This document shows positions 1 through 64,000 of a stretch of 64,000 nucleotides of DNA, one piece after another (the first letter of the stretch is position 1; the number at the start of each line of letters is the position of its first letter). The stretch covers positions 119,918 through 183,917 of the forward strand of contig JADGJP010000047.1 in assembly GCA_027603065.1 (NCBI GenBank). Direction: 5' to 3'. The DNA comes from Geranomyces variabilis (taxonomy: Eukaryota > Chytridiomycota > Chytridiomycetes > Spizellomycetales > Powellomycetaceae). The translations under genes and the position numbers were made by a program. The notes beneath the pieces are model-generated. The model had not been told where the DNA came from. It worked only from the letters and a program-made list of their open reading frames with translations, and searched no databases.

Positions 1-128
1 TGATGTGGTTGGACTGGGCGCTAAAGGTTCATAAGTGCAGAAAGAGAATGCCGTTCATGTCAACCTCGTTTTTGCCGTCATCCACAGCGTCGCCGTCTCT
101 TTAACCTAAAACACTTCAGACCACTTAC

Positions 129-620
129 ATTTTCCGCTGGACCTCCGCCTGCTTCTTCTTCTTCTCGTAAAACGCCTCTATGGCAACCGTCTCCTGGCGC
201 ACAATCTTGGCCTTTTCGATATTGAACTCCTCGTCCGCCTTGACCTTCAACTCCCGGGCTTTCTCAAGAGCTTCCTGCTTGATAAAAGCAACCTAACAAA
301 GAGCAATAGATAGCGCCCGTGAGGTAAGCCATCACTCTGAGGCGTCTACGTATTGTTCAGCGGAGTAAAACGCGAGGGAGCGTTAACCGCCACCCGCGAC
401 CACGCGGAGGCGGACGATACGCAGTCGGCAAGGGGCTCTGACCAACAAAAAAGACTCGTCGAATGGCCACTCCCAGCGCGGCAAAGGCTTTCCAGTTTGC
501 GCAGACGACCGACGTTGCTGTCGTAAAGGGAGTCTCCTGACACCAAATGTGATCATAGCCACCACCCACCATCTTGTTCATCTCCTGGGCGACCTCGCTA
601 TCGTTGAGCCTGCCAGCCAT
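129..620 (-). CDS. VMA4: V-type proton ATPase subunit E, N-terminal part (cut by window edge)
   Basis: Subunit E forms peripheral stalks of the vacuolar H+-ATPase V1 sector, linking the catalytic head to the membrane part. Two exons are visible, 620-570 and 292-129. The intron 569-293 runs from GTGGGT to TTAG and, at 277 bases, is long for this window. The joined start reads MAGRLNDSEVAQEMNKM and then VAFIKQEALEKARELKVKA, followed by the charged helix rich in Glu, Lys and Arg with EEFNIEK that is typical of the family. Exon 2 ends in phase 2 before GTAAGT at 128. I could not find the next exon in bases 1-127 in a frame resembling subunit E, so the remaining roughly 160 residues probably lie left of the window. 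The ATG at 620 opens a family-like N-terminus. Identification is firm; the 3' structure is unknown. Confidence 0.88.
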
Positions 621-1209
621 GGTTGTGATTCTTCTGCTCGTATATGTAGCTCGCGGTAGACTTTTTTTTCAATTAACAGACGGCTTTTGTTGAATGTCGA
701 GCCGAGCACGAAGGCGTCGAATGTTAAGCTATGTTTATTAAGGCAGCGCCGATGACGAGACAAAACCGCGTTGAGCGACGGGGAGTGTCACGTGATCCGC
801 ATCCGACGCTATCAGAAATGTCTGTCAACCCCCAACATCTTCTCGATATCATCTTCTAAGTAATCCCAGCAATGTCAGAGGTTCGTGTGGAGGGGATTTT
901 TCTTATTGACTATACTGAGGATATACAGAGGCGGGAGTGAGCCAGTCCAAAATCACGCCAGAAGCCAGCGGAATCGCGGCGATGGGGGACAAATGACGCT
1001 AATAACCTCCCGCTCAAATGACAAAATGCTAGCTGCAAAGAACGAAAAGCATACGATGCGCGCAAGGGTATAACTGACACAGCGCGAGGGAAGCAAAGCA
1101 ACGCCGAGCGGGGCATACTCGAGAAAATACTGACAAGTGAGGCGGAGTAAGGCAAGAGAAGTTGGTGTCAGGAGTGCTAAGCTCTGCGCCCGAACCCACC
1201 TTACAAATT
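621..1209. other. Intergenic: VMA4 upstream region and 3' flank of the membrane-protein gene
   Basis: Both neighbours are on the minus strand. The stretch should hold the 3' flank of the gene ending at 1210 and the promoter and 5' UTR of VMA4. The palindrome TCACGTGA lies at 788-795, 168 bases upstream of the VMA4 ATG. A GTAAGG just beyond the stop at 1210 could be a 3' UTR splice donor. I see no convincing coding exon. Confidence 0.5.
788..795. promoter_or_regulatory. TCACGTGA palindrome upstream of VMA4
   Basis: A perfect 8-base palindrome with CACGTG core, 168 bases upstream of the VMA4 ATG. Same core as at 12204, 38731, 46724, 63780 and 63960. Confidence 0.5.
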
Positions 1210-3274
1210 TCAGTCGCGGCGACGGAGCCGGAATGCATTGCGGTCGGTGACTGGCAGCCGGTCGCGAACGATGGTTTGAACCGAGTCCCACCACGAGCCG
1301 AGCGCTTCCTGTGCAAGTTCGTAGTACACGAGAGCCTCCTCGGCCGCTAACCAAAACGCTTGTTTGACATATTGCGCGCCGTCGCGACACTTGCCACGGA
1401 GGCGGCACCAGTTGGCATGAATGTAATCGTGCATCGGGGATTGAAGGTTGCGGTAGGACGAGGTCGTGTTCGATATAACGTCCGTCTCGCGAGGAGCAGG
1501 AGCCACTTGAATCAGCGCCGTTTTCTCAGGCAGCACAGGGTCGCGAGCTTCAGAAGACTTGCCGCCGTTCTTTGCCTCCGGCTCCGGTTTGATAAACTCG
1601 TCGCGAGCTTGCAGATTCAAGTTATACTTGCAACCGGTTCGGCATGAGAATTGCTCGAGGACACCTTGACAGCGTGTGCTGCAGAAAATGCGAGTGGAAC
1701 CCTGTCCATCGGAACTGGTGGAGATTGACGCTCTGGCAAGTGCCGAGACGTTTGACTCAAGCAAGCTGAAGCAGTTCTCAAGCGATAGCGGCTGGAGCGC
1801 CAACAAGTCGGCACCCGCTATGCATTGTCGCAGGAAGTCAACCATATCCGCAGACTGGTAGACATGCTGCGACCATAGAGCGGCTGATAGAGGATTATGA
1901 AGCGTCAACTGTGTTTGCTGTTATCTTTTGACGACGACATGGGGTCACTTACCTTCCTCTTCCAGGGTTATGGGTCTCTCGGGCAGCGGCGTCATGGTCG
2001 CCGTCGGTGTAGCCGCGCTCGTTACCGTAACGGTCGGTATGTCAACGGTTGCGAGTGAGATCATGACGTCGGAAGTGCTGCTGGAGACATTTAGCGCAAC
2101 TCCAGCGGCTCCATGGCTTTGAAGACGCTCAAAGAACAATGGCAGATCAGAGAAAGAGGAAGGGAAACCACCGCCGCACATGCTGACGCCAACCAATGTG
2201 CCAATGACTGCCGCAGTAAAGAAGGCGACGACTGCGGCCATGAAGTAGCTAGGGTTCTTGCTAGGAACTGCCGCTCTCTCGTTGTTCAAGAGACGATCGA
2301 CGTCGCGCGAGCGCCACTTGGAAACCTCTTCGACAGTCCAGACGCCGTGCTGCCCACCAGAAATGTAATCAACTTCGCTTATAGAAAGCAGACGCTTGAC
2401 ATGGTCAGCCTCGTGCTCTTCACAAAGGACCAGAAATTTGCCAGGTCTGGCGACGTCGGCGTGATCAAGGAGACTGCCGTTAGTAGTAGCGTTATACAGA
2501 GACGAGAAGTCGGTGACATAGACCACGAGATCCGGGTTGGCGTTGAAGCGACGGGATGAATATGTGATGAGATCAAAGTGGGCGGAAAAGGCCGGCGCAA
2601 CCTTTTTGTAGAGATCATGGACACCACAGAGAAAAACGACTTTTTCGTCATTGGGCTTTGAGAAAATTTCATTCGCCATGCGAGCCGAATGCCCTAGGCT
2701 GATGTCATTTAAGGTAGGCGACCATTGAGCCCTTGCGAGAGTAATAGCTTCTTCAAGCTTCGAGTTTTCCCACGATCCATCTTGTTCAGTGTCGCTGTCG
2801 CGATCGGGGCCCAGAGCGGATTCCTCAAGTGCGCTATCACCGCTTTCGTCTTCGATGGCGGCGGGACTGTGGATTGAACCGTAAAGATCGTCACTAGACG
2901 GGTCATCGGCCTGCTGCTGTGCCTCTTCGGCGGCCGGGGCAAGATCGGCTGGCGGCGGTGTGCTGTCGGGGGCAAAGGACCTGTACGCGGTGTTGTGCTC
3001 TTCGACGACGTCGCTCCGTTGGACCGTGGTAGGGCTTTCCATGGACTCATCCTTCATCACCGGTGATTCGCCGCGGTCGGAAGCCCAGTCCACCTATCAA
3101 TGAAGAAGATCGGAAACGACAATTTGAGACTGCCGCACGCAGTTGTCTGGGACTGTAACCTGTCTCGAACTATACAGCAGATCCTGCTAATTGTGGCTGC
3201 CCTTTTGTCCACTTCCCGCTTGCTCTCACTCTACGGCCTTTTACCTTCACCATATCCTGGAACGAAAACTCCAT
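1210..3274 (-). CDS. Unknown single-pass membrane protein with an acidic N-terminus and a putative alpha/beta domain
   Basis: Not recognised. Three exons (3274-3245, 3093-1953, 1883-1210) join to 614 codons plus stop. The first exon is only ten codons, begins MEFSFQDMVK and ends at GTAAAAGG. The second starts after TTGATAG. The acceptor at 1884 (CTATCAG) is the one that restores frame. Residues about 1-150 are acidic and disordered, and include DDLYGSI near residue 81, a sequence of the LC3/Atg8-interaction type (aromatic-x-x-aliphatic with acidic flank). Residues about 156-270 alternate hydrophobic strands (VVFLCGV, FDLITY, DLVVYVTD, KFLVLCEE) with helices, like a Rossmann or receiver fold. 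One membrane segment follows at about 292-314, then a roughly 300-residue tail with several Cys. A likely 5' UTR intron runs from a GTAAGT near 3650 to TTGACAG near 3400. The layout recalls Atg32, but no sequence homology was established. Confidence 0.72.
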
Positions 3275-4350
3275 TGCGTCGCTTGTAGTCTTGAATTATT
3301 GACAGTAAAAAACGAGGATGCACGTCCTTGCCGGCGAGCACTTGAAGGAGTGGAAATGAACTAGGAAATCATGAGGAGAGCAAAAAAACAGTCGATGCTG
3401 TCAACAATAAATAAAGCACAGACGTTGTGAAACCAAAACCTCAAGACAAAACGACTTTGCCGCACTGCCCAAAAGTGGGCGCCGCAGAGCGATTACACAA
3501 GTCAAGTACCGTGAGCAGCCTGATGAGCCCTCAAACCAAGCAGCCAGTTGAAGACCTCTCCGACGGCGAGGAATCTTTCGATCAAGTTCGCCAAGGCGGG
3601 CTCACCCTCCAACCTCTGACCTCCGACACGGGCCCGTCACATGCATACTTACAGCGTTGCTTTGCGGAAAGAAGAGATTGAATGGCAGGGTTTTAATGAA
3701 GCGAACAGTAAGACAAAGACCTGACGATATATTGTTTTTATTTGGGATGAAAAGTGTTGTTGGGAGGAGAGCAATGCTTGCCGGGGCGACGAGGCAAAAG
3801 TGCCGTGGGAGAGCGGGAGAGTTTTGCGTGCGAAGCGACGCGTGAGTCACCAGTAATTATTAGCGACTTCGCCTCCCTCCATTAACGACCAATTTCGGTA
3901 TAATTCCCCACACCATTTCCACGTCCGCCGCGCTGCAAGGACGAGCCATTTGAAAAAGTAAATCTCATGCAAGAAAACAAAATAGTATACAGGGCAAAAG
4001 TGGGAAACGAAGATAGGCCGCGAGCTATGTGTAGTTAAGCGTGCATTGATGCCCCGGCCCCGGTCAAGCGAGAGCTGAAAGGGAGCTGAAAGGGAGCCGC
4101 ATTGCTGGAGGCTTTAGAGCGCCATGCTCCTCCGCCTTTCCAAATGGCGCAGGACAGGAGGCACATTGCCTCGCTCGCGGGGGTCGAGAGAGGGGTGTGA
4201 GATGAATATCGCGAGGAACTCGCGGTGGGAGATGGATGTTATCGAGCAAAACGGTGCGGTAAAAAGGAGTGCGTAGTAGAACGGTGCCGTTTAGTGACCT
4301 TGAGGATGAAGGATAGATGTTAGGGTTGCTGACGGTAGTGGGAACTCGTC
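3275..4350. other. Intergenic: 5' region of the membrane-protein gene and 3' flank of GAR1
   Basis: No gene is called. On the minus strand a GTAAGT near 3650 and a TTGACAG acceptor near 3400 suggest a 5' UTR intron of the gene starting at 3274. Short open frames on both strands around 3500-3850 lack a matching start, family similarity or consistent splicing. The part nearest GAR1 (about 3900-4350) looks like a 3' flank. Confidence 0.4.
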
Positions 4351-5091
4351 TCACGCTTCGTGCTTACCCCGTCCACGGCCACGAGGAGCAAATCCACCAC
4401 GGCCACCAGCGCCTCCACGAGATGCGAAACCTCCGCGTCCGCCAGCACCACCGCGCGGTGCGAAACCACCACGGCCGCCGCGGGCAGCGCCGCCACGAGG
4501 CGCACCACGGCCACGGCCTCCGAAACCTCCTCCGCGTCCACCGCGCTTCTCAACCATTCCTTGCCGGCCGAGCGGCTTTCCTGTAAGAGAACAAAGGCAA
4601 GATTTAGAATTCCCTAGTTTCGTCCAAAAACGCCAACTCTTGCGACGCTCTTCTCTTTGCGTACCACGCCCGCCCACAGCTTTTGGCTTTGGAAGGAAAC
4701 GGTCCAGCGGGAGAAGCTTGTCAGGCGCAATAAACACTTTGTCGTTCTTTTTGAAGCTCGTGGCCTGCACGCCCTCCTGCAGCTTGACGGTGAAAAAGAC
4801 TTCGTTCAGAGGGCCAAGGATTTCGTCGACCTTGCCAATTTGCGTCTTGTTCTCAAGGAAAATTGGTGCGTTGAAGTAAGGAATCTTGGCTTGCGACTCG
4901 AGCTTTGAGCAGACAAGCTCGCCCTCGCAGTTGTGCATGAAAGCACCCATGGGCACGACCGAGTCGGGCGGGCCCTGGTTGAAGCTGCCGCCAAACCCGC
5001 CGCGACCTCCACCCCGACCGCCCCCGCGTGGGGCGCCCCTGCCACCTCCTCCAAAGCCGCCGCGTCCGCGTGGTGCTCCTCGGCCGCTCAT
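4351..5091 (-). CDS. GAR1: H/ACA snoRNP subunit Gar1
   Basis: Gar1 is a core protein of H/ACA ribonucleoproteins, which guide rRNA pseudouridylation in the nucleolus. It binds the Cbf5 pseudouridine synthase and promotes substrate turnover. Two exons, 5091-4665 and 4580-4351, give 218 residues. The intron (GTACGC to TTACAG, 84 bases) happens to be open in frame, but removing it joins GGRG to KPLGRQGM, the family sequence. The order is classical: N-terminal RGG/GAR region (about 1-38), central Gar1 beta-barrel core (about 40-145, with [13 protein letters not shown] and KIPYFNAPI), and C-terminal RGG-rich tail with near-repeated GGRGGF and APRGG units. It is head-to-head with the ING gene at 5497, with 405 bases between starts. 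Both GAR regions are very GC-rich. Confidence 0.96.
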
Positions 5092-5496
5092 GTCGATATA
5101 TATATGTCGGGGGAGCGGTTGTTTGTAGAATGGAAAAAAAGGAACCGACGCTCAGCGGGAGGGGGCCTGGAAAAGCACAGGCGGAGGGGAGCACCAAAAA
5201 AAAGCAATGACATGCTATATCTGGGATTCATATGAGTTTCTCTGTCTTTGGTTCCAGCCACGCTCAAGCCACTCTCCGCTTTTAGTTCCGAGGGCTCCGC
5301 GTGGCTAAGCAACTGTGCCGCGGCGTGGCGCTCAATAACAAATACGGCCCGTTTCGCTTTTTAAAAAGGCGGAACGGCATTTCCCTACATCTCTTCCATC
5401 CTCGTCCTCGCCGACTGTCGCTTTTTAGCAAGAACCCCACCCATTTTTCGTTATCAAACTCTCAACTCCTTTCATCGCTCTCACTGCTCCTTCCAC
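5092..5496. promoter_or_regulatory. Divergent intergenic region GAR1 / ING
   Basis: These 405 bases separate the two ATGs and must hold both promoters and 5' UTRs. An AT-run (cgatatatatatgtcg) sits next to the GAR1 start and a TTTTTAAAAAGG stretch lies near 5360. A pyrimidine-rich leader (5390-5490) precedes the ING ATG. No TCACGTG motif is present. Confidence 0.5.
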
Positions 5497-6603
5497 ATGG
5501 TCGTTACCGCAAAGGCCGCTCAGGCTTCGACCGCCGCCGCCGCGGGACCGGAAGAATTTCTGACAGATTACATCGACTCGATCGCCAACCTCCCTTCTGA
5601 ATGCGCTTTCAACATGGATCTACTCCGCTCTCTCGACGAATCCTTCCACGGCGCCGTTGAATCCATGCGCAAACACTGCCGCTCGTACGCCGCAATGACA
5701 AAGCTGCAACGGCGTCCAACTTCGGCGACCGCCGCCACGTCCTCCTCGGTGTCGACGGCGTCGGCAGCAGCAGCAGCGGCTGGTGCCCTCGCTGCGAACG
5801 GCGCGGCAACTTCTTCGCTGATGGGATATCGCGCCGACTACCGCGTGGCGATCAAGCACGCAGATATGAAGGTCGAGACCAGCCAGCGCGCCCTCGAGGT
5901 GTTGGCCGCTAATCTCGGCCGACTAGAACGTGAAATCGAAAAATTAGAAGTGGAAGAATCCGCCGAAGCAGCCGCATCAGCGAGCGGAGGAGGGGGAGCT
6001 TCCACCACTCGCAAACGCAAGCGCACTGCTCCCGCATATAGAAACGACGGTGCAGACGCATACAGCGGCTCGCGAAAACAACAACAACAACAACAACAAC
6101 GGTTTATGACACCTGACATAGAAAACTACAGCGGGAACAGCAGCAGCAACAGCACCGCCGGCGACGCAGGCGACGAACTATACTGCATCTGCCGCCAAAC
6201 ATCTCACGGCGACATGGTCGCCTGCGATAACCCAACATGCGCGATCGAGTGGTTCCACTACGCGTGCGTCGGGCTCATCCACCCGCCAAAGGGCAAGTGG
6301 TACTGCTCTGCATGTCTGGACGCTGGCTACCGTCTCGCTGTCAGGTGTCTGGTTGCCGACGACACTGATGCCAAACCAACGACCACGACGCCCAAACCCA
6401 CCACCTCTCGACGCACAACCACCACCGGCCAGCGCAAAAATTTGTACCCGGACTTCAGCTTCCTGGAGTCCGAAGACGAGGACGACGATGGCAAGGATAA
6501 TGGAGAGGATCTGATTGTCGACATTGAAGAAATTGAGAATGATATCAAGCCAAAGACTGTCAAGCTCGCGCGCGGTTCCGCCAGCACGCGGCGAAAGAAG
6601 TAG
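5497..6603 (+). CDS. ING-family chromatin reader with PHD finger
   Basis: ING proteins (Yng1, Yng2 and Pho23 in yeast) recruit histone acetyltransferase or deacetylase complexes to H3K4me3. This single-exon gene gives 368 residues. Residues about 18-70 and 110-155 form the helical ING domain (FLTDYIDSIANLP opening). A low-complexity Ala/Ser insert splits it, and a Lys/Arg-rich nuclear-localisation-like stretch and a Gln run follow. The PHD finger occupies about 229-275 with the full C4HC3 set: YCICRQ, VACDNPTC, EWFHYAC and WYCSACL. Unusually, about 90 residues follow the finger, rich in Thr and then acidic, ending in Lys/Arg. In most ING proteins the finger is near the C-terminus. Which yeast paralogue it matches cannot be told from this reading. 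Confidence 0.93.
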   Translation: MVVTAKAAQASTAAAAGPEEFLTDYIDSIANLPSECAFNMDLLRSLDESFHGAVESMRKHCRSYAAMTKLQRRPTSATAATSSSVSTASAAAAAAGALAANGAATSSLMGYRADYRVAIKHADMKVETSQRALEVLAANLGRLEREIEKLEVEESAEAAASASGGGGASTTRKRKRTAPAYRNDGADAYSGSRKQQQQQQQRFMTPDIENYSGNSSSNSTAGDAGDELYCICRQTSHGDMVACDNPTCAIEWFHYACVGLIHPPKGKWYCSACLDAGYRLAVRCLVADDTDAKPTTTTPKPTTSRRTTTTGQRKNLYPDFSFLESEDEDDDGKDNGEDLIVDIEEIENDIKPKTVKLARGSASTRRKK

Positions 6604-6964
6604 AACGAGGGTAAACCCGCTTCTCCAATCTATCAGTGGACTGCGTCGTTTTTGTGTTTTTAGACGCCCGGCCACGACATATATACAACACGTCCCAACC
6701 TTACATGTAAATACCATGGCATTTCACACTAGGCATTTGTAAAATAATACAGAAATTTTTGGATTTGATTACCGTACAAAACAAATAACAGAAGGCAGAG
6801 AGGGGTTTCAAGGAGGGGGTGTCAACTATACAAATATCCTTCTCCCTCACTTGCAGCAAACATATATATGTGGGGAGGCGTTGCACGAGCCGAGCCCAGC
6901 TCTTCTCGTTCATACACCAAAGCTGGCCGCCAATGGTAATACGTGTTTTTTTTTTTCGTTTCCA
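6604..6964. other. Convergent 3' intergenic region ING / LEA-2-like gene
   Basis: Both flanking genes end here, so this should be overlapping 3' UTR and polyadenylation sequence. AT-rich runs such as gtaaaataatacagaaatttttgg near 6740 and a T-run near 6945 fit that. No coding exon was seen. Confidence 0.45.
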
Positions 6965-9192
6965 TCATCCACCAACAATGCTGCCAGGATCCAAGGCGGG
7001 ACCCGCTGGAATCCCGCCAGCGGCTCCGGCTCCGGCAGCGGCCGCGGCAGCCGCTGCAGCAGCAGCAGCAGCAGGGTTCGCCGCAGCATTCCCAGCAGCG
7101 TTTGCAGCCGCCTTGCCCGCGCCGGATATGGCCTGCAGACCGGGCACGGCCGCGAGCTGTGCGGTGATGCTCGCCGGGCAGGCAAACGCCTCGGTTTGGT
7201 CTCGCGTTGGCGGATTCATCGGTAGCCATGCGAGCAGCTTGAGATCAATCTCCACTTTGAACTTCATAAACAACATCGCGCCGGGAACCTTGTCCACGCC
7301 AGGTAAACCGCAGGCGGCGATAAGAGCCGAAATGACAGGGTCGCTGAGAGACTGGGTTATCGGCTTGAAAGCGGAGTAATTGATGGAGACTGGAAGCTTG
7401 ATGGTCGTGTTTGCGCGCTTGTCAATATGAACATCGGTGACGGTCGAGACAACTTCGACCTTGTTGTCGTTGCCGGTAGAGATGGGCGTAGCGTCCTTCA
7501 AGCCTTTCACCAAAGTGCCCTGCAAAGGAAAAAGAAGGAACATATGAGCTCTATGCACTCGTCCATCTTTATGGGCGTGCGAAACAGCAGATGTGTAATT
7601 ACCACAACGTTAATCTGGTTGACAGTAAAACCCATGTTGTTTTGCGAATTGACCGTGACGTTCACGCCAAGTCCCAAGTTCAATTTAAACGGTGCATCCG
7701 TGGTTGCAGTCGCAAGGCTTCCAAAAGGTACGATTCCAGGGACCCATGGTTGCGCAGAGGCCGGTTTGAAGCCCTCAGCGCTTGCGGGAATATACGGTGT
7801 GGAAATCGCAATGCCAGGCACGGACGGGAAGTAGTACCAAATCAGTACGCCAAGTAGGATGGCAAGGGCCAGCAGCGGCAGCATGATGCTGAGGATACAT
7901 CTCTTGCGGCTGCTGAAACATCCGCAGCAGAAGCGAGGCTTTCCGGCGGCCAGGGTGTCCCGCTTGTTGTAGGAAGTCTTTGCGCCACCCATATCCCCTT
8001 TATTTGACGCATTTTGTAGCGGCCTTAATGCCGCGTACGCAGATGGTCCGCTGTACTTGGTATTAGCGCTCGTCGCATACGACTTTTCGGTGTTGGAACG
8101 CGGATAACCAGGACGCGGCGATCCCGCGGCGTACGAGCTTGCCGCGTATGAGCTTGGGGCGTAGTTGCTTGGCGGACCAGGTGGCCTGTTGCCATATGCC
8201 GCCATACTTGGTGGAGGTGCAGGATAACCGTATGGCGCCGGGTTGCCGTAGGCAGGCTGAGCGTTATACGGAGCGTAGTTGCCATAAGCAGCAGCCTGGC
8301 CGCCGCCATACGGAGCCTGGGTGCCGTATGGTTGAGGAGCGCCTCTAGGTTGATGTTGTTGTGTGGGCATCACATACTCGTACTCGACGACCTCTGGCGC
8401 AACAACAGCAGAGCGCACAGCCGGCTGTTCGATTTCGTATTCGGCGTATTGTTGCGGAGCAGCAGCAGATTGCGCCGAGCGTGGCGCTGCCTGTTCTTCT
8501 TCTTCTTCATACTCGGCGTACTTTTGCGAGATTGGTTCGTCCAGCAGAGTCGCAGGACTAGGAGGTGAACGCTCAGGTTCGGAAGGAGGCTGCGCCGCGT
8601 AGCCGTAGTCATCGTTACGGTCATAACCATAATCTTGAGCGGGAACAGCAGCGCCGGCGGCGGGACTGCGCGGTCCGCGGTTCGAGTGCTCTGAGCGCTC
8701 TGAGCGGGAGGATGGGTAAACCTTGTTATAATCCTCTGCTGCGGGTGCCGCCGCTCGGTCCGAGTAGCCATATCGGTCTTGGATGTTGGCGGCGGGCTCC
8801 TCGTAGCTCAAGTCCCTATTGTCCCTAGCGTCTCTCATGTTTTCCCGGTTGCCCCTGCTGCCGGCCCGGTCGTCGTAGTAGTCTTCGGGAACGATAGGCT
8901 GGACGTCCGGTCCGTTGCTGCCGTAGCCATAAGCGTCCTGGCGGTCCTGCAAGCGGGCGGAGGGCGGCGGCTGGGCATAGTCGTCCTGCGGCTGGTTGCG
9001 GTGGCGAGGGCTGTAGTAGGCGTCGTCGTCGTCGCGGTAGCCGCCGCCGCCGCTGGGGTTTGTGGGCGGCAGTTGATGGTAGTTGTTCATGTCGTCGTCC
9101 TGCTGCAACGGGTAGTCTCTGCTATGATTGTGACTAGAGCTACTGGGTTGATAACGCTGCTGCTGCTGCTGGTGCCGACGGTCGCCGTACAT
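6965..9192 (-). CDS. LEA-2-like single-pass membrane protein with a long disordered N-terminus
   Basis: Two exons, 9192-7603 and 7519-6965, give 714 residues. The intron starts GTAATT and ends TTTGCAG. Residues 1 to about 420 are low complexity, rich in Gln, Tyr, Pro, Ser and charged residues, with many YGxxAPY-like repeats. A basic, Cys-rich patch (PRFCCGCFSSRKR) is followed by one strong membrane helix at about 431-455. The following roughly 230 residues have the alternating beta pattern of the late-embryogenesis-abundant type 2 fold (VNVTVNSQNNMGFTVNQINVVV, VEVVSTVTDVHIDKRANTTIKLPVSI as short strands). Such a cytosolic tail, TM and lumenal LEA-2 layout occurs in many fungal vacuolar or plasma-membrane proteins of uncertain function. 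The C-terminus is an Ala-rich tract. The ATG at 9192 is chosen because upstream in-frame sequence does not look coding. Confidence 0.8.
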
Positions 9193-9424
9193 TTCGCGGG
9201 CGTTGGGGGGGTGAGTGCTGTTGGGGAGTGACCGTGACCTTTTTCTCGAAACGAAACGCGGGGGCTGGCGGGCCGCACACTTGGGCGCAGAGCAATAATG
9301 GACAATCAGCGGCGCCGACGCCACTCCCAATAGCGACAATAGTTTATGTCTCACTCCCAAACTATTGTCACCCACGACTCGCCCGCCTGCCCAGGCAGCC
9401 TGTCAGTCAGTCAGTCGCTTCTCT

Positions 9425-10243
9425 TTAGGCAGCTCTAAGCATCCTGGCCCTGAGCGCACGCAGTTTGTAATTCAGGCAAACTACCAAGGGAAATGTCTCT
9501 ACTATCAAGTTCCGCTTTTCATCCGGTTCCTGATCAGCTAGTGCCGCACTGGCTTCCGGCAAAGATGTGTCGGCAGCAGCTTCCTCAAAGGTGCTGGCAG
9601 CTGTCTTGTGCTGCTCATGCGGTGGTGAATCCGGCTGTGGCGGCGAGGGCGGCGAATCAACTGCCTCGCGCTCGGTCGGCGTTTCTGTGGGTCGCGAATT
9701 ATTATTACTCTCCGCGAGCAAGATATCAGGCCTTGTTTGCGTTTGCGTTGCGACGTGCACGAGGGTGGTGGTGGCCGACCCGGTCGGCGGAAAGTCGGTC
9801 CCCACGCCGCGGTCAATCACAGCACACTTTGCCGCGATTATCTTTGGCTGAATTGTCGCAGGTGACTGCGCGACACGCGTCCGCGCCTCGTCGTCGGGGT
9901 GCAGTAGTACGACATCATCAGCAAGCTTTGAGTATTCGTCGTCGTCGTTCGATTCTGTCAAAGGCAGCGCGCAGTTCAAAAAGCCCTCAATTCCTGGTGA
10001 TTTTGAGCGACGACGCGTGGGCTGTCGTCCGGTAGTGCGTTGAAATGACCACCCCATATGTGCATCGCCGTCATCAATCAATTCTGTCAGACTACACATC
10101 AGGAAGCCCTACGAGTCATTATTTTTTGAATTAGAAAATATGCAAGAGTGAAAGTCTCCTTGCTGCGCACTTACCTCGTCAGCACCAGGCGCTCTCAATT
10201 TGCGGTTACTCCCAGGGAAGTCAAATGAGTCAAATGTCCGCAT
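9425..10243 (-). CDS. Unknown 250-residue disordered protein
   Basis: Not recognised. Two exons, 10243-10175 and 10108-9425, give 250 residues. The first encodes 23 residues (MRTFDSFDFPGSNRK onward) and ends at a good GTAAGT donor. The acceptor is CTCGTAG at 10109. The product is acidic and Ser/Pro/Thr-rich, with a basic TRRRSKS patch, a GVGTD and VATQTQT stretch, and a hydrophobic then basic C-terminus (VETFPLVVCLNYKLRALRAR). No catalytic motif or membrane span is clear. It lies on the same strand as its neighbours, ending 232 bases before the LEA-2-like gene starts. The short conserved-looking first exon and clean splice signals support a real gene. Confidence 0.62.
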
Positions 10244-10865
10244 GCATGCCTTTGACTGAAGAAAGTACTCCGTCATGATGGTGCTGGCAAGAGACGATTC
10301 TTACAGCGGTAAGGCGTGTATTCCGAACGGCGAAAGAACAGTGTCTTGGCCCCCCGCAGCCGGGGCCTGCGCCACGCTGCGAGGGGTTGGAAGCTGCCGA
10401 ATTAAATCCGACAAAGTCATCGATTTTTTGCACTGCAAAAAGCCAGTAGGTATAAGGACCTCGCCAAAGTACGCCCATTACTCCTATGTGCAAACTACCG
10501 CACACGCGCGGAGATGCTGGCCTATGGCCCTATAAACACCGCGGCCATTTTCGTGGTTTCTGCCATCCACTGAATCACTTTATAGTAATCGTGCGCTAGT
10601 CGTCAAGTTCACGCGGGCGCAGTGGAACCGCCACTATATGAAGAGTATACATCGCGGAGCCTCTCTTCCCAGCTGACCAAGGAATTGTTTTAGTTCACAG
10701 ATTCTTATTGAAAAAGCAAATTCACAGCGCACATATACGCGCTCAGTCAGCCTCAAAGCACTACACAGGGCAAATCTGGATTCGTTCTCGAAGACACCTC
10801 CGGCACCCTCCTGCCAAGATCGCAAAACCTTCAGCCACAACGCCAAGACACCGTATCATGGCTGT
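10244..10865. other. Intergenic, no gene seen
   Basis: The region lies between two minus-strand genes and holds the promoter of the 250-residue protein and the 3' flank of the 378-residue one. A small GC-rich inverted repeat (GGCCCC at 10349, GGGGCC at 10362) is present. Frames on both strands are broken and show no family likeness. Confidence 0.4.
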
Positions 10866-12073
10866 TTATTTGAGCTTGCGAGGAGGCAAACTACGGGCCC
10901 TGATCTTGGGGTCGACGTGAGGCCCGTTAAAAGCCGGGCCGTTGCAGCATTCGCAGACATGATACTTGACGTGAGGGCGGGAGAGGTTGATCATCGTAGG
11001 ACGCCAATCATAGCGTGAATCCATAGTATCGTGAATGGCTCCCATGAGTTTAATCATCCGATCTGCGAGCTCCTCGCCGTCAAAGTCCGACCTGCGGCCC
11101 CAGAGAATCAATCCGAACGCCAACTCTGTGCCAGGCACCTTGGGATTGCCAGTTTTCGGGTAGGGATAGTATCCGATTCGATATTCAGAGTTGTTCCTGT
11201 CTCTCTCCAATTCGGTCATGAAAATCTCGGCGCCGTTCTTGTTCTTCCCGAGGTGGCGGGCCGCGGTTTCGATAACATTGGCAACGACCTGGTCGTCCCG
11301 AAGCGTCGTAATCAAAATTTCCATAATATTGGCATGGTGTTTGTCGGCGAATCTGGCCTGGCGCGATCCTCCTTCATCGCGTTCGGCGCCAGCAGCCGTG
11401 GAAGCGGTACTCTGTCCTTGAGCGGGCTGTCCATCATTGGAAGCCTTGGATGAACCTTCGCCGTTGTTCAAGAGGCTCATTTTTTCGGTGATCTCTTTCA
11501 CGTCCACATTGGCTTGCGCGGGTTGTCGCTTGGTGGGACGTGGCATGCTTTAGAGACGGTGGAGCTGTCAATTTTTCACTGATAAAACGACCGACCAGCA
11601 AATCCCCAAAAAACTTACCCGATGGCGGCAAAAGTTTGCCTGGCTTGCATTATCATATCGGCGGATTGGTTCCACCCCTTTTCGCGCATAAGACCAAGAT
11701 TTTCGGGGACGTCCTCATCCCAACTGGTAAAGTCCATTTCGTGGCGGACCCATGCGAGCCAGTCGGAAACGGTCTCAATCCCCCAGTACTGCTTGTTAGT
11801 CGTACAGACGGGGCCGTGCGCGGGATCGGCGCAAGCAATCTCCTCGTCGGTCAGGAGACGGCCGTCTTCCACGAACGAGTTGAGCTCGGCCGACTCGAGG
11901 AGACGCCTGTCAACCGGCATTCCGGTCTCCCGCGCTCTGAATGCCGCGGTCTGTTCCAGGCGAGCGGTAAATTCGCCGCCCGCCGCCATGGCCTCCTGCA
12001 ACTCGTTCTCGCTTCGTCTCTGCGGCTGCTGCTGAGGTTTCCTGCTTCGTCTTTTGTTTCTGTTGTTGGTCAT
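10866..12073 (-). CDS. Unknown 378-residue protein
   Basis: Not recognised. Exons 12073-11619 and 11547-10866 join across a 71-base intron (GTAAGT to TCTAAAG) to make 378 residues. Without splicing each half would look like its own gene; frame, donor and acceptor favour one gene. The N-terminus is basic and Gln-rich (RNKRRSRKPQQQPQRR). A Trp- and acid-rich helical segment follows (WGIETVSDWLAWVRHEMDF), then a disordered middle. The C-terminal part (residues about 220-378) looks globular, with a conserved-looking IGYYPYP, LAFGLILWGRRSDFDG and a terminal YHVCECCNGPAF that could bind metal. It is head-to-head with COX7A, 226 bases apart, with TCACGTGA between them. Confidence 0.68.
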
Positions 12074-12203
12074 TTCGATTTTGGAGGTTTTTGGGAAATT
12101 CGCGCTGAAACCTGGTTTGCGGGAAGGCTCGGCCGCATTTCCGCCCGCCCCACGTTTCGCGGTATCTCACCATCAGCTACTGTAGTCGGGGCGCCTCGGT
12201 GCA

Positions 12204-12211
12204 TCACGTGA
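12204..12211. promoter_or_regulatory. TCACGTGA palindrome between unknown gene and COX7A
   Basis: This is a CACGTG E-box of the Cbf1/bHLH type. It lies 131 bases upstream of the minus-strand ATG at 12073 and 89 bases upstream of the COX7A ATG at 12300. The same core recurs in four other promoter regions of the window. Confidence 0.5.
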
Positions 12212-12299
12212 CTCGGAACGGATCTCACCGGCTCTCCCTTGCGTAGCCCGTCTGCGACACATTCAAAGGTACCAACTTGCTGCACCCCCACCACTAAAA

Positions 12300-12899
12300 A
12301 TGAGCATTATCCGTTCTCTCATTCGTCCCGGCGAAGCTGGTATGTATGCCCTTGACCTGAAGCGGCCGTGAATCCAGCATGGCCCGTATCCCAGTTCTCT
12401 GTTCTCAGACGCAACTCGAATGCTAACAACGTTTTTCCTTGCTGCGATTTAGCCATTCGCGCCAAGCAGGTGCAGTCCCGCATCTTCTGGCAGGTAAATT
12501 CTAGACTCTGCTGACGTCGCGCAAGAGACGAGGGGGGGCGGAAGAAACGCCCGGCGAAGAACAGCAAGCGCGAGCTGCTTTGCTATACAGTCGGACTTTG
12601 GCCGGACTTGACGTGGCGTTGAGAAGAAACCTCGGCAACAGCGGAGCGGATGGCTTACCGGCTCGATTTATTCCATTGCTAATCTCAGAAACCGAGCCCT
12701 ATCCCGACATACGTTCGCGGAGGAAAGGGCGACACCCTGTTGCTCGGCACTATCGTTGTCGCGCTCTCAGTTGGTTTCACGGGCGCCATGATGGAAGCCA
12801 ACGAGCTCATTAAGGGCGTAAGTGTCCAATCTGTGTGCTATTCAACTGAGCGGACGCCTTATACTTATCTCTTTCGCTTTTTATCTTTCGCAGAAATAA
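12300..12899 (+). CDS. COX7A: Cytochrome c oxidase subunit 7A-like protein
   Basis: This is a small nuclear-coded subunit of mitochondrial complex IV, in the inner membrane. Four exons (12300-12339, 12453-12493, 12689-12817, 12894-12899) give 71 residues. The C-terminal half has the family pattern: IPTYVRGGKGDTLLLGT, then one membrane helix (VVALSVGFTGAMM) and a short tail. The first exon encodes a basic, mitochondrial-type N-terminus. The last coding exon is just AAA TAA, Lys and stop, after a TTTCGCAG acceptor. Splice sites are canonical throughout. It resembles animal and basidiomycete COX7A more than yeast Cox7. It ends convergently with TFIIA, 217 bases away. Confidence 0.85.
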
Positions 12900-13116
12900 A
12901 TATACTACGTTTTGAATTAAGAAATACTTTATGCCAATATATCCAATTGCGGTTGATTCACTAAACTGCTTGCTTAGCATGCCTCTTAGATTCTTTCCCA
13001 AAATGTGATTTATTATTTGCGGCGGCCTACTTTGCGATACCGTAGGGATGCCTTATGTACAATTTTTGTGGCGCGTCTTGTTGCTAGTGGAGGAGTAGAA
13101 TTACAGCGTTTGATGC

Positions 13117-14406
13117 TCACCATTCAAACTCGCCGTTGGCCTGCAAGAAGAATTTAAGAAGTGCGTTAGGGTGACGAGAGTGCGGTCGACAAGAGCTTAC
13201 TTTATTGAAGACGTAGTCTCTCCCGTTCACTGTGATGATTCCGTCTTTCAAAGCGCACTTCCATTTGTTCTTCACGCGGTTCACCTGGAACGTTGTGTTG
13301 TCAGCTTCAATCCGGGCGATGGTAAAATTTATGGAACTCACGTTGTAATTTACCTTTTCGTACTGGCATAAAATTAGATGTTGGGGATCGTAACTGTCAT
13401 CTTCCGAATCGTCGTCATCAAGGTCCGAGTTGATGCCACCGTCATCATTGTCATCCTGCAAAAGAAGGGCCCCAGCAGGATTAGCTCCACTGACGGCTGC
13501 CCTGAGGGACGCTCGCGGCCGTACATCATCATCTTCGTCATCGTCATCATCCACTCCATCATGCTGCCCTATCCGCTTAGATTTTCGATGTGCTGGCAAG
13601 CCCTGCTTCTCCGCCGCGCGTTTCTTCATCCACAATTTGTGGACTAACGCATCGATATCCTAAATGCCAAAGCATTGCTTGTCAGTACGGGACTTTCAGC
13701 TGTTCCAAAAGGCTAAGCCATGGCATACCCGCTGTGACAATCCAGGATCCACTGGCGCTGAAGAAGCTGAATCAACAGCCTCCTCATCACCTGCCCCATC
13801 CTCCTGAGGCAATCTGCTCAAGCCTGCGGTGGTCGCAGACGCCGCTGCCAGCGCCACGAGATTGGCGGCGGCAGCGAATGATGCACTTTGATCAACGCCA
13901 TCGGCGGGATAGAAAGCGCCATTACTACCGTCGTCGTACGGCTGATATTGGCCTTCGTATTCTTCGACAAACTCAAACTCGGCGACTCTAGCCTGCGAGA
14001 TCTTTTGCTTCCACACCTGCCAGGAGAGGACAGCATAAGCTTCCGGTTACAAGACTAACCGTCGTGTAATAGGCATGAGCGGTCTGACCTGTCGAAGCTC
14101 GGCAAGCACATTCTGCCCCACCCCTGTCTCGGCGAAGGTCGCAGACATTGCGTCGCATACTTCGTTGATCACATGCGTGTAGACCTCGGGCTGCCGAAAA
14201 CGAAGCGGAGCAAAGGTTTTAGACACCAGTGATCCGTTCTATTTCAATCACGCTCAAGGTGTGCATCGTCTATTCTGCCGTGGCGGACTACAGGGCTCTT
14301 CTGTGCTAAGCTTGGCCTTCTCCCATGCGCATGCACCTCTACTGAGGGTACCCTCTCAGCTGTCAATCCCCTGCGCGACGTTACATACCACAAGCTGATT
14401 AGACAT
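13117..14406 (-). CDS. TOA1: TFIIA large subunit (alpha/beta)
   Basis: TFIIA stabilises TBP on the TATA box during RNA polymerase II initiation. Six exons (14406-14389, 14190-14089, 14016-13729, 13659-13354, 13284-13201, 13140-13117) give 273 residues. The first exon is six codons, MSNQLV, and joins to PEVYTHVINEVCD, the start of the N-terminal four-helix-bundle half. The middle is Gln/Ala/Ser-rich, then strongly acidic with runs of Asp and Glu. The C-terminal beta-barrel half is diagnostic: CQYEK, VNRVKNKWKCALKDGI and NGRDYVFNK, then ANGEFEW at the very end, which matches the family terminus. Each intron removed lies where unspliced sequence would break these motifs. The gene is in the same direction as LTN1, whose stop lies 203 bases upstream. 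Confidence 0.95.
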
Positions 14407-14609
14407 TCAGGTGGGATGTACGTGCAGTGCAGAGGGTTTTCGGGGGTTGACTGAGTCCCGCAGTCTGGTCTTGGAGGAGATCGAGGAGGTTCTGATTCTG
14501 CGCCGCCTTTTATACCCCCGCAGAAAAGGCTAAGCCACCACACTTGATGACGTGATGAGATGTGATTAGTTCCGTGCGCTATTGTCATATGTAAAAATGA
14601 AGAATGGGA

Positions 14610-17600
14610 TCAAAATGTGGGTTGCCGACAAAGCGGACATGTAGACTGGTTGCTGGTGCGGAACCACTGGAAGACGGTGAACGATTAATTGGAGTTAGCT
14701 TGTGCGGACCCAAGATTTTCGCCGGGCAGTGCGTCCTCCCATTACCTTGAACAAGCAGCTCGCGTGGAACTTGTGCTTGCAAGTCTTGCACTGCTTTGTG
14801 GGAAGGGTGCGGTCGATAACACCAATGACGGAGTAGCAAATTGCGCAATCCTCGACACCTTTAATGAGCGCATAGATTAGTAGGAGAGCTGGACAGGTCG
14901 CAAAAGGTTAAAAGAGCAATTACCTTTGAAATGCAATGCGATGTTCTTTCCGTACAGCCTGACAGCGTCCGCAATACTCCCGTTCTGACTGGCAATTACG
15001 GCGCTGGCGCTCAAAAGCCACGCGCGCCACCTAGCCTCGCTAATTCCAGCGGCGCGGCCTCCTGCGGCAGCTGCCCCGGAACCGCCGCTGTCAACATCAA
15101 CCTGACGTAACGGGAAGGTCGCCGGTAGCCGGATGACCATTTCCAAAACAGCGTCTTCCACGGTGTAGGCTGCCGACACCTCATTGCCAGATTTGGAGAC
15201 CTTGACAGCGAGGTCTTCGGCAGCCGCGGACAGATCCGCTCTCTGAACAATGTCAACTTCATTGCGGATCAAAAGCGGGCTGAAGAACCGCTCGGTATAG
15301 CTTTCGACAGCGATTGTCAGCTGTCGATTCTTGCATTCTGACCACCAAATTCTAACCAGCGACGGGAGCGTGCGGAGGCACCTCCAAAACACGTGCGCAG
15401 CTAGCAGCGGGAAGGCCACCTCGTTTTCGATGTCGAAACCAGTTACGTCGTAATGATCAATGTCCCACCGCGCGAGGTCGAAGGGAGTTGAGCGAGATTG
15501 TCCAACGCCGAGAATCACAAAGGCGAGATTGAGGACGCCAGGAAGCACTTTCAGATTCCGAATATGCGTGACGTAGGACGCGCGGAGCTCGAATGTGGCG
15601 TCAGTTATGTGGTCAAGCATTGCGAGTGCTGACAGGAAACAGCCGAATACGTCGTTGCGGGTCGACAAGGATGGCAAGTTAAGAGATTCGGTCTCCTCAG
15701 TATCCCAAATGGGAACGTCGCGCGTGAGGGCGGTAACGAGTGCCACCGGAAGCTGGTCATCCGAACTAGGAACTTTGAAAACCTCAACCGCGTTATCTTC
15801 ACTTTCAGCGGCCTCTGTTGCCTTGGCCGCCTTCATTTCCACGCGAAGAGAAGCCGCCTGCACATGCTCGGCAATGAGCCTGCGCAAGAGACCATACGCC
15901 ACGATTTGCACATCGGCATTTGGCAGCGCAAGCATCCGCAAAAGCTCTGCAAATGGATCCCGACGCAGCAAAACTGCCTCAGGAGTTTGATCCGCCAGCT
16001 CTCCAAGCAAGATCAGCAACCGGATTTGCGGTTGCGAGAGGCGTTGCATATCCTCGTGGTCGCCGTGCGTGATGAACTGATTCAATATATCAACCTGCAT
16101 GTCGGCCTTCTGCTCTTCCAGAGTTTTGTACGCATCGGGGTAAGCTCTTTGCGCTGCCAGAACAGTTTTGTACAGCCTCAGCGCGGTGAAAAGAACCACC
16201 TCATTTCGAGTATCAGCCAGCGCCGGTTCGGTAGCGTGAAGCCAGTACTTGCATATACTGACTACGAACCCGCCGAGGTTTATGCCAACATCGATCTGTC
16301 GCAGAATGCCAGCAAGTAGGATACCTACTTCCTTGTTCAGGCGGGATCGGTCGCCTGCGGCCGTTTTGATAGCGCCGTTCTGTTCGTACCACCCGCGGAT
16401 GCGGCGAATGAGGTCGATGGCGGTTTTCGCCGGCAACAGCGAGGCGAGAGACGGCTCTTCGCCAAAGGGAGTATTCTCCTCATATAGCCCGAGAATCGCA
16501 TTCAGGAGAGCTATGGACTCAGACGCCGTGGTTTCGTCGCTGCCATGCCCAATAATTCTGGAAGCTAACTGCAGTGCCACCGGTTTCCGCGCTTCGAGGC
16601 CAGCCGATTGCAACATATTTTGCGTGAACAGCGACGCCACAGGCGCCGCGGCGCTTGTCGGGACCTCGAGCGCCAATGGAAGCCAAGCTTTGGCACATGC
16701 AGCCGTAGCATCACCGGCGGAAAAGAGAGATGCAAACGTCTTTTCCACCACGGCAGAGTAGTCGGAACCCCACGAAGTCGCACTAGTAAGGGCAGATATA
16801 ACGGCGGAACTCAAACCGTCGGTTGCAGGACTCGAGACGCTTGTATTCTGCAAAATCCGCTTAATATTGTCCGCGAGCGACACGTGCCAATCCGGTTCGC
16901 GGGTTGACGGCGTCAAATCTACATAGCTCGTACGAATGCTGTGTACCGTCCGTTTGATCTCGTCGTCTAGCTCCAGAGAGTCGGAACCGAGAAGGGGCTC
17001 TCGGCGCAGTTTTTCTGCTCGATCGAGCAGCTCGACAGCGCGAAGCAACTCTACAAGCACCCAGCCATAATCACCCGCCGACGCAAGCATGCTGATTCCG
17101 TGATGATTCGCGAATTTTGCGGTTATTATGACTATTCGCGCGTAGACGCTCAGCCCGTGAGAGTCCTTCTGGACATCGACAGCGTCTGTGATCGGGCCGC
17201 CGGCTTTGAACGCAAGTCGTGGATTAAGAATCGCTAGCACTGGCGTTTCCAAATCATAAGAGGCACTCAGCTGGCGCCAGAATGATTGATTATGCAAAAA
17301 GCGCTCTAGCATGGACTTGCTGATAGAACCATCGGTTTTCGCGCATAACGTGAAAAGAGCTTCAAATTGGGCGCTGAGACTTTCGATCCTGCGGCTAACG
17401 ATAAGCAAGGGTAAAAGATTGCAAGCAATGATTTGCGCACATACCCGGCACAATATGATAGATCGCACAAAGTGGCTTCCCAGGAGCCGTACAGCCTGGT
17501 TGCCAGCGAGGACAAACCAGCTGGTTCGTGAGCGACAGCGAGGGAGACTCCCATCCAGGCTTGTGTGGATGCGTCATGCAAGAGAAGCAGATCTCGTTCG

Positions 17601-20600
17601 AGGCCGTCTATTGGGGTCAAACCGTCGGCCTTATCTAACGGAGTGACGCTGGAAATGGCGAGAATCTCGTAATAAACCGAAGCAAAGAGTTCTTGCTGGT
17701 CGGGGCATTTCACAAGAACCCTCTCAATCACGCGGCAGAATGATGCGATTTTCCGAACGGTTTCCTGGCTGCCTATTACTGCTGTCGCGTCACGCTCACG
17801 GCCAGTGTCGTTGTAAAGGTACTCTTTGGAAAAGTCAGCCATCAGGGATGCGATTCCGTTAGTAATTGACAGGCGCGTGGCAGGCGTGAGCAGCGGCTGA
17901 TCTTCGCTGCACATTAGCGAAATTGCGAGGATCTCTTCAACGTCGGCCGTCATATCGTCGTCTGGCTTGCCAAGGATTTCCGAGTACAATTTCAGCACGT
18001 ACGAGTCTAGTTGCGGGTCGCAGAGGCTGAACGAATGCTTGACATGTACTTGGTGTGCCTCCTTAAGGACCGAATGAAGCGTCGCAACCCTCTCGGGCCC
18101 TTCGAGACTGAACAACACTTGGAGCAAGCGGGTCCAACACTGTTGAAACTTGTCGTGCTCACCCGGTCCAAGCTGGCTCACGTACATCACCACAATGTCC
18201 AGCAAATGCGGCACTGCCTTGTGCTCAGCCTTCGACAATGCAATAATTTTTGACGAAATAAAGTCCATCATTATCTGCTGTGTACCCTTGTCAGCAAAGA
18301 GCGTAGAGGGTAGCGCTTCCGAGAGCTTGCGCGCAAACAATGCTGCGACAATTATGGGACCTAGGACCATGAGATATGATGAGTACTTAGTCAAGTTATC
18401 CGTTATGAGAGGGATATACCATTCTCGGTCATGGCTGACATTGCTTTCGCAAAGGTGTCGATGATCAACGCCTGAAAAGCGACCTTTGGTACGCAAAAGA
18501 TCAGAATATATGCAAGGGAAAATCGACAAAAGGTTTGCATACCTGAACGGCGTCGGGCACGTTTTCACCGCCGGCTAGCTTGTACAGTGATGCGAGCAGT
18601 TCGGACGCCGTCGAGGTGAGCTGTTGCGCAACGTCTGCCTTTAGCTTCGGGCTTTCACTCGGACACAGAGCGCTTTCAAAGATTTCCGAGAGCCGGGCGG
18701 TCAGAATGCGCATAGCGTTCTCTGCACAACGAGATCAGCGAAACGAATATGGCAGATTGTGGGTACGACGAACTGAGCTTACCCCCAATCTCCGGTGATG
18801 AGGCAATCTTTACAATGTACTTGCATAAAGCGTCAAGCAACGAGCGAGACGGCGTCTAACAAGACAGCTCTGTTTAACCGGGCAGTCCACGGCGAGTCCA
18901 TTGGGGCAGCTCCGCATACCTTTGGCGGCAGCAACACCGTCTTCGCGGCCCGCAGCAAGTCGACCTCGACCAGATGCTTTTCTTGCTCATCAAGACCCCT
19001 CGCTCTGAAAAGCACGAATTCAGCATAGCGGTTAGGGGGGAATTGAATGAACGTTTTCAACAGCTCACCGGCACTGCAAAAGCAAGAAAAATATGCACTC
19101 CAGATAGCTCTCCACCATAATGGCTGAGCTGTCGCCGGACCCGCTTTCGACAGCTGTCCATAGATGAGCCAAAAAGTCTTGCTGAAACTGAGAATCCAAA
19201 AGAATCTGGGTTCCAAAGAATCCTGTCAATTGTGTGAATGACGTCAAAATCATTTCCCGCAGCTTGCCTACCTCCCGCGGAAAGTGCGCTATTAGCGGCA
19301 ACAGGCTGGGATAAGTGATAGCGGCAGATCCATTGCCGCCGTTTTGCAAAAAGGAACAAAACTTCGGCAGCACCGGTTTGCGCTTGGCGGCAAGCAGCCA
19401 CGATTCCGGGAACGTTTTTGTGAGAATCAACAAAGACTCCCACATTTCTCCATGATTCGCAGTTTCCTTCTCCGAGAACGAGCGACCAGGGAACACAGCG
19501 CTGACAATTTCAAGTCGGGACGAAATGATGTCTACGAAAATTAGCGTTTGACGTGTAAGCCAGGGAATCCACGGTGCGCGCAGTCAGACGCCAGGCATAC
19601 CAGGCTGTCCAAGTGCTGCCGCCTTAAGGAAAACATAAAACGCTTTGCGAATCGGAGCTAGGTCGTGGTAAGATAATTTCCAGAATTTCGGGTCATCGTA
19701 TAACGATTCGTATGTTGAGGCCTCCTTCGCCAGCGTTTCCGCCGATAAAAGTTCTGCGGTCAAGAGTGAGCGACCCAGTTGGTTTTTACGACATTAGCGT
19801 TAGCGATACTCACGGATAAGCGACGCGAGAATGACCAGAGAGCTCGAGACAACGCGAGCATAACGAGACTTCATATCCTCGGGTGACGTGAAACGTGGGT
19901 CACCTGTACAACGCGTGAATGAGTGGAAGCTCGGCAGGGTGCAATCGCACGTCAACGCTTGCATACTCATCGTCTCCGGGGTTTGAACCAGCAAATTATC
20001 CACAATGAACTGCAAGATTTCTGGTTGGCAAAACGCCATCACGTCGGCCTGCTTGCTGGGGAATGCTGTCTATACGTTTGTTTTAGAATGCAAGGCACAC
20101 CAAGCGACTTTTAATACCGGCACGCACCCACCTTGAACGCCGTGCTAGCCAGCCGTGAGACCTCCTTATATGGATCATGCGTGGCGCAGAGCCATGAACC
20201 AATCAGCTCCTTGAGATGCGGCGCAAGCTGTTTGCGAACCTTATTCACAAGGCCGAGGTGCACGGCACCAGTTGTCTCGCGAACTCGTCGGTCGGCGTCG
20301 GCACTTAACCGGTTGTACGTCTTCGGCCAGGCTGGCAGAAGACTACTGACGCTTTCCACGCCCGCCTCGGCGATGTATGCGCTAAGCTCTTCAAGGGCCT
20401 TGACCCGGGTAGTGTTGTCTCGTTTCGCCAGGCGCTTGAAGAGCACTTTAACCTCGGGAGCCGCATTGTTGAGCTCCCAATCACTGCTAGCGCCAAATGC
20501 AGGCGCTTCACTGCCGGTCGGAAATCCAAAGGCCGCAGATCCATTGGCCAGTAGGTCAGCAGCTCGACTGCAAACGCAAGTATGGTTAAGAGGACGCAAC

Positions 20601-20684
20601 TAACGCGGAAGTACGAGAACGGACTTACCTGCTTGCCGCAGGCTGAAGGTTTCCCTTTACTCTGCGATCCTTTTCTCGGCCCAT
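14610..20684 (-). CDS. LTN1: E3 ubiquitin ligase listerin (ribosome quality control)
   Basis: Listerin ubiquitinates nascent chains stalled on 60S subunits. Thirteen exons were read: 20684-20629, 20567-20132, 20069-19814, 19753-19601, 19531-19069, 19004-18920, 18855-18783, 18721-18543, 18471-18420, 18360-17445, 17388-14924, 14858-14746 and 14666-14610. They give 1767 residues, about the usual family length. The N-terminus (MGREKDRRVKG, then SRAADLLANG and FKRLAKRDNTTRVKALEEL) is the conserved N-terminal domain. Long HEAT/ARM-like helices fill the middle. The last 57 residues hold the RING: CAICYSV, CKTCKHKFHASC and CPLCRQPTF, with all eight ligands in place. The small exon 18471-18420 and its 59-base intron keep frame and remove an otherwise in-frame stretch. 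LTN1 is head-to-head with SmG, with 249 bases between starts. Confidence 0.95.
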
Positions 20685-20933
20685 TTCCACTTGGCCTCTC
20701 GAGGAAAAGAATTCAGGAAAGATATATTTACCCTGACGAAAAGTATAAAGCGAGAAATGCAAGGCGGTGGGCAGGCAAGGGGGAGCAGCATCACAGGGAG
20801 CTCATTCAGTGCACAGCCACCATGACGCGCAGCGAAATGAAATACTGCGCCATGGTGCGGTTTTGGTCCGTCAAGATTTGTTCCTGCAGCTGCTGCCTCT
20901 TCGCAGTTAACCCTCCGTCCGCCTCGCATCACA

Positions 20934-21405
20934 ATGTCCAAAGCGCCGACCCCCGAGCTCAAGAAGTGAGTTTCGCTGCGATACCTTTGGCGTGCGCTCT
21001 TACAGCACTCGCAAATAGTGTTCTGGTGACTGATCTGGTCTTTTGCCCCGTCTACTTCAGGTATATGGACAAGCACCTGTTCATTCAGCTGAACGGCGAC
21101 CGCAAGGTGACCGGCGTCCTGCGAGGTAATATATTGGAAGCAAGGCAAGATACGATGGAGGAGCTTTTCTCTGACGATCCGTGTTTTCTATTTTTTGCGA
21201 CCGCCAGGCTTTGACCCTTTCATGAACCTTGTTCTCGAGGAGGCCTCTGAGCAGATTTCTGAGACAGAAAAACGGGAGATCGGGAGTGTGGTAAGCATCC
21301 CTGACAGAGCTGCGAATGTAGGCATTTGTTTTAATCTGTTCTCTTTGACCTTAGGTTATTCGTGGCAATTCCGTAGTGGTAATGGAAGCGCTTGATAAAA
21401 TCTGA
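20934..21405 (+). CDS. SMX2: Small nuclear ribonucleoprotein G (SmG)
   Basis: SmG is one of seven Sm proteins that ring the Sm site of spliceosomal snRNAs. Four exons (20934-20965, 21061-21125, 21208-21290, 21355-21405) give 76 residues, the usual SmG length. The Sm1 motif (MDKHLFIQLNGDRKVTGVLRG, split over exons 2 and 3, then FDPFMNLVLEEA) and Sm2 motif (VIRGNSVVVMEAL) are complete. All splice sites are GT-AG and the short introns are 65-95 bases. The family usually begins with a few polar residues and PELKKYMDK, as here. It is divergent from LTN1 and convergent with EXO84, with 198 bases between the stops. Confidence 0.97.
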
Positions 21406-21603
21406 GAAGCTCTCGCGCTATCTCGCCTTGTAAATAGACGTGCGTCACCGGTGCTACATCAGCGTCCTCAATATGTAAAACATCAAGCCTCGCTTATAAC
21501 AGTCTCAATTGCTGTGGCGCACACAGGTCGCCTCAACTAGGTACATGATATTTTTTGACGGGCAACCGAGACAGTATGTACATTGTTGAATCGTCCGTTA
21601 CTC

Positions 21604-24553
21604 TCAACCCGGTGGTGCCTGAAGCGCGAGCAAGTTTGGAAACTCTTTGGAAATCAATCCCATCACCTCGTTTACCCTAGAATCGTACCAATCACCGCTC
21701 TATGAAAGGGTAACGAGGGCACGGTGAGCATTTGCTCATTGCTAGCTACGACGCGCTCGAAATTACCTTAAGCGCGGCCTTCACCACGGCTCCGCCTGCC
21801 TGGACATTGAAAAATGTCCGAAGCGCCTTCTCGCATATCAAATTAGCGGCGTCGCTGGCGGCATCCGAAATCAATGGCTCAACCATTCGTAAAAAGAAAT
21901 GAATATCCAGAATCAGCTGCTGCACGCCGTGGAATCCCAAACGCCGGGGTGTGCCACGTGGAGTCGTCCAGGATGCTGGCGCATTCATCGCCTCAAAGAT
22001 CTGGTCTACGATCGTGGTAAGGATGTTTTGACGCGGCAGCGTTGGCGACAAGGCCCCTTGCAACCGGTCCAACTCCTCTATGAGCCGCATGACGTGTTCG
22101 CTCGGTTTGGCCGTGTCGAGTATGCCGCCGTTGGATGTGTAGTCAATTGTTGGAAAGTTCCAAACGTCCTTCATCAGCGAATCGCGCACAATGTTGACAA
22201 AATGCACGTCGCGCATTTGAATTACTTTATGCTGAAGCAGCCCTTGTGTGTCTTCTAACTCAGGTATAGCGCGGTCGAATCGACGTGCGAGTTGGCCGGC
22301 TACCTTGGGCATCAATTCGTCAACGACAAATGTGGCATCAACGAGCATGACGCCCCGCTGGGCATACGTCCAGCCATGGCTGAGCTCGATGAACGTCAAG
22401 CACAAGCGCGCGACATATGTCGAGAAGAAGTCGGTCAAGCATGTCACAATTTTGGTGTATAGCGCTATGGACATCAGCACGCTGACGTCCGAGCCAAACT
22501 CCATAAGCACGGTGTACAGCTGGTAAACGGATTTGGACACCTGAGCTGTGATGTCAGCGTGCTCGTCTTCTTTGCCCTCCAGCCATTTTGGATCCACAAT
22601 TGTCCACCGATCTTGCTCCACCGCCAGCACGATGGATTGAACACAGTCGGCCGCCTGCTCGGCAATCGCGGTCTCAATGTCTGGCTGTAGCGTGAATGTG
22701 AGAATCGGCGCAATGTGCAGCCCGAATTCCCGTAATGGCTTGCAGTGGTGCATTGCGTGCTGCAAACAGTCGGCAATGACGGACAGCGCTGGGTGGCAAT
22801 CGAACACCTGCCGCCGGAAGATTTGCGCAAAGTTGTCGAGCTCGCCATTGACCCACTTCATAAACCCGCTCGCCATGGTAGTATCACGGAAGCTGCCGCC
22901 GTACCATTCGCAAGTGTTGCGGATTAGCCGAAACACGACCTGCGCGAGTTCGGATATATAAATGGCCACGTCGCCGTCAAATCTCACAAGCCGAATGCGA
23001 TGCCGGATAATACTGGTCCGACTTGTCAGGAAGAAATCCCGAGCCTGGTCACCCATACCCAGGCGAAGAAGCTTGTCGATGTTTGCTTGCACTTGCTTCT
23101 TTGACGCAACCGGGTTCGCGAGATCCATGCTCACCAGCTGCGCCAGATGGTTGGTCCGCTCCTCAACATTGCCGCGCATCGTGCTCACCCGCGGGGTCTC
23201 TGCCGTGGCTTTCGCCAACAGCTTCCTCGCTTCTTCAATGAGCCCAACCGCGACATCAAAGTCGCGGTGTGCTACAAGCACGTCAAGCTCGTCGCCGAGT
23301 TCTGTCAGCCATTTCACATCCGATCCTGTCAGATCATCGCGCGCGGCTTTCCGCGCTCGCTCTTCTCGATCAGCGTCGCTGCGGCTTGGACTCAGTAGAT
23401 CCTCAGCCGGTAACGGGTTACTCGCCGCCGCTTGTTTAGACTTTGCGTTTTCCACCGCGGCTCGCTTCTGGAGCATGAGCTCGTCCGTGTACCGTTTGAA
23501 TGTCGTAAGAAAAGTCCGCTTTTCTTCAAGCGTCTCGCTGCGGTAGATAAATGTGTCGGGATGCCGTAGAACTTTGAACGCATTGCTGACCTCTGTCGAG
23601 TCCTTCACATCAATTATGGCGACATCTCCAACCGACCAGCATTTGTCGAGCACCATGCGGCTCTTGCCGCTGATAATTCCGCGCTTTTTTGTCGTGACCA
23701 ACAGTGCGTCCGATAGGAGGAAGAAGTGAACATTTTGTACTACTTTGTTCAGATTGGAAGGATTGATCTCCGAATAGCGTGTTGACGATCCGTCGCGAAT
23801 CAGATACCGCGTCGGCGTCGGCGGCAGGATTTTGGACAGCCCTTCGATTGTCTCATAGAGGGCCGAAAGTTGAGAAAGGCGGTTCTGCGTTTCACTTTGC
23901 GTTGCCAGATTTGATGACGGTGTGTTAAGCGCTTTCGTGTGGAGAGCGTCTTGAGAATAGGTGTCTTCTGAGACCTCTGCCAGATTATATCCACGTTGTT
24001 AGCGAAAAAATGTCTGGCTTTCCCGCTGGATTGCAACCAAGATCTGAATTTACTTTCCAACGCAGCGGCTCCATCCTCCACGTTGCCGATCCTCAACAAA
24101 TCCAGGTTGACCTGCTTGAATTCGCCCAGCAAGCCACGCAACTCCCACATGTCTGTCTCGAGCTTGTATATTTCTTTGGAGATAAGCACAAATTCAGTGT
24201 AGTTCTTGTAAACATTGCGCTGCAGGTCGACGGCCGCGGCGTCGCGTGCGTTGAGCAGGTCGAGGTGAAAAGCTCGCACAGCATCTTCGGTACTTTGGTT
24301 GAGCATGGCATGTACATCTGAATGAATCAAACTATCAGCACGAATCATAGCGCTTCAATGCCTCACACTTTGCTCGTTTATTGGATTCGCAGTACACACA
24401 TTGCTCGGCCTTGAAGTTTTCATCCGCAAAGCGGACGATATCCAACGGGGTCCTTGTTGAACTCGTGGTTGAATTGGGAGATTGTGCGACGACATGTCGT
24501 TTGGAGGTTGAGCCCACGTCTAGGGAAAGCTTGCCCGGTCCGTGAGTGTCCAT
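21604..24553 (-). CDS. EXO84: Exocyst complex subunit Exo84
   Basis: Exo84 is one of eight exocyst subunits tethering secretory vesicles to the plasma membrane. Four exons (24553-24400, 24317-24054, 23976-21767, 21699-21604) give 907 residues. The N-terminal part contains QYVHAML across the first junction and long helices (NYTEFVLISKEIYKLETDMWELR). A PH domain follows at about 180-290, with an HFFLLSDALLVTTKKRG strand pair and KCWSVGDVAIIDVKD. The rest is the helical cullin-repeat-like rod. The final exon was chosen because the CATAG acceptor keeps frame and reads SGDWYDSRVNEVMGL to the stop. An alternative acceptor 24 bases downstream (TTCTAG) shifts the frame and would extend the protein differently. 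It lies 287 bases downstream of the ARE gene's stop on the same strand. Confidence 0.93.
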
Positions 24554-24840
24554 TTTTGCAGTGCCGTGTATAGGGTGGTGTCGCCGGGATGGATCGAGAA
24601 ATTGACAGCGAGTGAGTTCTGACAGCTTCGCTAACACACCCTCGCGATCGAGGATTACGAGAACCCAACAAATTTTTGAAAGCTCACTAACATGGTACTC
24701 TTGTGTATTTTGTACGATATAGATAAACTTTTGCCGACAATTGTTCAATGAAAATGAGGGGATTGGGATGAGTGATGCGCGAAGGCTCTACATGCATGTT
24801 AAAAAGTGTCCAAAAGGGTCCAAGCGGTCCGCGACCCGTT

Positions 24841-26797
24841 TTAAGAGCTGTTGACGAGGACCTCGCGGCAGTAGGCGACGGCCAGGAGCGGTGGACCCTG
24901 AGAGTGATCAGTAGTTTAGCTATCCGGAAAAATTTCTGCACTTCAGGTTCTCCACCAGTTACTTACCGTGTACATCGAAAACCAGAAAAACCCATTCCCA
25001 ATGCGGGGATAACGCTTGAGTTTACTCCACCGCGAGATGAAAATGAGCGGAATTTGCAGCATCTGCAGGCCGAACAAATACATCCGCACTTTTCTGGCAA
25101 GCACAATCATCACTAGCTCATGCAGGCAGCTGCTGAGGAAGAATGTCAGGAAAGTGGCGTTCTGCTGAGAGAGCTTGTATGTCGAGATAGACTCGAGGTA
25201 CACGTGGCGGAGGAGGAACTCGTGAACAGGTTTGTTCCACTTCCGCGCGTACTCGTCAAAAGTGACACTGTTCCACCAATCGTCGTAAAACTGGCGGTCA
25301 GCAAAGCAGGTAATCTCGGCAAACCAGTTGCAAATGCACTAAGCAGACATTTGCGGTTAGTTTCAGCCTCTACAGGCTGCAATTGTCTGTGATCCACTTC
25401 AAGGCTTACTTCAAAAATGATGTGGAAGAGAAGCAAGTACGCAACCATGAACGGAAGAATGAGGCGCGCTAGACTCTCAATGAAAGTCTGGTTCGGCATA
25501 TCTTCGAGGACCGGGTATATGAAATGCTCGATAGTGACGTAGAGAATGACGAGAATGCCGGCTGTACCGACGGTCTTTTCGAACAAATACCATGGCCGGA
25601 TTCTAACAATCACAAGAAAATGTGAGTCCATGGACGAGGTACCAGAGAAATGTCCTAGTATGCTCACCTTCCGGTCCTGGGAAACTCGAGCTCGTAAACC
25701 AACGAAGGAACGCAGAGGTAGTCCGCAAAGTTGGCAAAAGTAACATTGTTGGGAAACGTTGTATCACCCTTGGAAAGCTCGACTTGTGTGTGCTGAGCCT
25801 TTTCTCTGCACAGCTCCCATTCAGCGTTATATTCCTCAGCGAGTGGCGAGTCGTCCTCCAGCTTTTTCATCATCGCGGCAAGATCGTCCATCCGACTCTT
25901 ATACTTCTGCACTTTGGTATGCTTGAACAGCATTTCGCTGTTGTAAGACAAGTACGAGTGCTGCTTCATGAGCATGGCAATAGAGTGGAGCGTGAAGCAG
26001 CCTGACTGCGTCCAGCTCCAACCCTCACGTGTGTACACGTAACCGATGCAGATGGCGAACCATGAGGCTTGATAGATGTGTTGGAAGAGCAGGATACTCC
26101 GAGGCGGGATGTATCCCCGGATGAAGACGGACTCCACTGCAATGAAAAGCTTCTCCAGAATGACCACGCTGAACAACGAGAGAATCAAGACAATCTCAGC
26201 CCATAGGAGTTCAGACCCCTGGAAAGGTTGAGTGAAAAGCTGTCGGAGGCAATGATATCCAATACGCATAGCCTGCCTCTCATACCTGATTAAACATTTG
26301 ACTGGATAGCTTTCGCCCAATGAAAATGCCGTTCTCTTTCCAGTTGTAGTAGAGGATTGCCGTTAGGTACGCGGCCATCGTCATCCAGAACAGCGTAAAG
26401 AAGCCACGCATCGGATTCTTTGTGTCCTCGAGATAATCCCAATCAAACAAAGACGGTCGAGCTTTGAATGAATTCGCGCGAACGCGGCCGGCTGCTTTCG
26501 GCCGGTCGACCGCCTCTGTGCTGAGTTGGGCCATGCGATCCGTCGAGGGCGTGCCTGGCGGAGACACGCGCGTAATGAGAACGCCATTTTCAGCGGCAAC
26601 GGTTTCCAGACGTGGGCCTCGAGCGAGAACCGAGACTGCCGGGTCTTTGGCTTTTCTGCTGGTTTTGCTTGCAGGAGGGGTAACCAACACCGACGGCGGC
26701 GCGGCGGTGGCTCCGTCCTAGAGTACGGTCGTGAGTCATCAAGACAATGAAGACTTGCAGCACCTGCTGGAAATACCTGGACAGAAGGTGGGGCCAT
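24841..26797 (-). CDS. ARE2: Sterol O-acyltransferase (ACAT/ARE family, MBOAT)
   Basis: This ER membrane enzyme esterifies sterols with fatty acyl-CoA for storage in lipid droplets. Six exons (26797-26777, 26717-26286, 26218-25668, 25602-25410, 25338-24967, 24897-24841) give 541 residues. The first 120 residues are polar. At least eight hydrophobic segments follow. Family hallmarks are FYDDWWN in exon 5 and the catalytic-His region CLHELVMI, followed by the last helices and GPPLLAVAYCRE at the end. A charged cytosolic loop (KSRMDDLAAMMKKLEDD) lies in exon 3. The seven-codon first exon, MAPPSVQ, joins in phase 0 to DGATAAPPS. Whether it matches yeast Are1 or Are2 cannot be decided. Confidence 0.93.
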
Positions 26798-27067
26798 TTG
26801 AGACTGTTTTTGAAAGCGTAATGTCGCAGGATTAGCGATGAGGCTGCCGCGACAACGCAGAGAGCAACGTCGTCACTGATGTTTTGTGGCGCCGCTTGCC
26901 CTACGCCACTATTGTATTACGGCATTATCTTGCAGCGCCTGGTATATTCATGTTCTTGCCTCTGAGCGAAGGGGGCGATACAGGCGAGTTTTAAACAAAA
27001 TGAAATGTACAAAAAAGTGAAAACAAACGAATGACAATGAATTCCTTTCCCTCTGCCCTTCTCTTCA

Positions 27068-30000
27068 TCATCGTCCTCCCCGCTCTCCCTTCTGCCAAAT
27101 GACACTCAAGCGGTTCTTGACTTTATTGCCCATGGACATGCTCCTCAGCCGGCTGGAGCGCATCGATGCAGATTCACCGTCGCCATACGCGAACGGGTCA
27201 ACGCCGACAGGCATGTCTGGCATTGGAGGCGGCGGCATGGGCGGTGGATACGGCTCGCTGCCGCCTCGGTCACCAAAGCTGCCCACGCGCGGTAATTCGC
27301 CTGACGTGCCGCGGAAACGTGCGAACCCGGAGCGAGAGCCTCCTCCCGTGCTATTACCGCTGTGAACGGAATCGCTCGACCGATGGATTGATTCAGAGGA
27401 CTCAAAAATGGGTCCGTTATACAGGTTATTACCGGACCCGCCAGACGACGGACTTGGGACGTCGACGCTGCCTCGCGATACTCGGAATGGGTCGTAGCCA
27501 GATCCGGGTGCGGCGTTGTCAGCAGAAGTTGACGCACGGCGAGAGCCCTGCACTCCGGGCAGTGATTCACCAGAGTGATTCGATGAAATGGACCCAGTGC
27601 TTCCGTACCGCTTGCGGTCGCCAAACGATGGCATCCAGCCAGTGTCCCGATCACCACTGTTTCCATTACCACTGCCTCCGCCAACGTTCATAAGAGCTTT
27701 GATGAATCCCTTCCCTGCGCCGCTCTTTTTTCGCACATGTCCACGCAGTCCGCTCCGTTCTGGCGGTTCTGGTGGCGGTGGGTAATATCGCTCCAGGTTT
27801 TCGTTCTTCATCGACGGCCAGCCGTTGTTTGATCCAGAACCCGGAGGCAGATCAACATTGCGCGACCCTTTGCGCTCTGGCGGAATGGGTGAGGCGCCGC
27901 TGTCGCTGGGCCGTCGCCGCCGGCCGCCGGAGGGACTAGAAGGTGCCGGACTGCTCTGATTGCTGAACCCGTCCCGCGGGGCGATCGCATCTAAAATGTC
28001 GTGCAGCTCTTCCAGCGAGCCGCCATCCCGCGAACTGTCGGCAATCGCGCCAAAACTTGGCGAGGCCTTGATTCGCGAAGCGTCGGTTGAGAAATCAGTT
28101 AAACTAATTTGCGGCGGTCTCTCGGTGACCTCGGGCTGCGTGGCGTTCATCATCGAGTTGGCATAGTTGGCGGAAGGGAGTACCACCGGAGACACCTCCG
28201 CGATCCGGTCGCGATTGGTGATGCTGCCCATAAGTCTCCGCAACCCTTCGCCTCCAGTTACCCCGCTGTTGCCGCTCTTCAACCCTTGCAATGCTTCTTC
28301 GCTTGTAAATGAGGCCACGGAGCCGCCAACGTGTCCTCCCCGGCGGAACTCCTCGTGGGTGGCCTGCAGAATCCTGCATTCGCGCACAAGCTCTAGTAAA
28401 ACAGCGCTGTCGCCCGCCTGCTCCGTCAGAGGGTCAAGATGATTCGCGAAAAACTGAAAGAGGCTTTCTACATCTTTGCGCGGCACTGATGCAGACGCGT
28501 TCTCCCTATTTGGTGCTGGCGAGGCGGGGCCTTCCGGCCCGATTGTCGATATGCCATCGATGAAAGCTTTCATGCTGTTTATGTTGGCGGCGATAAACGG
28601 GTTGCATTCGGCCATGAACGGCTCTTTCGAGCCGAAATCAGACAAATTGGCAAGGTTCTGCAGGATCTTTGCGATGAGCGTAAAGGTCCGAGAAGTGGAC
28701 GGATCGGGTTGCTCGGGAATCAGGTTGAAAATCTTCGGGTTCAGAATCGCCGGGCAGAAAAAGCGGAGAAAAATGAAACCACTGATGGCCACGTATTGAA
28801 CAGACTGGTTGGGTTCCGTGCCGTCCGCGCCGTTCCACTTGCGTAAGGCAGTTTCTCGCACGAACGCAAACACCTCTTTCAGCTCTCGCGGACACGAGCG
28901 CACTGATTTGGATATTGCGTCCCAAAAATTCTCCACAAGTCCCTTCAGCTTGCGCCAGTTTCGTGCAAGCGTATCAGCGTGATCAACGCGCGTCGGGTCC
29001 ACCTCACACGATTCCCTTGCAGTATAGACTTGGCGCACCAACAACCCGATAGTGTCAACCAGATACGTTGTGCCGACAACCTTCATGTACTGGTCCAGAG
29101 ATTTCGTGGCCATGCTGTTGCCACGGAAGATGATGTTTGGGTTGTCGGTTGCCTGTATTTCATCACCTAGTAGCGTGCGCAAGCCCTGCAGCTCCATTTG
29201 CTCGCTCATCAGAACGCTAATGAATACTTTCGCAACCGCTTCTCGTTGTGTGCCGCAGACAGTGCCAAGCATTTTGATGCCAGCAAACGAAGGCTCTGTG
29301 AGCAGCTCAACGAAACGCGCGTAGTGCTCCGCGGGTAAAAGCTCCTGTATCACAAGGCTGAACGCCACCCGGATCGACCCCTTCGCTGCCGCATCAGTAT
29401 GATTTGGTCGCGGAAGCTGCTTTATTGGATACCACTGTTCGATGCGAGCCGAGGACTTGCTGGTGTTGAGGTTGATACTGACGTATCCCAAGTCCGTGTC
29501 GCGCTGCAGCCGGCTGTGGTTGAATACCACGAGGCGCAATCGCGAGAAATGCGCGCAAATGTTTGGAATCTCAAAGTCCTCTCCCCAAAACGGCGCATCG
29601 CCGTTTTTGGTCGTGGTCCGCGACTGCTTTACGTCGTCCAGCAGCGCAATGCAGTACGGATTGAGTCCAGTCAATCCCTGCGAACCTTTCAATTCCTTTG
29701 CTTCCATCACCGATAAATTAAATGATCGTGTAATGGTGAACCCGTGATCGTCCGAATCCAGCGTGGAATGCACGCCTGTTTGTTCCCGCGCAATAACCCC
29801 TTTGATGCAGCAAGACGCATAGCGCCGGAGCAGTCGCATCCAGTCGTTTTTCGCCGCGGCGCTCTCGGCGATCAAGTTATGCGTCTGTCGACCTTTACGA
29901 GTCATGCTCACGATTTGAAGACAATGCGGCTTGGTGAAATAGCTATTGTCAAGGTGGTGAACGGCGCTTTGTGGCAGACATATTATCTCGCGCGGTTTCG

Positions 30001-31651
30001 ATGCAGCTTCATTGTCGAAACAATAAAGCATGCCTTCGTCCATAAGCACAAAATACCGACTCTTCCATCCTGCTACAAAATCGCCACGCTTCAATAGCAT
30101 TCGGCCGGCTTTCACCGGGTTCGCCAAAGCCGCAACCGAAACATTGTGACCCTGCTGCCCGACTTCGTCAACCATGTGTGCCTCCTGAAATTCCTCATTG
30201 TCTTCCTCTAGGTCAATCGCTCCCAAGCGCTCCGAGAGAATATCAATCGCGGTGATCGTCGTGTCTCGACATGTCTTTTCCAAGTACACGACGTCGACAA
30301 GGACCTTTTTGACGGCGCCTGATCGTTCAAGTTCGCGTTTTTTGATTTCGTCATATAAGCTTGGGAGCATTTGGCCATAGTATTGCTCCTACGAAAATGG
30401 CACAACTTTTTAGGCGCTGAGACTGCAAGCCGGATGGCATGCGCGAAGACTTCAAGAAAAAGCACAAACCTGACTGTCTTTACATATCTCTCCAAACACC
30501 TGCAAAGCTTCGTTAGCTGCGTCAGCTCTGTCGGTAGCCACGGTCGCCCGGTTGGCTAGCTATATGTAGGAAAGACCTCAGCTTTGGGTAAAATTCAAAA
30601 AAGTCAATGTGAGGCAAATGGCCTACCTTCTCCAGTTCTTTTTCCCGCGCGTTCGTAGTCAAGCGCGTGCGCTGAAGGTTTTGTTGCATCTCATTGGCGC
30701 TGTTTTGCAGAGCATCGTAATCCTCCTTTGCCTACAGAACCCACACATAGAGAAATCAGACGTCATGCGGCAGTTTTTGAATGAATATTTGGCGGCCTTA
30801 CTTTCTTCAATGCGGCATACGCGTCCTGTAGATTCCTCATATGATCCACGCTCTTATCCACTTGCTATAATCAATGGTTGCGGCACATTAGGGTCACTGC
30901 CACGGGAAAATTTCACCAACGGGAGACGAGCTATCGGCCACACCAACCATTTTGCGGACAACCTCCATGTCCTTGATCAAAATGGTGAATGGCTCCATCA
31001 CGTTGTTTTGCATCGCCAACGCGAGATTCCGCTAAAGTAGTCAAATGGTCAGTCTTCAAACGGTTCGGAGCGCACAATTGGCATGGTTGTTCCACAGCTG
31101 CTTACATGTGTTTCGGCCGTCTTCGTGATCTGATCCACGTATTCGTAGAATGACGACCATACGGATCTAACGAGCAACGGGCCCAAAAGCCACCGACTCA
31201 GTAAGGCAATACTGGGAAGAAGAACAGTTCTTTCGCCGGGCATCAGAAGACTCACGTCTGAAGGAGCTGGGCGCGAATATGGTCACCGGCGCGCTCGCCC
31301 GAAGTCGACGGCCGGCGCTCGGATTCCCTGCCAGTGGTGGACGGCCGTCGTTCTGATTCCCGTTCCTTTGACGGAGCGTCCATCGCCTGAGACTTCTGAT
31401 ACCCTTGGGCGAGTTTGACTGTTTCGCAGGAAAACAACTAGTGGTGAATATACCGCGGCGCCACACACTCATTCCACGTCCGTTTTTTTTATGGCTTTGC
31501 CAAAACGCAAGTTGAAAAGCGGCCGGACTCTCTTACACAAGCTTTTGGCGTATTCCATTTCGACCATAGAGCGTTTTCGCAAGAAGGCTGCCAGCTCCCG
31601 GCATTGCCTCACCGACTCGTCGGTGTACTGGAGGGCACTACTGCAGGTCAT
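27068..31651 (-). CDS. F-BAR, PH, C2 and RasGAP multidomain Ras GTPase-activating protein
   Basis: The protein should switch off Ras at curved membranes. Eight exons (31651-31537, 31418-31256, 31166-31106, 31031-30948, 30864-30802, 30731-30627, 30559-30470, 30388-27068) give 1333 residues. Seven small exons encode the F-BAR domain, residues 1 to about 250: ELAAFLRKRSMVEMEYAKSL, then KLAQGYQKSQ and long heptad-like helices. A PH domain lies at about 318-418 (GWKSRYFVLMDEGMLYCFD), C2 at about 440-565, and RasGAP at about 583-855. The arginine finger is Arg649 in IIFRGNSMATK, and the FLRFFCPAILNPK motif is present. The last 450 residues are Ser/Gly/Pro-rich and disordered, with basic clusters. 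The first exon has a stop upstream in frame, so the ATG at 31651 is the best start. The domain order differs from animal RASAL/SynGAP by its F-BAR. Confidence 0.9.
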
Positions 31652-33063
31652 TGAGTCATCGCCGAGGGTTTGAGAGAAACGGACGCGTCGTTAAGAAAGG
31701 TTGTGATTGAGTCGAGGAGCAGAAGTCGACAAGTTGCGTTGTTGTTGTTTGGGTGGTGAGATGACGATTCCCCAGAATGAGTAGTTTGTGGCAGCGTTGC
31801 GGTTGCGGTTTGGTGCGGCGTGTGTAGCTGCCAGTGGATACGAACGATCGGCGGGGCGGGCGGCGCCTTCTTTATTATGTCAGCACCTGCGCCGCCCTCC
31901 GTCCACTCCTAATGGCCACAATGTCTGACAGAGTCGCCCACGCGCACAGGCGTTTATGATATATGATTCGAAAGATGGACGGAAGCCGCCTGGGCTGATG
32001 CAAGAAATGTTGAGAGCCAAGGCTGAATGGTGCGCACCAATTGTCTATCATATCAACACCTGGGCATAACTGACAGCTTGCTCACTCCTGCCCTTACAGC
32101 ATGTGGCCGACCTTCCGGTGAAAACCTTCGACCATGCGGAGACACCTATAACAAAGCATTTTTAAAAAACTGCCTGCTGAGCTTTCTGATACCGTTCACG
32201 CTATAAACTGACACATAGCTATCGCACACAGGCATATTTCGTGCACCCGGTTCAGTTGGTTCAGCAGATTTTGTGGATCTGTAACCGACGGGACCGAGAA
32301 CCGCCTTCTTTCCAATCGAGGGTACGGAACAGGGTATTCATTTACAGAAAACGTAGGAGCCGCATGGGTGCGCAGCTGAAGCAATGAGCGCTTTTTTAAT
32401 TTCTGCGGCGCGCAGCTCTGTGGCTTTCCTTAATTACCTCCCGCTTGTGCGCAGCACCAGTATTTTTCAATACCAATATTTCCGGGCATCGTAAGCAGTA
32501 AGCGGAAAAAGCCTTGTCACCTGCATTTGCCGGGTCTGATTGCGTGGGAAATGCTTAATTTCGCGTTGAGTGTTGCTGCGCATCGAACGCGTCGGCTTCT
32601 TTTTGTTGCTGATGGCAGGCAGGCGGCCTAGGCACTCACGGTCAGCCGCCCCCTCCTTCCCTTCGCTGCACCCGCCCCCGCCCCGCCCGCGCTGGGCCAT
32701 AAAAGGGCAGAGGCCCGCACCGGGCTCCCCTCACTTTTCCCTTCACCCACTGCCTTCTCTATAAAAGACCGTCTGTCCTTCCCTCGCTCCCTCCCTCGTC
32801 TGTCCTCTACTTCCTCTCACACAACACCGAGACCTGCCTGCCCGTGGAGTGGTACGCCAAAATATGTCACATACTGTCCCAGCAACCGCGAACACACCGG
32901 CCGGCCACTCTGTTCCTCGCACAACACACTTTGCGAACACACTTTGCGCAGGCCGTTCCTTTCTTTACTTCCTTTGCTGGCACAACATGTTGACTGTATT
33001 GGCGTACCCCCACCGCACCCTCCCGTCCTCACTCTGCCACGCCACTCCCTGTTTCTGATCCTG

Positions 33064-33238
33064 CTCTTTTGACTTCACTGCATCTGCCTTATATACGCCA
33101 AATCTACACATTACTGACGCACCGCGCAACCTTCTTGGGGTTTTTTCTTCTCTTGAAAAACCCAAAAACGTGCGGTGCCTCAACAATGTGGAGTGCTGGC
33201 GTATATATTGTGATGCAGAAAACAAAAAGACAAAAGGG
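33064..33238. repeat. Long imperfect inverted repeat (foldback hairpin)
   Basis: The left arm (about 33064-33148) and right arm (about 33154-33238) are imperfect reverse complements around a loop of about five bases. Matching blocks are tatatacgcca with tggcgtatata, acattactga with caacaatgtg (partial), gcaccgc with gcggtgc, and ggggttttttc with gaaaaaccc. Arms are about 85 bases with small indels. It could be a MITE-like element or form a long hairpin RNA. No second copy was seen in the window. Confidence 0.75.
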
Positions 33239-33323
33239 CCTTGATATTTCCACACTCTGCGCTGGCGTCGCATGTATTATAATACTTGAATTACGGAAAA
33301 TGTTAAATAAAATATCATTCCAT

Positions 33324-33516
33324 GTCTGTCTACCCTTTTCTTGTGGTCATCCTTAAACTGTTTGCGTGTGTATGGGCCCTAATCAGCGCGACGCGTGCTA
33401 TTCAACGTCGTCCGTCTACGTTCGTCTTGTGGTCGTTCTTAAAGTGTTTGCGTGCGTGTATGTGCCCTGATCAGCGCAACGCGTGCTATCCAACGTCGTC
33501 TGTCTACCTTGTCTTG
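33324..33516 (+). repeat. Tandem duplication, about 87-base unit, 2.2 copies
   Basis: Copy 1 (33324-33409) and copy 2 (33410-33497) align along their whole length with a few substitutions and small indels. Shared blocks include cttgtggtc, cttaaa, tgtttgcgtg, cagcgc, acgcgtgcta and caacgtcgtc. A third partial copy of about 19 bases starts at 33498. The divergence suggests it is not very recent. Confidence 0.85.
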
Positions 33517-33923
33517 TATTTTAGTGAGAGCGTACCGTAGTTGATGCTCGCTGCCGAGATGCCATCGACGTGTCCATGCGACTGCGAGCTGAAGCGCAGC
33601 GCAGCATAATTGACTCCTAGCGTGGAGCAAGTGATAAAGACGAAGGAAAACAAAAAGCTCACGGAGAGAAATGAAGAGATCGAGGCACATATGTACAAAT
33701 TCTCATTTACGATTACACAAAAACCCTTTCTCCCGTCTCTAAAAAGAATAATGATGCCTTCGGGAGGGGGGTGGAAGAAGAATGGGGAAGCAAATCGCAA
33801 GGAGTGGCGAAAAAAAGATATCAAGAGAATGAAATGCAAAGCGGAGAATTACGGAAACGACGAGCGACCGGGTCTATGACCGCTCGACGGTAATGGTTGA
33901 GGTGTGCGGTTTAGGCGTGGTAT

Positions 33924-34829
33924 TTAGTCGACCTCCTCAACGGTGGGTCCGGCGTCGCCGCCGGCACCGGGGAAGCCGCCGGGTGCGCCACCAGGGAAGC
34001 CACCAGCACCGCCGGGAGCACCGCCGGCACCGTACAGCTTCATCATGATGGGGTTGGCGACGGACTCGAGCTCCTTCTGGCGAGACTCGTACTCCTCCTT
34101 GGAGCCCTCGAGGTTGGTGTCGAGCCACTTAATGGCCTCGTCGATCGCGTTCTCGAGCTTGATCTTGGAGTCACCGTCGAGCTTGGAGGTGACCTTCTCG
34201 TCGGAGAGGGTGTTGCGGAGGTTGTACGCGTACGACTCGAGACCGTTCTTGGCCTGGATGCGCTCAGCGGCAGCCTCGTCCTCAGCCTTGTACTTCTCGG
34301 CGTCAGAGACCATGCGCTCGATCTCCTCCTTCGACAAGCGGCCCTTGTCGTTGGTAATGGTGATCTTGTTGGAGCGTCCGGTGGTCTTGTCGACGGCGTT
34401 AACGTTCAAGATACCGTTGGCGTCAACGTCGAAGGTGACCTCGATCTGGGGAACACCACGGGGTGCCGGCGGGATGCCGGTGAGCTCGAACTTGCCGAGG
34501 AGGTTGTTGTCCTTGGTGCGCGCACGCTCGCCCTCGAAGACCTGGATCAGGACACCGGGCTGGTTGTCGGCGTAGGTGGAGAAAGTCTCAGACTTCTTGG
34601 TGGGGACGGTGGTGTTACGCTTGATGAGCGCGGTCATGACACCGCCAGCGGTCTCGATACCGAGAGACAACGGGGCAACGTCGAGAAGGAGGAGGTCCTG
34701 GGTCTTCTCGGACGTGTCACCGGTGAGAATGGCGGCCTGGACGGCGGCACCGTAGGCAACAGCCTCGTCGGGGTTGATCGACTTGTTGGGCTCCTTGCCG
34801 TTGAAGAAGTCGGTGATGAGCTTCTGGAC

Positions 34830-34862
<33 letters not shown>

Positions 34863-35969
34863 GACCTCGTCGACAGAGTTCTTGTCAATCTTGGCGTCGC
34901 GGAGGACCTTCTCAACGGGGTCGATGGTCGAGCGGAAGAGGTCCTGGCAAAGCTCCTCGAAACGCGCACGAGTGATCGAGGTGTAGAAGTCAACACCCTC
35001 GAAGAGCGAGTCGATCTCGATGGAGGTCTGGGCGGCAGACGACAGAGTGCGCTTCGCGCGCTCGCAAGCGGTGCGGAGACGGCGGAGGGCACGCGGGTTC
35101 GAGGTAAGGTCCTTCTTAAACTTGCGCTTGAACTCCTCAGAGAAGTGCGAGACGAGACGGTTGTCGAAGTCCTCACCACCCAAGTGGGTGTCACCGGCGG
35201 TGGCCTTGACCTCGAAAATGCCGTCCTCAATGGTGAGGAGCGACACATCGAACGTACCACCTCCAAGGTCGAAAATGAGAACGTTCTTCTCACCAGCGGT
35301 CTTCTTGTCGAGACCGTAGGCAATGGCGGCGGCGGTGGGCTCGTTGATGATACGGAGGACGTTCAAGCCAGAAATGACACCGGCGTCCTTGGTGGCCTGA
35401 CGCTGCGAGTCGTTGAAGTAGGCCGGGACGGTGACGACAGCGTCCTTGACGGGGGTACCGAGGTAAGCCTCGGCGGTCTCCTTCATCTTGAGGAGAACCA
35501 TGGACGAGATCTCCTCCGGGGTGAAGGTCTTGGTCTCGCCCTTGAACTCAATCTGGATGATCGGCTTGCCACCCTTGTCGATGACCTTGAAGGGCCAGTG
35601 CTTCATGTCGGACTGGACCTCCTGGTCAGCAAACCGACGGCCGATAAGACGCTTGGCGTCAAAGACAGTGTTGACAGGGTTCATAGCGACCTGGTTCTTG
35701 GCGGCATCTCCGATGAGACGCTCAGTGTCGGTGAAACCAACGTACGACGGGGTGGTGCGGTTACCCTGGTCGTTGGCGATGATTTCGACACGGTCGTTTT
35801 GCCATACTCCGACGCAGCTGTGGATGGAAAAAAAGGAAGAGGGATATAGAGGTAAGTTGCCATGTCGCGTGGATGATCTAGCGATGCTTCGTTCCCACGG
35901 CGAGAAGAAGGACAGCGGGGATACTCACGAGTAGGTGGTTCCAAGATCGATTCCAACAGCTTTGGACAT
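33924..35969 (-). CDS. SSA1: Cytosolic HSP70 chaperone (Ssa type)
   Basis: This ATP-driven chaperone folds and escorts proteins in cytosol and nucleus. Exons 35969-35929 and 35817-33924 give 644 residues, normal for the family. The first exon encodes [13 protein letters not shown], the ATP-binding signature start. The second has [13 protein letters not shown], the [13 protein letters not shown] linker region, the substrate-binding domain, a GGFPGG-rich tail and the terminal EEVD that binds TPR co-chaperones and marks the cytosolic form. The intron is 111 bases, after codon 13. Third positions are almost entirely C or G with few rare codons, consistent with high expression. This bias also opens long frames on the opposite strand, which are not genes. 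Confidence 0.98.
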
Positions 35970-36467
35970 GATTTCTTTATTTCGTGTGGGGGATGGAGGT
36001 GAAGAAAAAAGAAAAGTCTTGGGAGAAAGCAGCGGGGAGTTGCGCGAGGAGGGGCCTTTTGTATGGGTGCGCGGGGAGGGGGATTTTTCTTTTGCGCGGT
36101 GGCTGTGCAGCTCTCTGTTTTTCTCTGCGCTTCCACGCGCTTCCACCCGCGTCCTGCACTCTCTCGCAGCGTCTCCAGCAATTCACGCACGCAACGAACA
36201 CGCGTGGCATTAACTCGCACCGCCATGGCGCAGCAATTCATGTCGAACTGGCCAGACACCCCCCATTTGCTGTCAGACGCGAAGCTGTCTGACTCGCACC
36301 GGCAGCTTCCGCCTCGTTAGTGTCCGCGTGGTGTGAGTGTGATGAGAACTTTTTCCCATGTGGCACGTTCAATGATTTTCCCAAATGACAATTAGATACA
36401 GATGGATCCCGTCCAAAAAAAAAGGGCACACGCCAGACAAATACAATGGGGTATGTTGTTCCTTTTT
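35970..36467. promoter_or_regulatory. HSP70 upstream region and SRP54 3' flank
   Basis: Both genes point left, so this holds the HSP70 promoter and SRP54 3' UTR. An inverted repeat GAAGCTG (36281) / CAGCTTC (36303) with a 15-base spacer lies about 310 bases upstream of the HSP70 ATG. Clear nGAAnnTTCn heat-shock elements in perfect array were not found. A C/T-rich leader on the minus strand covers 35985-36080. Confidence 0.4.
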
Positions 36468-38403
<1,936 letters not shown>

Positions 38404-38825
38404 GACGTCCGCTTTATCTCGGTATCGCGAGTGAGGAAAGAATGAGACTAAATGTACGCGAGTGGAAAGCGCTGATGGACTTATTGCTAGAGGCCTGTAC
38501 TAATTGGCGGTCAGTTAAGTGGGCGGGACACAGTCCGCGTGGTCAAATTCAAGCCACGTACCGCAAGCGGGACGGGAAGAGAAAAAGATGCGAATTGCCC
38601 GTGATCTGAACCTCGATCTGGGCTCGCTGGCTGGGTTATATGATGCGGTGAAGAATCACCAAAGCCTGTTGCTTGTGATGCTCGCAGGTCGAGGACGAGG
38701 GAGTGTCCCGTTGACGCCAACGGCCGCGAGTCACGTGGAAGGCCGCCGGCGCGCGGAGTCATCGTCTTCATCTCGTTCTGCCTTCTTTCCAACCCAACAA
38801 TTTATTACGAAATATATCCTCCACA
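38404..38825. promoter_or_regulatory. Divergent region SRP54 / GTR1 with TCACGTG
   Basis: The TCACGTGG at 38731-38738 lies 88 bases upstream of the GTR1 ATG and about 330 from SRP54. A tract gaaatatatcctccacaatg leads into the GTR1 start. No exon was seen. Confidence 0.5.
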
Positions 38826-40149
<1,324 letters not shown>

Positions 40150-40405
40150 ATGTCGATTAATCTCCACGTTCGTGCAGTCTCGTTTCTTCTACCAGATCCG
40201 CCCATGATTTGTTTTGTATATACCATCTGCTACTCATTGTTGCCAATTGAATCGTGGCGAAATTTTGCCGATTCGCAAGAGCTGTAAGAGTATAAGTATT
40301 GTAATTTGGTAACAAAGATTTTTGTCGAAAGTCTCCCTTTATGAAAAAAAAGAAGCGGGGCAGCGCACTGCGCTCGTCCCCACCTCGCCGAGTCGGTATA
40401 TAAAA

Positions 40406-41833
40406 TTACAGCTTTTCGATGTACTTTTTGATGAAATCGTAAACACGTTGGTTTGTCCGGATGTCTAGGAACTGTTTCCGCGTTGCCTTGCGCATTTCCG
40501 CCATCTTGGCCCCCAAAACTCGGAAATGGTCCGCTTCTCGAACAGAAATCATGTAGGCGCACATGATGAACTCTACCGGCTGTTGCAAAGGATCGACAAA
40601 GGTAGAATACGTGAATCTTTGAATTCCAGCGGGCGCGCGGTAAGAAACCACCATGTAACCCACTTACAGCCATTCGCGCTGGTTGCGTAAACAATTCAGG
40701 CACGTTCATCGCGACATCTTCGAAAATGTTGAGCACTTCGCTGACGAGATTCCTGTGGCGTTCAGACACACGTTCCTTTTTCGAAATCTCCTTATCAACG
40801 TGCTGCCCGCTTGGGCATTTTAGGGGACTAAAGCAGACAGTAATGAAGATTTGCCCGAGAACTGTAAAACCAAGTTTCCGCCGCGTTTCGATGCGACCGA
40901 GCAAGTCTTCGTGTTTCTGGAGCGAAGATAGAAACTGTTGGCAAAAAAAATTTCCACCCAAGAGCTGCTTAACTCTTAACATAACACTCACGATCATGAG
41001 TTCCCGGATGAAATCTGCCAACGGTCCGCCTTTGGCAAACAAGCGCTCTGATGTCGTCAGCGCAACTCCAAGCTGCACTCTCCTGAAAATCTCTTGCTCC
41101 TGCTCGAAAGATATCCCCCGATATTGCACGCAGATCATCTGCATCTCGCCAAACTCCTTTTGCTCCTGGGTCGACATAACGCGGACTTTTGCAGATGTCT
41201 TGCGCTTGGTGTGACTGGAAAACCACACGCGCTGGCCGGTTACAGAGTCGATTTGCGGGATCTCGCCCCGCATAAAGCGGAATATCGACGTCAGGCGCTG
41301 TTTGCCGTCGATTGCGACGCGAATATCAAGTCCGCCTGGACCCTCGTGAATAGAGAAGATCACCGGTGGGACGTAATAGTGCTTAACGAGCGAATCGATG
41401 AGATGTCCCTGCTTGGCCGAATTCCAGACAACATCGCGCTGGTAAGGCGCGTCCAAATCAATCACACCGGAACCGATATGTTCTGACAGAAAAAAGTGAA
41501 GCGGATGGGAGGACGTCAGGACGAGCGAGAAGCTTGCGCGCACGCGCTAATGGGCATTGCGGCCGCATCACACATACGAATAAGATCGCGAAATGGCACG
41601 GTGAATGGCTGCGGGGCGCTAAGGGCAGCGTTTGCTCTGCGCTGAGATTCGGCGGCCTCCTCGTCAAATTCTTCGTCGTCGTCACTGTCAACCTCGTAGT
41701 CGCTCTCGGGCGGCGCAACAGCACGTTGCGTTTGAGCTCGAGTGCGCCGCCGACCGGTTTCCTCCACCAGTTGCTGTTGCGAGTCGGGAATGTCTTCGTC
41801 CCATAGAATTTCGTCTTTGATATTCGGGGGCAT
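40406..41833 (-). CDS. DUF262 (GmrSD N-terminal / ParB-like) domain protein
   Basis: Four exons (41833-41578, 41482-40992, 40934-40668, 40579-40406) give 395 residues. The N-terminal 85 residues are acidic and disordered (DYEVDSDDDEEFDEE). The body holds the DUF262 signature: YQRDVVWN, then VAIDGKQRLTSI around residues 138-148, and a later FRRVQLGVALTTSERL. In bacteria DUF262 is the N-terminal nuclease/NTPase domain of GmrSD-type restriction enzymes; fungal homologues of unknown role exist. The partner DUF1524/HNH domain is absent. A YDFIKKYIEKL helix ends the protein. It is head-to-head with the sorting nexin, 270 bases apart. Family assignment rests on motifs read by eye. Confidence 0.85.
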
Positions 41834-42103
41834 TGCGACCCCTCCCCTCCACAAAGGAAGTCAGCCCAAGGTTAGCCCTAAGTGACAACCTAGATTCAGG
41901 ACGGTGCGCAGCTCCTCACCTCCTGGCCAGGAGCCCTGTCCTCCTGTCCGACCCATCTTCCGACAGCGTCCATCTCGCGAGTCTTACAGCAGCAGGCAAC
42001 ATACCCATCCTGCGCACGCATCCCCTGTAACTGCACCCCTCTGCGCTTGCAGAATTCTCATCGGGGCCCTTGTTTCTTGACACCTATACAAAGTGACTGT
42101 GCG

Positions 42104-45100
42104 ATGGAGAGGCTTGCCGTTCCGGATGCCCCGCGGCCGCATTCCTTCATCGCCCCGCCGGCAGCTGAAGGGCTCCTTGCTCCACCTCCCGTTCCGCCAA
42201 GACCATCCACTTTGCGTGCCCGAAAGATACGAGATTGCGCAATGGTCTCGCTTGCTGCCCGCAAGTCCAAGGCGAGAGCGTCGTTGTCAAACCTTGGATG
42301 GAGCACCGACCACACTCGCGCCGTTAGCGAGGGGTCTCGGCGCGAGGCACCACCCCTGCTTCGAGCCGACAGTGGCGGCATCTTTGGTGAGTGTGTACCC
42401 ACCTGGCTAGTTATAGACAGCGAACGCGGGATCGCAAGGCTAACATTGCTCAATCGCAACATTTAACGATATTCAGAGGGAACATCCTTCACGGGAGAGG
42501 AAGACATATCCGGAATTGGCGGAATGGCAGGCTGTGGCAGTGGTAAACAATCACTGGACTTTGCTGTTTTGTCTTGTGTGTGCAACCTAAATCTCTTCCT
42601 CATGGACAGGCCCAGGACGAGAGAGCCGTCAATCCTCGCTGGGCTACTCGATCCCCACGATAACTCGTACTTGGAGCGATTCGTCGTCTGCAGACACGCC
42701 GCCTGGCACGGCGACCCCAGCCGAGAGCCTCCCGGTAGCAAAACCGGCATCCGTCCGCTCTTCGCTCTTCCGGCGGTCCAGCTCTAGCGAGTCATTAACA
42801 ACCGAGGAAACGATTTTGTCCAATGTGTTTGCAGGTCACCTTGCTCCAACAATTGCCGAAGCGCTACTGGAAAACGATGGGCTCGAGGTGGTGCCCGTGT
42901 ATGACGCGATCGCGATATGGGACTACGATCCGGATAGCGATGAAGGCGAGGACGCTGTGCGGTTCAAAGCGGGCGACAGGCTGAAGGTCTTCGGCAAACA
43001 GGACGTGAGGAACACGGTGCTAGGTGCGGGTGACTGGCAGGATGGCGTGGACTGGAACTGGCATCAAGAGGTGGAGGTCCAGGAAGGGTGGTGCCAAGTG
43101 GAAGCCCGAGGCGTTGTGGGTTTTGCGCCGGTCGCGTACATGCGCGTAAGTCTGTCGAAACGCCTGTTAAAGACTATCCATACACACTGAAGGGTGGCGT
43201 TTTTGCTAATGGTCCTTGTTACCATCTCTTTAGTTTGCCTCGGACAACACGCCGATGGAGACCAGATCTGAGGTTGAGCTGGCGATAGCCGAAAGACCCA
43301 CTCTCGCCAGCTTTGAGCCTAAGCCCGCGAAAATCACACAAAGCCATCTCACAGACTCGTATTTGGGAAGCGGTTCAAGCAATGCCGCTGAGATTAGCAT
43401 CGCCACGAGCGCGCCTGACTCGTCAGGATCGCAGCTAAACTATCCATCCGCAATGACCGCGCTCGGAAATGGTGTCGGCATGATCACTGGCCGGGTTCGC
43501 AAGAGCTTGAAGAGGCTGCTGGGCAGCTGGTTTGATGCGGACAGTGTGCAGGATTTCATTGTCGGGAACCAGAAGGGGGGCAGCGCCCGGCACATGCCTC
43601 CCATTCTTGTCGACGACGACTTTGACTTCAGCGTTGAACTAGACCGCGGCACTATCTCGCTCACGGGCGACAATCATCTCATTCAGGTGTGGCTGCCGTA
43701 ACGCAACGGTCCCGGTCAGCTCCGTAACACTGAACCCCACCTCTTGTTCCGCCTCTTTTGTCTTTAGAGAGATTTCACATGGGCGAGCAACGCGCCAACG
43801 TTTAACGTCACAATACAGTCTGCCGAGCGACGACGTAAAGTAACGGTCCATGACTCCTCCTCACGTGCGACAGTAACCGACGACTACATCGTGTACAAGT
43901 GCATAACGTGGTTCCAAGATGACGATCCAGGCACTTTTACGGCCCTCACCGTGTACCGCCGCTATGCAGATTTTGACTGGCTGGCAAGCCATCTCCAATC
44001 GCGGTTCCCACCCGCCGTTGTGCCGCTCCCAACTCTTCCACCGAAGCATATTCTTTCTGCACGGCGTTTTGACAGCGAGTACGTCGAGGCGCGGCGACGC
44101 GGGCTCGAGCGGTATCTTAACGCCATTGCACGGCATCCAGTGCTCAAAGCTGAAGAAGCGCTGGTGCTGTTCCTCAGTTGCGGCGGGCAGAGCGAGCGAG
44201 GGTTGAGTGAAGATGACGCGGATGACGCGCGTCAATCTGCCGAGTACGACGCTACGCAGGTCGACATTGTCGAGGAAGACCAGGAATGGCTGGTGGGGAA
44301 AAGGGATCATGATGCGGCGGTGGCAAGAACTCTTCACGGAGGCTCGGCGGGGCCAGCGAGCTTCTTCAAGAGGGTGGTGCTGGCAAGGGATTTGCATCCG
44401 GAGCATGGGTATCCGAATATGATGGATCGGTTCGCCACGCACTTGTCGCTTGTGGAATCGCACTTGGACCCGCTAGTTGAGTCGGCGAACAAACATCAGC
44501 AATGCACTTCCAGTAAGCAAAGACGGACAGAGAGGATGCGCATGTTCTCAGCGTACCATAGACGGACTCAATTCTAATTTTCTCTGCTGCCGTTCAAACA
44601 GATTTAAATGCACGCTACCGCGACCTTGCGGCGTGTTTAGAGATCCTTGGTCGCGGCCGCCCCGAAGCCGGGCGCCATTTGCGAAACTTGGCCTCATGCT
44701 GGAAACGTGGATGCTTTGAATGCCACGAGTTTTCAAACGCGCTGCTGGCAGTGTCAAAGCACCTTAACGGCGTGGCTGATATCTACGCAAATCACGTAAG
44801 ACAAGAGCACAGGGACCATGCTGCACAACCCGAGGACGACCACGCGGTGGATGCTGATTCCCTTGCAATTCTTTGTATTCCGCGTTCACAGGCCAAGGGA
44901 GACCTCGCCGTGTTTGCGGAAAGCGTGCGCGAATACCAGACCGCTATCACATCGTTTCAGGCTCTCTCGCAGCTGCACGACCTTGCCGAATCGCGGGCCG
45001 AAGAGCTCGAAAGCAGCACCACAGAGCAAAGCAGCCATTTGCCACACCATCGGCCATCGTTGCTAGTGAAAAATAACCCAAGTAGTAGTAAACAGCCACC

Positions 45101-45429
45101 ACAGCACAACTTCCATCATCACCAGTCCACGCCCAAGTCAGCGGGGCCCAAGACAACGGCAGCAGAAGCAGCCGGGATGAAACGCCGTCTGGAAACGATC
45201 CTGGCTGTCTCGCAGGCAGAGGTAGAGCGTCTGCATGGCGAAAAAACCCAACAGTGGGACGCCTGGGTCCGCGACTGGGTTGATTCCCAGATAGTAGCGC
45301 AGGAAAAGGTTAGTGAGGGGGCGCGAAAGCTCTTGCAAATGCTTAGGGCTACCGATAACGCTTTCTTATTTCTCTCCCAAGGTCTTGAATCACCTGTACG
45401 CGGCGCGAGACGCTTTGGCGCACAAGTAG
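42104..45429 (+). CDS. Sorting nexin with SH3, PX and BAR-like regions (SNX9-like)
   Basis: Proteins of this layout sense phosphoinositides and bend membrane in endocytosis. Seven exons (42104-42386, 42477-42542, 42610-43145, 43234-43686, 43768-44512, 44602-45308, 45382-45429) give 945 residues. Residues 1-205 are Pro/Ser-rich. The SH3 lies at about 210-292 (VVPVYDAIAIWDYDP, then GVVGFAPVAYM), with an acidic loop insertion. The PX domain is at about 455-580: APTFNVTIQ, VYRRYADFDWLASHL and PLPTLPPKHI. Helices from about 640 on fit a BAR domain, interrupted by a His/Gln/Ser-rich linker. Exon 5 was started at TCTTTAG (43767) because this restores the first PX strand. In-frame bases 44847-44891 could be one more intron of 45 bases. 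Residue numbers are approximate. Confidence 0.9.
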
Positions 45430-45750
45430 TATCTCACTCGCGGGGCGCCACTTGGCGGTACAAAGTTAGTATGTAGTTTACGGTAACCCGAGTAATGGTA
45501 AAATAGTTAGGGCATGCAGGCATGCTTGTTTTTTTAGCGGAGCTTCGACAGCTTAAGCAGTTTATTGGTTGTATGAAGAGGAGGAGCGGCTGCGTGACAG
45601 GGGGATTGCGGTTTTGTAGTCGGGTAGAAGGGCACAACAAGAGAGTTGGTGATTTTTGTGGTGGTGAGAAGGATTGGGTATGTCCAAAAGTGATTATTTT
45701 TTTTTGGTCGTAATTGGTGTTTGATGGAGGGCGGTTTCATAGCGATTCCG
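45430..45750. other. Convergent 3' region sorting nexin / eIF4E
   Basis: These 321 bases lie between two stops. T-rich runs (gtttttttag near 45530, ttttttttggtcg near 45700) fit transcript ends. No exon was seen. Confidence 0.45.
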
Positions 45751-46594
45751 TTAAACAACGTACAGGTCGTCATTAAAGTACGAGCTGTCCTTTTTGAGCG
45801 CATCCGAGTGGGCCTGGAAGCCAATGCGTTCGTGATCCGGAAGCGCAAGAATCGTCTTCCAGTGGATGCCCGCAGCCTTTGCCGCCTCGGCCGAGGATGC
45901 TGTCTTTGTCCACAGCGATATACGGTCTTGCTTGACGCGGATCGACATGACGACGCCGCAGATCTCGTCGGATGCCGGAAATGTCTCGCCAACGACTGCG
46001 AGGATCTAGGTAACGAGGGTATGAGTCTTTTGATGCTGCAAATAGCAAAAACCAGTGATTGGAGAGCCACCATACCGTATTTAACCACATTGCATCCAGC
46101 TCGATGCGTTTGGTCTTGGGCACGACAGCGACCCACTTGCCACCATTGATGTTCGCAGGATCCTCCCAGGCCGGGCGCACACCCTCTTTGAAAAGGTGGT
46201 AGTTTGCGCCAGGGCCGAGCTCAGAGCCCTTTTTAAGGTTGTTGACCGCGCCCCAGAGATCTTCCACGGTGTCGAATGTGATGACAGGCTTGACGTTAGC
46301 CTCCCAATTATGCTGTGCCGGTTTCGGTGGCGGCGGTTGAGAAGATGGAAAAGAGGACGAGAATGGCGAGGAGAAGGAGGAAGAGGAAGGTGACGCAGAC
46401 ACGGGAGGAGCGTCTGCCCACAGCGTCCAGCGGTGTTGGAGCGGATGCTTTGCGTTATAGTTCTCCGGATCTTGGAAAACGGTAGTAATGGCGGCGGCAG
46501 CGTCGGCAGCATTGCCAGGGGCAGCCGGCGCAGAAGTAGAAGCAGACGCAGCCAGATGCTGAGCCGAAGCGTCTCCGTTAATGCGCGAGTTCAT
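45751..46594 (-). CDS. eIF4E: Translation initiation factor eIF4E
   Basis: This cap-binding subunit of eIF4F recruits mRNA to the ribosome. Exons 46594-46076 and 46005-45751 give 257 residues. The N-terminal 50 residues are Ala/Ser-rich. The core begins HPLQHRWTLW. Cap-stacking tryptophans are present in NWEANV and AWEDP (the latter with the paired Glu). VEDLW carries the Trp of the eIF4G-binding face. GGKWVAVVPK and the C-terminal half DEICGVVMSIR and DRISLWTK are conserved. A Ser/Pro-rich insert after WTLWADAPP lengthens the first loop. The start ATG is at 46594. It is divergent from the S6 kinase-like gene. Confidence 0.96.
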
Positions 46595-46918
46595 CGTGTG
46601 CACGGGCGAAGATGTCGACAGGCGATGGGCGGTGGAGAAGCGGACGGACGGCAGCTCTCGGAACGGGGGGGGGGGCCAACGTACAACCTAGATCTAGGCT
46701 ATTAATCATCCATTATACACGATACACGTGACGCGGTGACTGGCTGTGGGGTCTGTCTGTGAGAGTCTTTCCTTTTCCCATCTCCTGTTTTTTTTTGTTA
46801 ACTTATTCTGGCTATTTAAAACGCTCCCCACAGCCAGGCAGCAACCATCAGGTCATGCGGCAGGCTTACTTGCATAACTGCGACGGACACACATAGGTCG
46901 ACCGACTCTTTGCGGGAC
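46595..46918. promoter_or_regulatory. Divergent promoter region eIF4E / S6 kinase
   Basis: The 324-base shared upstream region contains ACACGTGA at 46724-46731 (TCACGTGT on the other strand), a run of 11 G at 46665-46675 next to the eIF4E leader, and T-runs near 46785. Both genes encode TOR-pathway effectors. Confidence 0.5.
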
Positions 46919-48577
46919 ATGCCTTCTAAGATATCGTTGTGGCAAAAGCCTTCATCCGCTTCTGCTCTTACCGTCGCGCTAAAGAAAACAATTTTGGTAA
47001 CTTCTCCTACCACTACTACTACGCCAACCGTCGCATACTCTGCTGCCGCAATGTCGCAGCCACGACCGCCGCCATCACCGCTGAATATCGCTGTCCCGCA
47101 GAGCGGCGGAGTTTACCGCGGCGATGACCACCGGGACAGTGACGACGAAGACGACAGCGGCGCCGTGTTTGCCTTTGACACTCACGAGCTATTTGACGCT
47201 GTTGCCGCTACCACCGCGAGCTCACGCTCTGACTCTCCCGCTGCCCACCCTACCATTGTTATTCACTCCTCAGCGTCCACTCCTGGCACTCCTGACTACT
47301 CGTACCCGCACCTCTCCCGGCCGCCAGCCGACGGCGAGGCGTCGCCGCTCGATTCACCAGGCGGTCCACGCCGCGTGTCGTATGCAGAGCCTGCCGACGT
47401 CTCTCAGGTTCTCGCTATCCATGACTTTGCTGCTGAGCCCGCGGCGGACGCTTTTACGCCAATGGGAACTCGAAAGCCGCGGGTCGGCCTGTCGGATTTC
47501 CACGTCATGAGCGTCATTGGCAAAGGTGCTTATGGCAAAGTCTTTCTTGTTCGAAAGCGGCCATCGCCTTTGGCCCCGTCGGCATCGACAGGCAGCCGCT
47601 CTGGAGGCGAGCTGTACGCGATGAAGGTGCTGAAAAAGGCCAGTCTCGTTGTCTGCGGCAAAGACGCCGAGCACACAAAAAACGAGCGTGGCATTCTCGA
47701 GGACGTTTCCAACCACCCATTTATCGTCTCGCTGCACTATGCGTTTCAGACAAACGAGAAACTCTATCTGATCCTAACGTACGCGTCTGGTGGCGAGCTG
47801 TTTACCTACCTCGCCAAGGAAAAGATGTTTGCCGAACCTGTGGCGTGCTTTTACGTTGCCGAACTGCTGCTTGCTCTCGAGCACCTTCACGGCCTTGGCA
47901 TCATCTACCGCGACTTGAAGCCTGAAAACGTGCTGCTTGGCGCCGATGGCCATGTCCAGCTCACAGACTTTGGCCTGTCCAAGGTTGCACTCGACGCACG
48001 CACCGTCTGTGGTACAATCGAGTTTATGGCGCCAGAAGTCTTGGACGACCACCGCACCGAGGGTTACGGCGCCGCTGTTGATTACTGGTCTCTCGGCGTC
48101 ATGCTTTTTGACATGTTGACCGGCAGCCCACCATTCACGGGCAACAACCGCAAAAAGATCATGGACGGCATTTTGAAGAAAAAAGTCGTATGGCCGAAGT
48201 ACCTCACCGTGAATGCGCGCGATTTGTGTAACAAGCTGCTGCAGAAGAACCCAACAAAGCGGCTTGGATCCGGTGGTGCGGCCGGTGCCGCCGCCGTCAA
48301 GCGTCATCCGTTTTTCAAACGCATCGACTGGACCCGTCTCGCCGCACGGGATGTCGCGCCGCCTCTTGTGCCCAATTTAGCCGCGCCAGAAGACACGTCA
48401 CACTTTGACGACTGCTTCACGTCCTTGCCGACCGAGTCGCCTGCCGAGAGGCCAGGCGTTGAGCTGGCCGGCAAAGTCATTCCTGGCGCTGCTGCTGCTG
48501 CGTCGACGGCCGCTGGTGAAGACCCGCTACACTACTTTCAAGGCTTTAGCTTTGTCGCCGAGAGCGTGTACCTCTAA
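46919..48577 (+). CDS. AGC protein kinase, ribosomal S6 kinase-like
   Basis: S6 kinases phosphorylate ribosomal protein S6 and other growth targets under TORC1 and PDK1. This intronless gene gives 552 residues from the ATG at 46919. A second ATG at 47051 (MSQPRP) is a possible start because the intervening sequence looks leader-like. The N-terminus is disordered and acidic. The kinase domain covers about 190-470: GKGAYGKV loop, YAMKVL Lys, IYRDLKPEN, DFGLSK, TVCGTIEFMAPEVL with T-loop Thr362, and PPFTG. The C-terminal AGC extension contains a turn-motif-like FTSLPTESP and the hydrophobic motif FQGFSF (about 540-545), the site TORC1 phosphorylates in S6K. No C2 domain is present, so it is not Sch9-like in layout; fission yeast Psk1 is a closer model. 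Confidence 0.93.
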   Translation: MPSKISLWQKPSSASALTVALKKTILVTSPTTTTTPTVAYSAAAMSQPRPPPSPLNIAVPQSGGVYRGDDHRDSDDEDDSGAVFAFDTHELFDAVAATTASSRSDSPAAHPTIVIHSSASTPGTPDYSYPHLSRPPADGEASPLDSPGGPRRVSYAEPADVSQVLAIHDFAAEPAADAFTPMGTRKPRVGLSDFHVMSVIGKGAYGKVFLVRKRPSPLAPSASTGSRSGGELYAMKVLKKASLVVCGKDAEHTKNERGILEDVSNHPFIVSLHYAFQTNEKLYLILTYASGGELFTYLAKEKMFAEPVACFYVAELLLALEHLHGLGIIYRDLKPENVLLGADGHVQLTDFGLSKVALDARTVCGTIEFMAPEVLDDHRTEGYGAAVDYWSLGVMLFDMLTGSPPFTGNNRKKIMDGILKKKVVWPKYLTVNARDLCNKLLQKNPTKRLGSGGAAGAAAVKRHPFFKRIDWTRLAARDVAPPLVPNLAAPEDTSHFDDCFTSLPTESPAERPGVELAGKVIPGAAAAASTAAGEDPLHYFQGFSFVAESVYL

Positions 48578-48821
48578 AAAAGAGCTCTCCGGACGTTGTC
48601 GTAGTCCTTCGCCTTTGGATAAGGACCGCACCACCCACCATTTGTAAATTAGAGACTCACCTTACCCGATGATACCATTTCTGTTTATTTGCTGTTCTTT
48701 TTTGTTTATTGACCGTCTGTACAATTTTGTTTTAAAATGACGACCCGCTTCGCACTTTCAATGTTCCTTATTTACACAAAGCTGGCGTCCGGCGCACAGC
48801 AAAAACTAGGGATACATCTTG

Positions 48822-49652
48822 TCATGTCACTTGCCGAATTTTGCCACGTAGCCACGGGCCGTCCTTGTAATACCTAGAAGGTATGAACGGTTAGTGAGCG
48901 TCCACAGACTTCCGACCGGAGAACATAAACCTCTCTTACTTTGGATCGCAGAGCTGCATGGCGGCCCGAAGAAATGCGTATATATATCCCACCTCAACTG
49001 AGATAAAGAACGGCCGCTCAGTTCTGCTTTTGCTCACGCGAGAGCGACCTTTCCTGAACGCACAACCCACCTATCCGAAATACTACATAGACAAAAACGT
49101 ATCCGCTGGACCAGAAGTCGCACCGCGCGCCGTCGCATTCCTTGATTCGAGACTAATAGCGAGTTGGCGGAAGGCAGCGAGGATTAGCATCGTCCGATTT
49201 GCCGGCAGCTACATGCATGCATGTGCTATTTGTTTCTATTTCATCCTTCTTACCACTCCAATCCCACGGCACAATCCCATTGCGCCAGCGTATATGCACG
49301 CCGCCCACAGCGCGCCCGCGAATTCGTCCGTCATTATCCGCAACAGTCCCGCGCGGAACGGATAGCTTCCGGCAAACCGCAGGAAGAGCAGCAGGATGTT
49401 GGCGAGAAGGAGAAGGGCTTGGATGCTGTTGTCGGATGAAGAGGAAGGTAATTTGCATTGCAGTGTGTTAGAATGGTCTGGCAGGGCTTTGAAGGGAATT
49501 GGCGCTTTCCGCTTGGATTTTTACATATACGCGACCACTACGGTCACGAACGTATGCCGGGAGCGCTCCGCGAAAAGGGTTATGAAAAAGTCGCCGGCGA
49601 GGAAGAGTAACTGGAGCGCGGCAGTAAGCCGAAACGAGCGTATTTTGCGCAT
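48822..49652 (-). CDS. TMEM138: TMEM138 homologue (ciliary base membrane protein)
   Basis: In animals TMEM138 is a four-span protein needed for ciliogenesis and is mutated in Joubert syndrome. Five exons (49652-49525, 49425-49254, 49152-49071, 48997-48940, 48873-48822) give 163 residues, against 162 in human. None of the exons is long, so the gene is easily missed. The match runs end to end: FRLTAALQLLFLAGDFF, VAYIIQALLLLANILLLFL, PFRAGLLRIMTDEFAG, DFWSSGYVFVYVVFRI, LCDPKYYKDGPWLRGKIRQV. The last block mirrors the human DPHFYQDSLWLRKEF end. All introns have GT donors and AG acceptors, and the phases agree at each of the four junctions. It is head-to-head with MINDY-4, only 123 bases apart, and convergent with the kinase gene. 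Confidence 0.9.
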
Positions 49653-49775
49653 TTCTTGAGCTGTCGAAAAAACTTAGCCCCGGAGCCGACACAACGCGGC
49701 GCGTCCGTGCCGTCCGAAAACGTGCAGCTGTCCAAAATACTACAAAACTAGGTCTGGCTCGTTGCGTGGTTTCTC
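49653..49775. promoter_or_regulatory. Compact divergent promoter TMEM138 / MINDY-4
   Basis: Only 123 bases separate the two ATGs, the tightest divergent pair in the window. The stretch is moderately GC-rich with no TATA box and no TCACGTG. I could not see a convincing RFX X-box. Confidence 0.5.
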
Positions 49776-51793
49776 ATGAACCACCTTACCGCCAACCACC
49801 ACGCGGACCGCCTCAGCTCTGCACCACCGCTTACCAGTCGTGTTGCTTCAGCATCGGATCTTGCGGCCTCGTCGCACTCTTCGCGGGCGGTTGCCCTTGG
49901 TCTAATCCGCACCTACCTGTCCGACCTGCGTCTCACAAAAACCTGGAAAGCACTGAAATCAGAGCTTGCATCGCTTGAAGCTGTCGAAAGTAGGGAGGCG
50001 GACCCAGACTCGATCACTTTTCTGAAGCGCGCAGAGGTCGAGCAGTGCTTGGGCGTGGGCAAAGATAAAGTGTCTGGGGCACCGTTTTTCGAAACAGTTG
50101 TCGATATGTGGCGAAGCGGCAACACCATGTCGGGTGGGGCAGGAGGAAAGAGCTTGAGTGAGCAGAAGCTCAAGAAGGCCGAGGGAAGAAGCCCTGCCAG
50201 GTCTCGCTCCAACCTCGCAGCAGCAGACACGATATCCTCTGTCACCGCCGCGCGGCGGATGCGGAGACCAGCAGAGGAGGAGCCCGCGGCTGTTAGAGTT
50301 GACCGCCTTGCACAGCTCTCGGTTGTCTCAAAACCACTAGCCACTCGCGTATCGGGTGCTTCCTCACGGGCATTTGCCGGTGCGGAACCACTGCTTGATC
50401 GATCATTGCCGGAAGTCACAACGATGGTCTCATCACGAACTCCACCTAGCGCTATTTCACGAGAATCGATCGGAAAGCCAGAGCTTTCAGGCTTCCAATC
50501 GCTCAGCACGGCTGCCACCAGATATGCCACGGCGGGACCACCGATCGCTGTGCCGAAACAGCAACAGTCACGTCCTGCCTCTCCGCTCACCTATCCTGCA
50601 AAAACAGATCAAATGCAGGATCTGGAGCTTACAGACCACATCTCCGATTTTGACGACGATTATGACGATGTCAATCACAGCTTTAAACCTGTAGCTCACG
50701 CGAAACTTTCCGGAAATCCGGCGCTACCGTCCACCAACGCCTCTGCAGTACCTGCCGACGAGGCACAAGACCTCCACTCTCTAATTTGGGGATCACAAAA
50801 GCCTACGTCCGCATGGCTTACCGCTCGCTTGGAGCGCAACACCGCACCCGGTCTTGGATATGGGTTGATGCAGCACAAGGGCGGACCGTGCGGGCTGCTG
50901 GCTGCCCTGCAAGCAAGGCTCCTCATGTGTCTTTTGCGCGATGCAGGTCCTAAAGACGGATGGGCGCGGACAGACTTTGAGGCGGCATTGCCTCGTGCTG
51001 TCGCAGAGTGTCTGTGGGCAGCTGCTGGAGACAACAAAACGGCAGTCGTTGCAATGTAAAGTGTGTGTCGCTTTGCACACATCAGGAAGCTTTGTTCAGC
51101 CTCTCATGGTTTTCTCTTTTATTTAGTCCGAGCACGCATTCTGCGCCTACATCAGGCCCGCCAAAGCTCACGCGCCATCTCCTTCCCTCTCTCTCCTCAC
51201 TTGTTGCTTTCCTCGCACGACACCTGCCAAATCTCGCCCTACTTCCGATTCTGTACTCTCTCCTCTTAACCCGCACCCAAGCGCTCGTCCGCGCAGACAT
51301 GGACGATGCATCGACTCCGCTCATCGCGGCACACGGATACTGCACACAAGAGCTCGTAAATCTGGCGCTCATAGGCGTCGCCGCATCCAATGTCTTTGAC
51401 GGTGTGAAAACCATGGACCAACAAGTCCTCAAAGGCGTGGACTGCGCGACAACCGACATTGGGTTTCTCTCGCTATTCGAAGCCTTTGGCGTGTTGGAGG
51501 TTGGCGAGCGGTACAAACAACCGCGATACCCTGTGTGGGTCATCCACGCAGAGAGCCACTACACTGTGCTGTTTGCACCGCGGCTAGGTGCGATTGACGC
51601 ACGGCGATTTGAGCTTTGGTATTATGATGGACTGGCGAATCAGGACGCTGAAGTGGTTTTGCGGGTGACACTGGGAAAGGACGTTGTGGATGAAGAGTCT
51701 AGAAGCGAGCTTATCCCGCCTCTAGAAAGATGCATTCGAAGTCGGTGGAAGGGTGCCCATGTCCAGTGGGTAAACTGCGAGCCAATTTTATGA
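49776..51793 (+). CDS. MINDY4: MINDY-4-type K48-selective deubiquitinase
   Basis: MINDY enzymes are cysteine proteases that trim K48-linked ubiquitin chains. Exons 49776-51055 and 51127-51793 give 648 residues. Residues about 38-60 (LGLIRTYLSDLRLTKTWKAL) resemble a LisH-type helix motif. A Ser-rich linker follows. The C-terminal catalytic domain has LMQHKGGPCGLLAALQA with nucleophile Cys372 and the Gln seven residues before it, then AHGYCTQELVNLALIG and ESHYTVLF with catalytic His571. YYDGLANQ is also family-typical. MINDY-4 is absent from budding yeast. It converges on MTC1 with 131 bases between stops. Confidence 0.93.
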
Positions 51794-51924
51794 GTTGTGA
51801 ACGATGATCAATCGCACAGATTTGTTTGCTGAAAAATTTCGATCGTAATGACAGAGGCGGGGGCAAAAACTACAGACGAAATGCATATGGAGAGTAGAAG
51901 GGTTACAGGGCAAATGATTGGTCC

Positions 51925-53341
51925 TTACAAATTCACGAGGCTGGCCGCATCGGGCGTAGTCGGCGATGCTTCTGCGCCGCTATTCGTCATGCACCGCACG
52001 CCAAGCTCTTCGCAGACATCCGCCACTGCCGTTTCCACAACCCGCCGCTTCTGGTGCTTCATCCACCGCGCTGCTAGCGACCCTATTGACGGTGTATCAG
52101 CACCGCCGGATGTCGCCACGCTTTGAGATAGTGCTGAAGCCGACGCGTGCGCGGCGTTGGCCGCTGCAATCGTGATGTAGTATTGGGTTTGTGGAGAGGG
52201 TAGTTGAGGTGCGAGCGGTTGGATGATTAGAAAGACGTTGACGTGCGTGGGTGTTTCCGGTGGCGCTTGTGCTGTGCTCGCTAGTTGTTGAAGATGCTCC
52301 ATCGTTTCCTATATCGGTATCATGCGAGGTTAGCTATAATCCTACATCGAAGACCGCAAAAGACCACCCACCTTCGTCTTTGCCACAGCCTCGCTGACCC
52401 CTGCCACTTCTTTGCCAGCCTCCACACCCTCTAACGCCACGCGGTCACACACGCGTCCAATCCACATTTCCCGAACAGTCGCCAGGATGAAATCGCGGAG
52501 ATCACCGACATCCGTGTCGGCGGGTGCCGAAAAGTAAACTGTCACGACCGACGCGAGCAGCGGAGTAGTAACCCCCGGCGAAAGAGGAGGTGCAATTGTG
52601 TCAACAAGCGAGTGCGTCAATCGGGAAATGTCCGTTCCTAGGGGCGCAGGGGAGCATGTGAGCCAACTTGATAGCGATCCTTAAGTCAAGTCAGGCCCGC
52701 GAGCGACATACCAAGCTTGCCAAGCTGCTCCTTGTTGATGATACCCTTGACCTTCTCATTTTCGGACACGGCCTTGGCAGTCTCCTCCGCCATAGCTTTG
52801 GCTGACTCAAGTCCCTTGGACAGCGATGTTGTGGCTGTGGCTCCAACCTTCGCCGCTTGCGACCATATGCTGCCCCAACCCCAGGAATCTCCATTTGCAG
52901 CAGTTGTGGACTCTTCAACGCGCGGCTGTGGAATTGACGCTACCGAAGCATCATGGATGACTTTTGGAGGCGGGTTTGCCACGTAGGACTGCTGCTGCGA
53001 CGGTCCAACGTTGGAAGCATTCAGAACCGTTGCCGGTTGAGTTGCGGCATTCAATTGCGACGTCCCCGGCGGCTGCACAATGCTTGCGGCAGGTGGCGGG
53101 AGGCCAGGACTATCGAGCTCATTGAGAAAGGAGAGCACATCCTGCGAGTTGGCTGCGTCAGGCGCCGGATGGCCAGCGTCGCCGCCCGACGGCGCGGTCG
53201 CTTCGTCTGCGAGAGGAACCCCACTGTCGAGCTCTTGCAGAAATCTGCACACGGAGAAACATCAGCTTTCAAGCCGCCGGTGCATCACACGCCCGTTTGC
53301 CCTTACTGTAGAACATCTTTGTTTGCGTTAGTCTGTGTCAT
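51925..53341 (-). CDS. MTC1: Maintenance of telomere capping protein 1-like
   Basis: Mtc1 is a fungal protein linked genetically to telomere capping and, in yeast, found with COPI vesicles; its biochemistry is unsettled. Four exons (53341-53307, 53244-52712, 52637-52372, 52308-51925) give 405 residues. The N-terminus has two FL-E-LDS repeats (FLQELDSG, FLNELDSP). The conserved middle reads SWGWGSIWSQAAKVGATATTS, then KGLESAKAMAEETAKAV. The remaining part (DISRLTHSLVDTIAPPL, VTVYFSAPAD, VNVFLIIQPL) is a mixed alpha/beta domain. It is head-to-head with striatin, 246 bases apart. The WGWGSIW block is the main support for the name. Confidence 0.82.
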
Positions 53342-53587
53342 TGTCAGGTTGGAGATGGGGTTCAGCTCGTCACTCAATTGGCGTCGACGCGTGAGGGCCG
53401 CAACTTGTTGATCCACTTCTCCTTTTCGCCCATCCTTCACCGCAGCACCATCGACACCGCCCTCGCAAGCTTATAACTTAAGCCCCCGTCCTGCCAGTCA
53501 TCTACCGCTTCGCGCTAGCACTCTCTTCCGCAGTACCGCTTTGCCGGGAAATAGCAGCTGTCCGCTTGCGTTTCAAAGTTTGGACGC

Positions 53588-56500
53588 ATGTCAGATCCGG
53601 CAAACCCGCACGCCCGAGCTGGCGGGCGCGGAAATATTACCGGGTCGCAAGGCAACTCGTCCTCAGGAGGAGGCCGGGAGGCACCCGCAGGGGGATCAGG
53701 GATTCATCACAGTCATAGTGGCGGCAACGACGCAAGTGGCCAGCCATCTCAACAGACCGGCCTCACCTCGTATACACTGCCCGGCGTGCTACACTTTTTG
53801 CAAGTAGAGTGGCGGCGATTTGAACGAGAACGCAATGAGTGGCAGGTTGAAAGGGCAGATCTTAAGGTATTGAACCTTGCCACGCTCTGATGCGCTTCGG
53901 AGGGTGTTTGCAGACGGGTTGAAAGCGCCTACCCGTGGCTGCCCGCGACCCGTTGCTGAAGCCCTTTCAACGTCCTCCCTCTAAACGCTTAGGCTCGAGT
54001 TGCGTTTTTGGAAGGCGAGCGGCGAGGTACTGAGAATCTGAAGATAGATCTGATGCGGCGAGTAAAAATGCTCGAGTTTGCGTTACGGCAAGAACGGTAT
54101 GCATCTTGCTTGTGTCCGTAGGAGTACCAGAACGACAAGCTGACTCGTCCTCAAAGAGGAAAGTTTACAAAGCTTCAGACGGAAAAGCAGAGTTCTTCAC
54201 CGACGCCGGGAGAACAAAGCAGCACGCAATCTCAGGGGCAGGCCACGCTAGCGCCGCCGGTCGACGCTTTGCCAACGTTACCAGACAATGTGCTTTCAGC
54301 ACCGTCCAATTACGGCACACTCAACCTATCTGGGGGTACGGGAACACTATTGAATTATTCCAAAGGATACGGACACATGCGAAGCAAAGAGATTCTCAAA
54401 AAGTGAGTCATCGCCGTGCTACGCGGGTTCTCCCGGGCTTGGTCCTCATCGCAGCGTTATTTGCAAAGCTACCTCCGAGAGATGGGATTCCTTCTCACGG
54501 GCTCGGGTGCCGGAAGCACAAGTGCTTCTAGTGGTGGTGCTGGAGAAACTCGCCCCGAAGACTTCGCAACACCTTCCGTAAAAATGGAATCGCCAGGTCT
54601 GGCCCGGGAAGCCACCAGGACAAGGCGGCCTATTACTGTGCCCTCTAGCGGTTCATCCCAAGATTCGCCAGTCGACGTGAAGCTGATGACACGCAATGCG
54701 GGAAAAAAGAAGCCGCGAGAGAGCATTGCGTCGGTTACCGACGCTGTCTCTCCACCTGGCGACTCTAGCGCTGATACGGAAGGTCCGACCGCGCAAGATG
54801 ACCTCAAGCAAGAAGGACCTGTGATGTCGGACGATTCCAATCACAAGCTCTCGACGAAGCCGGGTGAATCCTCGACAGATCAACCACCATTAAAATCCAG
54901 TCCAGGGCCGGCCAAGGACAAGATTCCATTGAGTGAAGCGGGGAGCGCCGGATCTGTGAGGAAGTCAGAGGAGGGCCATCTGGTATGCTACGCGCATGAA
55001 GTCTGCAGCTATATCGTCAATATTAACAAGAGTTTCGTGATTGCAGACAGCAGAAGAGTTGCGAGAACTTAAGCTCACTCCGGAAAAGCTGAGCAAAGTT
55101 ATGCGGAAGATTGATGGCAAGCCTCCGGCAAAAAAGAAAGGTACTGCTAAAGCCCTTTGCCGCTGCTCATCCAATCCGTTCGCGAGTGTTGATCACAATT
55201 TTTTGTCAGCGGAAGCGTCTAAACAGTCAGCAGGGATCCCATCCGTCATGGGCAACGCAATGGCCCTGGACGGCGACGCACTGGCTAGCCTTGCGCTCAA
55301 CGATGACGACACAGATGAGGGTACAAAGGTTCGCAAAATTGTTTGGATGACCAGGTTGCGATCTCGGCGTCTGAAGTCGGTGTTTTTTAAGTCCAAAAAA
55401 GGTTCGAAGAAGCCAAGTCAAAACCAGCGGATATGGCGACCCAAAGCCGTTCTCAGAAAGTACGCCACTGAAGACGGACCTCGTGAGGGTTACCCGAATA
55501 CTGATCTGCGTTTTGCAGCCATTTGGACGCAATCCGTGCCATTGCTTTCTCAGCAAAGGACTCAGTGTTATTGACATCTTCGGAGGACAATACCACCAAA
55601 TTATGGAATTTGGCCAAAGTGGAGGGCAACAAGTGCGTCTGGAGGCGAATGTCCCCGTTCACCTTCTATTTCCTAACCGTTCTACTATGACTTCAGATCA
55701 TCTGCCGACGTAGAGCCCATCTACACCTTTCGGGGGCATACAGAACCTGTCACTTCACTTGCGCTGTCAGCAAGTGGCGAGACGTGCTATTCTGGAAGTG
55801 GTGATGCGACGATCAGGGTATGGCAAGTACCACCGGCAAATCGAGATTCCTATTCGAGCTATGGTAATACACGCTAGCAATAGCCGCCGTCGGTGCCGTT
55901 CTGCGGATGACTGATTTCGATGGCTGTTCATTTCAGAAAACTCGAAAGATTTCAAACTCCACACTTACGTGGGCCACTCGGACATCATTTGGGACTTGAA
56001 GCTACATCCGCTTCCGCAACAATCTCCGTCTCTGGCGTCCGTGTCTTCAGACGGATCGCTCAAGATCTGGAATACAACGCCCGACGAACGGGCGCTGCGT
56101 ACGACGATGTGGTATAACGGCGCCAGTCACGGTGGTGGCGCTGGAGATGATGCAGATGGCGAAGGGAGTGACTTGCGAAATCCCACTTCGGTCGACTGGC
56201 TGCCCACGAACCTGAACAAGCTCGCCGTTAGCTACCAAAACAGTGTGGTCAAGGTGTTTGACGCCGAGACCGGACAAGTTGTCTTGGTTTGCAAGAGCAA
56301 TGAGACTTTCGGTATGAGGATTACGCCAGCGGCGAAGTTGTAACCGGCAGGTTATCCGCGCGAACTCACCATCGGTTTTCGTTTCCTTGATATTTTAGAC
56401 GGCACTGCCAATACGCAGATAAATAAGCTCGTCGCGCACCCGCTACTGCCTCTACTGATCACCGCTCACGAAGACCGGCATATCCGGATATTCGACATTA

Positions 56501-56838
56501 ACACTGGCGCGGTGGTCCATTCAATGGTTGCGCATCAAGATAGCGTTTCCGCGCTTGACATATCCGCGGACGGGCTATCGTTGGTGTCTGGAGGTACGCA
56601 CCGCAATTTGATCTACATGCTTGTGACGAGACTTATCAATGTTCTTGCAGGTCACGATTGCTCCTTACGATGGTGGGACCTCAGCACGCGCAAGTGCGTT
56701 CAAGAGTACACCTCCCACCGCCGCAAGAACGACGAGGGAATCTGGGCTGCCCGCTTCCATCCTGAGGACCCACACCTGATGGCAAGCGGTGGCGCCGATG
56801 GGGTGTGCAAACTCTACGCATTTGGCACCGGCACATAG
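53588..56838 (+). CDS. STRN: Striatin family protein (STRIPAK scaffold, Far8/Pro11 type)
   Basis: Striatins are B'''-type PP2A subunits scaffolding STRIPAK; in fungi they control cell fusion and development. Eleven exons (53588-53866, 53993-54096, 54157-54402, 54469-54982, 55047-55140, 55210-55459, 55519-55632, 55697-55863, 55937-56311, 56399-56593, 56651-56838) give 841 residues. The caveolin-binding/coiled-coil start is TSYTLPGVLHFLQVEWRRFE. GYGHMRSKEILKN is the next conserved block. WD40 repeats fill the last 350 residues, with HLDAIRAIAF, EDNTTKLWNL, VEPIYTFRGH and ASGGADGVCKLYAFG. Intron 54097-54156 (60 bases, branch-like CTGAC) was preferred to a 25-base alternative that breaks frame. 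The segment 55320-55440 reads poorly and may contain another splice choice. Confidence 0.93.
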
Positions 56839-57345
56839 CCTCGAGGTTGCGCGGAGAGGAGCGTTTGCGCATGCTGTTGGACAGCATATTCTCGTCCGCT
56901 CCGTTTCGGCGTCACTGGACACTCCTGTACATTCAGACATGGACTATCGAAACCGACGAACGGCGGGCGGGCGCCGTTTGTCCCATAGGGCCACGCAAGT
57001 TAGCGACCGTACACAGAAAATGCATTCTTTTCTCGCGTCCTTTCTAGACGCGCGAGGTTTCCCGACGCTCGGCGTCCCAGCTTGATACCTTTCATTCGTC
57101 TTTCTGTTTTTTTCTTTTTTTTCTTAAAAAAATATGAGGGCGACGAGCGCCGAACCGGAGCTTTGCTGGTTTTCAATGACATTTTTAAGCTCTACGCGTT
57201 TTGTCCGCAACTTTTCACTGCGTGCATCCTCTTTTGGCAGCTCAAGCGTAGGAGCCGGTCCGATCTGCGAAGAAAATCTGCCAGAGCCGACTCCAGCGGG
57301 GCACATTCTCTTTCCATTGTATTACCAGGAAAGCAAAGTGTAGCC
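56839..57345. other. Intergenic striatin / Ku80
   Basis: Tandem genes on the plus strand. It holds the striatin 3' flank and the Ku80 promoter. A T-run with a few C (57105-57123) followed by an A-run is the main landmark. No conserved reading frame was seen. Confidence 0.45.
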
Positions 57346-60300
57346 ATGGCCAAATACGCAACAGCTATCATCTTGGATGTCAATCCTTCCATGCGCGAGC
57401 TGCGTCCGGGAAATACCAAAACGGCACAGCAGCGCGCAACCGAAGCGATCTTCCAGATTCTGCATTCAAAGGTTGAATAAAAACCTATGCTGCCCTCGTC
57501 AATGATGGTGTGTATTGACCGTGGCTGTCACACTTGTTAGATCATTGCTGGTCGCAAAGGCGACGTCGTGACTTTGATTGAAGTTGGCACTGCGGGTGAG
57601 GACGACATCTGTACGCCACAGAGGCAATTGCCGGAAGTCTGACTTCCGCTCTGATTAGAGACGGACAATGTGTTGGCGGATGGCTCCGACTACAGACACG
57701 TGTCAGCTTATCGGTTTGAAAGCGACGACGACCCGCTACTGGCGATGGCAGACCTGCACTTGCTCAAGTACATTGAGCAGGGCGGTGCGCGCGGAACGGG
57801 CAACGGAGACTGTTAGTGGCAGGTCTTTCACGCTTTTGCTACCCCAGGAGTCTTCTTCTCATGAAAAGCATCCATCATACCCTACAGTAATGGACGCCAT
57901 AGTTGTTGCCGTGCATATGCTGGACCAGCATTGTCGGACTTTGAAGTTTGAGAAGAGAATTACGATTTTCACTAACGCTCAAAGCCCTATTGACAATGAC
58001 GGATGGGAGCAAGTCATGACGAAAGCAAAGGCCATGGGAGTGTATCTAAGCTTAATGTACGGAATCGCATCAGCTTGATTGACTCGGTGGTAGCGCTTTG
58101 CTAACGTACCGATGCAGCGGGTACGAGTTTGACGATCCGGAACTGGGCATCAAATACGAGGATAAGCCTCCCACAAAGGTGAGAAGACTAATTTCTCAAC
58201 TCTTGATCGCAAATGAGCACTTCCTAACTCAACCCCGATACTCTCTATCAGGCCCAAAATGAGGCCTTCTTGCGGGAGATGGCCGCGTCTTTGGAACACG
58301 CCATTTGGAGCGGCGACACGGCGGCGGAATTTTTGAACTCTCTGCGCAGCCGGGAGGTCAGAGCGACGCCCGTTTTCCGAGGCCCGTTAGTCCTCGGAGA
58401 TACTGAATTATATCCGGAGCGGTCCATCAGCATTCCTGTTGCTGCGTACAACAAAACCGCGGAGGCGAAGTTACCGACCGCTAAAAAGTGGTCCTCGCTA
58501 GCCGAAAACATGCCGGACGCGCCAAGAATGGACGAGTCGTTTGGCCGTGTGGATATGGAACGCAAGTACAAATTCGTAGCTGCCGAGGACCTAGACCCGA
58601 ATAACGTAGACGCTGGAGCGGCGACAGGCGCACCTGACGAAGAGGATGCGGACGTGGACAAAGCAGACCTTGTGAAAGCATACAAGTACGGCAAAACTCT
58701 AATTCCATTGTCGGCCGAGGATGAAGCTGCCATGAAGCTTCGCACGGTTAAAGGAATGTCTATCATTGGCTTCGTCAAGCGAGAACTGGTCAGCACACAT
58801 TGTGGCACCTTCGAACGCCGGTCCTTGTGCTCATCCTTACTGCTGTGTCCCGACAGGTGTTGCGGTATCATTACATGAGCAACATTCTTTACGTGAACCC
58901 GCAGCCGGACAATGCTGTTTCAGAACGTCTCTTTGCCCCTTTGATGGCCGCGCTGCGAGAGCTCCATTGGGTAGCGCTGACCCGCTACGTACGACGCGAC
59001 GATACAAACCCGAAATTAGGTTTGCTGATTCCTCACGAGTCTGTCAGCCTCGGGGCAGAAAAAGAATCTGCGCTTTGGACACAGGTGTGTGGCTTCCGAA
59101 AGTCATCTTGTGTTTCATGGCGTATGTTAACTAAACTTTCCGGCGACGCAGATTCCATTTCTTGAGGACTTGCGGACACCCGTATTTAAGCCACTTGATT
59201 TCCTCTTAGCGCCCGTGGATCCCAGCGCCACCTCGGCACAATCTCACTCGATCACCATTAATTCGCTATCAACCCTTGACTCTCAGCGCTCCGCAGGTGG
59301 GAAGGCGCACAAGATGGACGTTCGGCAAGTCCCCGAAGGAGAGATCAAAAGTCGCATCGACGCCTTTATCGATGCTATGGACCTAATGGAGTAAGTGCCA
59401 CAACAAACGAACTTAAAAATCAAGCGTCGTAAAAGCTGATCTGGAAACACAGAGCTGCCGATGGCGCTAAAGACGAATTCGGCGTTTCGGAACATACGGA
59501 GGCCTTCAAGGTGAAATCCGTTTTTAACCCGAGCATTCAACGCCTATTCCAATGTCTCGCCCATCGGGCAATCCATCCGGACGCTCCGTTGCCACCGGTC
59601 AATCCCGATATCACGGCCTGCATCAATCCTATTGAAAAGCTAATACAGAAGGCAGCCCCGGCAGCGGAAAAAGTTAAGGAAAGCTTCTTGATCCGCAAAG
59701 GTGAGGCGCCAAACTTTACAATCTCCCTGCTTTTCCTCAATCGTTCAAGTGACTAAACGGATGCTCTTAGTCGAGAACAAGCTTTCTGGAAAGCGTGCAT
59801 GGGCACAAACTGCTGCAACGGTAGGCGAAGGTGTAAATCCCGCCGATTTGCTGAGGAGGGACGGCGCACGGCCGGACAAGATCGCAAAAGTCGAGTTGGC
59901 CACCGACATGGAGGAGCTGCAGGGACGTTTGGTCGAAAAGGTTTCCACGCTCAGCCCAGTGGACGACTTTGAGAAGATGATCAGGCGCACCGACAAAGAC
60001 TGTGTTTCGGATGGTATAGTGCTGTCGGCCTCTTCGGCGTCCAAAAGTTTTTACGTAGCATCTCACCTCCATTTCTGCAGCGGTTGCACAAATGTGCGAG
60101 GTGATTACCAACCTTGTTCACCACTCCTTCCAAAGCCAGCTGTACGACAAGGCATATGCCTGCGTTGTGGCGTTGCGATCGGCATGTGTGGTGCAAGAGG
60201 AGCCCGCAGCGTTCGATAAATGGTTGACGGAGCTCAAGCGCGACATTACCGTCGGCGAACACCCAGAGCACGCGCCATTCTGGGAAAGACTGCGGGAGAA

Positions 60301-60602
60301 CGCAATAACGCTCATCCCTCACAATGAGGACAACGAAGTGCCTGTATCTGAAGAAGATGCTGTTCAGGTAGGCAGCGTGCTTACCGTCGCTCATAGCGTA
60401 GCAATATGCATAGATTCATGGTTGTTGCCATTCGCGCAGTTTCTCGCCAAAGAAGCCGAGCCTGCTGCCCCGCCTCCCGCGGCAATGGTGGTTGATGATA
60501 ACGAAGAAGATATGGTGGGTTTTACTTGCACAGCTTTTGGCATTTTCTGCGAATACTGACTTCCAGGGGTTCTGATTTACGCAGCTGGGTATGATGGATT
60601 AG
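57346..60602 (+). CDS. KU80: Ku80 (DNA end-binding subunit, XRCC5)
   Basis: Ku70/Ku80 rings DNA ends for non-homologous end joining and telomere maintenance. Thirteen exons (57346-57471, 57541-57595, 57659-57811, 57888-58056, 58118-58178, 58252-58788, 58857-59084, 59152-59390, 59453-59700, 59771-60013, 60081-60367, 60440-60514, 60585-60602) give 812 residues. The N-terminal vWA domain starts MAKYATAIILDVNPSM. The beta-barrel core contains KSVF-like GKTLIPLSAEDEAAMK and HYMSNILYVNP. The helical C-terminal domain has VDDFEKMI, MCEVITNLVHHSF and FWERLRENA. The 18-base last exon reads LGMMD and stop after EEDM, giving an acidic/hydrophobic C-terminal tail like the DNA-PKcs-recruiting motif of animal Ku80. 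Stopping inside the previous intron would lose this tail. Confidence 0.94.
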
Positions 60603-61197
60603 TCAGGTAGTAAAAGTATAGTTGCTGTGAATATGGAGCCTATTGGCGTATATGTAATTTGCAAGCAGAACATGCTACGCCACTGAACCATGCGCAACTA
60701 CCAGATCCATCCGTGCAGACCCCGCAAGTAGTGTAATCCGGGTAGAACTGACTGTCGCGCTAGCCAATGCAACGCGTCTGCAGCTGTCAAAAATCAAGCC
60801 CCGCACATCCCCAACCACCATCGATACATTCTAGTATGCCAATGTTACATGCAGAATCACTTGCTTGGCGGGCCGGACTAGGGAGCACCTCCCAGGTGCG
60901 ACCTGCGCGCAGCGGCATTAAAACTTGAACCGGCGCCGCGGGAAAGCGCACTATTCGCAGTGAGTCATACTGACGTGTACTCGTGGTTTACGTCACTTGC
61001 CCAGTTTCTTGCCAAGGAATCCGAGACTGCTGCTGCTTCACGCTATCGAGGTCCGTATGCTGACTTTAAACTCTTTTGTGTGCACAGACAGCGTCAGGTT
61101 GACAAACTTATAGCCTCTGCACACGCTGGGCGGATATATGGCAGAAGAAAGCACATACAAATCGTGCACATGTACAAAAGCATGTTATATTCATATA
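60603..61197. other. Convergent region Ku80 / SRP68
   Basis: 595 bases between two stops. Besides 3' flanks it contains a degenerate copy of the penultimate Ku80 exon with preceding intron end (about 60985-61040). No other coding sequence was recognised. Confidence 0.5.
60985..61040 (+). pseudogene. Degenerate copy of Ku80 exon 12
   Basis: The block gcccag then TTTCTTGCCAAGG, GAATCCGAGACTGCTGCTGC (61003 onward) matches the real exon 12 start at 60438 (gcgcag, TTTCTCGCCAAAG), and both read QFLAKE, then S/A and E, P/T and AA. Upstream, cgtggtttacgtcacttgcccag resembles the intron end catggttgttgccattcgcgcag. The copy lies downstream of the true stop and continues into frame loss. Confidence 0.65.
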
Positions 61198-63631
61198 TCA
61201 CTTGCGCCAAAGCCCGCCGAAGACACCTCCCAACAGGCCGGCCTTGGCTGGGCCGGTTTCAGCCTCAGCACGAGGTTTCCGTGGCTGACCAGCAATGCGA
61301 CGCTCCACGTTGCGCGTCGGGAATGACACACCGTTGTTGGCGATATCGTAAAACACGGGTTTTGGGGCTACAGGAATGAGCTTCGGCGGTATGGCAACCA
61401 GGTTCGGGTTTGCCGCATCGAATGACGCGACGAATGTGTCAAGGCGGGCAACGAGCGGAAGCTAAGGAAACGCAAACAGTAAGATCTCCGGACCCCAGCG
61501 ACTTGCGTAGAGCATTCCATCCCTACCTTATCTTCTGCTTCTGCATCCGGCCCCTTCTTATCAAGCGCCCAGCGAGCTTGTTCTCTAAGCTTCGCGAGCC
61601 GGACCTGTTGTGCAAACTCGCTCGCCAGGTCTCTCAATTCGCGCGCCGCAAGACTTTCATCTGTAGCAATCCACTGTTCACGCAGGGCCGCGTCAGCTTG
61701 CACGCGAGCCTGGCTGACGTGCTCGTGAGCGCGATCGAACAGGACCATGGACTGGTCGCGCTCGGTCGACGCGAGCTCGCAAGCTAAAAAGAATGTTCTG
61801 AGAGCGCATACCCATCAGCGATAGAGAAAGGGGCATCCAGCAAGGAAATGAAAGACGTTCCCACCTGTGTGCCGCCAACAACGCGTCCTGAGCGTTAAGA
61901 TATTGGATTAAAGCAGGATCCCTCTGAATGCCAGGAAGCGCTTGGACGGTACTTATTGCCTTGTTACCGAGAGAAGTCATTCAGCAAAAAGCACAGAACA
62001 CGAGAGTGCAAACTGAAAAGCATACCTGTCGAGAAGCATCGATGTAGTTGAGAACTTCTCCCGGTCGCACCGCTTTTCGTTTGGTACCCACGACACCCGG
62101 CGCTGCCCGTTTTGCCTTCACTTGATCGACACCCAAGGCGTTTTTGTATATTTTCCCTTGCATTCGTTTGAACTGGGCGTATGCATGAACCGCAGCCACG
62201 TTTGCAGTGTTCTCGGCGCTTTTTGAGGAAATAGCTCGCTCTGTTACCCGCTGAGGAAAACAAAATGGCTGTCAGCGTAGCACGCCTGCTGCAGAGTTGC
62301 TACTTCAGAAAACCTGCACGTACCCGGTCTTCTTCAACGTCTCGAGCTGCGAGATCCACGGCCTGGTTCGCTTTTGTCACAAACTTTTCGGCCTTGGTAA
62401 TCAGTGGTGGAAGCTTGACCCCCGGTTCTGACTTGTATTTGGCAAATTGACACGATTCGTCAGCAATCGCCAAAAGCTGTGCGTACAGGGCCTGGTTTTT
62501 GACGGAAAGCTTTTTGCCTTGCCACTTGATTGCTAGCGATCCGCTCGTCTCGCGATTCAAAGATGGAACCGCCGCCTAGAAGCAGGACATCAGCTTGTTA
62601 CGGCAAACCCTGTCGTGGCGAACCTTAATCTTAACCCCACCTCTGCTTTTTGCAACAGCGCCTTCAAATCAACACCAGCCGTGCCATCCCGGGACGCTAC
62701 CAGATCGTCGATAGATGACTTTTGCGCATCTGGGACTTGCAAACGGTACGCGCAGAATCGAATACTGCCATCCATGTTGTCCGCAGCAGCTTGAGCCATG
62801 GTCGCCTGCTTCATGTCCCCCGACTTCGCAAGATGTAGGTATATCGTCCTTAGGACAAGGATTTAATCTGGACGATCATGCATCAGGTCATGGCAATGCA
62901 GCGCTTTACCTGGAGACGGCGTACGAATTCCATGCATTCTCCCACTTCTCTTGCTCCAGCGCGAGACTCGCTTGCATCAAGGTCATGTATGCCTGTGCTT
63001 CGAGCTTTGAGCGCTCATCACAGCATTCCTGAGTGACAGCCAGTAACCTCTCGGCAGCTTGAACGGCCCGCTTCAAACGATGCAAGAGATGGTTTTGTAC
63101 GCGGCTGTCGTCTGAATCGGGTTTGAGCTCCATGTAGTGGGACCAGCAGCGCTCAGCATCGAATAAGAGAATCCCCAGATCCCTGTATGGGACGTCCACA
63201 AGTTAGAAACCATGGGCAGAGTGATTATCCGCAAGACGAAATCGCGAAACCCACTTGGTGGTCTTGATGTGTTCGGACGTCAACGGGATTGGATGAAATC
63301 CCTTCTTTGGAGCTGCCTGAGTAAGGCCCGCTGACTTGCGCAACCGGGCGACTTTCGTGGTACAGAACTGCCTGTTTCCAAAGTCAGACCGTATTATCCA
63401 GACAACCAAAACTATAATTGCTGAAGATGAGAGCTGACCTATATTCTTTATAGTCATCGTGACGCAGGCCGTGCATGTCCCGTGCATCGTTAACGGTTTC
63501 CAGGACTGAAATAGGAGGTCAATGGTAGTAGGTTCGAGTTTGGCAGTCCTGGTAAATCGAGCTTGCGTACCATTCAGGGCAAAGTCTTTCACAGTTGCTG
63601 GCGCCTCATCGACGTCCATCGCAGTAGACAT
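61198..63631 (-). CDS. SRP68: Signal recognition particle subunit SRP68
   Basis: SRP68 pairs with SRP72 and binds 7S RNA in the S domain of SRP. Ten exons (63631-63571, 63505-63439, 63371-63255, 63182-62910, 62848-62641, 62575-62324, 62250-62026, 61959-61865, 61797-61527, 61461-61198) give 610 residues, close to the usual length. The N-terminal RNA-binding domain reads LETVNDARDMHGLRHDDYKEYR, then QFCTTKVARLRK. HLLHRLKRAVQAAE and KLEAQAYMTLMQASL are TPR-like helices. Later blocks are RTFFLACELASTERDQ, MVLFDRAHEHV, and the end KPVFYDIANNGVSFP, then AGLLGGVFGGLW. The choice of acceptor for exon 9 (TCTCAG) is set by reading frame. Confidence 0.93.
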
Positions 63632-64000
63632 TGTGGGTTAGGAAATAGACCTGGCACGATCTCCGTCACGGTGCAGAATGCGGCCGGCAAACGAGTTGGT
63701 CGCCCAAGCGGAGGCAGCGGAGGGCGCGGCGCACTCCAAAAGCATCTCCGTTGGAGACGTCCTTTTGTGCAGGTTGTGGTCACGTGTTCGCTGATTCGTG
63801 AGGCTCGCCAAATCGCGAAGCTCGCCAAATCCCGAAGCTCGCCAAAATGTGAAGCTCGCTGCTGTGACTCATTCCCGCGGACCGCGGGGACTGTCTATTG
63901 TGCGCGGCCACTTCGGCCATCCTTGGCGGCGGAGAGGAATCGGCGTGGGCGGAGATGAGTCACGTGTCGCGTCGCGCGTGTTTCCGCCTAAGTCCATTTT
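63632..64000. promoter_or_regulatory. SRP68 upstream region with E-box and 17-base repeats
   Basis: TCACGTGT lies at 63780-63787, 149 bases upstream of the SRP68 ATG, and again at 63960-63967. Between them is a four-copy 17-base tandem repeat. No gene was seen before the window ends. Confidence 0.5.
63800..63867 (+). repeat. 17-base tandem repeat, 4 copies
   Basis: Copies at 63800, 63817, 63834 and 63851 share GAAGCTCGCCAAA with a variable end; the first has GAGG and the fourth diverges after GAAGCTCGC. It lies in a promoter region, so it could be a clustered binding site. Confidence 0.8.

Follow-up and report, generated by a model that had tools for sequence, protein, structure and literature searches.

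Does this stretch of DNA encode TMEM138, a membrane protein of the ciliary base, and if so, what kind of organism does the gene come from? A first-pass annotation had joined five short exons into a protein that it read as a full-length TMEM138 homologue, and had taken the genome to be that of a flagellated fungus. We examined the gene itself, the 64-kb stretch in which it lies (64,000 nucleotides, hereafter the window) and the published distribution of ciliary proteins among fungi.

Structure of the gene and its match to TMEM138

The gene is read from the minus strand, with its ATG starting at 49652 and its stop codon ending at 48822. It consists of five exons (128, 172, 82, 58 and 52 nt) separated by four introns (99, 101, 73 and 66 nt), every one of them GT-AG, and the exons join in consistent phases to give 163 residues and a stop codon. 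The limits, the five exons, the phases and the product length of the first-pass annotation all proved exact; the strand, which it did not give, is minus. The exons are as follows:

49525..49652, minus strand: exon 1, with the start codon at 49652; ends in AT, followed by GTAAAA
49254..49425, minus strand: exon 2, which by itself scores 27.5 bits and so passes the Pfam TMEM138 cut-off of 27
49071..49152, minus strand: exon 3, by itself without a Pfam match
48940..48997, minus strand: exon 4, closing with the CDPK of the C-terminal block; by itself without a Pfam match
48822..48873, minus strand: exon 5, encoding YYKDGPWLRGKIRQVT and the stop codon

The joined product matches the Pfam TMEM138 profile (PF14935) at 72.3 bits (E 7e-20, cut-off 27) over profile positions 2-117 of 119. 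A 161-residue model with a donor GTATAT 6 nt upstream reached 66.4 bits and was dropped in favour of the 163-residue model with donor GTAAAA, because the latter fits both the profile and human TMEM138 better. In a single comparison with human TMEM138 (which PF14935 scores at 164.6 bits), the 161-residue version gave 43/142 identities (E 1e-21), and a PDB search with it returned no match. The 163-residue model aligns globally with the same reference over its full length, with 50/161 identities, in agreement with the end-to-end likeness that had first been noticed. A pattern search for relatives in viral_contigs produced 37 fitting stretches, none of which was confirmed.

Because the junctions of the first-pass annotation had been picked by eye with the target in mind, it is conceivable that chance open frames were joined so as to resemble TMEM138, and exons 1, 3 and 4, each scanned alone, indeed give no Pfam match. 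Against this stand the match of exon 2 alone to the profile and, above all, a spliced alignment of the DNA to the human protein in which GT-AG introns of 50-150 nt could be chosen freely. The true minus strand scored 196 and the plus strand 33, against a maximum of 47 among 200 dinucleotide-preserving shuffles (mean 32.8, sd 4.1) and of 54 among 112 other window stretches taken on both strands. The 163-residue model attains this optimum of 196, as judged by comparing scores rather than alignment paths. Unspliced, the region was scanned against PF14935 in five frames: one minus frame reached 26.5 bits, just below the cut-off and through the exon 2 part only, and the profile was absent from the two other minus frames and from two plus frames. 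Two shuffled proteins and one reversed protein likewise gave no match to the profile. Since the profile match and a spliced-alignment score far above its controls are both attained by the 163-residue model, we conclude from these comparisons that the gene product is a TMEM138 homologue and not an artefact of junction picking, and we regard a fortuitous joining of frames as having a negligible chance of being correct. The identity first proposed from the letters is thus borne out by a profile search.

Codon usage modestly favours the coding frame. With a model trained on fourteen other ORFs of the window, the joined exons had a log score of +16.5 in the coding frame versus -71.1 and -27.5 in the other two frames. 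In-frame stop codons made part of this gap, and the score was therefore recomputed without them, giving +9.5 for the coding frame, -29.2 and -27.7 for the other frames of the same strand, and +5.8, -23.4 and -40.2 for the reverse-strand frames (which contain 2, 3 and 4 stops). As one reverse frame comes to +5.8 against +9.5 when stops are excluded, we have toned down the use of codon usage as proof of coding.

The predicted protein has the size of its family, whose members run to about 160 residues and cross the membrane four times, and probably also its topology: at 163 residues, it shows seven overlapping Kyte-Doolittle peak windows that we grouped into four regions (residues 9-27, 38-71, 77-100 and 113-137), in line with the four hydrophobic spans reported at first reading. 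Its C-terminal block reads DPKYYKDGPWLRGKIRQV, as had been claimed. Within it lies the tail motif DP-x-[FY]-Y-x-D-x-x-WLR, a pattern drawn from the human sequence; the corresponding stretches are DPKYYKDGPWLR here and DPHFYQDSLWLR in human TMEM138.

Neighbouring genes and the source of the DNA

Three features of the neighbourhood matter for what follows:

46820..48577, plus strand: ORF for an AGC kinase whose nearest PDB match is ribosomal S6 kinase beta-1
49653..49775, no strand assigned: interval of 123 bp that separates the start codon of TMEM138 (minus) from that of MINDY-3/4 (plus)
49776..51793 (approximate limits), plus strand: MINDY-3/4 deubiquitinase-like gene (PF13898), in two overlapping ORFs and hence with at least one intron

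A chimeric origin of the DNA was set aside, as GC content is even across sixteen 4-kb blocks (0.525-0.565) and both neighbours are eukaryotic genes. Scans for tRNA genes and Rfam families across the window returned nothing.

We scanned 54 distinct window stretches besides TMEM138 against Pfam, a sample of the possible exons rather than all of them. The curated cut-off was reached by 28 of the 54: V-ATPase E, Gar1, ING, TFIIA, listerin (two), Exo84 (two), FCH, RasGAP, HSP70, SRP54 (two), Gtr1/RagA, GmrSD_N, PX, WASP-binding BAR, eIF4E, AGC kinase, MINDY-3/4 (two), Striatin, WD40 (two), Ku (two) and SRP68 (two). No ciliary family is among them, so that TMEM138 has no ciliary companion at cut-off among the other stretches scanned. 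Below the cut-off, the SRP54 GTPase resembled NPHP3_N (16.8 bits against 24.8) and WD40 ORFs resembled IFT140 (16.6 against 27) and the WDR90/POC16 propellers (31.3 against 60); such matches are to be expected of generic P-loop and WD40 sequences. In tetrapods, TMEM138 is linked to TMEM216 (PMC7312350); here, no scanned stretch of the window matched the TMEM216 family. That no second ciliary gene turned up in a sample of 64 kb means little.

Several other genes of the window deserve mention in their own right. An FCH/F-BAR-like stretch (31472-31690, minus strand) has a PH-C2-RasGAP ORF (27068-30388) shortly downstream, also on the minus strand, and 27068-31690 is possibly one F-BAR-PH-C2-RasGAP gene. 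An apparently eukaryotic gene at 40230-41546 (minus strand) carries a GmrSD_N domain, which is restriction-endonuclease-like. At 42591-45476 (plus strand), ORFs in a row match SH3 (weakly, below cut-off), PX and WASP-binding BAR, an arrangement that resembles animal sorting nexin 9.

The HSP70 of the window shares 80.4% identity with yeast Ssa1, compared with 76.2 and 76.7% for two human HSP70s and 77.0% for an algal one; it has 26 residues in common with the yeast protein alone, against 6 with human and 14 with the alga. Gar1 and listerin had their highest PDB scores against chains that we take to be fungal; for RagA/Gtr1, SRP54 and the S6-kinase-like ORF the best chains, above the yeast ones, were those we take to be animal. 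For Exo84, the two PDB chains, one from yeast and a shorter one of the PH domain, span different parts of the protein and so are not comparable. Mainly because HSP70 is closer to yeast Ssa1, with the PDB comparisons of the neighbours mixed, these similarities make a fungal source likely, not proven. The fungal genome of the first-pass annotation therefore holds as a likelihood and, with the RagA, SRP54 and kinase neighbours nearer to presumed animal chains, falls short of an established fact.

The gene could instead come from a ciliated opisthokont outside the fungi or from another protist, for example one that is choanoflagellate-like or ichthyosporean-like, in which case its function would be unchanged and only the kingdom would differ. 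The three neighbours nearer to presumed animal than to yeast chains would fit such a source, as would the good HSP70 matches to animal and algal chains, whereas the excess of yeast-only HSP70 residues and the higher scores of Gar1 and listerin against presumed fungal chains speak for a fungus. We consider a source outside the fungi unlikely, if still worth some weight.

The interval between TMEM138 and MINDY-3/4

The two genes are divergently transcribed, with 123 bp between their start codons, and the interval contains two degenerate X-box-like matches, both on the plus strand, where about 0.2 would be expected. This expectation derives from a window-wide count of 111 over the two strands of 64 kb, and as the matches were sought post hoc with a loose pattern we do not treat them as evidence. 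It is tempting to speculate that TMEM138 and MINDY-3/4 are a pair of divergent ciliary genes sharing a single 123-bp promoter with X-box-like sites, and that a zoosporic fungus would already have both RFX control and a ciliary function of MINDY-3/4. If true, the RFX control of ciliary genes, which has been proposed as arising on the way to animals, would already exist in such a fungus. According to the text of Chu et al. that we consulted, choanoflagellates and, of 51 fungi, Allomyces macrogynus are the only non-animals in which RFX factors and IFT genes occur together, and Batrachochytrium is without RFX (PMC2873420). Given this distribution, RFX control in a fungus is possible, and it is unsupported here. 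Judged by title and opening lines of the abstract, none of the papers that mention both appeared to link MINDY4 to cilia. The divergent ciliary pair is, in our estimate, a very long shot.

A probable flagellated fungus and the proposed role of its TMEM138

The reading that we favour, and hold to be probable, is that a ciliated eukaryote, most likely an early-diverging, zoosporic fungus, carries in its nuclear genome an intact gene for TMEM138, a protein of the ciliary transition zone. By analogy with other transition-zone proteins, whose published distributions we draw on here in the portions consulted (PMC4092220, PMC13358043), the organism is probably flagellated and probably makes swimming spores. 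Barker et al. describe 19 transition-zone proteins found only in cilium-building eukaryotes, and the 19, as given in the consulted part of that survey, do not include TMEM138 (PMC4092220). Kossakowski et al. mapped 394 flagellar orthogroups over 184 fungal proteomes, and in the part of the paper that we drew on, 210 are specific to flagellated fungi under a definition that permits one residual protein in non-flagellated fungi; in 16 of the flagellated-specific orthogroups every protein has a membrane span, and all 16 fall outside the minimal set (PMC13358043).

A fungus without cilia might retain TMEM138 as a relic or for some other membrane role. Such retention would suit the lack of a second ciliary family at cut-off among the 54 stretches scanned, and the definition of flagellated-specific orthogroups leaves room for one residual protein in fungi that lack flagella (PMC13358043). 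The intactness of the gene, with its GT-AG introns and coding-like codon use, tells against it, as does the confinement of 19 transition-zone proteins to ciliated organisms in one survey, as far as its consulted text goes (PMC4092220); we give it a slim chance.

What the DNA establishes directly is a spliced gene for a 163-residue TMEM138-family protein with four hydrophobic regions, and its localisation, topology and function we infer from the worm and human orthologues. In C. elegans, as described in the consulted part of one study, localisation of TMEM-138 to the transition zone needs MKS-5 and CEP-290, and not the core MKS or NPHP proteins (PMC4794247). In a zoosporic fungus, TMEM138 would accordingly be expected by analogy to sit in the membrane of the zoospore's flagellar base, where it may be recruited downstream of an MKS5/CEP290 scaffold and may help to form a gate that selects the membrane proteins entering the flagellum. 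The conserved DP-x-x-Y-x-D-x-x-WLR tail is probably cytosolic. The protein would be made at zoospore formation, and the walled thallus would be able to do without it.

Flagellated fungi are known to retain a large number of ciliary proteins, membrane proteins among them, and in the light of the two surveys above a zoosporic fungus with TMEM138 would be expected rather than surprising. Galindo et al., in the portion of their text consulted, followed 61 proteins specific to the flagellum across 43 species, from which they inferred three large losses of the flagellum in Holomycota, with one more ongoing in sanchytrids; TMEM has no occurrence in that text (PMC8371127). A full-text search of the literature, covering main texts and in some cases titles and the opening of abstracts, gave among the matches listed no report of TMEM138 in a fungus or chytrid. 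Mutations of the human TMEM138 gene occur in Joubert syndrome and, in one reported family, in OFD6, according to the consulted part of the worm study (PMC4794247). The presence of TMEM138 in a probably fungal genome would mean that the common ancestor of fungi and animals already had it, and would make a simple organism available for its study.

Compared with human TMEM138, the protein is of nearly the same length (163 against 162 residues) and has the same four hydrophobic regions and the same C-terminal DP..Y.D..WLR block. It differs in its overall sequence, with about 31% identity (50/161), and in two single-residue insertions in the part around and after span 3, ahead of span 4. The main text of Kossakowski et al. 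has no occurrence of TMEM; its supplement may already list TMEM138 (PMC13358043). The gene resembles the ciliary set specific to flagellated fungi in that study, its product being a ciliary-base membrane protein in what is probably a zoosporic fungus (PMC13358043).
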